DNA from: Zavarzinia marina
Lineage (GTDB): Bacteria > Pseudomonadota > Alphaproteobacteria > Zavarziniales > Zavarziniaceae
Direction of reading: 5' to 3'
Length of the DNA stretch: 64,000 nt
Assembly: GCF_021568905.1 (NCBI RefSeq)
Contig: NZ_JAKGSB010000002.1
Coordinates: forward strand, 372,001 to 436,000
A model generated the notes under the pieces. It did no database searches. It was not told the DNA's origin and was given only the letters and a program-made list of their open reading frames with translations. Both the position numbers and the translations under genes were made by a program. Below are positions 1 to 64,000 of this stretch, one piece after another (position 1 is the first letter of the stretch; each line of letters opens with the position of its first letter).

Positions 1-2
1 GG

Positions 3-62
3 GCCCGGGGCGGCCACGGCTTCGCCGAACTGGCGGCGGCCCTGCTGGCCGCGCGCGGCTGA
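3..62 (+). CDS. C-terminal tail of an unidentified protein (partial)
   Basis: A frame open from the window edge runs to a TGA at 60-62 and encodes an Ala/Leu-rich tail ending LLAARG. It faces the XRE gene convergently with only 16 nt between the stop codons, as expected for a real gene end in this compact genome. Too little is visible to name a family, and a chance open frame is possible at this G+C. Confidence 0.3.
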   Translation, partial: ARGGHGFAELAAALLAARG

Positions 63-78
63 TCGAGATCCCGGCCGT

Positions 79-450
79 TCAGGCGGCGATCGACGCCCCG
101 GCGGCGCGTTCCGGCGTCGCCGTGCTCATGGCGCGGACGAGGTCGAGCAGGCGCTCGCGCTGGAGGTCCGGCAATTCCATGAACAGGCGCGCCATGTCGG
201 CGGCATCGCGGCTCAGCACCTCGCCCTCCACCACTTCGCCGTCATAGAAATAGGCGATCGGCACGTCGAGCGCCTTGGCCAGCGCCGACAGGCGGCCCGC
301 CGAAACCTTCGCCCCGCCCGTCTCGTACTTCTGGATCTGCTGGAACTTCAGGCCGACCCGGTTCGCCAGCTTTTCCTGGGAAAGGCCGAGAAGCCAGCGG
401 CGCTCGCGGATGCGGCGGCCGATCTGGAGATCGAGCGGGGTGATGGGCAT
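79..450 (-). CDS. XRE-family helix-turn-helix regulator
   Basis: A 123-residue protein with a Cro/C1-type HTH at about residues 9-68. The hallmarks are RIRERRWLLGLSQEKLA, then VGLKFQQIQKYETG and the recognition-helix tail KVSAGRLSALAKAL. A short helical extension of about 50 residues follows, with no obvious second domain. Small XRE proteins of this type are widespread in Alphaproteobacteria, where single-copy regulators often control their own promoter. The start codon at 450 lies 11 nt from a pair of AT-rich direct repeats (461-500) that look like its operator, so autoregulation is likely. Targets cannot be told from the sequence. Confidence 0.9.
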   Translation of the reverse strand: MPITPLDLQIGRRIRERRWLLGLSQEKLANRVGLKFQQIQKYETGGAKVSAGRLSALAKALDVPIAYFYDGEVVEGEVLSRDAADMARLFMELPDLQRERLLDLVRAMSTATPERAAGASIAA

Positions 451-460
451 GGGGAAATCT

Positions 461-500
461 CCAATACGGTGATATTTTTCCCCATATTGGTGTTATATTT
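461..500. promoter_or_regulatory. candidate XRE operator, imperfect direct repeat
   Basis: Two similar AT-rich units, AATACGGTGATATTT (463-477) and ATATTGGTGTTATATTT (484-500), lie in the same orientation about 22 nt apart (two helical turns) just upstream of the XRE gene. CCAATA at 461 and TATTGG at 485 also form an inverted pair. The sharp A+T enrichment against a G+C-rich background fits an autoregulatory operator/promoter. This is inferred from position only. Confidence 0.45.
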
Positions 501-534
501 CGCCCGTGGCAACATCGAATGCACCCTGTCGCGC

Positions 535-572
535 GAAAGGCCATCTACCCCCGGTTGGGCGGATGGCCTTTC
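535..572. repeat. 11-bp perfect inverted repeat between xre and typA
   Basis: GAAAGGCCATC (535-545) is followed after a 16-nt loop by its exact reverse complement (562-572). It lies between the end of typA (minus strand) and the xre promoter. Neither side has a T-run, so it is not a standard intrinsic terminator. It may be a Rho-independent-like barrier or an mRNA 3' end stabiliser for typA. Confidence 0.5.
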
Positions 573-642
573 GGCTTGCGCGACCGGCCGGGCGCCGAGC
601 CCCCGGCAACGGATCGGAGCGTGTCGGTCGGATGCTTTCGTC

Positions 643-2466
<1,824 letters not shown>

Positions 2467-2631
2467 GAACACGACTTCCGGGGCACTGCTGGCATCAAGG
2501 GCCCGCTGCCCTGTCAGACGCCGCGCAATCGGCGGGGGCAGACCGGAAACGATGGGCCGTATTTCGGGTTTGGAGCCACTTTACGGGCGGGCGCGGAGTA
2601 TAGCCAGTGTTTGTGGCAGTGCAATAACAAC

Positions 2632-2654
2632 GGCCATGCGAATGGCGCATGGCC
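2632..2654 (-). terminator. intrinsic terminator of the DUF3592 gene
   Basis: A perfect 9-bp stem (GGCCATGCG / CGCATGGCC) with a 5-nt loop. Read on the minus strand it is followed by the T-rich run GTTGTTATTG. It lies 52 nt after the stop codon at 2707. Confidence 0.6.
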
Positions 2655-2706
2655 CGCTGCCCGGCCCGATGTCCGACCCGCTGGCTGCCCGGCCCGATAC
2701 CGGCGG

Positions 2707-3891
2707 TCAGCCGCGATCCTTGCCGACCGAAAGGGGCGGCGGTTCCATGCGCTCGCCCTTGCCGCGCGGCGCCGGCTTGGCCGCCAGGGCGGCCATCAGG
2801 CTGCGCGGGCGCGGCTTTTCGACCGGAGGCTCGGCTTTCGGAGGCTCGGTCTCCGGGGCCTCGGCTTCCGGGGCCTCGGCTTCCGAAGGCTCGACTTTCG
2901 GGACGTCGACTTTCCGGGCTTCCGGTCCGGTGGCCGCCGGTTCCAGCGCCCACGGGTTGGCCGTCGCCGGGTTGGCCGTCGCCGGGTCGGGCGTCGCGGG
3001 ATCGGCCATCCAGGCATCGCCGGTCTCGGCCGGCGGCGCTTCCTCTTCGAGGGTGAAGGTCGCACCCGCTTCCCTGGGCGCGGGCTTTTCCTTGCCCCGG
3101 CGCAGGCTGGCGGCGAAGAGGGCGACGAGCAGGGCGACGCCGGCCGCGCTGCCCCAGGCGGCGGGCACCGACCAGACCTCGGCGAAAGTCTCGACCCGGG
3201 CGCCTTCCGGGTTGCTCTTGGAATAGCCGAGGGTGACGCGCTCGCCGGGGCTGAAACTGCCCGGCGGCAGGGAGCGGTCCTCATATTCGATCGGGGTGCC
3301 GTCGGCGGCGGTGAAGCGGATGGTGGCGGCGCCGCCCTGATCGACCGCGACCACCGTGCCGCGCGTGCGCGGATATTGATTCAGGCTGTCGACCACCGTC
3401 TCATATTCGGTCCAGGCGACGGCGATCAGGCCGAAGGCCACCGCGAACAAGCCGAAGCGCAGGACGAAGGGCACGCGCGGCATGTCCTCGGGCCGGCGGC
3501 GTCGGCTGGTCAGCATGGCAAGCCCGATGACGGCCCCCAGGATGCCGCCGCCGACCGGCACCGCGGACGGCGCCCAGATGGCGATCAGGTCGCCGGTCTC
3601 GGCGAGGTCCGGACGGCCCGGCGGATGCAGCAGATGGACGGGCGTGCCGATGGCGGCATCGGGCCGCGACACGGGCGGCAGGGCGGCCTCGTGGCGCTGG
3701 CCATCCTCGCCGACGAAGGCGGCGATCGGGATCGCGCCCTGACCGCCGGGGGCGGGATCGAAGCGCACCAGTTCGGCGATCACGTCCTCGGCCCGGGCGA
3801 CACGCTTCCAGGTGGCGATGCCGTCCTCGGCACCGAGCCATGTGAAGATGCCGCCCGCGACGAGCAGCAGGAAACCGAGCAGCCTTATCAT
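2707..3891 (-). CDS. DUF3592 membrane protein with Pro/Glu-rich cytoplasmic tail
   Basis: A 394-residue protein. Hydrophobic segments are visible near residues 3-20, 95-115, 150-165 and 230-248. Two DUF3592-like extracytoplasmic beta domains lie between them, the second with [12 protein letters not shown] and the typical [10 protein letters not shown] turn. From about residue 260 the protein becomes a low-complexity acidic, Pro-rich tail with short repeats ([11 protein letters not shown] and [11 protein letters not shown]), presumably disordered. DUF3592 has no established function. The gene is followed by a terminator on its own strand and sits 78 nt after the Pat-like gene on the same strand, so co-transcription is possible. 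Confidence 0.85.
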
Positions 3892-3969
3892 GAAGAAAGC
3901 GTTACCTCATTTGCCGCGCCGATGCCACGCCGAGCATGGATTTTCCCCCGCCGCCGGCGAGGCGGCGGC

Positions 3970-6600
3970 TCAGAGCTTCAGGACCACATGCATCACGTCC
4001 GGTTCGGCCGGCATGGGCTTGGCGACGAAGCCGAGTTCAGCGGCGAGTTGAAGCATGGTGCGGTTCTCGCGCAGAACCTCGCCATAGATCTCCTGCAGGC
4101 CGCGCTCGCGCCCGTAGGAGACGATCCGTTCCATCAGCAGGCGGCCGAGGCCGCGGCCGATGCGGTCGGAGCGGACGAGCACGGCATATTCGCCCTTCTC
4201 GCCGTCGGGATCGGAGACGAGGCGCCCGGTGCCGAACCAGGGCGCTTCGCCCGGCGGCCCCTCGCCGACCAGGACGAAGGCCATCTCGCGGTCGTAGTCG
4301 ATCTGGGTCAGCTTGGCGGCGAAGGCGTGGCTGAGCTCCTTCATGGGCGCGAAGAAGCGCAGCCGCAGATGTTCGGGGCTGACGGTCGAGAAGCCCTGGA
4401 TCAGCGGCGTCTCGTCCTCCGGCCGGATCGGGCGCAGCGTATAGGCATCGCCCTTGTCGTCGACCACATGCTGCTCGAGGGCCTGGGGATATGGCCGGAT
4501 GGCGATCCGCTTCGAGCCCGGCAGTTCGGGCGCGGCAAGGCGCAGCCGCGCGTCGAGCACGATCACCCCGCCCGGATCGGCGACCAGGGGATTGATCTCC
4601 AGCTCGACGATCTCGGGATGGTCGACCGCCATCTGGGACACCCGCATCAGGGCGAGTTCGACCGCGCGCATGTCCGCCGCCGGACGCCCGGCATCGGCGC
4701 CGAGAAGGCGCGCCACCCGGGTCCGCGCGATGGCATGGCGCGCCAGCGCCAGATTGAGGGGCGGCAGCGCGATGACGCGGTCGCCGATCACCTCGCAGGC
4801 GGTGCCGCCGTGGCCGAACACCACGACCGGGCCGAACTGCTCGTCCTCGACCATGCCGAGAAGGAGTTCGTGGCCGTCGGGGCGGATCACCATGGGTTCC
4901 ACGGTGAAACCGTCGATGCGGGCCTGGGGCGCGCGGGCCGCCACCCGGCGCAGCATGAGTTCGGCCGCGCGGCGCACGTCGTCCGGCTCGTCGAGGCCGA
5001 GGGTGACGCCGCCGACATGCTTCTTGTCGATCGGATCTCGCGTGGCGATCTTCAGGACGATGACGGCGCCGATGCGCCGCGCGTGTTCCGCCGCTTCCTC
5101 GGGTGTCGCGGCGAAGATCGGCCGGACGGTCGGAAAGCCGTAGGCGGAGAGGATGCGCAGCGCGTCCGGCCCGTGGATCCATTCGCGGCCCGCCGCCATG
5201 TGGTCCGCGATCTCGGCCGCCGCGGCGTCGCGGTCGAAGGTGAAGTCGGGCGGGATCGCCGCCGGGGTTTCCGCCAGCAGTTCCTGGTTCCGGCGATAGG
5301 CGACCATGTGCATGATCGCGCGCGCCGCCTGGCGCGGGGTCGAGAAGGTCGGCACGCCCGAGGCGCGAAGTGCCGCGCGGGCCGCGCGGGCCTCGGTCTC
5401 GCCCATGAAGCAGGTGATCAGGCGCGGCTGACGCCGCGTGCCGAAGCCCCGCAGGGTCGATTCCGCCGCCGACAGGGCGGAGGAGACGGCGGACGGCGTG
5501 TTCATCACCAGAACGCCGTCGATGCCCCGGTCCGCCGTCAGCACCGGCAGGACCTCGGCATAGCGTTCGGGTGGCGCGTCGGGGCCGATGTCGATCGGGT
5601 TCTGGTCCGACTTCAGGCCCGGCATCGTGGCAAGCGCCGCCAGCGTCGCGGTGGAGAATTCGGCGAGCCTTGCCCCCCGCGTCAGCAGGTGGTCGCAGGC
5701 GAGCAGCCCGGCGCCATAGCCGTTGGCGAGAATGGCGATGCGCTCGCCCATGGCGGCGCCCGGAAAGCCGAGGGTGGCGGCGGCGTCGAACAATTCCTCG
5801 ATCGCGGCGACGCGCACGCAGCCGGCCCGGGCCAGCACGGCGCCGAAGATGCCGTCCTCGTCCGCGAGGCGGCGAATGGCGGTGGTCGCGGGCGGCGGCG
5901 GGCCGTGGCGCCCGGCCTTCAGCACCACGACCGGCTTGATGCGGGCGGCGGCGCGCAGCGCCGACATGAACTTGCGCGGCCGCGTGATCGTCTCGAGATA
6001 GACGATGATCGCCCCCGTCGTATGGTCGAGGGCGAGCCAGTCGAGCACGTCGGCCAGATCGACGTCGCATTTGGCGCCCAGCGAAATGGCGCGCGACAGG
6101 CCGATGCCGTTGCCGGCCGCCCAGTCGATCAACGTGTCGAGGATGCCGTTGGAATGGGTGACGAAGGCGAGCCGCCCCGGCTCCGGCAGGACGGGGGAGA
6201 CCACGGCCTGCAGGCCGATCGCCGGGACCGCCAGGTTGAAGGCGCCGGGCCCGACGATCCGCGCCCGGTGGCGCCCCGCCGCCTCCAGCATGGCGTTGAC
6301 CACATCCTGGTCTTCCGGCGGCGCGCCGACCGCCATCACCACCCGGCAGCCCTTCTGGCAAAGCGCCTCGATCAGGGCGGGCGCGCGATCGAGATCGCCG
6401 TTCAGGATGGCGAGGTCGGGCACGGCCGCCAGGGCATCGACCGCCTCGACCGAATCCTCCGCCGTCAGCAGACGGCCCTTGAATGGGGCCCGCTGCAGGC
6501 CGTTGGCGATGGCGGCGGCCACCGGATCCTGCGGATTCTCCGGCCCCAGCAGGGCCACCACCCCGGGATTGAACAGTTGATCGAGATAACGCACGGTCAT
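3970..6600 (-). CDS. Pat-like NDP-forming acyl-CoA synthetase with GNAT domain
   Basis: About 876 residues. The N-terminal part is an ADP-forming acetyl-CoA synthetase-like module: a CoA-binding fold starting RYLDQLFNPGVVALLG, then a succinyl-CoA ligase-like domain and an ATP-grasp region around the segment ending in DPIDKKHVGGVTLGL. A GNAT acetyltransferase domain fills the last ~170 residues (RPIRPEDETPLIQGF; acetyl-CoA loop RIGRGLGRLLMERI). This order matches protein lysine acetyltransferases of the Pat/YfiQ class, which acetylate and silence acetyl-CoA synthetase. ATG 6600 was chosen because family members start close to YLDQLFNP; an in-frame start at 6660 would add 20 unconserved residues. 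Divergent from the oxidoreductase at 6675. Confidence 0.88.
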   Translation of the reverse strand: MTVRYLDQLFNPGVVALLGPENPQDPVAAAIANGLQRAPFKGRLLTAEDSVEAVDALAAVPDLAILNGDLDRAPALIEALCQKGCRVVMAVGAPPEDQDVVNAMLEAAGRHRARIVGPGAFNLAVPAIGLQAVVSPVLPEPGRLAFVTHSNGILDTLIDWAAGNGIGLSRAISLGAKCDVDLADVLDWLALDHTTGAIIVYLETITRPRKFMSALRAAARIKPVVVLKAGRHGPPPPATTAIRRLADEDGIFGAVLARAGCVRVAAIEELFDAAATLGFPGAAMGERIAILANGYGAGLLACDHLLTRGARLAEFSTATLAALATMPGLKSDQNPIDIGPDAPPERYAEVLPVLTADRGIDGVLVMNTPSAVSSALSAAESTLRGFGTRRQPRLITCFMGETEARAARAALRASGVPTFSTPRQAARAIMHMVAYRRNQELLAETPAAIPPDFTFDRDAAAAEIADHMAAGREWIHGPDALRILSAYGFPTVRPIFAATPEEAAEHARRIGAVIVLKIATRDPIDKKHVGGVTLGLDEPDDVRRAAELMLRRVAARAPQARIDGFTVEPMVIRPDGHELLLGMVEDEQFGPVVVFGHGGTACEVIGDRVIALPPLNLALARHAIARTRVARLLGADAGRPAADMRAVELALMRVSQMAVDHPEIVELEINPLVADPGGVIVLDARLRLAAPELPGSKRIAIRPYPQALEQHVVDDKGDAYTLRPIRPEDETPLIQGFSTVSPEHLRLRFFAPMKELSHAFAAKLTQIDYDREMAFVLVGEGPPGEAPWFGTGRLVSDPDGEKGEYAVLVRSDRIGRGLGRLLMERIVSYGRERGLQEIYGEVLRENRTMLQLAAELGFVAKPMPAEPDVMHVVLKL

Positions 6601-6674
6601 GCCGGCATCATCCCAGAAAGACGGCCGTCCGTCCCGAGATCTTATCGTGACGGCCGCCAACCGAGAGCAGAGGC

Positions 6675-7652
6675 ATGAAGGCGATCATCGCGACTGAATT
6701 GGGCAGGGGGCCGCGCGGCCTGGACTATCGGGACATGCCCGATCCCCTTGCGAAAGAAGGGGAAATCGTGATCGCCGTGCGCGCCGCCGGGGTCAATTTC
6801 GCCGACAGCCTGATGCTCGCCGGGCGTTATCAGACGCGCCAGCCCCTGCCCTTCTCGCCGGGGCTCGAAGTCGCGGGCACGGTCGAATCGGTGGGGCCCG
6901 GCGTCGCCGGCTTCGCCCCCGGCGACCGGGTGCTGGCGATCCCGTCCCATGGCGGCTATGCCGAGAAGGTGGCGGTCGCCGCCGATCGCGCGGTGCCGAT
7001 TCCCGAAACCATGGATTTCGTGACCGCCGCCGGTTTCCCGGTGGCCTATGGCACCTCGCATCTCGGTCTCGCCCATCGCGCGCGCCTCGTTCCGGGCGAG
7101 AAACTGCTCGTGCTGGGCGCCGCCGGCGGCGTCGGCCTGACCGCGGTCGAACTGGGCGTCCTGATGGGGGCGGAGGTGATCGCCGTCGCCAAGGGCGAGG
7201 CCAAGCTGGCGGTCGCCCGCGACCAGGGGGCCCACCACCTGATCGACGCCGGCGTCGACGACCTGAAGGGCGCCATCATGGCGGTATCGGGCGGCGTCGA
7301 CGTGATCTACGACCCGGTCGGCGGCGCCCTGTTCGAGGCGGGCCTGAAGGCGGCCAATTTCGAGGCCCGCGCCCTGATCATCGGTTTCGCCAGCGGCGAG
7401 GTGCCCCAGATCGCGGCCAACCGCCTGCTGGTCAAGAATGTCGACGTGATCGGCTTCTGGTGGGGCGCCTATGCCGACAAGGCGCCCGCGATCATGGCCG
7501 ACAGTTTCCGCGCCCTGATCGACTGGTGGCGCGCCGGCCGGCTGCGCCCCCATGTCTCGGACACGAGGCCCCTGGCCCGGGCGGCGGAGGCGCTGGAACT
7601 GGTCCTCGAGCGCCGCTCGACCGGCAAGGTGGTGATCACCGTCGATCCGTGA
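6675..7652 (+). CDS. NADPH:quinone oxidoreductase-like zinc-free MDR enzyme
   Basis: 325 residues, the normal length for the quinone-oxidoreductase branch of medium-chain dehydrogenases. The N-terminal GroES-like fold contains GVNFADSLMLAGRYQTRQPLP; the structural zinc Cys cluster is absent. The Rossmann fold carries GAAGGVGLTAVELG at about residue 153, which binds NADPH. Family members reduce quinones or enoyl-CoA substrates, and the true substrate is unknown. SD AGAGGC precedes the ATG. The 3' end overlaps the convergent glycosyltransferase gene by 17 nt. Confidence 0.9.
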   Translation: MKAIIATELGRGPRGLDYRDMPDPLAKEGEIVIAVRAAGVNFADSLMLAGRYQTRQPLPFSPGLEVAGTVESVGPGVAGFAPGDRVLAIPSHGGYAEKVAVAADRAVPIPETMDFVTAAGFPVAYGTSHLGLAHRARLVPGEKLLVLGAAGGVGLTAVELGVLMGAEVIAVAKGEAKLAVARDQGAHHLIDAGVDDLKGAIMAVSGGVDVIYDPVGGALFEAGLKAANFEARALIIGFASGEVPQIAANRLLVKNVDVIGFWWGAYADKAPAIMADSFRALIDWWRAGRLRPHVSDTRPLARAAEALELVLERRSTGKVVITVDP

Positions 7653-8778
7653 TCGCCGGCGCGGCGGCATGAGGGATCGCGACCTGGCGCCCGCCGATCC
7701 GCGTTTCCGCCGGCCATTCCTGTTCGAAGAACACGAGATTGCGCAGGAACAGCGAAGCCGTGGCCGCCCAGGTGAAGCCCAGGGCATGGTCGCGACAGGC
7801 GGCGGGGTCGAGGGTCAGGGCACGGCGGCAGGCCGCCGCCAGATCCTCGTCCATCGCGCCGACGGATGGCGAGAGAATGTCGATGGGACCCGGCACCGGA
7901 TAGGCCGCGACCGGCAGACCGCAGGCCAGTGCCTCGAGCATGACGAGGCCGAACGTGTCGGTGCGGCTGGGAAAGACGAAGACGTCGCCGGCGCGGAAAT
8001 GCGCCGTCAATTCCTCGCCATGGCGCGCCCCGGCGAAATGGACCTTGGGATAGGCGGCCTTCAGGCGCGCCATCTCCGGTCCGTCGCCCACCACCAGCTT
8101 GGAACCCGGCAGGTCCAGGGCCAGAAAGGCGTCGATGTTCTTTTCGACCGCGAGCCGGCCGACATAGGTGAAGACCGGACGGGGCAGATGCGGCAGCAGA
8201 TCCTTGTCGCCCGGGGTGAAACGTTCGAGGTCCACCCCGCGCGACCATTGGCGGATGTTGGTGAAGCGCCAGCGGGTCAGTTCCTGGCGAATCGAATGGG
8301 TCGCCACCATCAGGCCGCGCGACGGCCTGTGAAAGCGACGCACGACGCCGTAGGAGACGGCAAGCGGCACGCGAAAGCGCGCGCGGACATATTCGGGAAA
8401 GCGCGTGTGATAGGCGGTGGTGAAGGGCAGGCCGCGCTTCATGCAGTAACGCCGGGCGCTCCAGCCGAGCGGCCCTTCGGTGGCGATGTGGATGGCGTCG
8501 GGCGCGAAGCTCTCGATCAGCCGGGCAAGGCGCCTTCCCGGCAGCAGCGCCAGTCGGATCTCGGGATAGGTCGGCGTCGGCACGGTGCGGAACAGATCCG
8601 GCGAGACGAAGCCGACCGTGTGGCCGAGCAGGCTCGCCTCCCGCGCCACGGTGTCGAGGGTGCGCACGACGCCGTTCACCTGGGGGTACCAGGCATCGGT
8701 CACCACGAGGATACGCAGGGGCCGGTCGGCCGGGACGTTTTCCACGATCGACGGCAGGGCGTTGGCGAGTTCGTTCAT
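7636..8778 (-). CDS. GT4 glycosyltransferase, probable diacylglycerol glycosyltransferase
   Basis: 380 residues with a GT-B fold. The N-terminal domain has VVTDAWYPQVNGVVRTLDTV, the linker has TYVGRLAVEKNIDAFL, and the donor site has FVFPSRTDTFGLVMLEALAC (E-x7-E type). The ATG at 8778 overlaps the stop of the upstream phosphoesterase in ATGA, so the two are translationally coupled. In Alphaproteobacteria this pair (PlcP plus Agt) is known to replace phospholipids by glycolipids during phosphate limitation: PlcP releases diacylglycerol and Agt glycosylates it. Assignment to Agt rests on family resemblance and the coupled partner. Other lipid or surface acceptors are possible. Confidence 0.82.
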   Translation of the reverse strand: MNELANALPSIVENVPADRPLRILVVTDAWYPQVNGVVRTLDTVAREASLLGHTVGFVSPDLFRTVPTPTYPEIRLALLPGRRLARLIESFAPDAIHIATEGPLGWSARRYCMKRGLPFTTAYHTRFPEYVRARFRVPLAVSYGVVRRFHRPSRGLMVATHSIRQELTRWRFTNIRQWSRGVDLERFTPGDKDLLPHLPRPVFTYVGRLAVEKNIDAFLALDLPGSKLVVGDGPEMARLKAAYPKVHFAGARHGEELTAHFRAGDVFVFPSRTDTFGLVMLEALACGLPVAAYPVPGPIDILSPSVGAMDEDLAAACRRALTLDPAACRDHALGFTWAATASLFLRNLVFFEQEWPAETRIGGRQVAIPHAAAPAITDRR

Positions 8779-9716
8779 CCGGCGGTGACGAGCTTGGTTT
8801 CGCGGTTGCGGCGGGCGAACAGGCGCTTCTCGTATTCGGGCGCCCAGCGCAGGATTTCCAGGCGGCCGTCGGCATGTTCCACCAGGGCGGTGCAGCTCTC
8901 CACCCAGTCGCCGTCGTTGCAATAGGTGATGCCGTCGATCTCGCGGATCTCGGCATGGTGGATGTGGCCGCAGATCACGCCGTCGACGTGATGGCGCCGC
9001 GCCTCCTCGGCGACCGCGGTCTCGAAGCTGGAGATATAGTCGACCGCGTTCTTCACCCGGTGCTTCAGATAGGCCGACAGCGACCAATAGGGATAGCCGA
9101 GGCGCCGCCGCAGGCGATTGAACCAGGTGTTGAGGGTGAGCGCGATGTTGTAGGCCCAGTCCCCCAGATGGGCGAGCCATTTGGCGTATTTGACGACACC
9201 GTCGAAGGCATCGCCGTGCAGCACCAGGAAGCGCCGCCCGTCCGCGCCGGTGTGAACCGCATCCATCATCACCGCGACGCCGCCGAAATGGAGATCGGTA
9301 TAGTCGCGCGCCGCCTCGTCGTGATTGCCGGGGATATAGATGACGCGGGTGCCCTTGCGCGCCTTGCGCAGTACCTTCTGGATGACGTCGTTGTGGCTCT
9401 GCACCCAGTACCACGAACGGCGCAGGCGCCAGCCGTCGATGATGTCGCCGACCAGATAGAGCGTCTCGCTCTCGTTGTACTTGAGGAAGTCGAGCAGCAT
9501 GTCCGCCTGACAGCCGCGGGTGCCGAGGTGTATGTCGGACAGGAAGATGGTGCGGTAGCGTCGCTTCTCGGTCTTGCCGTCGCCGTCACCGTCGTCGTCC
9601 TGGCCATCGTCGCCCTGGCCATCGTCGCTCAGGGCCGGCGCAATGCCGTCCGCCGTCGCCGCCAGCGCGTTGGCAACCATCGCTGGATCATGTCGGCGGC
9701 CAAACGCCGGCAACAT
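8775..9716 (-). CDS. plcP: PlcP/LpxH-like metallophosphoesterase
   Basis: About 313 residues of the calcineurin-like phosphoesterase superfamily (COG2908). Metal ligands are evident: FLSDIHLGT (D-x-H), VGDIIDGW (GDxxD), IPGNHDE (GNHD), VLHGDAFD and GHIHHAEI (GHxH). Automated annotation usually says UDP-2,3-diacylglucosamine diphosphatase. Most Alphaproteobacteria use LpxI for that step, and the close homologue in Sinorhizobium, PlcP, is a phospholipase C acting on membrane phospholipids under phosphate starvation. Coupling to a GT4 gene favours PlcP. An odd Asp/Gly-rich stretch at residues 30-47 precedes the domain. The frame opens with TTG at 9728; ATG 9716 or 9680 are alternatives, and none has a strong SD. 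Confidence 0.8.
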   Translation of the reverse strand: MLPAFGRRHDPAMVANALAATADGIAPALSDDGQGDDGQDDDGDGDGKTEKRRYRTIFLSDIHLGTRGCQADMLLDFLKYNESETLYLVGDIIDGWRLRRSWYWVQSHNDVIQKVLRKARKGTRVIYIPGNHDEAARDYTDLHFGGVAVMMDAVHTGADGRRFLVLHGDAFDGVVKYAKWLAHLGDWAYNIALTLNTWFNRLRRRLGYPYWSLSAYLKHRVKNAVDYISSFETAVAEEARRHHVDGVICGHIHHAEIREIDGITYCNDGDWVESCTALVEHADGRLEILRWAPEYEKRLFARRNRETKLVTAG

Positions 9717-9854
9717 CCGTGTCAACAAAACGCCACCCTCCCGTCATAAAAGGGAAGTAATCCGAAACAGTTTTGTTGTTGATACCACAATATTTAGTTT
9801 AGACAGAACGCCTTCGGGAGAAAGGTTGTGAGTGTGGCCCATAATACTCAAGAA

Positions 9855-9881
9855 ATGACGCTTTCATGAATATTGTGACAA
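9855..9881 (-). promoter_or_regulatory. weak candidate Pho-box-like sequence upstream of plcP
   Basis: Read toward plcP, TTGTCAC (9881-9875) and GCGTCAT (9861-9855) are same-direction TGTCA-like units about two helical turns apart; the intervening unit TTCATGA fits poorly. PHO boxes are 7-bp repeats spaced 11 nt. The match is incomplete and offered only because the downstream pair suggests phosphate control. It lies within the 157-169 nt AT-rich divergent promoter region. Confidence 0.2.
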
Positions 9882-9885
9882 CACG

Positions 9886-10800
9886 ATGAATCACCAATTC
9901 CTCGCCACCGGACGGCCGCTGGCGGTGCTCTACAACCCGGCCGCCGGCCAGCGCCGCAGGCGCCTGTTCCAGGCCAGCCTGGCGGCGCTGCGCGAGGCCG
10001 GCTTCATTCTGGAACTGCTGGAGACGCGGGGCCCGGGCGATGCCACCCGACTCGCCGAGACCGTCGCGACTCGGGAACGCCCGCCCGCCGCCCTGGTGGT
10101 CGCCGGCGGCGACGGCACCATCAACGAGGCGGTGAACGGCCTCGCCGGCCACGGGCTGCCGCTGGCGGTGATACCGCTCGGGACCGCCAACGTGCTGGCG
10201 CTGGAACTCGGGCTGCCGCGCGACCCCCTCGGCATCGCCGCCGGCCTCGTCGCCGACCGGCGGCGCGAGATCCATCTCGGCCATGTCGAATCGGCGGCGG
10301 GCAGGCGCCATTTCGTCATGATGGCGGGGGTCGGCTATGACGCCCATGTCGTCGCCGGGGTCTCGCCGCGCTGGAAACGGCGCGTCGGCAAGCTCGCCTA
10401 TGTCGGCGAGATGTTCCGCCAGCTCGGCCGCTTCCATTTCACGCCCTATCGGCTGCGCTTCGACGGCGGCGGCGAAATCGTCGCCGCCTCCGCCATCCTG
10501 GCCAACGGGCGGCATTATGGCGGGCCCTTCGTCTGCGCGCCGGACGCCGATCTGGGCGCCGAGCGGCTGGATGCCTGCCTGTTCCGGGACGGCGGGCGCC
10601 TGGCGGCGGTGAAATACGGCATCGTGCTGGGCCTCGACCGCATTCCGCGGCTGGCCTCGGTCGATCTGCGGAGCTTCCGGCACCTGACGATCGAGGGGCC
10701 GGCGGGCGATCCGGTCCAGGGCGACGGCGACATCATCGCCCGCCTGCCCGCCACCATCAGCCTGGCCGGTACCCGGATCACCGTGATCCGGGCCGCGTGA
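9886..10800 (+). CDS. diacylglycerol/lipid kinase family protein
   Basis: 304 residues with the DAGK catalytic fold. VLYNPAAGQRRRRLF (phosphate-binding start) is at about residues 14-28. The nucleotide-binding signature VVAGGDGTINEAVNGL follows, then IPLGTANVLALELGLP. A YegS/BmrU-like C-terminal beta domain completes the protein. It transfers phosphate from ATP to a lipid hydroxyl such as diacylglycerol. It is divergent from the plcP-GT4 pair, which produce and consume diacylglycerol, so a role in diacylglycerol salvage is a reasonable inference. No good SD precedes the ATG at 9886. Confidence 0.9.
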   Translation: MNHQFLATGRPLAVLYNPAAGQRRRRLFQASLAALREAGFILELLETRGPGDATRLAETVATRERPPAALVVAGGDGTINEAVNGLAGHGLPLAVIPLGTANVLALELGLPRDPLGIAAGLVADRRREIHLGHVESAAGRRHFVMMAGVGYDAHVVAGVSPRWKRRVGKLAYVGEMFRQLGRFHFTPYRLRFDGGGEIVAASAILANGRHYGGPFVCAPDADLGAERLDACLFRDGGRLAAVKYGIVLGLDRIPRLASVDLRSFRHLTIEGPAGDPVQGDGDIIARLPATISLAGTRITVIRAA

Positions 10801-11014
10801 GGCGCAAACCGTTGGCGGGATTGGCGATTCGGGGCGCCGGAAGGCCCCTGATCCGTGCCGACTCGCCCCGGATCGAGCCGGAGTCGCACCGGAACGACAG
10901 ATGTTCGCCACCTCCCGGATTCCGGCTCATAAGTTTCGAGACTTTGCTCTAATTTGAAACATTCTTGTTTGTCAGTGGCTTGCGCCGTTGCAGACAATTT
11001 TTTCAAGAACGGGG

Positions 11015-11043
11015 CTTGGCTTTTCCGCGCCGCAATGTCATAT
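11015..11043 (+). promoter_or_regulatory. sigma-70 promoter of the sRNA
   Basis: A -35 box CTTGGC (11015-11020), a 17-nt spacer and a -10 box TCATAT (11038-11043), close to the alphaproteobacterial CTTGAC-N17-CTATAT pattern. It predicts a start near 11050, immediately before the first sRNA hairpin. Confidence 0.65.
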
Positions 11044-11049
11044 TGTGCA

Positions 11050-11135
11050 TCGCGGCATCAGCTTGCTGGTGTCGCTGCCCTTCCTGGGCGTTTCCTCCCT
11101 AAACTTGGGCCGCGTTCTACGCGGCCCCTTTTTTT
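11050..11135 (+). ncRNA. probable MmgR / alpha-r8 family trans-acting sRNA
   Basis: About 86 nt. Hairpin 1 is 11052-11075 (10-bp stem with GU pairs). A small hairpin follows at 11077-11089 (GCCC/GGGC). Then comes the unpaired stretch TTTCCTCCCT (11091-11100), and last an 8-bp G+C terminator hairpin with a run of seven to eight T. An unpaired TTTCCTCCCT decamer next to a Rho-independent terminator is the hallmark of alpha-r8 sRNAs; the Sinorhizobium member MmgR limits polyhydroxybutyrate accumulation. The C/U-rich segment is complementary to Shine-Dalgarno sequences, so it probably blocks translation of target mRNAs. It sits between the lipid-kinase and GNAT genes, convergent with the latter. 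Confidence 0.72.
11107..11135 (+). terminator. Rho-independent terminator of the sRNA
   Basis: GGGCCGCG / CGCGGCCC, an 8-bp perfect stem with loop TTCTA, followed directly by CTTTTTTT. It is 12 nt from the stop of the convergent GNAT gene. Confidence 0.85.
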
Positions 11136-11147
11136 GGTTCCCACCCG

Positions 11148-11672
11148 TCACGCGGGCAGGGTGAGCTGCATCAGCACGCTGTCGAGCCAGCGCCCGCGCT
11201 TCAGCCCGACGTTCCGCAATGTCCCCTGATGGACGAAGCCGAGGGCGCCGTGCAGCCCGACGGAAGCTGTGTTGGCGCTGTCGCCGATGACGGCGACGAT
11301 CTGGCGAAAGCCGCAATCCCCCGCCGCCGCGGTCAGCGCCACGAGCAGTGCCCGCCCGGCGCCGCGCCCCATGGCCTCCGGCGCGACATAAACCGAATCC
11401 TCGACCGTGTAGCGATAGGCGCTGCGCGGCCGATAGGGCCCGAGATAGGCATAGCCGAGGACCGTGTCCCCATCGGCCGCCACCAGATAGGGAAAGCCGG
11501 CGGCGCGCAGCGCCTCGAAGCGCCGTGTCATTTCCGCAAGGTCGGGCGCCACTTCCTCGAAGGAGGCGAAGCCCGTCTCGACATGATGGGCATAGATGCG
11601 CCGGATGGCCGGCAGGTCGCCCGCCACGGCCTGCCGCACGACCACGCTTCCCCGGCTTGGCGCCTCCGTCAC
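11148..11672 (-). CDS. GNAT N-acetyltransferase, phosphinothricin-acetyltransferase-like
   Basis: About 174 residues. VVVRQAVAGDLPAIRRIYAH is the N-terminal strand and helix, FASFEEVAPDLAEM is the substrate region, and the acetyl-CoA loop is VAPEAMGRGAGRALL. The C-terminal IGDSANTASVGLHGALGF is typical of the Pat/Bar (L-amino-acid or phosphinothricin N-acetyltransferase) group. The substrate is unknown and natural roles include methionine-derivative detoxification. No ATG is available near the domain start. A GTG at 11672, 8 nt past the stop of the upstream amidohydrolase, gives the expected length; other GTG codons lie a few residues downstream. Confidence 0.85.
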   Translation of the reverse strand: MTEAPSRGSVVVRQAVAGDLPAIRRIYAHHVETGFASFEEVAPDLAEMTRRFEALRAAGFPYLVAADGDTVLGYAYLGPYRPRSAYRYTVEDSVYVAPEAMGRGAGRALLVALTAAAGDCGFRQIVAVIGDSANTASVGLHGALGFVHQGTLRNVGLKRGRWLDSVLMQLTLPA

Positions 11673-11680
11673 CGGCGTGC

Positions 11681-12613
11681 TCAGAATTCGGGCTTCAGGC
11701 CCTGTTCCGGCATGTCCGCCAGGGCACCGATCAGGATGTCGAGATCGCCCTTCAGGCCGTCGAAGCCGTCGGTCGGCTCCAGCCGGCGCTCGTCCATGTA
11801 GAGGGCGCGGCTGATCTCGATCTGCAGGGCATGGCGGCCCCGGCGCGGGCGGCCGTAGTGATGGGTGATATAGCCGCCGGCATAGGGGTCGTTGCGCCCG
11901 ACCCGATAGCCGAGATCGCGCAGCACCGTCTCCGCCGTCTCGATCACCTCGGGCGCGCAGCTCATGCCGAAGCGATCGCCCAGCACGATGTCGGGCCGGG
12001 CCCGGGTGCCGCCCGCGCCGCCGGGCCCGGCGGCGGAAGGCATGGAATGGCAGTCCAGCAGCACGGCCATGCCATGGCACTGCTCGGCCCGGGAAATCGC
12101 CTCGGCGAGGGCGGCGTGATAGGGCCGATAGCATTGGGCGATGCGGTTTTCGGCATCGGCGAAGGCGAGCTTCTCGCGGTAGATCTCGGCCCCGTCCGCG
12201 ACCACCCGGGCAATGGTGCCGAGCCCGCCCAGCACCCGCAGCGAGCGGGTATTGGCGAAGGCCGGCAGCGTGTCCCGGAACATGGCGGGATCGAGCTCGT
12301 AGGGCTCGCGGTTGGGATCGACATAGGCGCGCGGGAAGAGGGCGCGCACAAGGGTGGCGCCCTTGCCGGGGGCGCCGGCGAACAGGCGATCGACGAAACA
12401 ATCCTCGGAGCGGCGCAGGCTGACCGGGTCGAGCCGCGACTGGCGCAGGAAATCCGCCGGATAGATCGCGCCCGAATGGGGCGAACTGAGCACCAGGGGA
12501 CGCGGGTCGACGCCCGCCGCCGGCCGCAGCACCGCGACCGCCGCACCGTCGTCCTGCCCGCGCGGCGCGGGCTGAAAGTCGGTATCGGGAGTGAGGACGG
12601 TGGCGATGGACAC
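11681..12613 (-). CDS. N-formylglutamate amidohydrolase family protein
   Basis: 310 residues. Family motifs are LSSPHSGAIYP near residue 42, the acidic NREPYELDP, LLDCHSMPS (metal ligand), and HALQIEISRALYMDE near the C-terminus. Enzymes of this fold hydrolyse N-formylglutamate to glutamate and formate in histidine degradation (HutG type). No other hut genes are visible, so the physiological substrate may differ. The start is GTG at 12613 with a poor SD. The gene is 8 nt upstream of the GNAT gene and probably forms an operon with it. Confidence 0.88.
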   Translation of the reverse strand: MSIATVLTPDTDFQPAPRGQDDGAAVAVLRPAAGVDPRPLVLSSPHSGAIYPADFLRQSRLDPVSLRRSEDCFVDRLFAGAPGKGATLVRALFPRAYVDPNREPYELDPAMFRDTLPAFANTRSLRVLGGLGTIARVVADGAEIYREKLAFADAENRIAQCYRPYHAALAEAISRAEQCHGMAVLLDCHSMPSAAGPGGAGGTRARPDIVLGDRFGMSCAPEVIETAETVLRDLGYRVGRNDPYAGGYITHHYGRPRRGRHALQIEISRALYMDERRLEPTDGFDGLKGDLDILIGALADMPEQGLKPEF

Positions 12614-12739
12614 GGAATGGGTTCTCGAAGCGGCTTGACGACACCCTAGAATGATCCGAACCGGGCCCGAGGTGAAGGCCCGACCTGCCGATCACGCGCC
12701 CGAAGCCTCGACCCGCCGCAAAATCCCGCACGAAAACTG

Positions 12740-12768
12740 TTGCAAGCGCCCGGCCGATCCCTTAAATA
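12740..12768 (+). promoter_or_regulatory. candidate tRNA-Val promoter
   Basis: TTGCAA (12740-12745), a 17-nt spacer and TAAATA (12763-12768), about 100 nt before the tRNA. Between the promoter and the tRNA, the 10-mer CGACGTACGC occurs twice (12815-12824 and 12833-12842), a direct repeat of unknown meaning. Confidence 0.45.
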
Positions 12769-12868
12769 CGCGGCTCCCGGCCGAGGGCAATTCCCACCGC
12801 CCCGGTCCCCGGACCGACGTACGCAAGACGATCGACGTACGCGAGGCTGAGGTCCGCCGACATGGCGA

Positions 12869-12943
12869 GGGCGCGTAGCTCAGTGGGAGAGCACTACGTT
12901 GACATCGTAGGGGTCGCTGGTTCAATCCCAGCCGCGCCCACCA
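12869..12943 (+). tRNA. tRNA-Val (GAC)
   Basis: The full cloverleaf is readable: acceptor GGGCGCG/CGCGCCC, D stem GCTC/GAGC, anticodon stem CTACG/CGTAG with loop TTGACAT (anticodon GAC), variable loop GGGTC, T arm GCTGG-TTCAATC-CCAGC, discriminator A and an encoded CCA end. It lies 109 nt from the end of the IalB/TPS locus. Confidence 0.97.
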
Positions 12944-13052
12944 TGAACTGGTAGCAAGATCGGAATACGGACGGCCGATGCGCCTCAGGAAACCGCCCCG
13001 CGGCCCTGCGCGCCACGGAGAAGCCGTGCTCTTCCGCGCCTTGCTCGCTCAC

Positions 13053-13589
13053 TCACTCGGCCTTGTTGCGTGCGGTCATCGCGTCCATCGCCTTTGTGAA
13101 GCCCGTCAGCGACAGGGGAAAGGCGATCGGCTTGCCCTGCACGTCCAGCACCGCCACCGAACCCTTGTCATGGGCCCGGAACGGATCGAGCACATCCGCC
13201 GCCACCAGCTTCTCGACGAGGCATCCCTGCGGTCCGCAGCGCGTCACCGGCCAGTCCGTGATGTCCGGCCCCTCCTCAATGCGCACCAGAACGCCTGATG
13301 GAATGAGGAAGCCGAGGGGCAGCAGGATCTGAACCGCATATTGCCCCTTGTCCGCGAGATAGGCGAAAGAGACCCGCATCACTGTCTGGCCCGTATCGCG
13401 ATTGGTCACCGCCTGCCCGATGTCGCATGGCGGCACTGCGCCCTCCTGTGTCACGCAGCGCATGGTCCAGGCCCCGAAGGTCTGGGTTTCCATATCCGGC
13501 GCCGGCGCCTCCTCGCTGGCCCGCGCCGTGATCCCGCCGAGCGTCAACACCAATCCGGCCAACGCAATCAGCCAATTCCCGGTCTTCAT
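13053..13589 (-). CDS. invasion-associated locus B (IalB) family protein, secreted
   Basis: 178 residues. A Sec signal peptide is present (MKTGNWLIALAGLVLTLGG...ARA), cleaved near residue 24. The IalB core follows, with FGAWTMRCVTQEG, VPPCDIGQAV, LLPLGFLIPSGVLVRIEEG and four Cys (two CxC/CPxxC-like pairs that probably form disulfides). IalB proteins are periplasmic or surface-linked and, in Bartonella, assist erythrocyte invasion; their function in free-living species is unknown. The ATG at 13589 is 2 nt past the stop of tpsB, so it belongs to the two-partner secretion operon, which is an unusual partner. Confidence 0.88.
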   Translation of the reverse strand: MKTGNWLIALAGLVLTLGGITARASEEAPAPDMETQTFGAWTMRCVTQEGAVPPCDIGQAVTNRDTGQTVMRVSFAYLADKGQYAVQILLPLGFLIPSGVLVRIEEGPDITDWPVTRCGPQGCLVEKLVAADVLDPFRAHDKGSVAVLDVQGKPIAFPLSLTGFTKAMDAMTARNKAE

Positions 13590-13591
13590 GA

Positions 13592-15298
13592 TCAGAAACT
13601 TGCCCCCAGTTGAAAGAATAGGCGGGCCGAGCCGGGTTCGGCCGACGCCGCCGGATGATGGAGCGGGAAGGCGACTTCCCATCCCCCGAAGAGCCCAATG
13701 TCGAGCTGTGCCCTGGTGCCGAGCCCGGTCGACGACAGCGAGTCGCGGCGTCTCTCCGTAGCCGGCGAAGACCGCTGCCAGATCGCCCCCCCTTCGACGA
13801 AACCGTAGGTCTGGCCGTAGACTGTCGCGTCGATCTCGTCCGCATCGAGGGCCCACAGCCACATCGCCTCCAGCCGGCCGCCGAGACCGCTGTCGCCTGT
13901 AATCTCCGACGGCTCGAAGGCCGAACCGAAACGGTTGCCGCCAAAGCCGATCTCGGCGGACGCCAGCAGGGGATCGAAGGCATATTGGAAGCGCGCCCGC
14001 GTGACGAGGGCGAGGTCCTCCGTCAGGGGCTGGGTCCGATGCAGGTCGCCGCCGATGACGGTGAACGCGGGTTTCCCGTTCGCCCGCGACAGATCGAGGG
14101 CGCCGGCTTTGCTCGCGCCGAAGGCGTCGAGGCCCTGCTCCAGCTTCAAAGACAGCGTATCGCGGCCGCCCAGGCCGTCGACCGCCACGAGCCGCATGCC
14201 CGCTCGAAGGATCCGCAGATGATCGTCGTAGACCCGGGTTCGCGCGGTCGAGACGAAGAAATCCGACCAGGTGTCGCGCCAGTCGAGGCCCAGCGACAGA
14301 TTGAGCGAGAGGGCGCGGGAGCGCACCAGCGGATAGTCGAGCCCGAAATCCAGGGCCACCGAGCGCCCGTCATTGTCGAAGGGCGCGAGATCGGCTCCCG
14401 GATGGGTCCAATTGACCGATGCGCCCAGGTTCAGGGATAGGCCATCGTGGCCGATCGGCTGGTGGATACGGCCCCGGATGAAATAGAGCTCATCGTCGGC
14501 GGGAGTCATGAACAGGGTCAACCCCGCCTCACCGTCCAGGCCGATCGGATCATTGATCTGCAATCCCACGGCAATCTGGAACGGCCCGAGAGTATCGGAT
14601 CCCCGATTGTCGACCGAAAAGAACCCCTCCACCGGATTCCGCGTAACGACGAGCGTCAGGTCCGCCGCGCCCAGTACCGTCGCCGAAGGAGCCAGTACGG
14701 AGCGCACGGAGACCCCCGACAGATCCTGGATCAGCAGGAGATGTCGTTCCAGTGCCGCTGCGGTCAGTGGCCGGGTGGCCGCGATCAATCCGCCCATGGC
14801 GGCGATCCGGCCGGAAGGATCGTCCCCGTCCACGATCACCCGATCGACGAAGCCCTCGACGACTCGGATCGTCGCCTGTCCGCCCTCGATGCGCTGGGCG
14901 GGGATCAGCGCCTGACTGAGGATATAGCCTTCGGCGCGATAGGCGGCCGTGATCCGCGCGGCGATGGCATAGAGATCGGCCAGGGAGACCTCTGTGCCGA
15001 GTGCATCGGTATAGAGAGCGCGAAGATCCGCCGTCGCCAGCGCCGCATTGCCCTCGAGCGTGATCCCGACCAGGCGAAAGCGCAGTTCCTCGGCCCCCTC
15101 GGGCGGCACCTCCGGCCGCGTTTCCGGTACCACGAGAGGTGCGGTGGCCGGCTCGGCCGGCGGCGGCGGCACCTGCTCGAACACCCGCCCCGGATCCGCC
15201 TTGCCGGGCAGAACCTGCCCCTTGGCCGGCCCGGCCGCGAGGGCGGCGCCGATCGCGATCACGGGGCACGCCGCCAGACCGGCCCGGGCCAGCCGCCT
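13592..15298 (-). CDS. TpsB outer-membrane transporter (ShlB/FhaC/HecB family)
   Basis: About 568 residues. The signal peptide is RRLARAGLAACPVIAIGAAL...AKG. A Pro-rich linker (FEQVPPPPAEP) follows. The POTRA domain pair starts at about FRLVGITLEGNAAL and contains EGYILSQALIPAQRIEGG and VVEGFVDRVIVDG. The last ~370 residues form a 16-stranded beta-barrel ending in Phe (FFQLGASF), the outer-membrane insertion signal. It exports the TpsA protein encoded 127 nt upstream on the same strand. A longer frame from ATG 15394 exists, but GTG 15298 places the signal peptide at the N-terminus and has GAGGGG upstream, so it is preferred. Confidence 0.9.
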   Translation of the reverse strand, partial: RRLARAGLAACPVIAIGAALAAGPAKGQVLPGKADPGRVFEQVPPPPAEPATAPLVVPETRPEVPPEGAEELRFRLVGITLEGNAALATADLRALYTDALGTEVSLADLYAIAARITAAYRAEGYILSQALIPAQRIEGGQATIRVVEGFVDRVIVDGDDPSGRIAAMGGLIAATRPLTAAALERHLLLIQDLSGVSVRSVLAPSATVLGAADLTLVVTRNPVEGFFSVDNRGSDTLGPFQIAVGLQINDPIGLDGEAGLTLFMTPADDELYFIRGRIHQPIGHDGLSLNLGASVNWTHPGADLAPFDNDGRSVALDFGLDYPLVRSRALSLNLSLGLDWRDTWSDFFVSTARTRVYDDHLRILRAGMRLVAVDGLGGRDTLSLKLEQGLDAFGASKAGALDLSRANGKPAFTVIGGDLHRTQPLTEDLALVTRARFQYAFDPLLASAEIGFGGNRFGSAFEPSEITGDSGLGGRLEAMWLWALDADEIDATVYGQTYGFVEGGAIWQRSSPATERRRDSLSSTGLGTRAQLDIGLFGGWEVAFPLHHPAASAEPGSARLFFQLGASF

Positions 15299-15424
15299 CA
15301 CCCCTTCGTCTCCCCTCGCCGCCGAGGGGCCCGCAGGGTATGGCCGGTGGAGGCCGGAGGGACGTCCGCGTCCATCGAATTCGCTGCCCTTCATACCGAG
15401 TGTCGACCAGCCCTGCCCTGCAGG

Positions 15425-18400
15425 TCAGGGCGCCGGCGCCGACCAGATCAGCCAGTTCTGCAGACCTGCGGTGGCGCCTTCACCGGGGGCCAGATCCGCG
15501 CGGGTCGCGCCGAAGATCGTCGCCGTCGCGCCCAGCGACCCCAACTCCGAGTCCTCCGGCGCAGCCCCGTAGATCAGGAAATAGCCGTCGGGCGCGAGCG
15601 CGAAGGCGCCGCCCTGGTCGAAGATCCGCGGCGCGACGATGACGGCGCCATAGCCGGCCGCCTCGCTCGACACCGTCCCGGTCAGATCGAGTCTCGCGTC
15701 CGCGCCGTCGAGGAACAGATCGATCGTGCCCGTGCCCCGGGTCGACAGCGTGCCGTCGAGATCGAAGGCAGCGGCCGTCGCATGGATTTCGAACGAGATC
15801 CCTTCGACACCGACCAGATCGCCGCCGCTGGCATCGAAGAGTGCGGCGGGGCCCGCAAGCTCGCCCGCGGCGCCCGCCAGGGCACCCGAAAGCGCCTGCT
15901 GGGATCCGAGCGCCGTGCGCAGCCGGAGGCTCTGATCAGCCAGCGCCAGATCCGACGCCCCGGCCACCTCGAGATCCGCCGCCGCCGCGCCGACCAGGGA
16001 CGAAGCTTCGACGCCCGTCGCCATGGTCACCATCCAGTCATCGTACCAGGCCAGCACCATACCGTCCGCGGGTTCGGCATCGAGCGCCAGATAGAAACGG
16101 CCGTCCGCCCCGGCGACCGCCGTGCCGACACGCTCGCCGTCTATCGCCAGCGCCACCGCCGCACCGGCTTGCGCCGTTCCGCTGGCGACCGCGGGGCCGG
16201 TGGCGAAGCGCCACTTCAGATAGGGATGGGATATCCCCTCGGCATGGCCCCAGAGCGTATCGTCCAACCCGCCGGGCAGGCCCGACGACAGCGCCGCCGC
16301 GTCCAGCCCCTGGCCCGCCGGCGTCCCGACGCCGACGCCGTCCATCACGCCGCTGGTCTGCATGTTCCAATAGGCGTCGTTGACGACGGCCCCCCGCTCC
16401 CGCCAGCCGATGAGGCCGCCGGCCATGCCATCGCCGCCGTGGACCAGGCCCGACGCGAAGGCACCGTCCACGGTACCCCGCATCCGGCCGGCCAGGCCGC
16501 CGCCATAGCGGGTGGTCCAGACCGCGCTCGTCGCATAGCTGTCCTCGATGCGCGCGGACGCGCTGCCGTGACCGACCAGGCCGCCGGTGTAGTCGAGGCC
16601 GCTGACCACCGCGCCCTCGGCATAGCTTTCCCGAACCAGCCCATCGAGACGGCCCACCAGGCCGCCGGCCCCCTGTTCCGCCTGCACGGTGCCGGCGGCG
16701 CGGCTGTTGGCCACGGTTCCATACATCTCGCCCGCGAGACCGCCGCCGTTGACCAGCGCCGTGACATCGCCCAGGGCGGTGCTGTTCGTGATCGTGGCGG
16801 TCGCGCCGCCGAAGCCGACCAGACCGCCGATGTCGCGGGCGCCCTCGACGTCGCCGCTCGCCATGGCATCGGTGACGCTGGCGAAGGTCCGCCCCACGAG
16901 GCCGCCGACGAATGTGTCGCCTGCGACCGCGCCGGTGGCCGTGCCGCCCACCACCGCGACATCCAGAAGGCCGGCCAGACCGCCCACATAGCTGTCGCCC
17001 GTGACCGCACCAGTCGCAAGGCCGTCCGTGATCGCGCCCTGATCGCTGAAGCCCACCAGGCCACCAGCATAATTGCCCGTCGCGGTCACCGCGCCATGCG
17101 CCGTGCCCTCGGTCACGATGCCCCGCGACTGTCCGACCAGGCCGCCCAGGATGCTGCTGCCCTCGACCGCGCCGTTGGCCGTGCCGCGCAGGACGACACC
17201 ACCGGGATTGATCAAGCCGACGAGGCCGCCCACGGCCCGGACGCCCGTGACATCGCCCTGCGCCGTGCTGTCGCTCACCATGCCCGAGAGCGTGCCGACC
17301 AGGCCGCCCACATTGCGATTGCCTTCGACCGCGCCGGTCGCCAGGCTGTCCGTGACGGTACCGCCTTCGCCAAAGCCGACCAGCCCGCCCACGAAGATGC
17401 CGGTGCCCGTCACATCACCGTTCGCCGTGCCCTGGGTCACGGTGCCGCGCAACCGCCCGACCAGGCCGCCCAGGGCCGAATCGCCGCTCACCGTACCGCT
17501 TGCGGTGCCCCGCAGGAGGTGGCTGTCGCTGTCGAGCAGACCGACCAGGCCGCCCGCACCCCGGCCGCCCGTGACCGTCACGTCGGCCACGGCATCGGTG
17601 ATATCCCCCGTCAGCAGGCCGGCGACGCCGCCGCCATAGGCCCCCGCCGCGACCGTGCCCGTGACCTCGACGTTCGTGATCATGGTGCCGCGCAGCCCCC
17701 GACCCAGCAGACCGCCGGCATGGCCCGGCGCCGTGATCGACACGTTGGACAGCACCAGATCCGACAATTCGGCGTCATAGGTGGTCGCGAACAGGCCGGC
17801 ATTGCCAGTGTTCGCATGCACGATCAAGCCGTCGATGACATGGCCGCCGCCGTCCAGGCTGCCCTTGAAATAGGCGATGCCGCTGCCCAGGGGCGTGAAG
17901 CCGGCACCATCCGGATTCCACATGTCCGCGCCATCGGCGAAGGCCGCGCCGAAATCGATGTCGGCCGCGAGCACATAGTCGGCGCCGCGGTCGAGCGCGA
18001 TCAACTGCAGATCGTGGCTGTTGCGGATGGTCAGCGTGTGTTCGCTGCGCAGGATGGGCCGGGTATTGCCGTCGCTGATGTACCAGACCGTGTCGAAATC
18101 GAAAGCGCCGTAGCTGGCGAGGGCATAGGGGCTGTCGAATCCGGTGCCGAGGCCGGTGCCGCCGGCACTGACGGTCTGATCCGTGGTGTCGATGTCGAAA
18201 TAGGCATCGACCAGCGTGGGGCTGCCATCGGCATAGCCGATCAGGCCGCCGGCCACGCTGGGTGGTCCCGTGACCTTGCCCGTTGCATAGACACGGCTGA
18301 GATCGGCCGAGTTCGAGCCGATCAGGCCGCCGATCCGCTCGGCGATGCCGGTGACCGATCCGGTCGCATAGGCGTCGGTGATGGAGAAGCCGTCATAGGT

Positions 18401-21400
18401 CGACCCGAACAGGCCACCCGCATAGCCGAGCGCCGAAATGTCGCCATGGGCGTGGACATTGGTCGCCACGCCGTTGCCGCTGGCGGAAAAGCCGATCAGC
18501 CCGCCGATATGATTGCCGCCCGGGGCCGTGACGTCGACATCGGCATCCGTGTAACCGATGTAGAAACTGTCGCCCAGGGAGCCGATCACGCCGCCGACGC
18601 CGCTGCCGTTGCTGGTGACCGTGCCGTCGACATGGACCCCGAAGACCACCGTGTCGCCCTGGGCGCGGCCGATCAGGCCGCCGCTGTCACCACCGCCATT
18701 GATCGAAACATTTTCCAGCCGGAGATCGCGGATCGTTCCCGTCGACGAACCGAAGAGACCGGCATTCTGCGCCGTGGCGGTGTCGACGGTCAGGCCGGTG
18801 ATGGTATGGCCCAGGCCCTCGAAGATGCCGCCGAAGCGGTTGCCACTGGTGCCGATCAGGGCGCGGCCATAATCCGCATCCGCCGCAAGATCCTGCGCCA
18901 GGGCATAGCGGCCGGTGGCGGTGACGATCGAGCCCGAGCCGTCGGTGGCATCGACACCGTCGATGGCATCGAGTTCCGCCATGGAGGTGAGCAGCGTATA
19001 GGCCTCGCCGTTGATCGACAGGGAGCCGCCGGTGCCGGTGAAGGTCAGGGCGGCGCCGCCCCGGAACATGAGATTGGCCGGATCGGCCGCGTCGAAACCG
19101 AGTGCGACCGCCGCCGCGTCATTCGCCGTGATCGGTGCATTGACCGCAAGCCGCCCGCCGGCGCTCAGGCCGAGGGTTCCACCGTCGGCGGCCATCGCGG
19201 CATTGACCGTCAGATCGCCGCCGGCAATCAGGTTCAGGGCTCGTCCGGCCGGCACGGTCACCGCCGCATCGACCGACAGCGGCACAGCCTCGGCGGTCAG
19301 GAGCGCGAAATCGGCGCTCAATGTCGGCGCCACGTCGATCGAGAAAGCGCTGCCTTCGGCGAAAAAGGCAACCCGTCCCGCGATCGCCGCCAATGTCGCC
19401 ACCGCCCCGTCGTCGCCGCTGGCGATGGTGTCGGCGGCGGCGAAGAGGCCGCTTGGATCCGGCAGGGCCGACAGCAGTTCGACATCGGTCGCGCCGATCA
19501 GATGACCGGACAGCAGGTCGGCCTCCGTGGCGACCAGACCCGCGCCGGCGGTCGCCAGCCTTGCCGCCGCGAAATCGGCACCATAGATCAGGAGATCAAC
19601 GCCATCGGCGAGGCTTCCCGCCGGCAGGGCCGCGTAATAATAGCCGTTGGCACCCGAATAGCCGCTGGCCAGCGTCTCACCCCCGGTGGAAACCGAGACC
19701 CGGTGTCCACTCGTGACCGCGCCCTGCGCACCGAGCAGGTTACCGGTCACCGCCTGCACGCCCGAGGGATAGTACCAGGTAAGATAGGGATAGAGGCCGC
19801 TGTCCGTCGCCCAGACCCCTTCGCCGAAGACGTTCGGCAGCACCCCGCCCTGGAGGAGTGTCCCCGTCTGGAACTCGGCGGTGGTCAGCCCGGTCCCGGC
19901 GCCGCCGGTAACGCCTGTCGTCTCCCTATCGTAGTAACTGTCGATGATCTCGTTTTCATACACAATATGAACGATCACAAAGACCTCGTTATAACCGATC
20001 AAGCCGGAAACACCATTTGTTCCAGTGACTTGTCCGGTGGCGTAGGAGCGCCAAAGCCTGACGCCGCCATACCGGGTATCTCTTCTCGCCTCACCGAGCA
20101 AACCGCCGACATTATTTCCACCCGAAACCGCCCCGGTGGCATAGGTGTCGGAAACCGTCAAATAGGGCCGGGCGGAACCGACCAGGCCGCCGGTGTTGTT
20201 GCCGCCCGAGACCGAACCGAGCGCGAAGGATTCGGCGATCCAGTTCGTGGCGCTGCCGACCAGGCCACCGGTGCTCGACCGGCTGCTGTCGCCGTCGACC
20301 GTAACATTGGTCCAGCTTCGGCTGATGTTCGCGGTGCTGTCGCCGACAAGGCCGCCGAGCGAACCGCCGCCGGCTGTCCCCGTCACCCGGCCGGTGGCGT
20401 GGACATTGACGATGCTGCCATTCGCCGTACCGGCCAGGGCGCCGGTATCGAAAGCCCCCGTGATGTCCACATCGACGAGGCCCAGATTGGCGATCGTCCC
20501 CGCCACGACCCCGAACAGGCCGACGTCATCCGCCGTCGCATTGTCGACGAACAAGCTGCCGACGACATGGCCCTGGCCGTCGAAATCACCGGAGAAGGCG
20601 GTATCGGAATCGCCCACCGGCACGAAACCCGCGTCGCTCCACACGTCGGCGAGGTCGGCCGTGCCCGCGAGATCGATGTCGGCAGCGAGCACATAGTCGG
20701 CGGCGGGATCCAGCGCCATCATTTGCAACTGATGGGGCGCTACGATGGTGGTCGCATATTCGCCGGCCAGCATCGGCCGCGTCTCGCTGTCGATCTGGTA
20801 CCAGACGTCGGTGAAATCGAAGCCGGCGTAATTCGTGTCGTGGTCATAGCGATCGGCCGCGACATCCGTCGCCGCGGTGCCGGCGCCCCCCTGCCCGCTG
20901 GTGCCCGAATCCCAATAGGCCGTGGTCGGCGTGCCGACGCTGCCGCCACCGACCAGGGCCCCGCCCGTGCCCGTCACCAGGCCGCTGGCATAGACCCAGT
21001 CCAGGGTGACGCCGCTCTCGCCATAGCCGATCAGGCCGCCGACATTGCTGCCGCCCGTAACAGCTGCCGTTGCATAGCTGTCGCTGATCGCATTGTCCTT
21101 GGCCCGGCCGAACAGCCCGCCCACATTGTTCGCCCCGGCCACCGTGCCGCCGGCATAGGTGCGGGCGAGCGCCCCGCCGTCGGAATAGCCGACGATGCCG
21201 CCCACATTGTCCCGCGTGCCGCCATTCACATCGGCGATCGAGAAACTGTCGGTGATGGCGCCATCACTGTAGCCGGCGATGCCGCCGGTCGAACCGTCGA
21301 TGCCGTCGGCCGTGACCGTACCGGTGACGAAGACATTCGAGATCGTGGCGGAGGAATGGCCGACCAGGGCGCCGACGTCGAGGAAGCCGGGGACGCCGGA

Positions 21401-23419
21401 CAGGCTGCCCGTGATATCCGCATCGACGAGGCCCAGATTGGCGATCGTCCCTGCCGCGACACCGAACAGGCCGACGTTGTTCGCCGTCGCATTGTCGATG
21501 AAGAGGCCGCTGACCATATGGCCCTGGCCGTTCAGCGTGCCCGAGAAGGGCATCGCCTCGGTACCCACGGGGACGAAACCGGCGCCGCCGTTCCAGCCCG
21601 CCGTGGCGCTGGCGTCGATATCCTTCGACAGCGCATAGGTGCCCGCCAGATTGTCCGCCATCGCCTGCAGGTCGTCGACGTCATGCACCAGCATATAGGC
21701 GTTGAAGGTGCCGGCGCCGCCATCCGAGAAGGCGGTCGGGCTCGCGTAACTCGATGGGTTGTAGAAGATTTCGTAAGTACTGCCGGCCGCCATCGACGGC
21801 GCGTTCAGCAGCCCCAACGAGCCGATGCCGATGCCCGAATTGTCGGCTCGCAGGATCAGATGGCCGTCGCCGAGGGCCGTGAACGGTGCCGACGACGCGC
21901 CAATACTGTGCTCGATGTTGCGATAGGCCGAGAGCTCAAGGGTGGCTGCCGAAGACCATGCGATCTCGCCCCCGACAGCCACGAAGATGTCGCCGTTGCC
22001 GCCCGTGCCCGACGCCGTCGTCTCGATCAGGACATTGGTGCCGCCGTCGAGGGCCGAGGCATAGGTCGGCGCATTCCCACTATGCAGTACGAAGTCGTCC
22101 GGATCGGTCAGCCAGGTGCCGCCGACGCCGGCGTCGACAGTGGCGTCGTCGATCAGCACCTCGAGGCCCGAGGTCTCGATAAAGCCGCCCGCCGTGGTGC
22201 CGCCCGCCAACAGGCTGCCCGAAACTTTCGCGACCTGATCGCCCCAGACGACGATGTTGCCGCCCGCCCCGTCGGTGCCCTTTGCACTGACCGTGGCGCC
22301 GGCCTCGATGGTCGTCAACCGTGCCGTCGGCACCGGCGCCGGGCTCAGTTTCTTGCCTGCGTCCTTCCCGCCCCGGACATCGCCGCCCAACAGCACCGTG
22401 CCGCCCGAGGCGCCATCCGCCTTCACCTTGGCGCCGCTCGCCACCGTGACACCGGTGCCCGTCGCCGTCACCGTGCCGCCCGCGCCCGTCGCCTGCCCGG
22501 CCGACGCATCAACCTCGCCCGAGATCGTGACGGCGCCCGCGCCGCCATCCAGCACGATGGCGCCGCCGTCGACTCCGATCGCCGTCGCCCGCGTGATGCC
22601 GCTGACGTTGATTACGCTGGAAACGACATCGGACGCAGCATCCGCCGACAAGACGACGGTCGTGCCTTCGACCACGCCCGCCTGTTGGAGTTTTTGGCCG
22701 GCGCCGGTCACCGCCAGTTCGACCAGCCCGTCGCCCGCCAGATCCAGCGTGAACGTATCGCCGGCGGCAAGGTTCACCCGCCCAGCCGTCGCCTTCACCG
22801 TGCCCCGGTTCTCGACGTTGGGCGCGACCAGGGCGGCGATGCCCGCGCCCTCGACCGTGATCGCGCCTTGGTTGACGACGGCCGCCCCCGGATCACCGCC
22901 CGGGGTGAATCTCAGGTTCTCGTCCCCGGCCATGAAGCCGTCGACGTCGATCCGCGAGGTCGAGGCGACCACGCCCGCCGCGTCGATCCGGCCGGTGGGG
23001 CCGATCAGCACGCCCGACGGATTGAGGATCACCACCTGGCCGTTGGCCGAGACCTGCCCGTCGATCAGGCTGGTGCCGCCCTGGGTGACCCGGTTGACGG
23101 TGATGGCGCCTGCGTTCGGCTGTTCGAAACGGACCGTGGCATCCTGGCCGACGTCGAAGCCGCGCCAGTCGACGACGGCACGATCGCTCGCCTGGTCGAC
23201 AATCATCGTGCCGGCTTCCGGCTTGCGGATCGCGGCCGATCCGGCGGCGACCACGCCCCCGTTGGGAAGGGTCAGGCGATCCTGGGCGACGGCCGTCCCG
23301 CCATGTCCGGCCGCAGCCCCGGCCAGACCGGCCAACAAGGCCACACGTACCGGCAGCAAGGCCGTGCTCGCGCACAGGGCTTCCTTCAGGCGCTTTCCGA
23401 TGACGCTTTCGACAGCCAC
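15425..23419 (-). CDS. giant TpsA exoprotein: haemagglutination-activity domain plus four GLUG-repeat modules
   Basis: About 2,664 residues. The signal peptide (KRLKEALCASTALLPVRVAL...AVAQ) is followed by a TPS secretion domain at about residues 42-270, with WRGFDVGQDATVRFEQP, NRVTQGGTSLIDG and NPSGVLIGPTGRIDAAGVVA. Four modules start near residues 576, 895, 1478 and 1801. Each opens with an xLQxxAxDxxxxYxLxxDID-like segment, continues as a ladder of GLUG motifs (GGLVG...G) and closes with a YWD/YFD-x-T(S/T) element. Modules 2 and 4 are each followed by an Ala/Gly-rich beta linker. Partner of TpsB. GTG 23419 has GAGGGGG about 7-11 nt upstream and sets the signal peptide at the N-terminus; longer in-frame starts (23491, 23545) are less likely. 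Probably a surface adhesin. Confidence 0.92.
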   Translation of the reverse strand: MAVESVIGKRLKEALCASTALLPVRVALLAGLAGAAAGHGGTAVAQDRLTLPNGGVVAAGSAAIRKPEAGTMIVDQASDRAVVDWRGFDVGQDATVRFEQPNAGAITVNRVTQGGTSLIDGQVSANGQVVILNPSGVLIGPTGRIDAAGVVASTSRIDVDGFMAGDENLRFTPGGDPGAAVVNQGAITVEGAGIAALVAPNVENRGTVKATAGRVNLAAGDTFTLDLAGDGLVELAVTGAGQKLQQAGVVEGTTVVLSADAASDVVSSVINVSGITRATAIGVDGGAIVLDGGAGAVTISGEVDASAGQATGAGGTVTATGTGVTVASGAKVKADGASGGTVLLGGDVRGGKDAGKKLSPAPVPTARLTTIEAGATVSAKGTDGAGGNIVVWGDQVAKVSGSLLAGGTTAGGFIETSGLEVLIDDATVDAGVGGTWLTDPDDFVLHSGNAPTYASALDGGTNVLIETTASGTGGNGDIFVAVGGEIAWSSAATLELSAYRNIEHSIGASSAPFTALGDGHLILRADNSGIGIGSLGLLNAPSMAAGSTYEIFYNPSSYASPTAFSDGGAGTFNAYMLVHDVDDLQAMADNLAGTYALSKDIDASATAGWNGGAGFVPVGTEAMPFSGTLNGQGHMVSGLFIDNATANNVGLFGVAAGTIANLGLVDADITGSLSGVPGFLDVGALVGHSSATISNVFVTGTVTADGIDGSTGGIAGYSDGAITDSFSIADVNGGTRDNVGGIVGYSDGGALARTYAGGTVAGANNVGGLFGRAKDNAISDSYATAAVTGGSNVGGLIGYGESGVTLDWVYASGLVTGTGGALVGGGSVGTPTTAYWDSGTSGQGGAGTAATDVAADRYDHDTNYAGFDFTDVWYQIDSETRPMLAGEYATTIVAPHQLQMMALDPAADYVLAADIDLAGTADLADVWSDAGFVPVGDSDTAFSGDFDGQGHVVGSLFVDNATADDVGLFGVVAGTIANLGLVDVDITGAFDTGALAGTANGSIVNVHATGRVTGTAGGGSLGGLVGDSTANISRSWTNVTVDGDSSRSSTGGLVGSATNWIAESFALGSVSGGNNTGGLVGSARPYLTVSDTYATGAVSGGNNVGGLLGEARRDTRYGGVRLWRSYATGQVTGTNGVSGLIGYNEVFVIVHIVYENEIIDSYYDRETTGVTGGAGTGLTTAEFQTGTLLQGGVLPNVFGEGVWATDSGLYPYLTWYYPSGVQAVTGNLLGAQGAVTSGHRVSVSTGGETLASGYSGANGYYYAALPAGSLADGVDLLIYGADFAAARLATAGAGLVATEADLLSGHLIGATDVELLSALPDPSGLFAAADTIASGDDGAVATLAAIAGRVAFFAEGSAFSIDVAPTLSADFALLTAEAVPLSVDAAVTVPAGRALNLIAGGDLTVNAAMAADGGTLGLSAGGRLAVNAPITANDAAAVALGFDAADPANLMFRGGAALTFTGTGGSLSINGEAYTLLTSMAELDAIDGVDATDGSGSIVTATGRYALAQDLAADADYGRALIGTSGNRFGGIFEGLGHTITGLTVDTATAQNAGLFGSSTGTIRDLRLENVSINGGGDSGGLIGRAQGDTVVFGVHVDGTVTSNGSGVGGVIGSLGDSFYIGYTDADVDVTAPGGNHIGGLIGFSASGNGVATNVHAHGDISALGYAGGLFGSTYDGFSITDAYATGSVTGIAERIGGLIGSNSADLSRVYATGKVTGPPSVAGGLIGYADGSPTLVDAYFDIDTTDQTVSAGGTGLGTGFDSPYALASYGAFDFDTVWYISDGNTRPILRSEHTLTIRNSHDLQLIALDRGADYVLAADIDFGAAFADGADMWNPDGAGFTPLGSGIAYFKGSLDGGGHVIDGLIVHANTGNAGLFATTYDAELSDLVLSNVSITAPGHAGGLLGRGLRGTMITNVEVTGTVAAGAYGGGVAGLLTGDITDAVADVTVTGGRGAGGLVGLLDSDSHLLRGTASGTVSGDSALGGLVGRLRGTVTQGTANGDVTGTGIFVGGLVGFGEGGTVTDSLATGAVEGNRNVGGLVGTLSGMVSDSTAQGDVTGVRAVGGLVGLINPGGVVLRGTANGAVEGSSILGGLVGQSRGIVTEGTAHGAVTATGNYAGGLVGFSDQGAITDGLATGAVTGDSYVGGLAGLLDVAVVGGTATGAVAGDTFVGGLVGRTFASVTDAMASGDVEGARDIGGLVGFGGATATITNSTALGDVTALVNGGGLAGEMYGTVANSRAAGTVQAEQGAGGLVGRLDGLVRESYAEGAVVSGLDYTGGLVGHGSASARIEDSYATSAVWTTRYGGGLAGRMRGTVDGAFASGLVHGGDGMAGGLIGWRERGAVVNDAYWNMQTSGVMDGVGVGTPAGQGLDAAALSSGLPGGLDDTLWGHAEGISHPYLKWRFATGPAVASGTAQAGAAVALAIDGERVGTAVAGADGRFYLALDAEPADGMVLAWYDDWMVTMATGVEASSLVGAAAADLEVAGASDLALADQSLRLRTALGSQQALSGALAGAAGELAGPAALFDASGGDLVGVEGISFEIHATAAAFDLDGTLSTRGTGTIDLFLDGADARLDLTGTVSSEAAGYGAVIVAPRIFDQGGAFALAPDGYFLIYGAAPEDSELGSLGATATIFGATRADLAPGEGATAGLQNWLIWSAPAP

Positions 23420-23659
23420 TATCCGTCCCCCTCGACAGTGCCGCAATTGCTGGGGCGCCGAACCGCACCCGTCATGTATACAATAAGCCATTGCATCGCG
23501 GTGTGCCTGCCTATCGCCACGAAATTTGGGCCATATCGGTGGCACGAAAATCGAGCATTCCTACCGAAAAAACTCCCTATGGTTGATCGCTCTCTCACCC
23601 GGAGCCCCCGTTCCCGCCCCATGGACGCCGGGATAGCCCGGTGCCATCATCGGGCCGTC

Positions 23660-24205
23660 ATGCCGTCGACCTTCTTCACGTCCGACACCCATTTCGGCCA
23701 TGAGCGCATGGTCCGCCTGCGCGGCTTTGCCTCGAAGGACGCGATGGACGCGGCCCTGATCGAACGCTGGAACCGCATCGTCGGGCCGGACGACACGGTC
23801 CATCACCTGGGCGACGTGTCGTTCCGGAACACGAGCGAGACGCGCGACATCCTGGAACGCCTGAACGGCACGCTCCACCTGGTCGAGGGCAATCACGACA
23901 GCCGCCAGATCCGCAACCTGCCGCGCTGGGCCTCGGTGTCGCAGATCGCCGAGATCAAGCTGGACGGCCTGCCCGCCGTGCTCTGCCATTTCCGGATGGC
24001 GGTCTGGAACCGCAGCCATCACGGCGCGCTCCACTTCCACGGCCATTGCCACGGCGCCATGGCCGGCGACAGCCAATGCCTGGACGTCGGCGTCGACACC
24101 GCCTGGGCCGACCTCGGCCCGATCGGCAACGACACCATCCGCCGCGTCCTGGCGGCGAGCCCCGCGCATCGGGAACCCTTTCAGCGCCGCTACGAAACCA
24201 CCTGA
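23660..24205 (+). CDS. small calcineurin-like metallophosphoesterase
   Basis: 181 residues. All metal-binding blocks are present: FFTSDTHFGH (D-x-H), HHLGDVSFR (GDV), VEGNHDS (GNHD), CHFRMAVW and FHGHCHG (GHCH). This short single-domain type resembles phosphodiesterases of phage and bacterial genomes with unknown substrates. ATG 23660 places the first motif at residue 8, normal for the family; longer in-frame starts add unconserved sequence. Divergent from tpsA, with 240 nt between the two starts, and convergent with modC, with only 3 nt between stops. Confidence 0.9.
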   Translation: MPSTFFTSDTHFGHERMVRLRGFASKDAMDAALIERWNRIVGPDDTVHHLGDVSFRNTSETRDILERLNGTLHLVEGNHDSRQIRNLPRWASVSQIAEIKLDGLPAVLCHFRMAVWNRSHHGALHFHGHCHGAMAGDSQCLDVGVDTAWADLGPIGNDTIRRVLAASPAHREPFQRRYETT

Positions 24206-24208
24206 GTT

Positions 24209-25279
24209 TCAGGCCAGCGCCACGCTCTTCATGACGACATGGACGGCCCTTCCCGGCACGAGGCCGAGGTCGGCGACGGCGGCCGGGGTCAGGCGCGACA
24301 GCAGCGCGGCACCGCCGCAGTCGAGGCGGAGGTCGAGTTCGCCATCGTCGCGGGGCGCGATTTCGCCGACCACGGCGGGCAGGATGTTGCGGGCGCTGAT
24401 GCCTTCCGGCCGCGCGGTCGCGACGATGACGTCGCGGGCATGGACCCAGAGCCGGCAGGCGCTGCCCGGCGCCGCCTGCGACAGGGGCACGAAGAGGCGC
24501 CCGACCGGGCCTTCGAGCATGGTCAGCCCCGCCGCCGGGTCATGAGCCGCGACGGTGAGTTCGAGGAGGGCGCCGGCGTCCGGGCGCTGGCTGAGGGCCT
24601 TCACATCGAGCCGGGACATGACCTCGGCCAGGGGGCCGGAAGCGGCGACACGGCCCCGGTCCAGCACCACCAGATGATCGGCCAGCGCCACCACTTCCGC
24701 GAGATCGTGGGAGACATGGACGATGGGCACCCCGGCCTCGTCCCTGAGCCTTGCCAGGAAGGGCAGGATCTCGCGCCGCCGCGCCTCGTCGAGGGCGGAC
24801 AGCGGTTCATCCATGAGGAGGAGACGGGGCCGCGCCAGCAGGGCGCGGCCGATGGCGACGCGCTGCTTCTCCCCGCCCGAGAGCAGGGCGGGGCGGCGGT
24901 CGAGGAGATGGCCGATGCCCAGCATCTCCACCACCGCGTCGAAATCCGCCACATCCCCCTCGCGCGGGGCGAAGAAACGGCCGTAATTGAGGTTGCGGCG
25001 CACGTTCAGATGGGGGAACAGGCGCCCTTCCTGAAAGACGTAGCCGATGCGCCGGCGGTGCGGCGGCAGGCAGAGACCGGCCGCGGTATCGACCAGACGG
25101 ACACTGTCGACGGCGATCCGCCCGCTTTGCGGCCGGGTCAGGCCGGCGACGACATTGACGATACTGGTCTTGCCGGAGCCGGAAGGCCCGAACAGGCTGA
25201 TCACCCGGCCGTCGGCGGCGAAATCGACGTCCAGCGCGAAATCGCCGACGCGATGGCCGATGGAAACCTCGAAGCTCAT
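24209..25279 (-). CDS. modC: molybdate ABC transporter ATP-binding protein ModC
   Basis: 356 residues. ATPase motifs: Walker A FGPSGSGKTS, Q-loop GYVFQEGRLFPHL, signature LLSGGEKQRVAIGRAL, Walker B LLLMDEPLSALD and switch His VHVSHD. A C-terminal MOP/TOBE domain (about residues 290-356, ISARNILPAVVGEI) binds molybdate or tungstate and is diagnostic of ModC over other ATPases. Last gene of modABC; it starts 10 nt after modB ends. Confidence 0.96.
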   Translation of the reverse strand: MSFEVSIGHRVGDFALDVDFAADGRVISLFGPSGSGKTSIVNVVAGLTRPQSGRIAVDSVRLVDTAAGLCLPPHRRRIGYVFQEGRLFPHLNVRRNLNYGRFFAPREGDVADFDAVVEMLGIGHLLDRRPALLSGGEKQRVAIGRALLARPRLLLMDEPLSALDEARRREILPFLARLRDEAGVPIVHVSHDLAEVVALADHLVVLDRGRVAASGPLAEVMSRLDVKALSQRPDAGALLELTVAAHDPAAGLTMLEGPVGRLFVPLSQAAPGSACRLWVHARDVIVATARPEGISARNILPAVVGEIAPRDDGELDLRLDCGGAALLSRLTPAAVADLGLVPGRAVHVVMKSVALA

Positions 25280-25289
25280 GACCCCGCCC

Positions 25290-25976
25290 TCACGCCAGCC
25301 GCTTGCCGAGGCGGCGCGCCAGCACTTCCGACGCGATCAGGGCGGCCATCGAAATGGCGACGGAGATCCCGACCAGACGGAAGGCGGCGGCATCGCCCCC
25401 CGGTACCTGGGTCAGGGTATAGATCGCGGTCGGCAGGGTCTGGGTCTCGCCCGGGATGTTGGAGACGAAGGTGATGGTGGCGCCGAATTCGCCCATGGCC
25501 CGGGCGAAGGCCATGATCATCCCGGCCAGGATGCCGGGCAGCACCATGGGCAGGGTCACCGTCAGGAAGACCCAGAACGGCGAGGCGCCCAGGGTGCCCG
25601 CCGCCGCCTCCAGCTTGCGGTCGACCGTATCGAAGGAGAGGCGGATCGCCCGCACCATCAGGGGAAAGCCCATCACCGCGCCGGCCAGCGCGGCGCCGGT
25701 CCAGCGGAAGGCGAAGACGATGTCGAAATTCTCCGCCAGGAAAGAGCCGATCGGCCCGCGCCGCCCGAACAGGATCAGCAGCACGAAGCCGGTCACCACC
25801 GGCGGCAGGGTCAGCGGCAGATAGACCAGGGCGTCCAGGATCGCGATCCCCGGAAAGCGCCCGCGCGACAGCACATAGGCGGTCAGCACGCCGAAGGGCA
25901 GGCTGACCGCCACCGCCCAGAAGGCCACCTTGAGCGACAGCAGGATCGCGGTGACTTCTTCCGGGCTCAGGTCCAT
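25290..25976 (-). CDS. modB: molybdate ABC transporter permease ModB
   Basis: 228 residues, with five or six hydrophobic segments and the BPD permease EAA loop around EAAAGTLGASPFWVFLTVTLP. VYLPLTLPPVVTGFVLL is typical of ModB. It forms the membrane channel with ModC and receives molybdate from ModA. It begins 7 nt after the modA stop. Confidence 0.96.
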   Translation of the reverse strand: MDLSPEEVTAILLSLKVAFWAVAVSLPFGVLTAYVLSRGRFPGIAILDALVYLPLTLPPVVTGFVLLILFGRRGPIGSFLAENFDIVFAFRWTGAALAGAVMGFPLMVRAIRLSFDTVDRKLEAAAGTLGASPFWVFLTVTLPMVLPGILAGMIMAFARAMGEFGATITFVSNIPGETQTLPTAIYTLTQVPGGDAAAFRLVGISVAISMAALIASEVLARRLGKRLA

Positions 25977-25983
25977 CGAAGCC

Positions 25984-26784
25984 TCAATTGGTCGAGGGGG
26001 CGTTCACCACGGTGAAGCCGGCGGCGGTGAAGCTGGCCGCCGCCGTGGCCGATTTCAGGAAGGCGACGAAGGACGCGGCGGCCGGGTTCTTCGATTCGGC
26101 CAGCACCGCGACCGGATAGACGATGGCGGGATAGGAACCCTCGGGGAAGGTGCCGACCACCTTCACCTGCGGGTCCGCCGCCGCGTCTGTCGCATAGACG
26201 ATGCCGAGCGGTGCCTCGCCCCGGCCGACCAGGGCCAGCGCGGCGCGGACATTGGCGGCCTGGGCCAGCCGCGGCTCGACCGAGGCGAAGAGGCCGAGGC
26301 TTTCCAGCGCCGCCTTGCCATAGGTGCCGGCCGGGACCGAGGTGGTCTCGCCGATGGCGAGATGGCCGTCGCCGAGAAGGCCGGCGAGATCGAGATCCCT
26401 GGTGATGGTGACGGGTTCGAGCGGGGAATCGGCCGGCGCCACCAGGACGAGGCCGTTGCCGAGCAGCGGCTCTTCCGTCGCCTTCACCGTGAGCCCCTTT
26501 TCGGAGAGGACGTCCATCCATTTGGTGTTGGCCGAGATGAAGACATCGGCCGGGGCGCCGGCCTCGATCTGCTTGGCGAGCGCCCCCGAACTGGCGAAGG
26601 ACACCTGCACCTCGGTGCCCGTCTCCTTCTCATAGGCTTCGGCGAGGCTGCCCACCGCTTCCTTCAGGGAGGCGGCGGCGAAGACCAGCAGCGGCCCGTC
26701 GTCCGCCCTGGCCCCCGAGGCCAAGGATGCGGAAAGGCCGACGGCGGCGGCGAGAGCGATCAGATCGCGACGCGACAACAGCAT
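25984..26784 (-). CDS. modA: periplasmic molybdate-binding protein ModA
   Basis: 266 residues. The N-terminus SRRDLIALAAAVGLSASLA with a following ARA site looks like a Tat signal. The mature domain starts LLVFAAASLKEAVG, with SFASSGALAKQIEAGAPADVFISA forming the oxyanion site, as in ModA. ATG 26784 has GAGGTG at good spacing; an in-frame GTG 9 nt upstream is less likely. First gene of modABC. I saw no clear ModE operator in the 133-nt divergent region shared with dinB; a 7-bp hairpin (26821-26842) is present there. Confidence 0.95.
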   Translation of the reverse strand: MLLSRRDLIALAAAVGLSASLASGARADDGPLLVFAAASLKEAVGSLAEAYEKETGTEVQVSFASSGALAKQIEAGAPADVFISANTKWMDVLSEKGLTVKATEEPLLGNGLVLVAPADSPLEPVTITRDLDLAGLLGDGHLAIGETTSVPAGTYGKAALESLGLFASVEPRLAQAANVRAALALVGRGEAPLGIVYATDAAADPQVKVVGTFPEGSYPAIVYPVAVLAESKNPAAASFVAFLKSATAAASFTAAGFTVVNAPSTN

Positions 26785-26917
26785 GACGGACACCTCATAT
26801 GGTTACCAGTGTTGACGTTTCTCCCGCCCGATCAAGCGGGAGCGGTTTATCCATTCGGCGAAGATCGCGCCGATATTCTCCCTTTGTTCCCCATCGGCCG
26901 TGGCGGTAGACTGCGTC

Positions 26918-28021
26918 ATGGCCGAAGACACCTCCGAAACCGGCCCCACTGGCGCGCGCAAGATCATCCATGTCGACATGGATGCCTTCTACGCCTCGGT
27001 GGAGCAGCGGGACGACCCCGGCTTGCGCGGCAAGCCGCTGGCGGTGGGGGGTGCCCGTGCCCGGGGCGTGGTCGCGGCCGCCAGCTATGAGGCGCGGCGC
27101 TTCGGGGTGCGTTCCGCCATGCCCTCGGTCACGGCGCAGCGAAAATGCCCGGATCTGATCTTCGTGCGCCCGCGCTTCGATGTCTATCGTGCGGTCTCGG
27201 CCCAGATCCGCGACATTTTCGCCGAATTCACGGCGCTGATCGAACCGCTGTCCCTGGACGAAGCCTATCTGGACGTGACCGGCAGCGGCTTCGGCGGCGG
27301 CTCCGCGACGCGGATCGCCGAAGCGATCCGGGCCCGCATCCGCGCCGAGACCGGGCTGACCGCCTCGGCCGGCGTCTCCTACAACAAGTTCCTCGCCAAG
27401 ATGGCGTCGGACCAGCGAAAACCCGATGGCCTCTTCGTCATCCGCCCGGCGGAAGGGGCGGATTTCGTCGCCGCCCTGCCGATCGGCAAATTCCACGGCA
27501 TCGGCCCGGCGACGGCGGCGCGCATGCAGCGCCTCGGGGTCGAGACCGGCGCCGACCTCAGGGGTCTCGACCTCGAGGTCCTGCAGCGTCACTTCGGCAA
27601 GATCGGGCACTATTACTATTGGCTGGCGCGGGGCCGCGACGACCGCCCCGTCTCGGCGGAGCGGGTGCGCAAGTCGGTCAGCGCCGAAACCACCTACGAC
27701 ACCGATCTCTTCACGCCCGAGGCGGTGCGCGCGGCCCTGGCCGAACTGGCGGCGAAAGTGTGGCGCCATTGCGCGGCGGCGGGCGTCGCCGGGCGCACCG
27801 TCACCTTGAAGCTGCGCCATCCGGATTTCCAGCAGGCGACGCGCAGCCGCACCCTGGCCACGCCCGTCGACAGTCTCGCCACCCTGATCCGGATCGCCGA
27901 GGACCTGGCGGGGGCGGAACCGGCCGGGCCGAAGGGCATCCGCCTGCTCGGCGTCGGCCTCTCGTCCCTGGTCTCGGCAAGCGATCCGGCGCCGCCGCCG
28001 CAATTGCCCCTGCCGCTCTGA
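26918..28021 (+). CDS. dinB: DNA polymerase IV (Y family)
   Basis: 367 residues. Catalytic motifs are HVDMDAFYASVEQ (first Asp) and PLSLDEAYLDVT (Asp-Glu), with a fingers region ARGVVAAASYEARRFGVRSAMP. Then come the helix-hairpin-helix (FHGIGPATAARMQRLGVET) and the little-finger domain. The C-terminus ends PPQLPLPL, a plausible beta-clamp binding motif (QLxLPL). It performs error-prone translesion synthesis. I found no obvious GTTC-N7-GTTC type LexA box upstream. ATG 26918 was chosen over a GTG at 26900. Confidence 0.95.
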   Translation: MAEDTSETGPTGARKIIHVDMDAFYASVEQRDDPGLRGKPLAVGGARARGVVAAASYEARRFGVRSAMPSVTAQRKCPDLIFVRPRFDVYRAVSAQIRDIFAEFTALIEPLSLDEAYLDVTGSGFGGGSATRIAEAIRARIRAETGLTASAGVSYNKFLAKMASDQRKPDGLFVIRPAEGADFVAALPIGKFHGIGPATAARMQRLGVETGADLRGLDLEVLQRHFGKIGHYYYWLARGRDDRPVSAERVRKSVSAETTYDTDLFTPEAVRAALAELAAKVWRHCAAAGVAGRTVTLKLRHPDFQQATRSRTLATPVDSLATLIRIAEDLAGAEPAGPKGIRLLGVGLSSLVSASDPAPPPQLPLPL

Positions 28022-28032
28022 GCGCATCGCCG

Positions 28033-29736
28033 TCAGATCAGCAGGCGGGGAAAGTCGGCGCGCGGCGCCGCCGGCCGTTCGGCGGGCCGTCCGATGAAGA
28101 AGCCCTGCAACTCGTCGCATCCCATGGCGCGGAGGGCGTGGAGCTGGCCGCGCGTCTCGATGCCTTCCGCCGTCACCGCGACGCCGAGCGCGCGGGCGAG
28201 ACTGACGACCGTGCGGACGATGGCGACCGAGCGGCTGTCGGTCTCGATGTGGGAGACGAAGGCGCGGTCGATCTTCATGCGGTCGAAGGGAAAGGTGCGC
28301 AGGATCGCCAGCGACGACCAGCCGGTGCCGAAATCGTCGAGCGCGATGCAGACACCGATCGCCTTCAGGGCCTGCATCGCGGCCATGACCGCCCCGGTAT
28401 CGGTAATCAGCGTCGTCTCCGTGATCTCGAGTTCGAGGCGCGCCGGATCGAGGCCGCTTTCCGCCAGCACCCGGGCGACGGTGCGGGGAAAGCCGGGATC
28501 GACGATCTGCTTCGGCGAGACGTTGACGGCGACGCGCGTGCGCGCCGGCCAGGTCGCGGCTTCGCGGCATGCCGTCTCCAGCACCCAGGCGCCCATGGGC
28601 AGGATGAGACCCGACGCCTCCGCGACAGGGATGAAGACTTCGGGCGAGACGGGCCCGCGTTCGGGGTGATGCCAGCGCATCAGCGCCTCGTATCCGTGCA
28701 ACGCGCCGTCGGCGGCGGCGACCATGGGCTGATAGGCGAGATGGAAGGCGTCTTCCGCGATGCCGGCGGAAAGGTCGGCGCGAATGTCCCAGGCCTCGGC
28801 CGGGCGCTCGCCGACCGTGGGCGCGCTGTCGCGCCCGACGCCGCCGCCGCCCCGGCGCTTGATCCGCCGCATGGCGCTTTCGGCCCGATGGCGCAGGCGC
28901 TGCGGCGTGCCGGCATCGTCGGGAAAGACCGAAAGGCCGATCGCGGCGCCGACGGTGACGGTGGCCCCGGCGATATCGGCCGGCTCGGCGATCGCCTTCA
29001 GCAGCGCGACCGCCCGATCCTCCGCCGTGGCGCCCGCCTCGCTGGGATCGAGCCCGGTGAGGATGAGACAGAATTCGTCGCCGCCCATGCGAAAGGCGGT
29101 ACCGCATTCGCCGGCGAAGGCCTGAAGCCGCTGGGCGACGATCTGGAGCATCTGGTCCCCGACGGCGAAGCCATGGACGTCGTTCACCGTCTTGAAGCCG
29201 GCGAGGTCGATCGAGAGCACGGCGAAGCGATAGCCGTAGCGCCGCGCGCTGTCGGTCGCCGCGACCAGGGCGGCGCTCAATTGGGAGCGGTTGGACAGGG
29301 CCGTCAGGTGATCGTGGCCCGCCAGATATTTCGCCCGCTCCTCGGACTCGCGCAGCGGCGTGTGATCCGTGATCGTGCCGACGATATAGGGGATCATCTG
29401 GCGCGGCCCGGGCATTCGGATCCGGCGCTTCTGGATCAGGATGACGCGCGGCGCGCCGGTCGCGTCCTGCACCACCATCTCGCTGTCGTCGGGCTCCCCG
29501 GTCTCGAGGACATGATCGTCGCTGCGCCAGATCGCCTCGCGCTGGTCGTCGGACAGATGGCCCGCCGGCGCCCGCCCCAGCACGTCGCGGGCCCGAAAGC
29601 CCAGCAGGTCGCACAATGCGTCGTTGACGATCACGAGCCGATGGTCCCGGTCCAGCACGAAGACCGGCGTCGGAACCGCATCGATGATGGCCTGAAGCGT
29701 CTCGCTGGACGCCAGGAACATGGGCAATGTGTTCAT
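28033..29736 (-). CDS. PAS-GGDEF-EAL cyclic-di-GMP enzyme
   Basis: 567 residues. A PAS domain lies at about residues 12-130. A GGDEF domain follows with an intact RMGGDEFCLIL motif (residues 216-225). The EAL domain (from ~320) has intact GYEALMRWHHPE (E350), NVSPKQ and ALDDFGTGWSSL. Both the diguanylate cyclase and phosphodiesterase active sites therefore look competent. The product-inhibition site RxxD is not visible five residues before GGDEF. There is no signal peptide or transmembrane segment, so it is cytoplasmic. Convergent with dinB, 11 nt apart. It probably adjusts c-di-GMP in response to a PAS-sensed signal, which could affect adhesin display, though nothing local proves that. Confidence 0.94.
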   Translation of the reverse strand: MNTLPMFLASSETLQAIIDAVPTPVFVLDRDHRLVIVNDALCDLLGFRARDVLGRAPAGHLSDDQREAIWRSDDHVLETGEPDDSEMVVQDATGAPRVILIQKRRIRMPGPRQMIPYIVGTITDHTPLRESEERAKYLAGHDHLTALSNRSQLSAALVAATDSARRYGYRFAVLSIDLAGFKTVNDVHGFAVGDQMLQIVAQRLQAFAGECGTAFRMGGDEFCLILTGLDPSEAGATAEDRAVALLKAIAEPADIAGATVTVGAAIGLSVFPDDAGTPQRLRHRAESAMRRIKRRGGGGVGRDSAPTVGERPAEAWDIRADLSAGIAEDAFHLAYQPMVAAADGALHGYEALMRWHHPERGPVSPEVFIPVAEASGLILPMGAWVLETACREAATWPARTRVAVNVSPKQIVDPGFPRTVARVLAESGLDPARLELEITETTLITDTGAVMAAMQALKAIGVCIALDDFGTGWSSLAILRTFPFDRMKIDRAFVSHIETDSRSVAIVRTVVSLARALGVAVTAEGIETRGQLHALRAMGCDELQGFFIGRPAERPAAPRADFPRLLI

Positions 29737-30086
29737 CTCGTCCCCTGGGTCGAGTACGCCGAAAAGGGCGAGAATCCCCGGGGCGGAAACCGGCTCCCGT
29801 CCCTGTCCTCGCCCGACTGGCCCCCGATCCTTCGGCCGCGACTGCCGGCTTCCATTGCCGTTTTTTCTCTTCAGCGGAATTTCAGGGCCTGGATCTCGCC
29901 AAAAGTGTTTCGCGCGAACTGCCGAAGGTCAACCCCACCTCCGATTATGGTTAATCCACTGCCGCGCGAAGGCAGGTGCATGGTGCATATTGCAGCGCAG
30001 CGGCGTAGCGTCGGATGATCCGGTGTCGGCGTTCAGGGATCGGCGTTCAGGGATCGGCGTTCAGGGATCGAAGGGGTAGGGCAAGC
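29737..30086. other. 350-nt non-coding stretch between the GGDEF-EAL gene and yitT
   Basis: Divergent promoter region for the GGDEF-EAL and YitT genes. It is richer in A+T around 29855-29960 (a TTTTTT run at 29862-29867 and GATTATGGTTAATCC at 29942-29956), and holds a triplicated 14-mer at its right end (30026-30067). No RNA gene or conserved box was recognised. Confidence 0.6.
30026..30067. repeat. three tandem 14-bp repeats upstream of yitT
   Basis: TCGGCGTTCAGGGA occurs three times head to tail (30026, 30040, 30054), followed by a partial TCG. The array ends 19 nt before the yitT ATG, so copy number would change the promoter/5' UTR length by 14 nt steps. Confidence 0.95.
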
Positions 30087-30731
30087 ATGACCACGGACAG
30101 GGAGACGGCGCCGGGCGCCCCGGGCGCGGGCGCCATGGCCGCCGCGCATTCCCGTTTCGACAATATCCAGGGCCTCGCCTTCGGCGTGGTGATGATTTCC
30201 TTCGGGATCTCCCTGCTGCACGCCATGGGCCTGATCACCGGTCAGGCGGCGGGCGTCGCCTTCCTGATCTCCTATGCCACGGGGGCCGATTTCGCCCTGA
30301 TCTTCCTTCTGGTGAACGTCCCCTTCTACGTCCTCGCCGTGATGCGGCTGGACCGGGGCTTCACGCTGCGCTCGATCGTCTGCGTGACCGCGATCTCCGC
30401 CCTGGCCGGGCTGGCGCCGCGCCTGTTCGAATACAGTCACGTCGAACCCTTCAGCGGCGCGGTGGTCGCCGGCTTCTGCATCGGCATCGGCCTGATCGGC
30501 CTGTTCCGCCATGGCGCCAGCGGCGGCGGGGTCGGCATCCTCGCCTATTACGTCCAGGAGAAGACGGGCTTTCGCGCCGGCTGGCTGCAATTGTCCCTGG
30601 ACGTCGTGATCTTCGGCGGCGCCTTCCTGGTGCTGGACGGCTGGGCCGTCGTGCATTCCCTGGTCGGGGCGCTGGCCCTCAATCTCCTCGTCGCCTTCAA
30701 CCACCGGCGCGACTGGTATGTCGCGCGATAG
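30087..30731 (+). CDS. YitT-family membrane protein
   Basis: 214 residues with about five or six hydrophobic helices. Segments include FGVVMISFGISLLHAMGLIT, GVAFLISYATG, ALIFLLVNVPFYVLAV and FCIGIGLIGLFRHGASGGG. This matches the YitT/DUF161 family (TM region only; the usual C-terminal DUF2179 cytoplasmic domain is absent). Function unknown, possibly transport. The SD-like AGGGGTAGGG is 8 nt before the ATG. The last ten codons and the stop are copy 1 of a 34-bp tandem array that runs on to 30867. Confidence 0.85.
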   Translation: MTTDRETAPGAPGAGAMAAAHSRFDNIQGLAFGVVMISFGISLLHAMGLITGQAAGVAFLISYATGADFALIFLLVNVPFYVLAVMRLDRGFTLRSIVCVTAISALAGLAPRLFEYSHVEPFSGAVVAGFCIGIGLIGLFRHGASGGGVGILAYYVQEKTGFRAGWLQLSLDVVIFGGAFLVLDGWAVVHSLVGALALNLLVAFNHRRDWYVAR

Positions 30732-30867
30732 CAACCACCGCCGCGACTGGTATGTCGCGCGATAGCAACCACCGCCGCGACTGGTATGTCGCGCGATAGC
30801 AACCACCGCCGCGACTGGTATGTCGCGCGATAGCAACCACCGCCGCGACTGGCACGTCGCGCGCTAG
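30698..30867. repeat. five tandem 34-bp hairpin repeats bridging the ends of convergent genes
   Basis: Copies start at 30698, 30732, 30766, 30800 and 30834. Copy 1 is the end of the yitT coding sequence including its TAG; copies 2-4 differ from it by one base; copy 5 is more diverged. Each contains the 6-bp inverted repeat CGCGAC / GTCGCG around a 6-nt loop. The minus-strand TSUP stop codon (30864-30866) lies in copy 5, where ATAG has become CTAG and serves both strands. Five successive hairpins may act as a bidirectional transcription barrier. Confidence 0.95.
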
Positions 30868-31622
30868 CCCCAGATCAGGAGCTTGAGGGCGAGGACGACC
30901 GAAACGACGACCAGCACCGGGCGCACGATGCGGGCGCCGACGCGCACCACCAGATGGGCCCCCACCCGCGCGCCGATCAATTGCCCCAGCGCCATCGCCC
31001 CGCCGACGATCCAGACCACGTGGCCGCCGGCGACGAAGATGGCGAGGGAGGCGATGTTGGAGGTGAAGTTCAGCACCTTGGCATGGGCCGTCGCCCGGCG
31101 CAGCGAATGCCCGAGCAGGGCGACGAAGCCGATGGCGAAGAAGGATCCCGTCCCCGGCCCGAAGAAACCGTCATAGGCGCCGATCAGGGGCGCCACCGCG
31201 CCGATGAAGACGGCATCCGGCACCCGGCGGTGGGCTTCGATATCGCCCGCCCGGGGCGACAGCAGGACATAGAGCGCGACCCCGACCAGCAGCACCGGGA
31301 TCATCCGTTCGAGAGCGGAAGCATCGACCATGCGGACGCCGATGGTGCCGACGGCGGAGCCGGCGAAGGTGCCTGCGATGAAGGGCCAGAAGCGGGCGAG
31401 ATCGATTTCGCCCCGGCGGATGAAAGTGACGCTGGCGACCAGCGTGCCGAACGTGCCCTGCAGCTTGTTGGTGGCGAGTGCTGCCGCCGGCGGCAGCCCG
31501 GCCCAGAGCAGGACCGGCAGCGTCAGCAGGCCGCCGCCGCCGGCGATCGCGTCGATACAGCCGGCGACCAGGGCGACGGCGAACAGAAGGACCAGGACCT
31601 CGGGCCCCGCCAGGAATTCCAT
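30864..31622 (-). CDS. TSUP (TauE/SafE) family sulfite/organosulfonate-type permease
   Basis: 252 residues with seven or eight hydrophobic helices. Characteristic family segments are CIDAIAGGGGLLTLPVLLWAG near the N-terminus and GAYDGFFGPGTGSF in the second half, the two pseudo-repeats of TauE/SafE. These export or import small sulfur-containing anions or related organic anions; the substrate is unknown here. ATG 31622 fits the first helix. The gene lies 22 nt after the small membrane protein gene on the same strand. Confidence 0.9.
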   Translation of the reverse strand: MEFLAGPEVLVLLFAVALVAGCIDAIAGGGGLLTLPVLLWAGLPPAAALATNKLQGTFGTLVASVTFIRRGEIDLARFWPFIAGTFAGSAVGTIGVRMVDASALERMIPVLLVGVALYVLLSPRAGDIEAHRRVPDAVFIGAVAPLIGAYDGFFGPGTGSFFAIGFVALLGHSLRRATAHAKVLNFTSNIASLAIFVAGGHVVWIVGGAMALGQLIGARVGAHLVVRVGARIVRPVLVVVSVVLALKLLIWG

Positions 31623-31644
31623 GATCGTGTTTCCGGTCGATCCA

Positions 31645-31935
31645 CTAGGGCCGAAGCAGGCGGGCCCGCGCCAGCCCGAACAGGACGAGCGGCGCCAGCA
31701 GGAAATGCAGAAGATCCATGGGCGCCGACCGCGCCGACTGGCGCAGCACCACGACATCCGCCACCTCGAGCCCGAGGGCGACGAGAACGACGAGGCCGAT
31801 CACCAGGAGGTGGCCGATGCCGCGCCGGGTGGCGAGCGAGATCAGCACGAGGAACAGCAGCCCCAGATAGATCTGCCCGGCCTCCGCCCCGCCGGGCAGG
31901 GCCTGGGCGACGACGAACCTCACATCGCCATACAT
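31645..31935 (-). CDS. small three-helix membrane protein, unknown
   Basis: 96 residues with three hydrophobic stretches (QIYLGLLFLVLISLA; HLLVIGLVVLVALGLEVADVVVL; LLHFLLAPLVLFGLARA). ATG 31935 has GAGG at good spacing, whereas an in-frame GTG two codons earlier does not. Probably co-transcribed with the TSUP permease. I do not recognise the family. Confidence 0.7.
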   Translation of the reverse strand: MYGDVRFVVAQALPGGAEAGQIYLGLLFLVLISLATRRGIGHLLVIGLVVLVALGLEVADVVVLRQSARSAPMDLLHFLLAPLVLFGLARARLLRP

Positions 31936-32022
31936 ATGCACCTCGTCGTCATCGTTAATCTTTCGTTTGCCCCCTGGGCACTAGGATGCCCGAAACATGC
32001 CACAGACCGAGCCCTGCCACCC

Positions 32023-32304
32023 ATGGCCGACAAATACGCCGCCGTCCACCTGAACACGATCGGACAGATCGCCGAGCACGGCTATGCGCTCCGGATGGAT
32101 TGCAGGAGTTGCGGCAAGGGCGCGGACGTCGACCTCGATTCGCTGATCGCGCGCCTCGGCGCCGAATTCACCCTGCCGGAACTGCGCCGCCATGCCGCCT
32201 GCCCCCATTGCGGCGGCGCCGTCGGCTTCTCCATGCGCCTTGCCGCCGCCGGCACCAAGCCGGACGGCCATCCGATGGCGATCCGCCTGAAGCCGCGGCG
32301 CTGA
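32023..32304 (+). CDS. small zinc-ribbon-like protein
   Basis: 93 residues with two CxxC knuckles, MDCRSCGKGADVDL and AACPHCGGAVGFSMRL, spaced about 40 residues apart and consistent with one zinc site. Between them is an amphipathic helix ending in LPELRRHAACPHC. Widespread small alphaproteobacterial proteins look like this; function unknown. Divergent from the small membrane protein. Confidence 0.75.
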   Translation: MADKYAAVHLNTIGQIAEHGYALRMDCRSCGKGADVDLDSLIARLGAEFTLPELRRHAACPHCGGAVGFSMRLAAAGTKPDGHPMAIRLKPRR

Positions 32305-32368
32305 CAAGGCGCCGGCGTCGCGATAGAACACCCTTCATTCGCGCATCCCGGATCCGCTGCCTATCCGA

Positions 32369-32397
32369 TTGCAATATTGAAGCGCACTCCTTACCTT
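32369..32397 (+). promoter_or_regulatory. candidate promoter of the acpXL operon
   Basis: TTGCAA (32369-32374), a 17-nt spacer and TACCTT (32392-32397), giving a start near 32404 and a 30-nt leader before acpXL. This is the only AT-rich part of the 130-nt gap. Confidence 0.4.
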
Positions 32398-32433
32398 GCG
32401 GCGATATTTTCGACCCCAGGGACCAATCCTTCC

Positions 32434-32712
32434 ATGTCCGACACTTTCGACGCCATCGCCGACATCATCGCCGAGACCTGCAACATCGAGCGCGAGACCA
32501 TCACGCCCGAGAGCCATGCGATCGACGATCTCGGCATCGATAGCCTCGACTTCCTCGACGTCACCTTCGCCATCGACAAGAAGTTCGGCATCAAGATGCC
32601 GGTCGAGGCCTGGATGAAGGAAGTGAACGAAGGCCGCGCCGCGACCGAGGATTATTTCGTCATGGGCAATCTCGCCGCGAAGATCGACGAGCTGCGCGCC
32701 GCCAAGGGCTGA
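32434..32712 (+). CDS. acpXL: very-long-chain acyl carrier protein AcpXL
   Basis: 92 residues, longer than housekeeping AcpP and equal to rhizobial AcpXL. The phosphopantetheine site is [20 protein letters not shown] with Ser37. The start [20 protein letters not shown] and the end [19 protein letters not shown] are strongly AcpXL-like. In rhizobia AcpXL carries the C28 (omega-1)-hydroxy fatty acid while it is elongated and transferred to lipid A. First gene of a six-gene operon (32.4-37.4 kb). Confidence 0.92.
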
Positions 32713-32721
32713 CCGGGCGCC

Positions 32722-33180
32722 ATGCGCCTCGAATATTTCCAGCTCGTCGACGGTATCGAGACGATGGATGCGGAAAAAGGCACCATCGTCTGCCGCGCCA
32801 CGGTGCCGACCGAATCGACCATCTTCGAAGGCCATTTTCCGGGCCACCCGCTGATGCCCGGCGTCCTGCTGCTCGAATGCATGGCGCAGACCGGCGGCCA
32901 CATGATCCTGGCGCGCAACGGCTATGAGAAGATGGCCTTTCTCGCCCAGGCCGACCGGGCGAAGTTCCGCGGCTTCGTCGTGCCCGGCGACAGTCTCGAA
33001 GTGCACAGCGAGCTGACCCACGAGGGCTCGGGCTATGCCGTCTGCAAGGCCCGCATCCTGAAGGACGGCAAGGCGGTGGCGGATGCCGAGATCCGCTATC
33101 GCGTGGTCCCTTTCCCTTCGCCCGAGTTGCGGGACAAAATGCTGGCCTTCGTCCGCACCATGGGGCATCCCCAGGCCTGA
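32722..33180 (+). CDS. fabZXL: 3-hydroxyacyl-ACP dehydratase FabZXL
   Basis: 152 residues, hot-dog fold. Catalytic His38 is in FEGHFPGHPLMPG and Glu52 in LLLECMAQTGG, as in FabZ. It dehydrates 3-hydroxyacyl-AcpXL in each elongation round. It begins 9 nt after acpXL. Confidence 0.9.
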   Translation: MRLEYFQLVDGIETMDAEKGTIVCRATVPTESTIFEGHFPGHPLMPGVLLLECMAQTGGHMILARNGYEKMAFLAQADRAKFRGFVVPGDSLEVHSELTHEGSGYAVCKARILKDGKAVADAEIRYRVVPFPSPELRDKMLAFVRTMGHPQA

Positions 33181-33214
33181 TGCGGGCAGGCCCGACACCG
33201 AGGTAGATATCGTC

Positions 33215-34405
33215 ATGACGCGCGAAGTCTGGATCACCGGCCAGGGGCTGCTGTCGCCGCTGGGCCAGGATCTGAACGAGACCTGGGACAGGCTTTCGGA
33301 CGAGGCGGCGATCGCCGCCGCCGCCGATCATGCCTTCCTGCCGCCCTTCACCGTCATGCCCATGACCCTGCCGGCGCTGGACCGCTTCGTGCCGAAGCGC
33401 GGCGACCAGCGCGCCATGGGGCCCTTCATGCTGGCCGGCTGTATCGCCGCCGCCATGGCCATGGACGAGGCCGGTCTCCTGGGTGCCGAACCGGACGTGC
33501 TGAAGCAGATCAACCTGATGGTCGGCGTCGGCGGCGGCGAGCGCGACGAAGCGGTGGACGAGGCGATCCTGACCGCCCTGAACGGCAGGGACGATGGCGA
33601 TGTGCTGGCGGAACAGCTCCAGACCGAACTCCGCCCCACCCTGTTCCTGGCGCAACTGCCCAATCTCTTCGCCGGCAACATCTCGATCGTGCTCGGCGTC
33701 TCGGGCTCCAGCCGCACCTTCATGGGCGAGGAGGCGTCGGGCGTCGACGCGGTCCGCGTCGCCTATGAACGGATCCAGGGCGGCCAGGACGATCTCTTCC
33801 TGGTGGGCAGCGCCTTCAACGCCTCGCGCAGGGACATTCCCCTGCTCTATCAGGCCGGCGGCTTCCTGCTGGAAGATCCGGCCCTGCCGTTCTGGCGGCG
33901 CCCCAAGGCGGGCATGGCGCTCGGCTCCGCCGGGGCCTTCCTGGTGATCGAGTCGCGCGAAAGCGCCGAAGCGAGGGGCGCCAAGCCCTTGGCCCGCCTG
34001 TCCGGCGTGCTGAACGACCGTTGTCGCCGCGAACCCGGCCAGGCCAGCGCCAATGCCGCGCGCGAATGGGCGATGCTGGCGCCGAAGCCCGGCTGCGCCG
34101 TGCTATCGGGCGCCTGCGGTTCCGGCCCGGCAACGGCGGAGGAACATGATTTCCTGATGAAGATGGTCCAGGGCGCCGAGGCGGCGCAGGTGCGGCCGAC
34201 CGCCGCCGCCCTCGGCCATTCCATCGAATGCAGCTTCCTGACCAATCTCGTGCTCGCCACCAAGGCGGTCCGCGAAGGCAAACTGTTCCCGGCCCTGACC
34301 GACGACCCGGTGGAGGCGGCACCCGCCGCCGACGTCACCCAGGCCGTGGTCACCACCTGGGGCCATCGGCGCGGCGAGGGAATGGCCCTCGTCGAGCGCA
34401 TCTGA
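33215..34405 (+). CDS. fabF2XL: ketosynthase-like FabF2XL lacking the catalytic Cys
   Basis: 396 residues, thiolase fold (REVWITGQGLLSPLGQDL at the N-terminus). At the nucleophile elbow, where its partner has TTACASG, this protein reads VLGVSGSSRTF, so Val162/Ser163 replaces the active-site Cys. Only one of the usual His motifs is recognisable (LGHSIECSFLTN). It therefore cannot form an acyl-enzyme and resembles the chain-length factor of type II polyketide synthases. A heterodimer with FabF1XL is the likely arrangement, with this subunit setting chain length. ATG 33215 has GAGGT upstream. Confidence 0.85.
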   Translation: MTREVWITGQGLLSPLGQDLNETWDRLSDEAAIAAAADHAFLPPFTVMPMTLPALDRFVPKRGDQRAMGPFMLAGCIAAAMAMDEAGLLGAEPDVLKQINLMVGVGGGERDEAVDEAILTALNGRDDGDVLAEQLQTELRPTLFLAQLPNLFAGNISIVLGVSGSSRTFMGEEASGVDAVRVAYERIQGGQDDLFLVGSAFNASRRDIPLLYQAGGFLLEDPALPFWRRPKAGMALGSAGAFLVIESRESAEARGAKPLARLSGVLNDRCRREPGQASANAAREWAMLAPKPGCAVLSGACGSGPATAEEHDFLMKMVQGAEAAQVRPTAAALGHSIECSFLTNLVLATKAVREGKLFPALTDDPVEAAPAADVTQAVVTTWGHRRGEGMALVERI

Positions 34406-34417
34406 GGAGGGTTCGAC

Positions 34418-35668
<1,251 letters not shown>

Positions 35669-35670
35669 CC

Positions 35671-36396
35671 ATGGCCGGCGCGGTTCTCGTCACCGGCGGG
35701 ACCGGCGGCATCGGTTCGGCGCTGGTCCGGCACCTGTCGGCCGAGGGCTGGGCGGTCAGTTTCACCTGGCGCTCGGACGGCGCGGCGGCCGAGGCGCTGG
35801 CGGACGAGACCGGGGCGGAAGCGATCCGCCTCGACCTCGCCGACCGGGCGGCGGTCGCCGCTTGCGCCGAAGCCCTCGCCGAACGGGACGCCTCCTTCGC
35901 CGCGCTCGTCCACAATGCCGGCGCCACCCATGACGCGCTGGCCGCCACTCTCGACATCGAGCGCGCGGCCGAGGTGATGCAGGTGAACCTTTTCGCCTTC
36001 ATGGCCCTGGTCAAGGGCGTGGTGCGCGGCATGACGGCGGCGCGGCGCGGCCGGATCGTCGCCATCGGCGCGCTGGCCGCGGCGCGCGGCACCGTGGGCA
36101 ACGGCGCCTATGCCGCCTCCAAATCCGCCTTGGAAGCCTATGTCCGCACCCTGGCGGTGGAGGTCGGGCGCCGGGGCGTGACCGCCAATGTGGTGGCGCC
36201 CGGCTGGATCGACACCGCCATGGCCGGCGACGCGGCGTCGGGCCTCGCCAAGGCGATCCCGGCCCAGCGCCTCGGCACGGCGGCGGAGGTCGCGGCGGCC
36301 GTCGGCTTTCTGTTGCGCGACGGTGCCGCTTATGTCAATGGCACCACCCTGACGGTGGACGGCGGGCTGGGCATCGCCCTTGCCGCTTCGAAGTGA
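35671..36396 (+). CDS. 3-oxoacyl-ACP reductase-type SDR in the VLCFA operon
   Basis: 241 residues, classical SDR of FabG type. The cofactor motif TGGTGGIG (about residues 8-15) is followed by HNAGATHDA, the catalytic YAASK and the late motif VAPGWIDTAM; the C-terminus VNGTTLTVDGGLGI is typical. It begins 2 nt after fabF1XL. The rhizobial cluster I know of has no dedicated ketoreductase here, so this gene would complete a self-contained elongation cycle with fabZXL and the ketosynthases. Confidence 0.9.
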   Translation: MAGAVLVTGGTGGIGSALVRHLSAEGWAVSFTWRSDGAAAEALADETGAEAIRLDLADRAAVAACAEALAERDASFAALVHNAGATHDALAATLDIERAAEVMQVNLFAFMALVKGVVRGMTAARRGRIVAIGALAAARGTVGNGAYAASKSALEAYVRTLAVEVGRRGVTANVVAPGWIDTAMAGDAASGLAKAIPAQRLGTAAEVAAAVGFLLRDGAAYVNGTTLTVDGGLGIALAASK

Positions 36397-36412
36397 CGGA
36401 TAGGATAGAGAA

Positions 36413-37438
36413 ATGCTGGCGCTGCGCCTGATCGAGGAAGGCCGTACCGAACTCGTGGAGATGGAGGCGCCGCCCCCGCCGCCGCCCGGCCGGATCCAGG
36501 TCCGCATGAAGACCGTGGCGCTCAATCATATCGACGTCTGGGGCCTGCGCGGCATGGCCTTCGCCAAGCGGAAGCTCCCCCTCACCGTCGCGGTCGAGGG
36601 CGCGGGCGAAGTGGTGGCCCTAGGCGACGGCGTGACCAGCCACAGGATCGGCGACCGGGTGGCGATCTATGCCGGCGTCACCTGCGGCCACTGCAGGCGC
36701 TGCCTGAAGGGCCAGGAGAACCTGTGCGAGAATATCGCCGGCATCATGGGCTTTCACATCGATGGCGTCGCGGCGCAGTTCCTGAACCTCGATCCCCGTC
36801 AGGCGATCGCCATTCCCGACAATGTGAACGACGTCGACGCCGCCTGCGCCACCACCACCTTCGGCACGGTCCAGCACATGCTGTTCGAGAATGCCAAGCT
36901 GGAAGCGGGCGAGACGGTGCTGATCCAGGCCGGCGGCTCGGGCATCGGCACCACGGCGATCCGCATGGCGAAACAGGCCGGCGCCTATGTCTTCACCACC
37001 GTCGGCTCGGACGAGAAGATCCAGAAGGTGCTCGATCTCGGCGCCGATGTCGCCATCAACTACAACAAGGACCGCTTCGAATCGATCGTGCGCCGCGCCA
37101 CCGACAAGAAGGGCGTGGATGTCGTCTTCGAGCATGTCGGGCCCGACACCTGGGCCAAATCCCTGTTCTGCCTGAAGCGCGGCGGCCGCCTCGTCACCTG
37201 CGGCTCCACGACCGGCGTCTCGGCCGAAACCAATCTGTTCCAGCTCTTCCAGATGCAACTCCGCATCTTCGGTTCCTTCGGCGCCAATTTCGCCAACATC
37301 CGCGAGGGGTTGCGCAAGATGTCCGAAGGCATCCGCCCCGTCATCGACAGCGAAATCGACCTAGGCGACATCGGCGCCGCGCTCCGCCGCATGCAGAGCC
37401 GCGACCTCTTCGGCAAGATCGTGGCGCATGTGCCGTGA
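36413..37438 (+). CDS. zinc-containing MDR dehydrogenase of the VLCFA operon
   Basis: 341 residues, medium-chain dehydrogenase/reductase. It has GVTCGHCRRCLKGQENLCEN (structural zinc Cys cluster), LNHIDVWGLRG in place of the usual catalytic-zinc Cys segment, and the NADPH site IQAGGSGIGTTAIRMA. In rhizobia the corresponding operon gene is suggested to act as the enoyl-ACP reductase of VLCFA synthesis. Last gene of the operon in this window. Its stop codon lies 32 nt before the terminal repeat of the inserted element, where the lipid A acyltransferase gene lpxXL would often be. Confidence 0.88.
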   Translation: MLALRLIEEGRTELVEMEAPPPPPPGRIQVRMKTVALNHIDVWGLRGMAFAKRKLPLTVAVEGAGEVVALGDGVTSHRIGDRVAIYAGVTCGHCRRCLKGQENLCENIAGIMGFHIDGVAAQFLNLDPRQAIAIPDNVNDVDAACATTTFGTVQHMLFENAKLEAGETVLIQAGGSGIGTTAIRMAKQAGAYVFTTVGSDEKIQKVLDLGADVAINYNKDRFESIVRRATDKKGVDVVFEHVGPDTWAKSLFCLKRGGRLVTCGSTTGVSAETNLFQLFQMQLRIFGSFGANFANIREGLRKMSEGIRPVIDSEIDLGDIGAALRRMQSRDLFGKIVAHVP

Positions 37439-37469
37439 GGGGGTGAGGTTCGGGTCTACGACGAGAGAA

Positions 37470-37502
37470 TTTAGTGGAGTGTCACCGGAATTCGCGGAAT
37501 TC
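37470..37502 (+). repeat. left inverted terminal repeat
   Basis: Starts TTAGTGGAGTGTCACCGGAA. The reverse complement of 40243-40272 starts TTAGTGGGGTGTCACCGTAA, so only two of the first 20 bases differ, and similarity continues through AATTC-CG-AATT. GTCACCGGAATTC recurs at 37503-37515, a repeated-end pattern like that of IS21-type elements. Confidence 0.75.
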
Positions 37503-37508
37503 GTCACC

Positions 37509-37680
37509 GGAATTCTTCGTCTTCTCCCGCTGGGTCTATCGACAGCGCAACCTTGTCGAACGGTTCTTCAACAAAATCAAACAGTTCCGGGGCATCGCAA
37601 CGCGCTATGACAAGCGGCCGGAAAACTATCTCGCAGCCGTGAAGCTCGTCGCTGCGAGAAGCTGGTGTCAGAGCTTATGA
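37509..37680 (+). pseudogene. IS5-like transposase C-terminal remnant
   Basis: About 56 codons ending at TGA 37678-37680, including YRQRNLVERFFNKIKQFRGI and ATRYDKRPENYLAAVKLVAA. This is the end of the DDE domain of IS5/IS427-family transposases: the E of the triad lies in NLVERFF, followed by the K/R-rich helix. The remaining ~80% of the gene is missing; the sequence upstream runs directly into the left terminal repeat. Confidence 0.85.
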
Positions 37681-37782
37681 GTCTACGGCCTAGCAGATGC
37701 TGCCATAGCGCATGGTTGTGTACGATGATCGGCGGCAATATCGGGAGTTTGGCGGCAGCACTGCGCCAATGTAGTAGTATTC

Positions 37783-40092
37783 TCAGCGGTCCACGTCGTC
37801 AAAGATTGACTGTATGTTCGAACGTGCATTGGCGGCTCGGCCAACGGGCGTTTCCACTCGATCTTCAATGTCGGGGGCACGGGTCTCATTGAGATCCTCA
37901 ATCGCCTTCACGATCGCAATTCGCCCGATATCGATCTTAGTACGGTCGGTGTCATCGATCGGAAGCGCGTCCTCGATACCGTCCAATAAGCTCGACAACT
38001 CATCGAAGTGACTATCCGGGTCACTATCCCCGCAATTCGACTTCCAATCGGAAATATGAGTGTCGAGTTGATCAATAACGTCTCCCCTTACTCGTGCTAA
38101 GAGATCGTCAAACTCGGCATCTGTCAGGAGAGACCGCAGAGAGTCGTCGCGAAAAACACCTCCATCCGGGACCGTAAGAGTCGTATCGACAATGTGTTCT
38201 ACGAGGCTGAGGCGCTTTTCGTCGGGCAAAAGTTTCGCCAGGTGCAGCTTCGCCAGTAGTCGATTTTCGGAGGAGTACGCCATGAATGCGCCTGGGCGGA
38301 GATCGAGAACGTCAGGCGCCTGGTCTACAACCAGCCGCAAGAACGCAGTGTCGCAGCGTTGACCGAGAAAATAGCGGATGCGGTAGTCAATGGGATGTAC
38401 GAGCAAACGATTGAGAAGCGCCGGATACAACGATGGGCCGACACGGACGCTCGCGCCACGCAGTTCCACCCCGCCGCACACAACCTCCTCAAGCAGCCGT
38501 TCGAATTTCGCGCCGCGCAGGTAAATTTCGGTCAGTTCAGGTGAATTGGCGACGAGTGCAGCATAGGCATCGCCAATAGTCGGGTGCTTGAAGGTCCATT
38601 TAGGCCCCTCCGTTGTGTCAACAAGCAGGGCAAGACTTCCGCGAAGCGAATCGAGCGCGAGCCGGATTTCGGCAGCGGTTACGCCCAAAAGTTCTGTGAT
38701 CAACGCTATACGGTCGTCATTCTCGATCGGTGACGCGAGTTGCCCGCCGTGCATGAAAATCAGTGCAACTGCGGCCGCTTCGCCTCGATCGAGATTGCGC
38801 AGCACGTCTTTGAGGAAATCGACGGGTCGCCGTGCAAAATCAAGCAAGCCCTCCTCATCGAGGGTCACTTTCTCCGTAAAGAATGCAGACCCGAGGCGAC
38901 GAGCTGTCTCAGGAAGAAAAGATGCATCTTCCGCAAGTTTTGCCAAATGAGGCTTGATTGCCTTCTTAAACGCAGCCGGTTGATCACCGCGTTTAATGTG
39001 ATTGTACAGGATTTGCGCCTTCTCGGCGGTTGCCAAGCCTTGGACGTTGATGACCACCTGAGATTTGTCGAAAAGCGGAAACGCTCCGGTTTTGAGATCG
39101 CGATGAGCTGATCGCCAGATGTAGGTGCGGGATGTCAGCAGGAAGCGCGCACCCTTGCGCAACGCGGCAGCCATTAGGGGCATCTGCCGATTCCAGGCGT
39201 CGGCAATATGGCGTTGGTACTGAGTGGCGCCGAAAGCATCATCTATCCAGAAGAACTGCTTGGGGTCATCGGGATTCCAATGCCGCATGATGTCTTCAGG
39301 ACTGGTCACGCGGATCGTCGGCGCGTGCCAGTGATCGAGCGCCCCCAAAGCGAGACTCGCGGCGATGGTCGATTTTCCGGAAGCTGGATCTCCAAGCAGC
39401 AAGACAAAATTATGATTGAGTAGCGCGTCCACGCTGTGACGATGAGCATCTGTTACAACGAAACATGCCAGATCGTCCCCAAGTGCGCTCAGGACCGCGT
39501 GAGATTGCGCATAGGCCCGCTCATCAAGGATTTGGGAAAGATCTCCCAATCCATAGACCCTCGGCACCATCACCCGTAGCCGTGACGATTCCCGAATTTG
39601 CTGTGCTATCCAGTCACGCCCAAGAACGACACAGTTCTTCACGCCCACCGCTTCGAACGCCGCAGCGATTGCGTCGGCCTGCGTGCCCGATACGCTGTGA
39701 TTTGTGAGAAGGATGTAGTCTTCAGCCAACCCTCTGGCTGCAAGCTTTCCGGCCTTGGTCAATTCGCCCTTCACGGCGCTCAGGCTTAGCGGTGCATCCG
39801 CCTTGCTCGTGAATTTGCATTGGATTGTCGAGCGACCGGCTGCACCTCCATTGGACCAACGGCCTAGAAATGCACCATCGCGCCCGCCGTCCTTTGAGGG
39901 CAGAAATGTCTCAACCGACCGTTTGAGCACTTCCTGAGCGATTGCTACGCACAGGTCTTGAAACGACTTCCAGCCTAAAGTGTGAAGAGCGTAATCGATT
40001 AATGGTCCTTGCGCTGATGGCAAAAATGAGCCGTCCACCTCTGTAAGGTTCGATACTCGTTTCGCTTCTTGATTATTGATTTCCAACGACAC
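37783..40092 (-). CDS. Mrr-like nuclease fused to a STAND-type NTPase, probable anti-phage protein
   Basis: 769 residues. An N-terminal restriction-endonuclease-like domain (about 30-180) starts FQDLCVAIAQEV and has the Mrr-type site: Asp72 in KDGGRDGAF, then Gln91 and Lys93 in TIQCKFT. A P-loop NTPase follows: Walker A LLLGDPASGKST (232-242), Walker B QFFWIDDAFG (279-288) and sensor-like FLLTSRTYIW (317-326). A helical region to the C-terminus is the likely ligand sensor. This order resembles nSTAND3 and Avs-type antiviral STAND proteins, where binding of a phage product triggers nuclease activity. It is encoded alone in a mobile element. The start is uncertain: GTG 40092 overlaps GAGG; a TTG 6 nt on is an alternative. 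The exact family is inferred. Confidence 0.85.
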   Translation of the reverse strand: MSLEINNQEAKRVSNLTEVDGSFLPSAQGPLIDYALHTLGWKSFQDLCVAIAQEVLKRSVETFLPSKDGGRDGAFLGRWSNGGAAGRSTIQCKFTSKADAPLSLSAVKGELTKAGKLAARGLAEDYILLTNHSVSGTQADAIAAAFEAVGVKNCVVLGRDWIAQQIRESSRLRVMVPRVYGLGDLSQILDERAYAQSHAVLSALGDDLACFVVTDAHRHSVDALLNHNFVLLLGDPASGKSTIAASLALGALDHWHAPTIRVTSPEDIMRHWNPDDPKQFFWIDDAFGATQYQRHIADAWNRQMPLMAAALRKGARFLLTSRTYIWRSAHRDLKTGAFPLFDKSQVVINVQGLATAEKAQILYNHIKRGDQPAAFKKAIKPHLAKLAEDASFLPETARRLGSAFFTEKVTLDEEGLLDFARRPVDFLKDVLRNLDRGEAAAVALIFMHGGQLASPIENDDRIALITELLGVTAAEIRLALDSLRGSLALLVDTTEGPKWTFKHPTIGDAYAALVANSPELTEIYLRGAKFERLLEEVVCGGVELRGASVRVGPSLYPALLNRLLVHPIDYRIRYFLGQRCDTAFLRLVVDQAPDVLDLRPGAFMAYSSENRLLAKLHLAKLLPDEKRLSLVEHIVDTTLTVPDGGVFRDDSLRSLLTDAEFDDLLARVRGDVIDQLDTHISDWKSNCGDSDPDSHFDELSSLLDGIEDALPIDDTDRTKIDIGRIAIVKAIEDLNETRAPDIEDRVETPVGRAANARSNIQSIFDDVDR

Positions 40093-40119
40093 CTCAATTT
40101 TTAAGCGCTCGGCCTAGCT

Positions 40120-40139
40120 GACTGGATGACCATCCAGTC
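40120..40139. promoter_or_regulatory. perfect 9-bp palindrome upstream of the Mrr-NTPase gene
   Basis: GACTGGATG-AC-CATCCAGTC, 28 nt before the start codon and within the element. The placement suits an operator that keeps the gene repressed, though no regulator is encoded in the element. Confidence 0.5.
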
Positions 40140-40242
40140 CAAAATCCTCAGACAGCGTCATTGGGCCAGGGAGACGCGCCCGTCTTTCAGACGATGTCGG
40201 CTCGCTTGTGCCAGATTGACGGTGTTGCGCACGAGATCGAGA

Positions 40243-40272
40243 ATTACGGAATTACGGTGACACCCCACTAAT
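40243..40272 (-). repeat. right inverted terminal repeat
   Basis: Mirror copy of the left repeat. Immediately inside it, read on the minus strand, about 28 codons stay open to a TGA at 40158-40160 and may be the tail of another deleted gene that I could not identify. Confidence 0.75.
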
Positions 40273-40373
40273 TAATCAGTTCAAGACGCAAGTGATGCTA
40301 TGAGCCGCCCCAACAGCGACAAAGGTATTTTCGTCCTGCGGTGCATTGAAAGCCGCCTCCCTGTCTGCTCACC

Positions 40374-40742
40374 CTACATCATGACACTGATCCAATAGAT
40401 CGCCTGCACGAACCCCAGGATCTCAAACACCATCGAGACCCAGATCAGCGTCGTGGGACGGCCGTCGGTGACGAGGCTGAACAGGCGGCCCAGGGTGAGG
40501 CCGCCGGTCAGGACGGCGATCAGCACCAGGGCGGGCAGGGCCAGGGCCGGCATCCAGGCGGCGGCGATCGAGAGGGCGCCGGAGACGAGGGTGACGCCGC
40601 CCATGCCGGCGCGGGTCTGGCTGCGGGCATTGACGCCGCCGAGGGTGATGCCCAGCGTTTCGCTCGCACCGTCGGGATCGAAGAAGGGCCGCAGCCCGAC
40701 CAGCACGATGATGATGCCGGTGACGATCAGAAACCCGTCCAT
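40374..40742 (-). CDS. DUF4345-like small membrane protein
   Basis: 122 residues with four hydrophobic helices (FLIVTGIIIVLVGLRPFF; GGVTLVSGALSIAAAWM; LVLIAVLTGGLTLGRL; VFEILGFVQAIYWISV). The central Arg-Ala-x-Met-Gly-Gly segment followed by a GRL/F turn and EI...Q are features of DUF4345 proteins. No function is known. The gene is separated from the inserted element by about 100 nt of non-coding DNA. Confidence 0.72.
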   Translation of the reverse strand: MDGFLIVTGIIIVLVGLRPFFDPDGASETLGITLGGVNARSQTRAGMGGVTLVSGALSIAAAWMPALALPALVLIAVLTGGLTLGRLFSLVTDGRPTTLIWVSMVFEILGFVQAIYWISVMM

Positions 40743-40816
40743 CCCCTCCCCCTCCCGCTCGAGCGAGCACTTTCCCGGGAGGGTAGCACGGCCACGACCG
40801 CGCGCGGCAGCGGGGA

Positions 40817-41410
40817 TCAGAGAAAATCGGCCATATATCGCCGGAGGGCCGGGATCGCCTTGGCGTCGAAATCCTCGATCAGGCGGCGGCTGAGGCCATA
40901 GAGCACCTGGCGCCGTTCCGTGAAGCCGGCGTCCTTGGGCACGGTGTCGGTCTGGCTGACGCTGACGGTGGTCTGGGCCGTGGTGGTGCCGTCGGTGATT
41001 TCGCGCCGGGCATCGAAGCGGACGTCGAGGCGGGTGGTGACGCGGGCGCCGGGCTCGTCCGTGAACACGCCCTGCACGCCGCCCGTCGTGGCCAGCCGTT
41101 CCTCGATCGCCGAAGCGTCGGTGATCGTCACCGTCAGCCTGCCGCTGCTGCCGGCGGCCTGCAGACGGTCGCCGAGCCAGTTGGTCAGGGCGGTCAGGGG
41201 CGGCACGTCGAATTCACCCTCGACATGGCCTTCGCCGAAGAAGCTGGAGCGGTCGACCACCTCGATCTCGGCGACGTTCAGGCGGAGCGGCGCGCCGCCG
41301 ACATGGAACGGCGGGAAGCTGGGTGCCGGATCGGTCGCGGCGCAGGCGCCGAGCCCGGCCAGGGACGGAACGAGAGGCACGGCGACGAGAAACGCGCGAC
41401 GCGAGATCAT
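40817..41410 (-). CDS. putative Tat-exported lipoprotein, unknown function
   Basis: 197 residues. The N-terminus MISRRAFLVAVPLVPSLAGL then GAC combines a twin-Arg motif with a lipobox (LGAC), so it is probably acylated at Cys23. The mature part (FHVGGAPLRLNVAEIEVVD ... LTVTITDASAIEERL ... VLYGLSRRLIEDFDAKA) resembles small alphaproteobacterial lipoproteins of unknown function that sit in the envelope. Located 41 nt after the stop of hslO on the same strand. Confidence 0.8.
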   Translation of the reverse strand: MISRRAFLVAVPLVPSLAGLGACAATDPAPSFPPFHVGGAPLRLNVAEIEVVDRSSFFGEGHVEGEFDVPPLTALTNWLGDRLQAAGSSGRLTVTITDASAIEERLATTGGVQGVFTDEPGARVTTRLDVRFDARREITDGTTTAQTTVSVSQTDTVPKDAGFTERRQVLYGLSRRLIEDFDAKAIPALRRYMADFL

Positions 41411-41451
41411 GGTCTTCTTCCGGTAGATTTTCGCCAGTCAGGCCTTGCCGA

Positions 41452-42369
41452 TCAAGCTTCCACCGTCTCGGGGTCGAAGGCAAAGCCGGCGTTGCAGAAT
41501 TCACAGGTGACGAGGATCTTCCCGTCGACCGCCATATCCGCACGGTCTTCGGGCGAAAATTGGGCGAGAACCTGCGAGATCCGCTCGCGCGAGCACCGGC
41601 AGCCGACGGAGACCACGGGGGTCGAATAGACCCTGACGTCGTCCTCGTGATAGAGCCGCCAGGCGACTTCCTCCATCCGCAGTTCCGGGCCGACCAGTTC
41701 CTCCGCCGTCACCGTCGCCGCCTTGCTGCGGGCGTTGACCCAGCGGTCCTCCGCCGCCGGATCGGGCAGATGGCCGCCGACATCGGCGCGCGGGCCGGCG
41801 CTGCCGTGGGGCAGGTGCTGGACCATCAGACCGCCGGCCAGCCACGGCCCGTCCGGCCAGGCCCGGCGGGCGGCGAGGCGCACCAGGGTCGGTATCTGTT
41901 CGGAATCGCGGAAATAGGCTTCGGCGCATTCGGCCAGATCCTCGCCCTCCAGCGCGACGATACCCTGATAGCGGTCGGTCTCCGGCCCCTGGTCCAGGGT
42001 CATGGCCAGGTAACCCTTGCCGACCAGGGCACCGAAGGCGGGATCGGGACCCAGGCGGTCCAGGGCCTCGCGGTCGAACTGGGCATAGCCGCGAACGGCG
42101 CCCGGCGTGGTGAAATCGGCGACCACCATGGAGACCGCGCCGTCGCTCTTGGTCTGGACCGTGAAGGTGCCGTCGAACTTCACCGAATTGCCGAGCAGCA
42201 CGGCGACCAGGATCGCCTGCGCCAACAGGCCCGACACGGCATCGGGATAATCGTGCCGGGCGAGGATCGTATCGACCACCGGCCCCAGCCGGACATGGCG
42301 CCCACGCACGTCGAGCGTATCGATCTGAAACGGCAAGACCCGATCCAGGCCCTTCTCGTTGTCGTTCAT
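41452..42369 (-). CDS. hslO: redox-regulated chaperone Hsp33
   Basis: 305 residues. The N-terminal holdase domain carries VVADFTTPGAVRGYAQFD. The C-terminal redox switch has both zinc Cys pairs, GCRCSRERI (CxC) and VTCEFCNAGF (CxxC). Under oxidative stress the zinc is released, the linker unfolds and the protein holds unfolded clients. The ATG overlaps nothing; a repeat-bearing 184-nt gap separates it from argF upstream. Confidence 0.96.
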   Translation of the reverse strand: MNDNEKGLDRVLPFQIDTLDVRGRHVRLGPVVDTILARHDYPDAVSGLLAQAILVAVLLGNSVKFDGTFTVQTKSDGAVSMVVADFTTPGAVRGYAQFDREALDRLGPDPAFGALVGKGYLAMTLDQGPETDRYQGIVALEGEDLAECAEAYFRDSEQIPTLVRLAARRAWPDGPWLAGGLMVQHLPHGSAGPRADVGGHLPDPAAEDRWVNARSKAATVTAEELVGPELRMEEVAWRLYHEDDVRVYSTPVVSVGCRCSRERISQVLAQFSPEDRADMAVDGKILVTCEFCNAGFAFDPETVEA

Positions 42370-42499
42370 CTATGTTCACCCTCAAGCGCCGGGCGCGCGC
42401 ATCCGCGCGCTTGGCTCGCTTCGCTGAAGCTCCGCGGGGCCTCAATGGCCCAGTTGGGTGCCTCTATTCCTCAGGCGTCACATCCATTGGCGTTCATCT

Positions 42500-42541
42500 C
42501 CCCCAAGGGTCATCCCGGCGAAGGCCGGGATCTCCTGGGGG
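42500..42541. repeat. extragenic palindromic (REP-like) element
   Basis: ATCCCGGC-GAAG-GCCGGGAT core, extended by CCCCCAAGG on the left and CCTGGGGG on the right. This GTCATCCCGG...CCGGGAT hairpin is of the type dispersed between genes in many Alphaproteobacteria. It sits between argF and hslO, 12 nt after the argF stop, and may serve as its terminator. Confidence 0.7.
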
Positions 42542-42553
42542 AAGGGCACCCGA

Positions 42554-43501
42554 TCAGTCGGCGAGGCACCAGGCCAGGATGCCCTTCTGGGCGTGCAGGC
42601 GGTTTTCCGCCTCGTCCCAGACGATGGACTGCGGGCCGTCGATGACGTCCGACGTCACTTCCTCGCCCCGATGCGCCGGCAGGCAGTGGAGGAACACCGC
42701 GTCCTTGGCGCCCAGGCCCATGCGCCGCGCATCGACGCGGTAGGGTGCCAGCAGGTTGTGCCGGCGTTCCGCCTCGGTGTCGCCCATGGAGACCCAGGTG
42801 TCGGTGACGATGGCGTCCGCGCCCTCGGCCGCCGCGTCGGCGTCGCGGGTCACGGTGACCCTGGCGCCTTCCCTGGCCGCCCAGTCGAGGATCTCCTTCG
42901 GCGGCGCCAGTTCGTCCGGGCAGGCGAGGCGCAGCGCGAAATCGAATCGGGCGGCGGCATGGATGAAGCTGCGCGCCACATTGTTGCCGTCGCCGAGCCA
43001 GGCGAAGGTGCGACCGGCGATGTCACCCCGGTGCTCCTCGTAGGTCATGATGTCGGCCATGATCTGGCACGGATGCGACCAGCGCGTCAGGCCGTTGATC
43101 ACCGGCACCGTCGCCGCCTCGGCCATCTCGGTCAGATTGCTGTGGTCCGAGGTGCGCAGCATGATGGCATCGACGTAACGCGAGAGGACACGCGCCGTAT
43201 CGGCGATCGTCTCTTCGCGGTTGAGCTGCAGTTCGGTGCCGAGCAGCAGCAGGGTCTGGCCGCCGAGCTGGCGCATGCCGACGTCGAAGGAGACGCGGGT
43301 GCGGGTCGACTGCTTCTCGAAAATCATCGCCAGGATACGGCCGTCGAGCGGGCTGCCGGCATCGGGCACGCCCTTGGGCAGGCCGTGGCGCGCGGTCTTC
43401 AGCTTCTTCGCGCGGTCGATGATGGCGCGGAGCGTAGCCTTATCGAGGCGGTCGAGATCGAGGAAATGCCGAGGCGTCTTGGTGAAATTCACGACACTCA
43501 T
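42554..43501 (-). CDS. argF: ornithine carbamoyltransferase
   Basis: 315 residues. Carbamoyl-phosphate site [11 protein letters not shown], then [12 protein letters not shown], the Asp loop [10 protein letters not shown] and the ornithine loop [13 protein letters not shown] are all intact. It makes citrulline from ornithine and carbamoyl phosphate in arginine synthesis. The ATG overlaps the argD stop in ATGA, giving translational coupling. Confidence 0.97.
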
Positions 43502-44709
43502 GATGCAGCCTTCATATCCGCCTTCACTTCGGCCGACAGTGCGGCGCAGGCGGTATCGAGAAGCCGGGCGGCCGCGGCCACCTCTTCTTCGGTGATGTTC
43601 AGGGGGGGCAGCAGGCGAACCGTATTCTCGCCGCCGCCGACGCCGATCAGGCCCGCGTTGCGCATGGCCGCCTGCAGGCGCTTGTTCTCGATGCCGTCGC
43701 GGACCTTGAGGCCCAGCATCAGGCCCCGGCCGCGAATGCCCTCCACGATGTCCGGATGGCTGTCGACGATCATCGCCAGCGACTGGCGGAGGCTGGACGC
43801 GATGGCATTCACCCGGTCGAGGAAGCCCGGCTCCAGCATCAGGTCGAGGACGGCATTGCCCACGGCCATGGCCAGCGGATTGCCGCCATAGGTGGAGCCA
43901 TGGCTGCCCGCGGTCATGCCGATGGCCGCCTTCTCGGTGGCGAGGCAGGCACCGAGCGGGAAACCGCCGCCGATCGCCTTCGCCGTCGCCATGATGTCCG
44001 GCGCGACGCCGGCCCATTCATGGGCGAAGAGCTTGCCGGTACGGCCCATGCCGCATTGAACCTCGTCGAGGATCAGGAGGATGCCGTTCTCGTCGCAGAG
44101 CTCGCGGATGGCGCGCATCTTCTCGTCGGACAGGGGGTTGATGCCGCCCTCGCCCTGGATCGGCTCGAACAGCACGCCGGCCGTCTCATGGGTGATCGCG
44201 GCCTTGAGGGCGTCGAGATCGCCGAAGGGCACGTGGTCGAAGCCCTCGACCACCGGGCCGAAGCCTTCGACCAGCTTCTGCTGGCCGGCGGCGGCGATGG
44301 TCGCCAGCGTCCGGCCGTGGAAAGCGCCTTCGAAGGTGACGATGCGCCAGCGCTCCGGATTGCCGGTGGCGCTGTGATACTTGCGGGCCGTCTTGATCGC
44401 GCATTCGACCGCTTCCGCACCGGAATTGGTGAAGAAGACATAGTCGGCGAAGGTGGCGTCCACCAGCCGCTGGGCCAGGCGCTCCTGTCCCGGGATGCGG
44501 AACATGTTGGACGTGTGCCAGACCTTGCCCGCCTGTTCCGTCAGCGCCTTGACCAGATAGGGATGGGCGTGACCGAAGGCGCAGACGGCGATGCCGGCGG
44601 CGAAATCCAGGAATCGTCGGCCGTCGGTCGACACCAGCCAGGCGCCCTCGCCCTTCTCGAAGGCGAGGTCGGCACGCGCATAGGTCGGCAGGACGGCGGA
44701 CGTGGTCAC
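43498..44709 (-). CDS. argD: acetylornithine/succinyldiaminopimelate aminotransferase
   Basis: 403 residues, class-III PLP aminotransferase. Key parts: [48 protein letters not shown] and the PLP Lys in [14 protein letters not shown]. The start is GTG 44709, preceded by AGGAG at 8 nt; there is no suitable ATG. Makes N-acetylornithine in arginine synthesis, upstream of argF in the same operon. Confidence 0.96.
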
Positions 44710-44923
44710 GAGTTGGCTCCTGAAAATAGAAACCCCTGCCGGTGGCCCGCCTTCCCCCATGGAATGCGTAAACCGCCAGCAAGGCCCGGAACAGAAGAGC
44801 GGCAGAGTAAATAGAGAAGGCCCCGATCTGTCAACGTTTCTGCCGGATTTCGGGGGGCTTGCCTGGGCTGGCGGCATCGGAACAATGCTGTGTTCAAGCT
44901 TGGGAGCGCCGGGGGAAGCGTCC

Positions 44924-45121
44924 ATGCGCACGACCATCATTCTCGACGACGAGTTGCTGTCCAAGGCGCGGACCCTAACCGGCCTCACGAACCGGTCCGC
45001 ACTGGTCCGAGAGGCGTTGAAAGCCTTGCTCGAAAGGGAAAGCGCGGGCCGTCTCGGTCAGCGTGGCGGAACCGAGCAGGACGCGGCGGCCGTCTTGCGC
45101 CGCCGCGCCGACCGGGCTTGA
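44924..45121 (+). CDS. vapB: orphan VapB-type antitoxin
   Basis: 65 residues. The ribbon-helix-helix start [20 protein letters not shown] and [18 protein letters not shown] match VapB/DUF2191 antitoxins. The usual partner vapC should follow within a few bases, but the next 70 nt hold no PIN-domain start and then the convergent SDR gene ends. Either the toxin was lost or this protein regulates other targets. Confidence 0.82.
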
Positions 45122-45193
45122 CCCTGACTGGGCGTCAAGAGCGGGGCAATCGTTTCCTATGTATATGTAAAGGTCTCGATACGTCTTGCCCCC

Positions 45194-45937
45194 TCACCAG
45201 GTCTCGGCGAAGGGGCGGAGTTCGAGTTCGTGGGTCCAGGCGGAGCGGGGCTGGCCGTGGAGCATCCAATAGGTCTCGGCCACGGCGGCGGGGTCGAGGG
45301 CGGCATCTGCGCCCTTGCCCTCGATGAAGCCGGGCAGGAAGCCGCGCACCCGCTCGCCGTCGACCACGCCGTCGATCACGACATGGGCGACATGGATGCC
45401 CTGGGGGCCGAATTCCCGCGCCATGCTCTGAGCGATTGCGCGGAGCCCGGCCTTGGCCGAGGCGAAGGGCGCGAACATGGGCCGCCCGCGCAGCGACGCC
45501 GAGGCACCGGTGTAGATGATCGTGCCCTTGCCCGCCGGCAGCATGGCGCGCAATGCGCCCTGGCCGACCAGCATGCCGGCCAGCGGCCCCTGGCGCCACA
45601 TGGTCTCGAGCACGTCCGGGGTCATCGACATGAAGTCCTGGGGCCAATTGCCGCCGACGTTGAAGACCACCAGTTCGGGCACGCGGCCGTCAGCCGCCAC
45701 GCGCTCGAAGACGGCGCCGACGTCAGCGGGTTCGGTGGCATCGGCTTCGACGGCAATGGCGGTGCCGTCGGCGTCGGTGATCGCCTTCACCACATCGGTC
45801 ATCTTCTCGGGCCGGCGGCCCGCGACATAGACCGGCAGGCCCGCCCGGGCCAGGCGGATGGCGGTGGCGCCGCCGATTCCGGCGACCGGGCCGACGCCGA
45901 AGACAATTGCGGCAGTCTTGGCGGGGGGCGCGCTCAT
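45194..45937 (-). CDS. SDR-family protein with Phe at the catalytic Tyr position
   Basis: 247 residues. The cofactor loop is GVGPVAGIGGATA, VFNVGGN replaces NNAG, and the active-site stretch APFASAKAGLRA has FxxxK instead of YxxxK. C-terminal similarity to the SDR at 46546 is clear (WTHELELRPFAETW versus WTHELDLRPWSENW), so the two are paralogues. Enzymatic activity by the standard SDR mechanism is doubtful. The start overlaps the stop of the isomerase gene in ATGA. Probably part of a small catabolic operon under the TetR regulator at 47389. Confidence 0.85.
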   Translation of the reverse strand: MSAPPAKTAAIVFGVGPVAGIGGATAIRLARAGLPVYVAGRRPEKMTDVVKAITDADGTAIAVEADATEPADVGAVFERVAADGRVPELVVFNVGGNWPQDFMSMTPDVLETMWRQGPLAGMLVGQGALRAMLPAGKGTIIYTGASASLRGRPMFAPFASAKAGLRAIAQSMAREFGPQGIHVAHVVIDGVVDGERVRGFLPGFIEGKGADAALDPAAVAETYWMLHGQPRSAWTHELELRPFAETW

Positions 45938-46536
45938 GCCGCCGCCTCCTCGGCCTTCAGCGCCTCCTCGACGAAGTCGAGACGGTCCTGGCCGAAGAAC
46001 ATCTCGCCGTCGACGAAGAAGGTCGGCGCCCCGAAGGCGCCGCGCGCCACCACCGCCTCGGTATCGGTCTTCAGCTTGTCCTTCACCGCCGGATCGGCGA
46101 TCAGGGCTTCGTAATGGCCGGGGTCGATACCCGCCGTGGTCAGCACCTCGCGCACCACCTGCCCGTCGCCCATGTTGCGGCCGTCGCGCCAGATGGCGTC
46201 ATAGACGGCGTCGCAATAGCGGCAGAAATCGTCCGTCCCCGCGAAGCCGGAAGCGCCGCGCATCAGGCTGACGGTATTGATCGGGAAGAAGGGATTGAAG
46301 TTCAGCGGCACGCCGAACTTCTTCGCGTAGCGCGCCAGATCGGTGAAGAGATAGGCGCCCTTGGCCGGCACCGTGATGGGCGCCGAATTGCCCGTCGCCT
46401 TGAACACGCCGCCCAGCAGGATGGGAATCGGCTTTACCGTGGCCCCCGTCCGCTCGGCGACGGCGCCGATGCGCCGCCAGGCGAGATAGGCGGCCGGGCT
46501 GCCGAAGTCGAAATAGAATTCAACGGTCTTGGACAT
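45934..46536 (-). CDS. 2-hydroxychromene-2-carboxylate isomerase family protein (DsbA/kappa-GST fold)
   Basis: 200 residues. FYFDFGSPAAYLAWRRI is the GSH-binding start, with Ser in the active position (FGSP), followed by PILLGGVFKATGN, FPINTVSLMRGA and GAFGAPTFFVDGEMFFGQDRL. Members isomerise 2-hydroxychromene-2-carboxylate in naphthalene-type degradation with glutathione, or act on other aromatics. No ring-hydroxylating dioxygenase is in the window, so the actual substrate is unclear. Flanked by two paralogous SDRs, 9 nt downstream of one and overlapping the other. Confidence 0.9.
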   Translation of the reverse strand: MSKTVEFYFDFGSPAAYLAWRRIGAVAERTGATVKPIPILLGGVFKATGNSAPITVPAKGAYLFTDLARYAKKFGVPLNFNPFFPINTVSLMRGASGFAGTDDFCRYCDAVYDAIWRDGRNMGDGQVVREVLTTAGIDPGHYEALIADPAVKDKLKTDTEAVVARGAFGAPTFFVDGEMFFGQDRLDFVEEALKAEEAAA

Positions 46537-46545
46537 CGCATTTCC

Positions 46546-47271
46546 TCACCAGTTTTCCGACCAGGGACGCAGGTCGAGTTCATGGGTCCAGGCATCGCGC
46601 TTCTGGACGTGGAGCGACCAATAGGCATCGGCGATATGATCCGGGTTCAGGATGCCGTCGTCGTCCTTGGTCGCATAGACGCTCGGGAAATTGTCGCGGA
46701 TGAAGGCGGTGTCGATCGCGCCATCGATGATGGAATGGGCGACATGGATGCCCTGGGGCCCCAATTCCCGCGCCATGCTCTGTGCGAGCGCCCTGAGCGC
46801 GTGCTTCGCCCCGGCGAAGGCGGAAAAGCCGGCGCGGCCCCGGACCGAGGCGGTGGCGCCGGTGAAGATCATGGTGCCGCGCCCGCGCGACAGCATCACC
46901 CGCGCCGTCTCCCGCCCCGCCAGGAAACCGGCGAAACAGGCCATTTCCCAGACCTTGTAATAGACCCGCGAGGTCGTTTCGGTGATGGGAAAGCGGACGT
47001 TGGCGCCGATGTTGAACACCATGACCTCGATCGGGCCGACGCCGGCCTCGATCCCCGTGATCAGGGCCGCCACCTGTTCCTCGCGCCGGGCGTCGGCGCC
47101 GAAGGGCATGGCCGTGCCGCCCGCCGCCTCGATCTCGGCGACCAGGGGCGCCAGCTTGTCCGCGTTGCGGCGAACGAGACAGGCGGTGAAACCTTCCCGC
47201 GCGAAGCGCTTCGCCACCGCGCCGCCCAGCGCGTCGCCCGCGCCGACCACCAGGGCCACCGGCTTGCCCAT
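46546..47271 (-). CDS. SDR-family protein, Phe at the catalytic Tyr position
   Basis: 241 residues. VVGAGDALGGAVAKRFAREG is the cofactor site, VFNIGANVRF replaces the NNAG element, and SAFAGAKHALRA carries FxxxK. Paralogue of the SDR at 45194. It is the first gene of the three-gene minus-strand operon; its start faces the TetR gene across two ATGAT-N4-ATCAT palindromes. Confidence 0.87.
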   Translation of the reverse strand: MGKPVALVVGAGDALGGAVAKRFAREGFTACLVRRNADKLAPLVAEIEAAGGTAMPFGADARREEQVAALITGIEAGVGPIEVMVFNIGANVRFPITETTSRVYYKVWEMACFAGFLAGRETARVMLSRGRGTMIFTGATASVRGRAGFSAFAGAKHALRALAQSMARELGPQGIHVAHSIIDGAIDTAFIRDNFPSVYATKDDDGILNPDHIADAYWSLHVQKRDAWTHELDLRPWSENW

Positions 47272-47315
47272 TCCAGAACCTCCCCTATCGCGGCTATTCC
47301 CGCTTGCTTTTCTGT

Positions 47316-47354
47316 ATGATATGCATCATCCAGATTCACGATGATCGCCATCAT
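47316..47354. promoter_or_regulatory. two identical-arm palindromes, candidate TetR operator
   Basis: ATGATATGCATCAT (47316-47329) and ATGATCGCCATCAT (47341-47354) have the same 5-bp arms around a 4-nt centre, with centres 25 nt apart. They lie between the divergent SDR (start 47271) and TetR (start 47389) genes, where a TetR dimer pair would control both. Confidence 0.7.
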
Positions 47355-47388
47355 GCAGATCGTCAAGCGAAATAGGAGGCGGGCGGCC

Positions 47389-47958
47389 ATGGGCCATTCC
47401 CAGGCGCAGAAGGAAGCCAATCACGACCGCATCCTGGCGGCGGCCATGGATCTTCTGCGCGACAAGGGCCTGGACCATATGGGCGTTGCCCAGGTGATGC
47501 GCGCCGCCGGCCTGACCCACGGCGGTTTCTACAGCCATTTTCCCAATCGCGAGGCCATGGTGGCCGAGGCGCTGCGCACCGCCTTCGAGCGTGACGAGCG
47601 CCGCCTCGCCAAGGCCGCGGCCAAACACGGGCGGAGCGAACGGATGGGCATGATCGAAGCCTATCTCTCGCCCGCCCACCGCGACGATCCGGCCCATGGC
47701 TGCACGGCGGCGGCGCTGGCGGGCGATGCCACGCGGGCCGATCCGGCGCTGCGCCGGATCTTCACCGAACAGGTGGTGCGCTATCGCGACCGGATCGCCG
47801 ACCTCATCCCGGCGGAACGCGACGCCGCCGAATCCCACGCCCTGTTCGGCATCGCCGCCATGATCGGCGCCCTGCTGGTCGCCCGGGCGGTGGACGACGA
47901 GGCGCTTTCGGACGACATTCTGGAAGCCGCGCGGCACCATCTGACCAAGAGCATGTAA
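47389..47958 (+). CDS. TetR-family transcriptional regulator
   Basis: 189 residues. The N-terminal HTH is MGVAQVMRAAGLTHGGFYSH followed by FPNREAMVAEAL; the THGGFYxHF recognition helix defines a TetR subgroup often next to oxidoreductase genes. The C-terminal ligand domain has CTAAALAGDATRADPALRRI. ATG 47389 has AGGAGG at 12 nt or less; upstream in-frame ATGs would run through the operator palindromes. It probably represses the divergent SDR-isomerase operon, and perhaps the SDR 30 nt downstream. Confidence 0.93.
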   Translation: MGHSQAQKEANHDRILAAAMDLLRDKGLDHMGVAQVMRAAGLTHGGFYSHFPNREAMVAEALRTAFERDERRLAKAAAKHGRSERMGMIEAYLSPAHRDDPAHGCTAAALAGDATRADPALRRIFTEQVVRYRDRIADLIPAERDAAESHALFGIAAMIGALLVARAVDDEALSDDILEAARHHLTKSM

Positions 47959-47988
47959 CGATAAACATAACATCCAGAGGAGAGCACG

Positions 47989-48798
47989 ATGACCACCCCC
48001 TTCGCCTTTTCGGGCCAGCACGTCTTCGTTTCGGGCGGCACCAGCGGCATCAATCTCGGCGTCGCCGAGGCCTTCGCCGAAGCGGGCGCCAAGGTCAGCG
48101 TGCTGTCGCGCAAGCAGGACAAGGTGGACGCCGCCGTCGCCCGCCTGAAGGCGCTGGGCGGCGAGGCCCAGGGCTTCGCCGGCGACGTGCGCGACCCTGC
48201 AAGGATCGAGGAAGTCTTCGAACAGGCCGCCGCCGGCTTCGGCGAACTCGACGTGCTGATCTCGGGGGCCGCCGGCAATTTCCCGGCGCCGGCGCTGGGC
48301 ATTTCGCCGAACGGCTTCAAATCGGTCGTCGACATTGACCTGATGGGCACCTTCCACGTGGTGAAGGCCGCCTTCCCGCACATGAGGAAGCCCGGCGGCT
48401 CCATCGTCAACATCTCCGCCCCGCAGGCCTATATCCCGATGGATTTCCAGATGCATGTCTGCGCCGCCAAGGCCGGCGTCGACATGATCACCAGGGTCGC
48501 CGCCCTCGAATGGGGCGACTTCGGTCTGCGCGTCAATTCGGTGGTGCCCGGCCCGATCGAGGATACGGAGGGCATGGACCGTCTGGCGCCGACGCCCGAA
48601 GCCAAGGAAGCCGCGCGCGTCTCGGTGCCGCTGGCGCGCTACGGCACCAAGCGCGACATCGCCAATGCCTGCATGTTCCTGTCCAGCCCCTACGGCGCCT
48701 ATATCTCGGGCGTCGTGCTGCCGGTCGACGGCGGTTGGAGCCTGGGCGGCGTCGCCGCCATTTCCGCCACCATGAAGAAAGCCTTCATGGGCGGCTGA
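47989..48798 (+). CDS. SDR resembling 2,4-dienoyl-CoA reductases
   Basis: 269 residues. VSGGTSGINLGVAEAFAEAG is the NADP site. SGAAGNFPAPA is the DECR/PECR version of the NNAG element, and SAPQAYIPM precedes VCAAKAGVDMITR. The usual Tyr is absent while the Lys is kept, which is normal for dienoyl-CoA reductases. The C-terminal NSVVPGPIEDTEGMDRL also matches them. Likely acts on unsaturated acyl-CoA. 30 nt downstream of tetR with a good SD (GAGGAGAG). Confidence 0.88.
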   Translation: MTTPFAFSGQHVFVSGGTSGINLGVAEAFAEAGAKVSVLSRKQDKVDAAVARLKALGGEAQGFAGDVRDPARIEEVFEQAAAGFGELDVLISGAAGNFPAPALGISPNGFKSVVDIDLMGTFHVVKAAFPHMRKPGGSIVNISAPQAYIPMDFQMHVCAAKAGVDMITRVAALEWGDFGLRVNSVVPGPIEDTEGMDRLAPTPEAKEAARVSVPLARYGTKRDIANACMFLSSPYGAYISGVVLPVDGGWSLGGVAAISATMKKAFMGG

Positions 48799-49777
48799 GG
48801 CCGTCCACCGCGACACCGCGTCGGCCGGCGCCGGACCCCTTGGGCGCCGGACGAAACAGGAAGTCGTCGGGCAGGCCCATGCGCCGGCAGGCGAGCTGGG
48901 GCGGCGTGTCCTTCAGGAGGCGGGGCACGAAACGCGCCAGGGGCCGCAGCATGGCGATGGTCGCCGCCTCGGCGGCGGCCGGGCGGCGCAGGCCGAACCT
49001 GTCCTTGGCCCAGTCGGGCAGCAGGTCGATGCCGGCATCGAAGAGAAGCCGCTTGGACCGGCGGCCGCCGACGCCCGGCACCTTGTCGCCCCGGGCGACG
49101 GCGATGAAATTGTCCATCGGCGCGCCGCGCGACAGGCGCGGCTCGAAGGAGCGGACGAAGTCTTCCGCCGCCGCCGCCGTGCGCGGAATCTCGAAGCGGC
49201 CGTAGTCGCCGGTGATCGCCGCCCCTTCCTGGATCAGGCGATCACGCTCGGCCGGGCTCAAGGGGCCGGCGACGAAACGCTCGTAGGCGCGGGCGAAGCC
49301 CATGTTGGCGGTCAGATGGACGAAGGCCATGCGCTCGGGATCGAAGGCGGTGTAACGTCCGCCGTCCGACAGGGGGCCGCGCACCTTGGCGTGGCGGCGC
49401 GCCACTTCCTTCATGAGATCCGCCTTGGCCGCCTTCGAGGCATAGGTGCTGGCCAGCGCCGCCGACAGGGTGCGCTGGGTCCGGCCCAGGGTGTCGGTCT
49501 TGTAGTCGGAGAACGTGTCGACCCCGGTGCCGACCCCTTCCTCGGCCAGTTGCAGAATGACGGCCGGCACGGCACCGATGGCGAAGACCAGCGGATTGGC
49601 CATGACCCGCCAAGTCAGGCTGTCGGGACCAAGGGCACCGGGATCGCCCGGTCCCGCCAGATAATCGACGCGATAGGCCGGATCGGCGGGGTTGTAGACC
49701 AGTTCGAACGAACGGTGCAGGGCGCCGTAGATCGGCAGCCGCGCCAGCGTGGATGCCACGAAATCGCCGATACCCAT
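48785..49777 (-). CDS. oxygenase MpaB-like (DUF2236) protein
   Basis: 330 residues. DUF2236 features: a WRVMANPLVFAIGAVPAVIL helix, YTAFDPERMAFVHLTANMGF followed by ARAYERFV, and a C-terminal LRPLARFVPRLLKD segment. Homologues are heme b-dependent oxygenases (MpaB/latex-clearing protein superfamily); the conserved His in FVHLT would be the heme-related residue. Substrate unknown. ATG 49777 with GGAGAG before it was chosen over a longer frame from 49885. It overlaps the convergent SDR by 14 nt. Confidence 0.85.
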   Translation of the reverse strand: MGIGDFVASTLARLPIYGALHRSFELVYNPADPAYRVDYLAGPGDPGALGPDSLTWRVMANPLVFAIGAVPAVILQLAEEGVGTGVDTFSDYKTDTLGRTQRTLSAALASTYASKAAKADLMKEVARRHAKVRGPLSDGGRYTAFDPERMAFVHLTANMGFARAYERFVAGPLSPAERDRLIQEGAAITGDYGRFEIPRTAAAAEDFVRSFEPRLSRGAPMDNFIAVARGDKVPGVGGRRSKRLLFDAGIDLLPDWAKDRFGLRRPAAAEAATIAMLRPLARFVPRLLKDTPPQLACRRMGLPDDFLFRPAPKGSGAGRRGVAVDGLSRP

Positions 49778-49959
49778 GGTCTGCTCTCCGGCCTGTACTC
49801 GATGGCACCGAGGATGACAAAGCCGAAATATGACGAAAACTCCGGTTCGGGTCGCATTGACCCGGGCACCGGCACCGACGCGCAAGCTCTTGAAGGAAAA
49901 GCGCTATCGTCCCGCCGTCGGACGTGGCGGCGCTTTGCCGGGACCCGCTGCCGCCAGCC

Positions 49960-51240
49960 TCACTCGGCTTTGGCGCGGGCGGCGAGGACCTTGCGGATGG
50001 CACCGGTCAGGGTCGCGATCTCGTCCTCGGTCGCGACGAAGGCCGGTGTCAGATAGACGATGTCGTTGAACGGCCGGACCCAGACCCCTTCCAAGACGAA
50101 GGCGCGTTTCAGCGCATTCAGATCGGCGATCCGGTCGAGCTGGACGACGCCGATCGCCCCCTTCACCCGAACGTCGACGACGCCCGGCAGGTCGCGGCAG
50201 GGCACCAGTTGGTCGGCCAACTGCGCCCCGATCGCCGCCACCTGGTCGAGGCGCGGCTCGCGTTCGAACAGGTCGAGGGAGGCATTGGCGACGGCACAGG
50301 CCAGCGCATTGCCCATATAGGTCGGCCCATGCATCAGGGCGGCGGAGGGGCGATCGTCCCAGAAGGCGTCGAACACGCGACGGGTGGCGACGGTCGCGGC
50401 CAGCGCCATGGTGCCGCCGGTCAGCGCCTTGGAGAGCGTGACCACGTCGGGCACCACGCCCGCCGCCGAACAGGCGAACATGGAACCGGTGCGCCCGAAG
50501 CCGACGAAGATCTCGTCGAACACCAGCAGCGCGCCGATCCTGTCCGCCGCCCGGCGCAGATGGCGCAGCACGTCCGGCCCATGCATCTTCATGCCGCCGG
50601 CCCCCTGCACCAGGGGTTCGACCAGGATCGCCGCGATCTCGTCGCCATGGGCATCGACGAAACGGTCGAAGGCTTCGGCCTTTTCATCGTCCAGCGGCAG
50701 ATCGACCACGTGATGCCGCGGCAGAAGCCCGGTGAAGAGGGAATGCATCCCCTCCTCCGGGTCGCAGACCGCCATCGTGCCGATGGTGTCGCCGTGATAG
50801 CCGTAGCGGAAGGACAGGAACTTGTTCCGTCCCTTCACCCCGCGATTGATGAAATATTGAATCGCCATCTTCATGGCGATCTCGACCGAGACCGAGCCCG
50901 AATCCGAGAAGAACACCCGATCCAGATCGCCCGGCAGCAGGGCGGCGAGGCGCCGCGCCAGGGTCAGGGCCGGTTCCTGCACCAGACCGCCGAACATGAC
51001 GTGCGGCAGGCGTTCCAGCTGCGCGACGGCGGCCTGTCGGATATGGGGATGGTTATAACCGTGACACGCGGTCCACCAGGACGCGATACCGTCGACCAGC
51101 TCTCGCCCGTCGGCCAGGCGAATGCGCAGGCCTTCAGTCGATGCCACCGCCAGGGGCGGCGTCACCGTCTTCATCTGGGTATAGGGCAGCCAGACGTGAT
51201 CGAACCCGGCCGTGTACCAGCCGGGCGCGTCCTGGGTCAT
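49960..51240 (-). CDS. bioA: adenosylmethionine-8-amino-7-oxononanoate aminotransferase
   Basis: 426 residues, class-III PLP aminotransferase. VWLPYTQMKT and WWTACHGYNHPHI at the N-terminus are BioA-specific. FSDSGSVSVEIAMKMAIQYF, RYGYHGDTIGTM, DEIFVGFGRTGSMF and the PLP Lys in VTLSKALTGG follow. Converts KAPA to DAPA using SAM. Starts 4 nt after bioB ends. Confidence 0.97.
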   Translation of the reverse strand: MTQDAPGWYTAGFDHVWLPYTQMKTVTPPLAVASTEGLRIRLADGRELVDGIASWWTACHGYNHPHIRQAAVAQLERLPHVMFGGLVQEPALTLARRLAALLPGDLDRVFFSDSGSVSVEIAMKMAIQYFINRGVKGRNKFLSFRYGYHGDTIGTMAVCDPEEGMHSLFTGLLPRHHVVDLPLDDEKAEAFDRFVDAHGDEIAAILVEPLVQGAGGMKMHGPDVLRHLRRAADRIGALLVFDEIFVGFGRTGSMFACSAAGVVPDVVTLSKALTGGTMALAATVATRRVFDAFWDDRPSAALMHGPTYMGNALACAVANASLDLFEREPRLDQVAAIGAQLADQLVPCRDLPGVVDVRVKGAIGVVQLDRIADLNALKRAFVLEGVWVRPFNDIVYLTPAFVATEDEIATLTGAIRKVLAARAKAE

Positions 51241-51244
51241 GGAT

Positions 51245-52273
51245 CTACTCGGCGGCCTGAGCGGGGGTGGCAGCTTCGCAGGCCAGCGGCATGGGGCGGA
51301 TGCCCAGGCGGTCGAACAGACGCTGATCCTGATCCTGTTCCGGATTGTCGGTCGTCAGCAGCTTGGCACCGATGAAGATCGAATTGGCGCCGGCCAGGAA
51401 GCACAGCGCCTGGGTCTCGTCCGTCATGTGTTCGCGCCCGGCCGAAAGCCGGATCATGGAGGCGGGCATCATGATCTTGGCGACGGCGATGGTGCGCACG
51501 AAATCGATCGGATCGAGCGGCGCCGCATCGTCCAGCGCCGTCCCCTCGACCTTCACCAGAAGGTTGATCGGCACGGATTCGGGATGGGCCGGCAGATTGG
51601 CCAGCGTCACCAGCAGGCCGACCCGGTCGTCCAGATCCTCGCCCATGCCGACGATGCCGCCGCAGCAGACGCTGATGCCGGCGTCGCGCACGTTTGCCAG
51701 CGTATCCAGCCGGTCCTGATAGGTCCGGGTCGAGATGATCTCGGGATAATATTCCGGCGATGTGTCGAGGTTGTGATTGTAATAGTCGAGGCCGGCGTGC
51801 TTCAGGCGCTGCGCCTGGTCGCCGTCCAGCATGCCGAGGGTGACGCAGGTCTCCATGCCCATGGCCTTCACGCCCTGGATCATCTCGATCACCTGGTCGA
51901 GGTCGCGGTCCTTGGGGCTGCGCCAGGCGGCGCCCATGCAATAGCGGCTGGCGCCCGCTTCCTTGGCGCGGCGCGCTTCCTCGAGCACGGCGCCGACGGC
52001 CATCAGCTTCGAGGCCTTGAGGCCGGTGTCGAATTTCGCCGACTGCGGGCAATAGCCGCAATCCTCGGGACAGCCGCCGGTCTTGATCGAGAGCAGGGTC
52101 GACATCTGCACTTCGTTGGCGTCGAAGAAGCGGCGATGGGCCGTCTGGGCTTCGAAGATCAGGTCGGCGAACGGCAGACGGAACAGGGCGTCGACTTCGT
52201 TGCGGGTCCAGTCGTGGCGCAGGATCTGCGGCGGAACGGCGGCGTCGGGCGAAGCGGCGGCAATCTCGGTCAT
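51245..52273 (-). CDS. bioB: biotin synthase (radical SAM)
   Basis: 342 residues. The radical-SAM cluster is [11 protein letters not shown]. The second [2Fe-2S] ligands lie in [12 protein letters not shown] and [14 protein letters not shown], with an Arg in IRLSAGRE. Inserts sulfur into dethiobiotin. ATG 52273 follows GAGG; an upstream in-frame start (52303) is less likely. First gene of bioBA, with its own promoter. Confidence 0.97.
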
Positions 52274-52335
52274 GGGCGACCCAATCCTCACAGGGCAGGA
52301 CAAGCGTCGGGGCGTCGGCCCCGGAACCTCGGCGC

Positions 52336-52364
52336 AGACTAGGCCGCTTTGCGGTCACGTCAAG
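52336..52364 (-). promoter_or_regulatory. bioB promoter
   Basis: On the minus strand: -35 CTTGAC (52364-52359), 17-nt spacer, -10 TAGTCT (52341-52336). Predicted start near 52329, leader about 56 nt. No BioR-like TTAT-ATAA box was found nearby. Confidence 0.6.
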
Positions 52365-52381
52365 GGTGGACCAGCCCACCC

Positions 52382-52421
52382 GGGGGGTGCCCCCGGATTC
52401 GACGGCCGGGGGGCACCCCCC
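52382..52421. repeat. long G/C hairpin between bioB and bioF
   Basis: A 15-16 bp inverted repeat (GGGGGGTGCCCCCGG / CCGGGGGGCACCCCCC, one bulged base) with a 9-nt loop. It lies upstream of both divergent transcription units. Confidence 0.85.
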
Positions 52422-52494
52422 AGGGATCGAGGAGGTATTGACCGGCGACGACAATGGGACCAAGGTGCGCCGCCTTTGAGGAATTGTGTCGATC

Positions 52495-53643
52495 ATGCGC
52501 TCGCTCGACGCCTTCGCGGCAGGCAAGCTTGACGAATTGGACGCGCGCCACCAGCGCCGCACCCTGGTCCCGACGGCCCGCCTTTCCGGCCCCTGGCTGG
52601 AACGCGGCGGCCGGCGCTATGTCTCCTTTTCCTGCAACGACTATCTGAATTTCTCGACCGATCCGCGCCTGAAGGCGGCTGCCGTGCGCGCGGTCGAAGC
52701 CCATGGCACCGGCGCCGGCGGCTCGCGCCTGATCACCGGCAACCATCCCCTGATGGAAGAGCTGGAAGCCCGCCTCGCCCACCTGAAGGGGACGGAGGCA
52801 TGCTGCGTCTTCGGCTCCGGCTATTTGGCGAATGTCGGCATCATCCCGACGCTGGCCGGTGGCGACAGTCTCGTCCTGGTCGACGAACTGGCGCACAACT
52901 GCATCAATGCCGGCAGCCAGATGGCCCGGGGCCGGGTGATGCGCTTCGCCCATAACGACCTCGGCGAACTCGAAGCCCTGCTGAAGGCCCATCGCGCCGA
53001 TTTCGCCCATGTCCTGGTGGTGACCGACGGCGTCTTCTCGATGGACGGCGACCTCGCCCCCCTGCCGGCGATGAGCGCGCTGTGCAAGGCCCATGACGCC
53101 TGGCTGATGACCGACGACGCCCATGGCATCGGCGTGCTGGGCGGCGGCAGGGGCTCGGCCCATGCCTTTGCCGAGCCGATCGAGATCCCCCTGCAGATGG
53201 GCACATTGTCGAAGGCGATCGGCTCCTACGGCGCCTATCTCTGCGCCTCGCGCCCGGTGATCGACCTGATGAAGACGCGGGCGCGCACCGTGGTCTATTC
53301 GACCGGCCTGCCGCCCGCCGCGATCGGCGCCGCCCTCGAGGCCCTGAACATCATCGAGACCGACCCGGAGTATTGCGCCCTGCCGGTCGAGCGCGCGCGG
53401 CGCTTCACGAGGGCACTGAACCTCGCGCCGGCCGAGAGCCCGGTGGTGCCGGTGATCCTGGGGCCGGAGACCCGCGCCCTCGACGCCCAGCGCATCCTGG
53501 GCGAGGCCGGCTATCTGGTCGCCGCCATCCGCCCGCCGACCGTGCCCGCCGGCACCTCGCGCCTGCGCTTCGCCTTCTCCGCCCAGCACACGGACGAGGA
53601 TATCGACCGCGTCGCCGCCATCCTGCGGGAGCGGATCCTGTGA
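52495..53643 (+). CDS. bioF: 8-amino-7-oxononanoate synthase
   Basis: About 382 residues. The alpha-oxoamine synthase fold is recognisable by SFSCNDYLNFSTDPR, HGTGAGGSRLITGNHPLMEE, VVTDGVFSMDGDLAPL, DDAHGIGVLG and the PLP Lys in GTLSKAIGSYG. Condenses pimeloyl-ACP/CoA with alanine. A GTG 9 nt upstream (52486), close to GAGGA, is an equally possible start. The stop overlaps the bioD GTG start. Confidence 0.97.
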   Translation: MRSLDAFAAGKLDELDARHQRRTLVPTARLSGPWLERGGRRYVSFSCNDYLNFSTDPRLKAAAVRAVEAHGTGAGGSRLITGNHPLMEELEARLAHLKGTEACCVFGSGYLANVGIIPTLAGGDSLVLVDELAHNCINAGSQMARGRVMRFAHNDLGELEALLKAHRADFAHVLVVTDGVFSMDGDLAPLPAMSALCKAHDAWLMTDDAHGIGVLGGGRGSAHAFAEPIEIPLQMGTLSKAIGSYGAYLCASRPVIDLMKTRARTVVYSTGLPPAAIGAALEALNIIETDPEYCALPVERARRFTRALNLAPAESPVVPVILGPETRALDAQRILGEAGYLVAAIRPPTVPAGTSRLRFAFSAQHTDEDIDRVAAILRERIL

Positions 53644-54344
53644 CCCGTTCCCTCTTCGTCACCGCGACCGGGACCGAGATCGGCAAGACCCTGGTCACCT
53701 GCGCCCTGGCGCACCAGTTGCGCGGCCGGAACGCCCGCGTCCTGAAACCCGTGGTCAGTGGCTATGAGCCCGAAACGGCGGCGGAAAGCGACCCCGGCCT
53801 GATCCTGGCCGCGCGCGGCGAAGCCCTGACGGAAGAGAATATCGCCGCCATCGCGCCCTGGCGCTTCCGTACCCCCGTCGCCCCCGACGTCGCCGCGCGG
53901 CTGGAAGGCAGGTCCGTGACCGCGGCCGAGGTCGCCGCCTTCTGCACGACGGCGGGGCGGGGCGCCCAAATCCTGATCGTCGAGGGCGCGGGCGGCCTGA
54001 TGGCGCCGATCGCCGAGCGCGAGACCTTCCTCGACGTGCTGGCCGTCACCCGCTGGCCGTCGCTGATCGTCGCGGGCAGCTATCTCGGCACGCTGTCGCA
54101 CATCTTCACGGCGGTGGAGACCCTGAAGGCCCGCGCGCTGCCCCTCGCCGGCATCGTGATCAGCGAAAGCGAGCGGGACGCGCAGTCGATCCCGGAACTG
54201 ACCCGGTCGATCGCCGCATTTCTGCCGGAATTACCGGTTTCTGTCGTGCCGCGCCTGGCAGGCCCCCAGAATTGGGCTTCGGCGCCGGACCTCACACAAT
54301 TTCTTGTGGACAAGTCATCATCTTGTGTGGCGCGAACGCCATAA
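53640..54344 (+). CDS. bioD: dethiobiotin synthetase
   Basis: 234 residues. P-loop TATGTEIGKTLVT at residues 8-20, KPVVSGYEPE, and the EGAGGLMAPI loop are diagnostic. Forms the ureido ring of dethiobiotin from DAPA, CO2 and ATP. GTG start at 53640 overlapping the bioF TGA (GTGA). Confidence 0.96.
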   Translation: MTRSLFVTATGTEIGKTLVTCALAHQLRGRNARVLKPVVSGYEPETAAESDPGLILAARGEALTEENIAAIAPWRFRTPVAPDVAARLEGRSVTAAEVAAFCTTAGRGAQILIVEGAGGLMAPIAERETFLDVLAVTRWPSLIVAGSYLGTLSHIFTAVETLKARALPLAGIVISESERDAQSIPELTRSIAAFLPELPVSVVPRLAGPQNWASAPDLTQFLVDKSSSCVARTP

Positions 54345-54402
54345 CCCGAGATATAGTTGTTTTCGTTGCAGGCAAGACCGTTTACGGGGGAGTGAGGACA
54401 TC

Positions 54403-55029
54403 ATGTCCTGGACCGACGAGCGCATCGCGACACTACGCGACCTTTGGGAACAAGGCCTGAGCGCCAGCCAGATCGCTGCTCGGCTCGGCAATGTCACGCG
54501 CAACGCCGTGATCGGCAAGGTTCACCGCCTCGGCCTGTCCGGCCGGCCGAGCCCGGTGCGCACCGAACGCCAGGCGGCGCCCGCCGCCGCCGGCACGCCG
54601 CGCACCGAAACGGCGCCGCGTTCGGCCGCGCCGGCACAGCCCCGCCCGGTGCGTCTGGTGGCCGACGGTCAGCCCCGCCCCGCCGTCGCGCCGGCGCCGG
54701 CCGCGCCGCCGACCCCGGCTCCCAAGGCCCGCGTCGTGACGGCCGCCCAGGCGACCCCGCCCCGCCCCGCCGAGACCCGCACGGTCGAGCCGGAACCCAT
54801 GGTCCGCGCCACCCTGCTGTCGATCAACGACCGCATGTGCAAATGGCCGGTGGGCGATCCGGGCGATGCCGGTTTCCACTTCTGCGGCCGCCGCGCCCAG
54901 ACCGGCATGCCCTATTGCCAGGAACATGCCCGCATCGCCTATCAGGCGGCGACGCCGAAGGCGCGCGAGAAGCGCGACCGGGACCGCGAGCGCGAGCGCG
55001 AGCGCCTGTTGCGGACCCTGACGTCGTAA
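54403..55029 (+). CDS. gcrA: GcrA cell-cycle regulator
   Basis: 208 residues. The N-terminal DNA-binding part is SWTDERIATLRDLWEQGLSA followed by SQIAARLGNVTRNAVIGKVH. A Pro/Ala-rich linker is next (about 55-150), then the C-terminal sigma-70-binding domain with CKWPVGDPGD, FHFCGRRAQTGMPYCQEHAR (Cys cluster). GcrA works with CcrM methylation at GANTC sites to activate cell-cycle genes in Alphaproteobacteria. SD GGGGGAGTGAGGA precedes ATG 54403. Followed by an intrinsic terminator. Confidence 0.97.
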   Translation: MSWTDERIATLRDLWEQGLSASQIAARLGNVTRNAVIGKVHRLGLSGRPSPVRTERQAAPAAAGTPRTETAPRSAAPAQPRPVRLVADGQPRPAVAPAPAAPPTPAPKARVVTAAQATPPRPAETRTVEPEPMVRATLLSINDRMCKWPVGDPGDAGFHFCGRRAQTGMPYCQEHARIAYQAATPKAREKRDRDRERERERLLRTLTS

Positions 55030-55049
55030 GCGGCATTCATCCTTCGAGA

Positions 55050-55071
55050 CGGGGCCTGCGGGCCCCGTTTT
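55050..55071 (+). terminator. Rho-independent terminator of gcrA
   Basis: CGGGGCC-TGCG-GGCCCCG, 7-bp stem, then TTTT. It lies 21 nt after the gcrA stop. Confidence 0.85.
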
Positions 55072-55155
55072 CGTTTGCAAAAAAATTCATCCGTCAGGTT
55101 GCGGCATCGCACCATTCTTAACTTCGTATTGGCATTTCTCCCCATAATGGGAGCC

Positions 55156-57120
55156 ATGCCGCACACGCCGATTCACGCCATATCCCCACGCCTCCGCCAC
55201 CGCCTCAAGGAGGTCGAATCCCTGCTCGCGCGGGACGGCGATGCCATCATGGTGTGCGAGGCCGGCGACCTGGATCCGCCCTTCCCCCGCATCGTCGACG
55301 CCAATGCCGCCCTCGCCCGGCTGACCGGCCACGATATCGAGGCCATGCTGGGCCAGACGCCGCGCCTGTTCCGCCATCCGGATGCCGATCCGGCCAGCCG
55401 CGCCGCCGTGCGCGAGGCGCTGACCGCCAAGCAGCGCCTGCATATCGACCTCCTCAACCGTTCGAAGAGCGGCGAGGACTACTGGGTCGAAACCGACATT
55501 GCCCCGGTGGTCGATCCCGACAGCGGGCGCCTGTTCTACATCGCCTTCCAGCGCGACGTGACGCGGCGCAAGCGTCTGGAGGACGAACTGAAGGCGGCCC
55601 TTGCCCGCGCCGAACGGGCGACCGAGGGCCGCAACGAATTCCTGGCCGCGGTCGCCAACGACCTGCGCGGCCCCCTGGGCGTCATTTCCGCCAATCTCGA
55701 ACTGCTGGGCAAGGGCCTTCTGTCGCCGGGCCAGCACCCCCTGGTGGTCGCGGCGGAAACGGCGGCGCGCAGCCTGGCGGCCCAGATCGGCGACATGATC
55801 GAATTCGCCCGCCTGGACGCGGCGCCGGCGCCCAGCGGCCCCGCCGTACCGCTGATCCTGTCGGATTTCGTGCTGGCCATGCGGCGCGGCATCGCCGTCG
55901 AGGCCGCGCACCGCCGTCTCCACGTCGAGACCATGATCGGCCCCGGCGTGCCCGAAGTGACCCGCACCGACATCCCGCGGCTGCGCCAATTGGTCGGCCA
56001 TCTGCTGGCCCACGCGCTGCGCCAGACCGAAAGCGGCGGCATCGCCCTGGTGGTCGAACGGGCGGGGGCCGACATCCGCTTCTCCGTCCACGACAGCGGG
56101 CCGGGCGGCAAGGCCGCGCACGGCGAATGGCAGCAGGCCGGGGTCGGCCCGCAGGCGATCGGCCTTGCCATCGCCGCCCATCTCGCCGCCGTGCTGCAGA
56201 GCTGGATCGAAATGGACACGGCGCCGGGCACCGGGACCAGCCTGTGGTTCGACCTGCCCGCCGGCGACGGCCAGATCCTGGACTCGGCACCGACCGCACC
56301 GATCGAATGGCGCCGGGCGCTTCGCGCCGGCGCGCGCGGCAACGAGGCGCCGCCGCCGCCCGAGGCGGAACAGGACAGCCCGCTGTCGGCGCTTCGCGTG
56401 CTGGTGATCGAGGAAGATCCCGCGCGCCGCACCACCCTGGCACGGCAGATCCATTCGCTGGGCGCCAAGGTCGACATTCTGGCCGATCGGCGCATGGCAC
56501 TGATCGTCGCGACGGCCGAGACCCGCTACGACGCCGTCATCCTGCGCGACGAAGGTAGCGACGCTGCCCTTGATTTCGCCCGGGCGCTGCGCGATTCCGA
56601 GGCCGAGCACGGCCTGCCCCATGGCCGCATCGTCCTTCTGTGCGACGCGGCGGACGAGGCGCGGCTGCGCCTCTGCCGGGAAGCCGGCATCGACGCCCTG
56701 CTCGAAGCGCCCTTCGACCTGTCGAGCCTGGCCGACGCCCTGTCCGAGGGCGCGGAGAGCCTGACGCAGGAACGGCTGGAGGCGATCGACGCCGCCGCCC
56801 TGAAGGCCCGCCTGAACATCGCCGATGATTTCGAGCTGGCCGCCGCCCTCGCCGTCTTCGCCGAGGAGCTGGACGACATCCAGCAACGCCTCGAACAGGC
56901 GGTCGCGGTCAAGGACGGCGAGAGCGCGCGCGATCTCCTGCATATGCTGGCCGGCAAGGCGCGGGACAATTGCGCTCCCGGCCTCGCCGCCGCCCTGCCG
57001 CCCTGTCAGACCGCCGTCGCCGCCGGCGACTGGGGTTTCGCCACCCGCGCCCTGTCGCGCATCGGGACCGAGGCGGACCGGCTGCGCGACGCGCTGGAGC
57101 AGATGCTCACCGCCGCCTGA
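55156..57120 (+). CDS. PAS - degenerate histidine kinase - degenerate receiver - Hpt protein
   Basis: 654 residues. A PAS/PAC domain lies at about 25-140. A HisKA-like region reads FLAAVANDLRGPLGVISANL with Asn168 where the phosphorylated His should be. The HATPase domain has His286 in place of the N-box Asn (LLAHALRQTESG) though DSGPGG is kept. The receiver (from ~413, RVLVIEEDP) reads YDAVILRDEGS, so the phospho-Asp position is disturbed. The final Hpt-like domain keeps DLLHMLAGKA with His596. It probably lost kinase activity and may be a scaffold or phosphatase regulator. Start: ATG 55156 or 55147; neither has a good SD. Confidence 0.82.
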   Translation: MPHTPIHAISPRLRHRLKEVESLLARDGDAIMVCEAGDLDPPFPRIVDANAALARLTGHDIEAMLGQTPRLFRHPDADPASRAAVREALTAKQRLHIDLLNRSKSGEDYWVETDIAPVVDPDSGRLFYIAFQRDVTRRKRLEDELKAALARAERATEGRNEFLAAVANDLRGPLGVISANLELLGKGLLSPGQHPLVVAAETAARSLAAQIGDMIEFARLDAAPAPSGPAVPLILSDFVLAMRRGIAVEAAHRRLHVETMIGPGVPEVTRTDIPRLRQLVGHLLAHALRQTESGGIALVVERAGADIRFSVHDSGPGGKAAHGEWQQAGVGPQAIGLAIAAHLAAVLQSWIEMDTAPGTGTSLWFDLPAGDGQILDSAPTAPIEWRRALRAGARGNEAPPPPEAEQDSPLSALRVLVIEEDPARRTTLARQIHSLGAKVDILADRRMALIVATAETRYDAVILRDEGSDAALDFARALRDSEAEHGLPHGRIVLLCDAADEARLRLCREAGIDALLEAPFDLSSLADALSEGAESLTQERLEAIDAAALKARLNIADDFELAAALAVFAEELDDIQQRLEQAVAVKDGESARDLLHMLAGKARDNCAPGLAAALPPCQTAVAAGDWGFATRALSRIGTEADRLRDALEQMLTAA

Positions 57121-57142
57121 GCAGCCCCAATCCGGAGCCGCC

Positions 57143-60100
57143 TCATTCCGCCGCCTGGGCGAAGCCTTCCGGCGGATCGCCCCGGCGAAACGCCTCCAGG
57201 AGGCCGGCGCGGCTGCCTTCCGCCAACGCCATGGCCGCCGCCTTCACCGGGCCGAAACCCCGGATCCGTGCCGTCGACACCATCAGGGCGACGGCGGTCG
57301 CGTGATTGTCCGGGCGAAGGTCGCGCGCGATTTCGCCCGCCAGGTCCAGGGTCAGGTCGCGCAGCGCCCGTTCCGCCCGGCGTTCCGCCGTGTGGCCGAA
57401 AGGATCGAACCATGTGCCCCGCAGGATCTTGAAGCGTTTCAGCACGCGGAACAGGGCGAGGGTGCCGGGGCCATAGGCCTTCTTCGCCGGACGTCCGGTG
57501 GCGGGGTCGATCCGTGCGGTCAGGGGTGGGCTGAGGTGCAGGGTCAGGCGGTGGCCGTCCTCGAACATCGCCGCGATCATGCGGGCGAAGGCACCGTCGG
57601 TATAGAGGCGAGCGACCTCGTATTCGTCCTTATAGGCCATCGCGCGGAACAGCGCCTCGGCCCCTGCCCGCGCCAGATCGTGCGATCCCGGCAGCACCCG
57701 TTCCTCCGCCGCGCGCAGCGCCGCCACCGCGGCCTCGTAGCGCCGCGCATAGGCTGCGTTCTGATAGAGCGCCAGATGGGATGCGCGCCGGGCGACGAAT
57801 TGCGCCAATGTCTCGGTGGGGCGGTGATGGTCCGGCAGCCCCGCGCCCTCGACGGACGCGGCGGCGGTTTCCGCTCGGGCGGGATCGAGCGCCGCCATCC
57901 GGCCCCAGCGGAACGCCCGCCGGTTCGCCTCCGCCGCCGTCCGGTTCAGGTCGATCGCCGCCTCGATGGCCGCCGGTGCCACGGGCAGCAGGCCCTTCTG
58001 GGATGCGATGCCGAGAATGAACAGATTGGTCGCCAGCGCGTCGCCGATCAGGTCGGTCGCGAGGCGCGTCGCCTCCACCGCCTGCACCCGGTCGCCGCCG
58101 CAGGCGTCCGCGATCAGTTCCAGCAGACGGGCCATGGGCAGGCGGGCCTCGGCGTCATGGGTGAATTCGGCGATGCTGCCGACATTGGTGTTGACCAACG
58201 CCATCGTATGGCCGAGGCGCATGCGCAGCCGGGCATCGGCCCCGGCCGCGACCACGGCATCGCAGCCGAGCACCAGATCGGCGCCCCGCGCCGGCACGCG
58301 GACGGCGGCACCGGGCCCGGCACCGATCCGGATGTGACTGGTCACCGCGCCGCCTTTCTGGGCGAGACCGGTCTGGTCCAGCACGGAGGCCGCCTTGCCC
58401 TCGACATGGGCCGCCATGGCGATCAGGGCCGCCAAGGTGACGATGCCGGTACCGCCGACGCCGAGGGCGAGGCCCGACCACGGCAGGGGCGCCAGGGCCG
58501 GATCCGGCAGGGCCGCGACGTCGGGCATGTCGCCACCCTTCGGATGGGGCGCGCGAAGATTCGCACCTTCGACCGTGACCATGCTGGGGCAGAAGCCCTT
58601 GAGGCAGGAATAATCCTTGTTGCAGGACGACTGGTCGATCTGTCGCTTGCGCCCGAATTCGGTATCGACCGGCACCACCGACAGGCAGTTGGACTGAATG
58701 GCGCAGTCGCCGCAGCCTTCGCACACCGCCTCGTTGATGACGACGCGGCGCTGGGGATCGCGCAGCAGGCCGCGCTTGCGCCTGCGCCGCTTTTCGGCGG
58801 CACAGGCCTGGTCGTAGATCAGCACCGTGACCCCCGGCACCTCGCGCAATTCGCGCTGCACCCCATCGAGTTCCGCGCGGTCGTGGAAGGAGACGCCGGC
58901 GGGAAAGCGCCCGGAATCATGGCGGTCGATATCCTCCGCGACCAGGGCGATACGCTCCACCCCCTCCGCGCGGACCTGGGCGGCGATCATGGCGGGTGTC
59001 AGCGGGCCATCGTGATGCTGGCCACCGGTCATGGCGACGGCATCGTTGAACAGGATCTTGTAGGTTACGTTCACGCCCGCGGCGACGGCGGCGCGGAGCG
59101 CCAGCAGGCCGGAATGGAAATAGGTGCCGTCGCCGAGGTTCTGAAACACATGGGGTGTCTCGACGAAGGGCGCCTGGCCGATCCAATTGGCGCCTTCGCC
59201 GCCCATGTGGGTGAAAGTCTCGGTCGCCCGATCCATCCATGTCGCCATGTAATGGCAGCCGATGCCGGCATGGGCGATGCTGCCCTCGGGCACCACGGTC
59301 GACGTGTTGTGGGGACAGCCGGAACAGAAATAGGGGGTGCGCCGGGACGGTGCCGCCTCCGGTGTATTCGCGCCCTGAAGGGTGACGAGGCGGGTTTCGA
59401 TGTCCGCGTCCCCCATCATCGCGACGAGCCGGCGGCCCAGCGCCGCCGCGACCTCGGCCGGGGAAAGCTCGTCATGGCTCTTCAGAAGGGGCGTGCCATC
59501 CGTGTCGCGCTTGCCGAGGACGCGGGGCCGGACCTCCGCCCGGTCGTAGAGGATGGATTTCACCTGATCCTCGATCAGGGGGCGCTTTTCCTCGACCACC
59601 AGGATCTCGCCGAGCCCCTCCGCGAATTCGAGCAATCCGTCCGGTTCCAGGGGCCAGACCAGGGCGATCTTGTAGATCGCGATGCCGAGTTCGGCGCGCC
59701 GTGCTTCATCGAGACCGAGGAGGGCGAAAGCCTCCATCAGGTCGCCGTAAGCCTTGCCGGCGGTGACGATGCCGAAACGCGCCTCCGTCGAGCGTTCCAC
59801 CACCCGGTCGAGGCGATTGGCGCGGGCGAAGGCGCGCACCGCCGGCAGTTTCACGAGATGGAGCCGCGCCTCCTGGTCCTGGGCCGTATCGGGCCAGCGG
59901 ATATGGACGTCGGCGGGCGGCGGCGGCGCGGTGAAGCCGGCGAAACCCGGCGTCGCCGAAATCGTGCCGGAACTGTCGGCGATCTCCGCCACCAGCTTGA
60001 GGGCGGCCCAGGTGCCGGCATGGCGCGACAGGGCGATGCCGGCGAGGCCGTAATCGATGACTTCCGCCAGGTTGGACGGGGCCAGCACCGGGATCATGGC

Positions 60101-60613
60101 ATCGACGAAGGCATATTCGGTCTGATGGGCGGTGGTCGAGGATTTGCAGGTGTGATCGTCGCCCGCGATCGCCAGCACGCCGCCCGTCGGATGGCTGCCC
60201 GCCAAATTGGCGTGCTTGAAGACGTCGCCCGTGCGGTCGACCCCCGGCCCCTTGCCGTACCAGAGACCGAAGACCCCGTCGACGCGCGGTTTCTTGTGGC
60301 CGAGCGCGATCTGCTGCGTGCCCCAGAGCGCGGTCGCCGCCAGATCCTCGTTCACGCCCGGCTGGAAATGGACGTCGACCGCCTCGAGCAGGGCTTTCAC
60401 CCGGCCGAGTTCGAGATCGAAGCCGCCCAGCGGCGAACCGCGATAGCCCGAGACATAGCCGCCGGTGACGAGGCCGGCCTCGCGGTCGCGGCGCTGCTGC
60501 TCGAAGATCAGGCGCACCAGCGCCTGCATCCCATTGAGGAAGATGGGGCCGTCATGCCGGAGATATTTGTCGTCCAGGGTGACGGCGGACGGAACATTGG
60601 CGCCATCGGCCAT
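57143..60613 (-). CDS. indolepyruvate ferredoxin oxidoreductase, fused alpha/beta
   Basis: 1,156 residues. The N-terminal pyrimidine-binding half is GYVSGYRGSPLGGFDLELGR. The TPP-binding region is centred on YFCSGCPHNTSTVVPEG and AGIGCHYMATWMDR. A ferredoxin-like segment with CEGCGDCAIQSNCLSVVP and SCNKDYSCLKGFCPSM holds the iron-sulfur Cys. A gamma-type domain (GLALGVGGTGIVTLAALIAM) and a C-terminal extension complete it. It oxidatively decarboxylates aryl-pyruvates (from Trp, Phe, Tyr transamination) to acyl-CoA. This one-chain fusion is the proteobacterial form of IorAB. Divergent from ridA. Confidence 0.94.
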   Translation of the reverse strand: MADGANVPSAVTLDDKYLRHDGPIFLNGMQALVRLIFEQQRRDREAGLVTGGYVSGYRGSPLGGFDLELGRVKALLEAVDVHFQPGVNEDLAATALWGTQQIALGHKKPRVDGVFGLWYGKGPGVDRTGDVFKHANLAGSHPTGGVLAIAGDDHTCKSSTTAHQTEYAFVDAMIPVLAPSNLAEVIDYGLAGIALSRHAGTWAALKLVAEIADSSGTISATPGFAGFTAPPPPADVHIRWPDTAQDQEARLHLVKLPAVRAFARANRLDRVVERSTEARFGIVTAGKAYGDLMEAFALLGLDEARRAELGIAIYKIALVWPLEPDGLLEFAEGLGEILVVEEKRPLIEDQVKSILYDRAEVRPRVLGKRDTDGTPLLKSHDELSPAEVAAALGRRLVAMMGDADIETRLVTLQGANTPEAAPSRRTPYFCSGCPHNTSTVVPEGSIAHAGIGCHYMATWMDRATETFTHMGGEGANWIGQAPFVETPHVFQNLGDGTYFHSGLLALRAAVAAGVNVTYKILFNDAVAMTGGQHHDGPLTPAMIAAQVRAEGVERIALVAEDIDRHDSGRFPAGVSFHDRAELDGVQRELREVPGVTVLIYDQACAAEKRRRRKRGLLRDPQRRVVINEAVCEGCGDCAIQSNCLSVVPVDTEFGRKRQIDQSSCNKDYSCLKGFCPSMVTVEGANLRAPHPKGGDMPDVAALPDPALAPLPWSGLALGVGGTGIVTLAALIAMAAHVEGKAASVLDQTGLAQKGGAVTSHIRIGAGPGAAVRVPARGADLVLGCDAVVAAGADARLRMRLGHTMALVNTNVGSIAEFTHDAEARLPMARLLELIADACGGDRVQAVEATRLATDLIGDALATNLFILGIASQKGLLPVAPAAIEAAIDLNRTAAEANRRAFRWGRMAALDPARAETAAASVEGAGLPDHHRPTETLAQFVARRASHLALYQNAAYARRYEAAVAALRAAEERVLPGSHDLARAGAEALFRAMAYKDEYEVARLYTDGAFARMIAAMFEDGHRLTLHLSPPLTARIDPATGRPAKKAYGPGTLALFRVLKRFKILRGTWFDPFGHTAERRAERALRDLTLDLAGEIARDLRPDNHATAVALMVSTARIRGFGPVKAAAMALAEGSRAGLLEAFRRGDPPEGFAQAAE

Positions 60614-60730
60614 GATCGTGCCTCCCCGATCGTGAATTCTTCTCGTCGTCTCAATATTGGCACATCGTCCCTACTGGACAAGCCACGAGGCCCGGGGCAC
60701 AAGGCATCGTCCACAGAGGGAGGGACCCCG

Positions 60731-61084
60731 ATGGCCATCGTTCGCTTCGATTCCGGTCCGCGCATGTCGCAGGCCGTCGTTTTCGGTCAGATGATCTTCC
60801 TGGCCGGCCAGGTGGCCGAAACCAAGGCCGGCCATTCGGTGACGGAACAGACCACCGAGATCCTGGGCCAGATCGACGCCCTGCTGGCCCGCGCCGGTTC
60901 CGACAAGGACCACATCCTGTCCGCCACCATCTATCTGACCGACATTTCCACCTTCGAAGAGATGAATCTGGTCTGGGAAAGCTGGGTCACCCCGGATCTG
61001 ACGCCGGCTCGCGCCACCGTCGAGGCCAAGCTGGCGGCGCCGCAATACACCGTCGAGATCCAGGTGACGGCGGCCAGGAAGTAA
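60731..61084 (+). CDS. RidA-family enamine/imine deaminase-like protein
   Basis: 117 residues. FDSGPRMSQAVVFGQMIFLA replaces the usual start, GQVAE is followed by QTTEILGQIDALLARAGSDK, and PARATVEAKLAAPQYTVEIQ contains the conserved Arg (PARATVE) of active RidA proteins. Such enzymes hydrolyse reactive 2-aminoacrylate-type imines. Next to an amino-acid-derived keto-acid oxidoreductase, a role in removing amino-acid breakdown intermediates is plausible. Confidence 0.92.
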   Translation: MAIVRFDSGPRMSQAVVFGQMIFLAGQVAETKAGHSVTEQTTEILGQIDALLARAGSDKDHILSATIYLTDISTFEEMNLVWESWVTPDLTPARATVEAKLAAPQYTVEIQVTAARK

Positions 61085-61087
61085 GAC

Positions 61088-62011
61088 TCAGGCCCCCGTC
61101 GCCGCCCCCTGATTCAAGGTCACCCCCAGGCCCGATTCGGCGACGAACAGGGCCGCCTCGTGGTGCAGCCAGTCGCGGAAATGGGCGATCGCCGGCTCGT
61201 CCGCGCGTTCGGGCAGGGTGACCGTCCAATAGGAGAAGAGATCGGGCACCTGGACGTCGAACAGACGCACCAGGCGCCCGCTTTCGAGGTCGGGGGCCAC
61301 CAGCGCGCTCCGCGCCAGCGCGATGCCGCCGCCGCGCGCCGCCGCGTCGAGCAGCACGGCGGAATCCTGGAACACCGTGCCGAAGCGCAGGCTCGTGAAG
61401 TCGAAGCCGGCGGCCCGGCACCACATCGCCCAGTCGTCGAAGGAATCCCGCAGCAGGAGATAACGCCTGAGATCCGCCGGCGTCTCCGGCAGACCGCCGG
61501 CCAGCTGCGGCGAGGCGACGGCGAAGAGGTCCTCAGCCATCAGGAAGCGCACGTCGAGGCCCGGATAATTGCCCCGGCCGGAACGGATGGCGAGATCGAC
61601 GCCATCGCGCCGAAGATCCGCCAGTTCGCGCCCCGTGCGCATGCTCAGGACGACCTCGGGATGGGCCTCGTGAAAACGTTCGAGGCGCGGCACCAGCCAG
61701 CGCGCCGCGAAGGACGTCAGCACCGAAATGGTCAGCGTGTCGTTCGACTGGCGGCGGACGGTGTTCATCGCCTGATTGATCTGGGCGAAGCTGCCGGTCA
61801 GCACGCCCGCCAGATGCTGGCCCGCCTCGGTCAGCACGACACCCCGGCCGCGGCGGTTGAACAGCGCCGCGCCGAGCAGCGCCTCGAGCGCCCGCACCTG
61901 ATGGCTGATCGCGCCGTGGGTCAGGTGCAATTCCTCCGCCGCGCGGGTGAGGGAGAGATGGCGCGCCGCCGCCTCGAAGGCGCGAAGGGCGTTCAGCGGC
62001 AATCGGTCCAT
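61088..62011 (-). CDS. LysR-family regulator, GcvA type
   Basis: 307 residues. HTH: LPLNALRAFEAAARHLSLTR, then AAEELHLTHGAISHQVRALE and FNRRGRGVVLTEAG. The effector domain has LTISVLTSFAARWLVPRL and DLAIRSGRGNYPGLD, typical of the GcvA/AmpR branch. Convergent with ridA (3 nt between stops) and divergent from the first DUF1127 gene, whose upstream element lies in the shared 111-nt region. Target genes uncertain. Confidence 0.94.
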   Translation of the reverse strand: MDRLPLNALRAFEAAARHLSLTRAAEELHLTHGAISHQVRALEALLGAALFNRRGRGVVLTEAGQHLAGVLTGSFAQINQAMNTVRRQSNDTLTISVLTSFAARWLVPRLERFHEAHPEVVLSMRTGRELADLRRDGVDLAIRSGRGNYPGLDVRFLMAEDLFAVASPQLAGGLPETPADLRRYLLLRDSFDDWAMWCRAAGFDFTSLRFGTVFQDSAVLLDAAARGGGIALARSALVAPDLESGRLVRLFDVQVPDLFSYWTVTLPERADEPAIAHFRDWLHHEAALFVAESGLGVTLNQGAATGA

Positions 62012-62032
62012 GGCTCCAATCCGTCAATTCAA

Positions 62033-62066
62033 TTCACATATTAGACCAACCGTTCTCCTTTGTCGA
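62033..62066 (+). promoter_or_regulatory. shared upstream element, copy 1
   Basis: 34-nt sequence starting TTCACATATT and ending TTCTCCTTTGTCGA, 57 nt before the ATG of the DUF1127 gene at 62123. It aligns without gaps to 62438-62471 with 26 of 34 bases identical, the last 14 being exact. Confidence 0.7.
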
Positions 62067-62122
62067 ATTTGCCGGCATGCCTCATTTTCTGCGCATCGCA
62101 AGCATTCGAACGGAGCACCGAG

Positions 62123-62368
62123 ATGTACAATCAGGCTAACACCACGCACCTGCCCGCGGCGTCGGGCTTCCATCCCCTGCGCCGCCTCGCCGCCGTCGCG
62201 CGGCGTGTCTGGACCTGGCACGCGCACCGCCGGGCCATGGCCCATCTGCTGACCCTCGACGACCGCTTGCTGCGCGACATCGGCGTCGAGCGGGCGACGG
62301 TGGTGGGCCTCTACCGCAATCCCGCCGCCGGCCTTGCGCAGGACCGCGACCGGGTGCAGCGGGGCTGA
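62123..62368 (+). CDS. DUF1127 (YjiS-like) small protein
   Basis: 81 residues. The DUF1127 core is HRRAMAHLLTLDDRLLRDIG followed by VERATV, a short Arg-rich helix-turn motif. Small alphaproteobacterial DUF1127 proteins of about 50-80 residues have been linked to RNA turnover, phosphate and carbon homeostasis. SD GGAG precedes the ATG. Shares a conserved upstream element with the next gene. Confidence 0.9.
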   Translation: MYNQANTTHLPAASGFHPLRRLAAVARRVWTWHAHRRAMAHLLTLDDRLLRDIGVERATVVGLYRNPAAGLAQDRDRVQRG

Positions 62369-62437
62369 TCGCCTTGACGTCGAGGGGGTGGGGAAGGCGC
62401 TCGGCGACCGTCCCGGGACGGCGATCTGTCAATCGGC

Positions 62438-62471
62438 TTCATATGTTGTCTCAAGCTTTCTCCTTTGTCGA
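62438..62471 (+). promoter_or_regulatory. shared upstream element, copy 2
   Basis: 34 nt, starting TTCATATGTT and ending TTCTCCTTTGTCGA, 56 nt before the ATG at 62527, the same spacing as copy 1 (57 nt). It indicates a common promoter or 5' UTR element. Confidence 0.7.
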
Positions 62472-62526
62472 TGCCGGGACCATCCCCCATGTTCCCGGTA
62501 TCACCCTCTCTCGGCGGAGCAGTGGA

Positions 62527-62778
62527 ATGTTGAATCGGATCCATGGCGAAGGCCTGCCCCACCCCAAGACCCCGCTCCCCTCGGCCGGTCCGCGCGTCCT
62601 GCCGCGCATCGGGGCGCTGTTCCGGCGCGCCCGGGCACGGCGCGACCAGCGCCGGTCCCTCGTCCATCTTCAGACCATCGATGCGCGCATGCTGGGCGAC
62701 GTCGGCTTCGAGCGCGGCCTGCTCGCCGGACGCTTCCGGGGGCCCGGCCTCGAAATCGAACGGATCTGGTGGGGCTGA
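62527..62778 (+). CDS. DUF1127 (YjiS-like) small protein, second copy
   Basis: 83 residues. ARRDQRRSLVHLQTIDARML followed by GDVGFERGLL is the DUF1127 core, diverged from the copy at 62123 (only the core aligns). The C-terminus FRGPGLEIERIWWG is specific to this copy. SD GGAG lies 9 nt before the ATG. Stop is 3 nt from the end of the convergent kinase gene. Confidence 0.88.
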   Translation: MLNRIHGEGLPHPKTPLPSAGPRVLPRIGALFRRARARRDQRRSLVHLQTIDARMLGDVGFERGLLAGRFRGPGLEIERIWWG

Positions 62779-62781
62779 CCC

Positions 62782-64000
62782 TCAGGCGCTTCGGGGCGGC
62801 AGGACCAGCCTGAACAGGGCGCCGCCGCCGTCCCGATCGCATGCCTCGACGCGGCCGCCATGGCGGCGCGCGACGGTGGCGACGATGGCGAGGCCGAGTC
62901 CGGCGTTGCCGCCGCCGCTCGGCGCCGTCGAGACGAAGGGCGCGAAGAGCTGGCCGGCCGGCCCCGGCGGCAGCCCCGGCCCCCGGTCGCGGACCTCGAT
63001 TGCCGCGCCACCCCCCGCTTCCGCCGCGACCTCGATCTCGACCATGGTGCCCGGCGCAGCGTGACGCACCGCATTGTCGATCAGATTGCGCAGGGCTTCC
63101 GCCAGCGCCGCCGCATCCCCATTCGTCGCGACCGCCCCCTCGGGTGCCCGAAAGTCCAGTTCGCGCCCCCGCGCCAGGGCCAGAGGCGCGCCCTCCGCCA
63201 CCACGTCGCGCGCCAGCGCCACCAGATCCAGCGCCACCAGGGGCGCCTGCGCCTGATCCAGCCGGGCCGAGGTCAGCAGCCGCTCGACGATCCGGCCGAG
63301 ACGCTCGACGTCGGCGCCGAGACGCGCCGCGATCTCGCGGTCGGCCAGCCCGTCGAGACGGGCACGCAGGACGGCGATCGGCGTCTTCAATTCATGGGCG
63401 GCATCGGCGACGAAACGACGTTCGTGGGCGAAAGCCGCCGCCACCCGGTCGAAGGCGTCGTTCACCGCCGCGACCAGAGGCGCCACTTCGCCCGGCACGG
63501 CGGCGGGATCGAGCCGGTCCCCGCCGCCCGTCGGATCGAGGACGGCGAGGCGGGCGGTCGCCGCCGCCACCGGCGCCATCGCTCGGCGCATGGCGATCCA
63601 GGCGAAGATCATGGAGACGGCGAGCGCCGGCACCGCCGCCGGCAGGATCTCGCCCCCCAATTCCCCGAAGACCCAGCGCGCCAGGTCCGGCCAATAGTGA
63701 TCGCTGCGCGCGACCGCGATCCGGACCGGCCGTCCCTCGACCGAGACCGTCAGCATGACGCCATGCACATTATCACCGCCCGGCGGCGTCAGGGTGAAAC
63801 GGCTCTCGCGCCAGTCGCGCAGCCAGGAATCGCCCAGCGCCGCCCGCAGGTCGACGCTGGACCCCGGCGTCAGCCGATCGCCGTCCGGATCATAGACGAC
63901 GTAGCGGAGATCCGGGATCGACGCCAGGCGTTCCGCCCAATCGTCTTCCGCCGTATCGAGGACGATGTGGCCGGCCGCATCGGCATGGACGGCGTCGGCG
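62782..64000 (-). CDS. sensor histidine kinase (5' end outside window)
   Basis: At least 405 residues; the frame stays open to the window edge, so the start lies outside. The visible N-terminal part is a periplasmic domain (IPDLRYVVYDPDGDRL). A transmembrane helix follows (ILPAAVPALAVSMIFAWIAM), then a HAMP-like linker. H-box VADAAHELKTPIAVLRARL, N-box EALRNLIDNAVRHA, G1 VRDRGPGLP and G2 GGNAGLGLAIVATVA are all intact, so it should be active. It resembles the QseC/PmrB class, which senses cations, antimicrobial peptides or pH through the periplasmic loop. The response regulator gene is presumably just beyond the window. Confidence 0.92.
   Translation of the reverse strand, partial: ADAVHADAAGHIVLDTAEDDWAERLASIPDLRYVVYDPDGDRLTPGSSVDLRAALGDSWLRDWRESRFTLTPPGGDNVHGVMLTVSVEGRPVRIAVARSDHYWPDLARWVFGELGGEILPAAVPALAVSMIFAWIAMRRAMAPVAAATARLAVLDPTGGGDRLDPAAVPGEVAPLVAAVNDAFDRVAAAFAHERRFVADAAHELKTPIAVLRARLDGLADREIAARLGADVERLGRIVERLLTSARLDQAQAPLVALDLVALARDVVAEGAPLALARGRELDFRAPEGAVATNGDAAALAEALRNLIDNAVRHAAPGTMVEIEVAAEAGGGAAIEVRDRGPGLPPGPAGQLFAPFVSTAPSGGGNAGLGLAIVATVARRHGGRVEACDRDGGGALFRLVLPPRSA

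Follow-up and report, generated by a model that had tools for sequence, protein, structure and literature searches.

Antiviral proteins of the Avs type are built in the order effector, STAND NTPase and helical sensor, and they respond to the terminase, the portal or a different protein of the phage. The nucleases of Avs1-4 are described as cleaving both phage and host DNA, and the nSTAND3 domain (PF20720) is reported for Avs5 (PMC12931631). The solved Avs5 chains (SIR2-STAND; 9jap and 9nc9), 833 and 768 residues long, combine this type of NTPase with a SIR2 effector. In Avs4, solved with the phage portal (8dgf), a nuclease is followed by a STAND NTPase and a helical sensor in a chain of 1534 residues. 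A single-gene candidate system in PADLOC, PDC-S73, consists of an Mrr-type nuclease and then nSTAND3 within 740-780 aa; no mention of it was found in the open-access literature. The STAND core is also shared by eukaryotic NLR and Apaf-1 proteins and by bacterial MalT, which carry different effectors and sensors.

The window analysed here, a stretch of 64,000 nucleotides from Zavarzinia marina, contains a gene of this kind at 37783-40092 on the minus strand. It is an uninterrupted open reading frame of 769 aa with a GTG start, and its domains and motifs agree with the original prediction of a gene joining an Mrr nuclease to a STAND NTPase. The true start may be located two codons downstream, at the TTG at 40086, which has a better Shine-Dalgarno spacing than the GTG both in the window and in Brucella. 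The protein had been considered shorter than the known Avs proteins, which is incorrect, as the Avs5 chains span 768-833 aa and 769 aa is thus an ordinary length. It follows the Avs-type order of domains. Its effector is a predicted nuclease, whereas that of Avs5 is SIR2, and no sequence match to Avs5 was obtained at E up to 1. Among the PADLOC and NCBIfam hits with E up to 1, in a run without a positive-control Avs protein, none belonged to the Avs1-5 profiles. The profile comparison suggested earlier thus matched nSTAND3 but none of Avs1-5.

The N-terminal half of the PDC-S73 profile is matched by all 16 aligned members of the family. The window protein aligns only with profile positions 3-343 of 752 and differs in its C-domain and C-terminus, whereas the true PDC-S73 members L045 and L046 match positions 3-750 and 3-676. 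It is therefore no full-length member of PDC-S73, and it falls into a sister clade in a maximum-likelihood tree, in which the split from the true PDC-S73 proteins has full support and the branches are very long. The protein is a candidate to work in an Avs-like manner, yet by sequence it is neither one of Avs1-5 nor a full member of PDC-S73, and its clade is an apparently undescribed branch, separate from both.

Domain organization and predicted structure

The following features were delineated in the protein:

39583..39993, minus strand: Mrr-type restriction-endonuclease-like domain, residues ~34-170, with Asp72, Gln91 and Lys93
38992..39462, minus strand: nSTAND3 NTPase, residues 211-367, Pfam PF20720 E=1.6e-40, STAND fold
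38548..38991, minus strand: rest of the STAND core with helices and winged helix, residues 368-515, from conservation and model
37885..38547, minus strand: C-terminal helical domain, presumed sensor, residues 516-736, model pLDDT 83.5
37786..37809, minus strand: tail SIFDDVDR with the core F-x-D-[IV]-D, from conservation among relatives and model

The nSTAND3 match scores 138.7 bits against a curated cut-off of 27.2 and is found in all 16 aligned members. Both Walker motifs, A (G234-P236-G239-K240) and B (W282, D284, D285), are invariant across the relatives and are followed within one chain by the helical and winged-helix region, the arrangement of STAND NTPases. Mrr_cat is detected at residues 37-145 with E=0.009, under the Pfam cut-off, and is seen in 12/16 aligned members, mostly weakly. 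Asp72, Gln91 and Lys93 are invariant or near-invariant across the relatives and form a D-(Q/E)xK active site. The nuclease and Walker motifs named in the original prediction are thus conserved among the relatives. The Mrr domain is predicted to cleave DNA, and the protein would oligomerise in an NTP-driven manner. The wing of the STAND core ends with further invariant residues, W499 and H503-P504; by analogy, H503-P504 may play the role of the NLR MHD motif.

The AlphaFold2 model was built from 8 sequences and has a mean pLDDT of 78 and a pTM of 0.63, at which the relative placement of the domains is uncertain. It can be divided into the nuclease (34-170, with strands and helices at residues 41-168), the NTPase (211-350), a winged-helix region reaching to 515 and a helical C-domain (516-736), the latter corresponding to the long helical C-terminal region anticipated from the sequence. 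The chain closes with a short tail, set off by a disordered linker (738-760). The top solved matches of the model in Foldseek are EfAvs5, in first position, and Avs4. The Avs4 match (E=5e-7) extends over model residues 31-427, i.e., the nuclease and the NTPase, with a high rmsd; the sensor of Avs4 is far larger, and the window protein has no detectable sequence relation to it. VIA-align gave Z scores of 13-16 to MalT, Apaf-1, NRC1/NRC2 and NLRP3 over residues ~180-630, at a sequence identity of 9-15% to the NLR/Apaf-1 and MalT proteins. STAND proteins are thus the best fold matches, in agreement with the Avs-like logic of nuclease, NTPase and helical sensor that had been proposed. A fold search with the C-domain returned common helical repeats only, with no clear structural relative, which is not proof of a new fold. 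A sequence search of the solved structures gave nothing for the single protein and only P-loop noise for the family profile.

The core F-x-D-[IV]-D, followed by one to two residues, closes every member with an intact C-terminus. It is mostly preceded by S-[ILV] and is set behind a linker of variable length. L017 and L018 encode a similar terminus in a different reading frame, and the true PDC-S73 proteins have a C-terminal ending unlike it. The pLDDT of the tail is ~72 in the full-length model versus ~45 in a model of residues 516-769 alone. This decrease in the absence of the N-terminal part gives a weak hint, from a shallow alignment, that the tail is packed against the nuclease or the STAND core. 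The tail has neither a Pro-Phe end nor a conserved Gln, and its interpretation as a mimic of an SSB tail or a clamp-binding peptide was dropped.

The island and its flanks

The G+C content of the gene is 55.2%, under the minimum (65.1%) of 564 same-size windows elsewhere (mean 68.8%, sd 1.7), which confirms the deviating base composition noticed earlier. The island is horizontally acquired foreign DNA. The following features are found at its ends:

37471..37502, plus strand: left inverted repeat TTAGTGGAGTGTCACCGGAATTCGCGGAATTC, 28/32 columns identical to the right copy
37510..37680, plus strand: residual 3' end of an IS5-type DDE transposase gene, Pfam DDE_Tnp_1_2 E=1e-4, inside the left repeat
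40158..40241, minus strand: 3'-terminal ~25 codons of a DUF3223 gene, truncated at the right repeat
40241..40271, minus strand: right inverted repeat, at whose inner edge the Brucella homology stops

The score of the inverted repeat was matched by 4 of 5801 random window pairs and by 0 of 3000 shuffles, and its core occurs at exactly two places in the 3.95-Mb genome, both flanking the gene. At the DNA level, the transposase remnant is 83-87% identical to transposase regions of the IS5 family carried by rhizobial plasmids. No element matching the inverted repeats was found on plasmids, and no clear target duplication was seen at the island ends. One repeat-like sequence each, with 2 mismatches, is present on contigs L041 and L043 of a distant genome (G604), and one of these look-alikes is located ~1 kb from a resolvase-like gene.

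A homologous locus of Brucella pseudogrignonensis (L002) covers positions 37793-40241 with 84.6% identity at the DNA level and 90% at the protein level. There, two genes precede that of the nuclease: the first encodes an SMC-like ATPase of 829 aa, the second a DUF3223 protein of 239 aa. The DUF3223 frame ends ...DLVRNTVNLAQASRHRLKDGRVSLAQ in the window versus ...DLVRNTVNLAQANRHRLKDGRISLAQ in Brucella. The island is cut inside this upstream gene, and the window copy is therefore solitary at least in part because of the cut. The description of the gene as travelling alone holds in that the window contains no partner gene, but this state is partly secondary, the 3' end of DUF3223 being left at the island edge. 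The window harbours no SMC-like ATPase as part of a Lamassu-like operon (LmuB plus effector), and no match to the Brucella ATPase was found in the organism's own genome. The island illustrates how one receptor gene got separated from the multi-gene locus of a close relative. A C-terminal half of the gene, 93% identical, lies with a fragment of the same ATPase on contig RPSH01000005.1 (L003), labelled 'Bacillus sp. 2B10 N5'; at 64% G+C, this label appears to be wrong or the assembly contaminated.

Compared with its ~90%-identical counterpart in Brucella, the window copy has a dN/dS ratio of 0.07 over the gene as a whole and of 0.011 within the NTPase. The gene has thus stayed functional across most of this divergence, the ratio being an average over the entire branch between the two copies, solitary stage included.

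A search of five further genomes of the genus did not recover the Mrr-nSTAND3 gene. In three of these, the flanks have the same order (oxidoreductase, 40817 gene, Hsp33 and ArgF-like genes) and the island is absent. The stretch 37439-40816, from the oxidoreductase gene to the gene at 40817-41410, differs in these three species, which suggests an insertion hotspot. The DUF4345 gene of the window (40374-40742) has no DNA match in that stretch of the three congeners.

Relatives and their genomic company

Members of the family were detected in Alpha-, Beta- and Gammaproteobacteria, Bacteroidota, Acidobacteriota, Chloroflexota and Actinomycetota (five phyla). They are rare, being present in only 3 of the 385 sampled genomes of the class, own genome counted, and PHROGs holds no family for the gene. 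The tree intermixes phyla, with, for example, Sediminibacterium beside Piscirickettsia, a pattern expected under horizontal transfer. Several copies (L003, L005, L011, L017 and L018) are broken or trimmed, and such breakage would be common for costly defence genes. On a Mesorhizobium ciceri plasmid (L019:6013-7842), the gene starts at the NTPase, without a nuclease, and retains the conserved tail.

The relatives are carried by plasmids and prophages or lie in defence islands. These, and not core operons, are the contexts anticipated for an anti-phage gene; a few copies (L004, L006 and L008) have ordinary chromosomal surroundings. The neighbours in Brucella are a LmuB-like ATPase, DUF3223 and a type IIG restriction-modification system, and those of L007 are PDC-S06 and IetS. 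Other defence-type neighbours are HerA-SIR2 (L013), DUF4297 (L010), AbiE (L012), OLD (L016) and TIR (L017), as well as type III restriction-modification and KAP, found by profile search or annotation. Seven control stretches from the same plasmids, a small control judged from annotation, contain one methylase and one toxin-antitoxin pair only. Such a neighbourhood is company, not function. L020 and L021 are located in prophages, amid phage regulators and tail genes, downstream of an AriA/OLD-like gene. In these related prophages (IMG/VR; L020:2684-6926 and L021:3032-7274), the AriA/OLD-like ATPase and the Mrr-nSTAND3 gene form a cargo pair with a gap of 49 bp.

Proposed function and alternative readings

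The locus is likely explained as a horizontally acquired single-gene STAND-type immune receptor, probably an abortive-infection nuclease. The defence and mobile context, the purifying selection, the foreign island and the rare, patchy spread are consistent with such a putative anti-phage function, within the limits set by a sub-threshold Mrr_cat match and a model from 8 sequences. At rest, bound ADP would keep the receptor inactive. A trigger of phage or plasmid invasion would meet the C-terminal helical domain (516-736), ATP would displace ADP at the nSTAND3 site and an oligomer would form. The N-terminal Mrr domains, brought together in this way, would cut DNA, by which the invader would be stopped and the cell probably lost too. 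A role of the tail as a latch, which on its disordered linker could hold the nuclease or the NTPase part at rest, is only suggested. If true, a compact receptor clade would join the NLR counterparts of bacteria, packing nuclease, switch and sensor into one gene product of fewer than 770 residues. Such an Mrr-nSTAND3 protein is small enough for complete structural and mutational study, and its tail, conserved in five phyla past a variable disordered linker, provides a cheaply tested hypothesis on nuclease silencing. It is doubtful, as a wider proposal, that the short helical sensor of an undescribed clade keeps its Mrr-nSTAND3 nuclease inactive jointly with the tethered F-x-D-[IV]-D tail, and that the clade serves as a common executioner behind interchangeable SMC-/OLD-like ATPase genes.

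The protein could also be the effector half of a two-gene system, in which an SMC-/OLD-like ATPase encoded upstream senses the invader and leaves execution to the Mrr-nSTAND3 protein; the window copy would then have lost its partner and might be inert. Indeed, the gene directly upstream, in the same orientation, encodes an ATPase resembling SMC, LmuB or OLD in L005, L007, L016, L020/L021 and L035, as well as in L046 of the sister family, and such a gene lies one position further upstream in Brucella, where the gene preceding the nuclease gene is the one inside which the window island ends. However, the close relatives L015, L016, L017 and L035 have four different upstream genes (an unknown 253-aa protein, OLD, GNAT and an SMC-like ATPase, respectively), AbiE takes this place in L012, and L004 has none. 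The ATPase of the Brucella type, 64% identical to that of L035, occurs with or without DUF3223 on Bradyrhizobium plasmids that gave no hit to the Mrr-nSTAND3 protein. The upstream gene thus appears to be interchangeable company rather than a required part, and the idea of an obligatory ATPase partner was dropped. As the solitary window copy is also under purifying selection (averaged over the whole branch), a two-gene system is considered improbable. A weapon between mobile elements, excluding rival plasmids or phages without serving the host, is somewhat unlikely. Plasmids or prophages hold most of the relatives found, but this excess is biased since plasmid and virus collections were searched by design; chromosomal copies exist (L004 and L036), and the mechanism could equal that of an immune receptor.

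Modified DNA is the target of the best-known Mrr restriction proteins. The presence of an Mrr-type nuclease domain would fit a type IV-like, modification-dependent restriction, with the C-domain reading modified DNA and the NTPase licensing the Mrr domain; a type IV mrr gene is reported to restrict transformation (PMC13141931). The winged-helix STAND core is, however, an oligomerisation switch, unlike McrB-type translocases, and no known modified-base reader was found, and we regard this mode of action as very unlikely. Generic P-loop hits alone speak for a housekeeping AAA ATPase or a chance open reading frame. Against it stand the nSTAND3 match and a STAND fold far above AAA, the absence from congeners, the foreign G+C content and the dN/dS of 0.07. 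With STAND proteins (Avs5, Avs4, MalT, Apaf-1 and NLRs) as the best fold matches, the housekeeping-AAA reading is removed, its probability being close to nil. The immune receptor thus stays the favoured explanation.

Two further gene arrangements were observed on plasmids. On the Bradyrhizobium plasmids L037 and L038, a small ORF overlaps the SMC-like ATPase gene, with or without DUF3223 (DCL family), and AbiE or SbcCD-like genes are next in line; this gene set is possibly a separate defence module. On a Sinorhizobium numidicum plasmid (L046:828-5217), a PDC-S06 ATPase gene precedes a true PDC-S73 gene at a distance of 55 bp, and these two 'single-gene' candidates of PADLOC may form one system.
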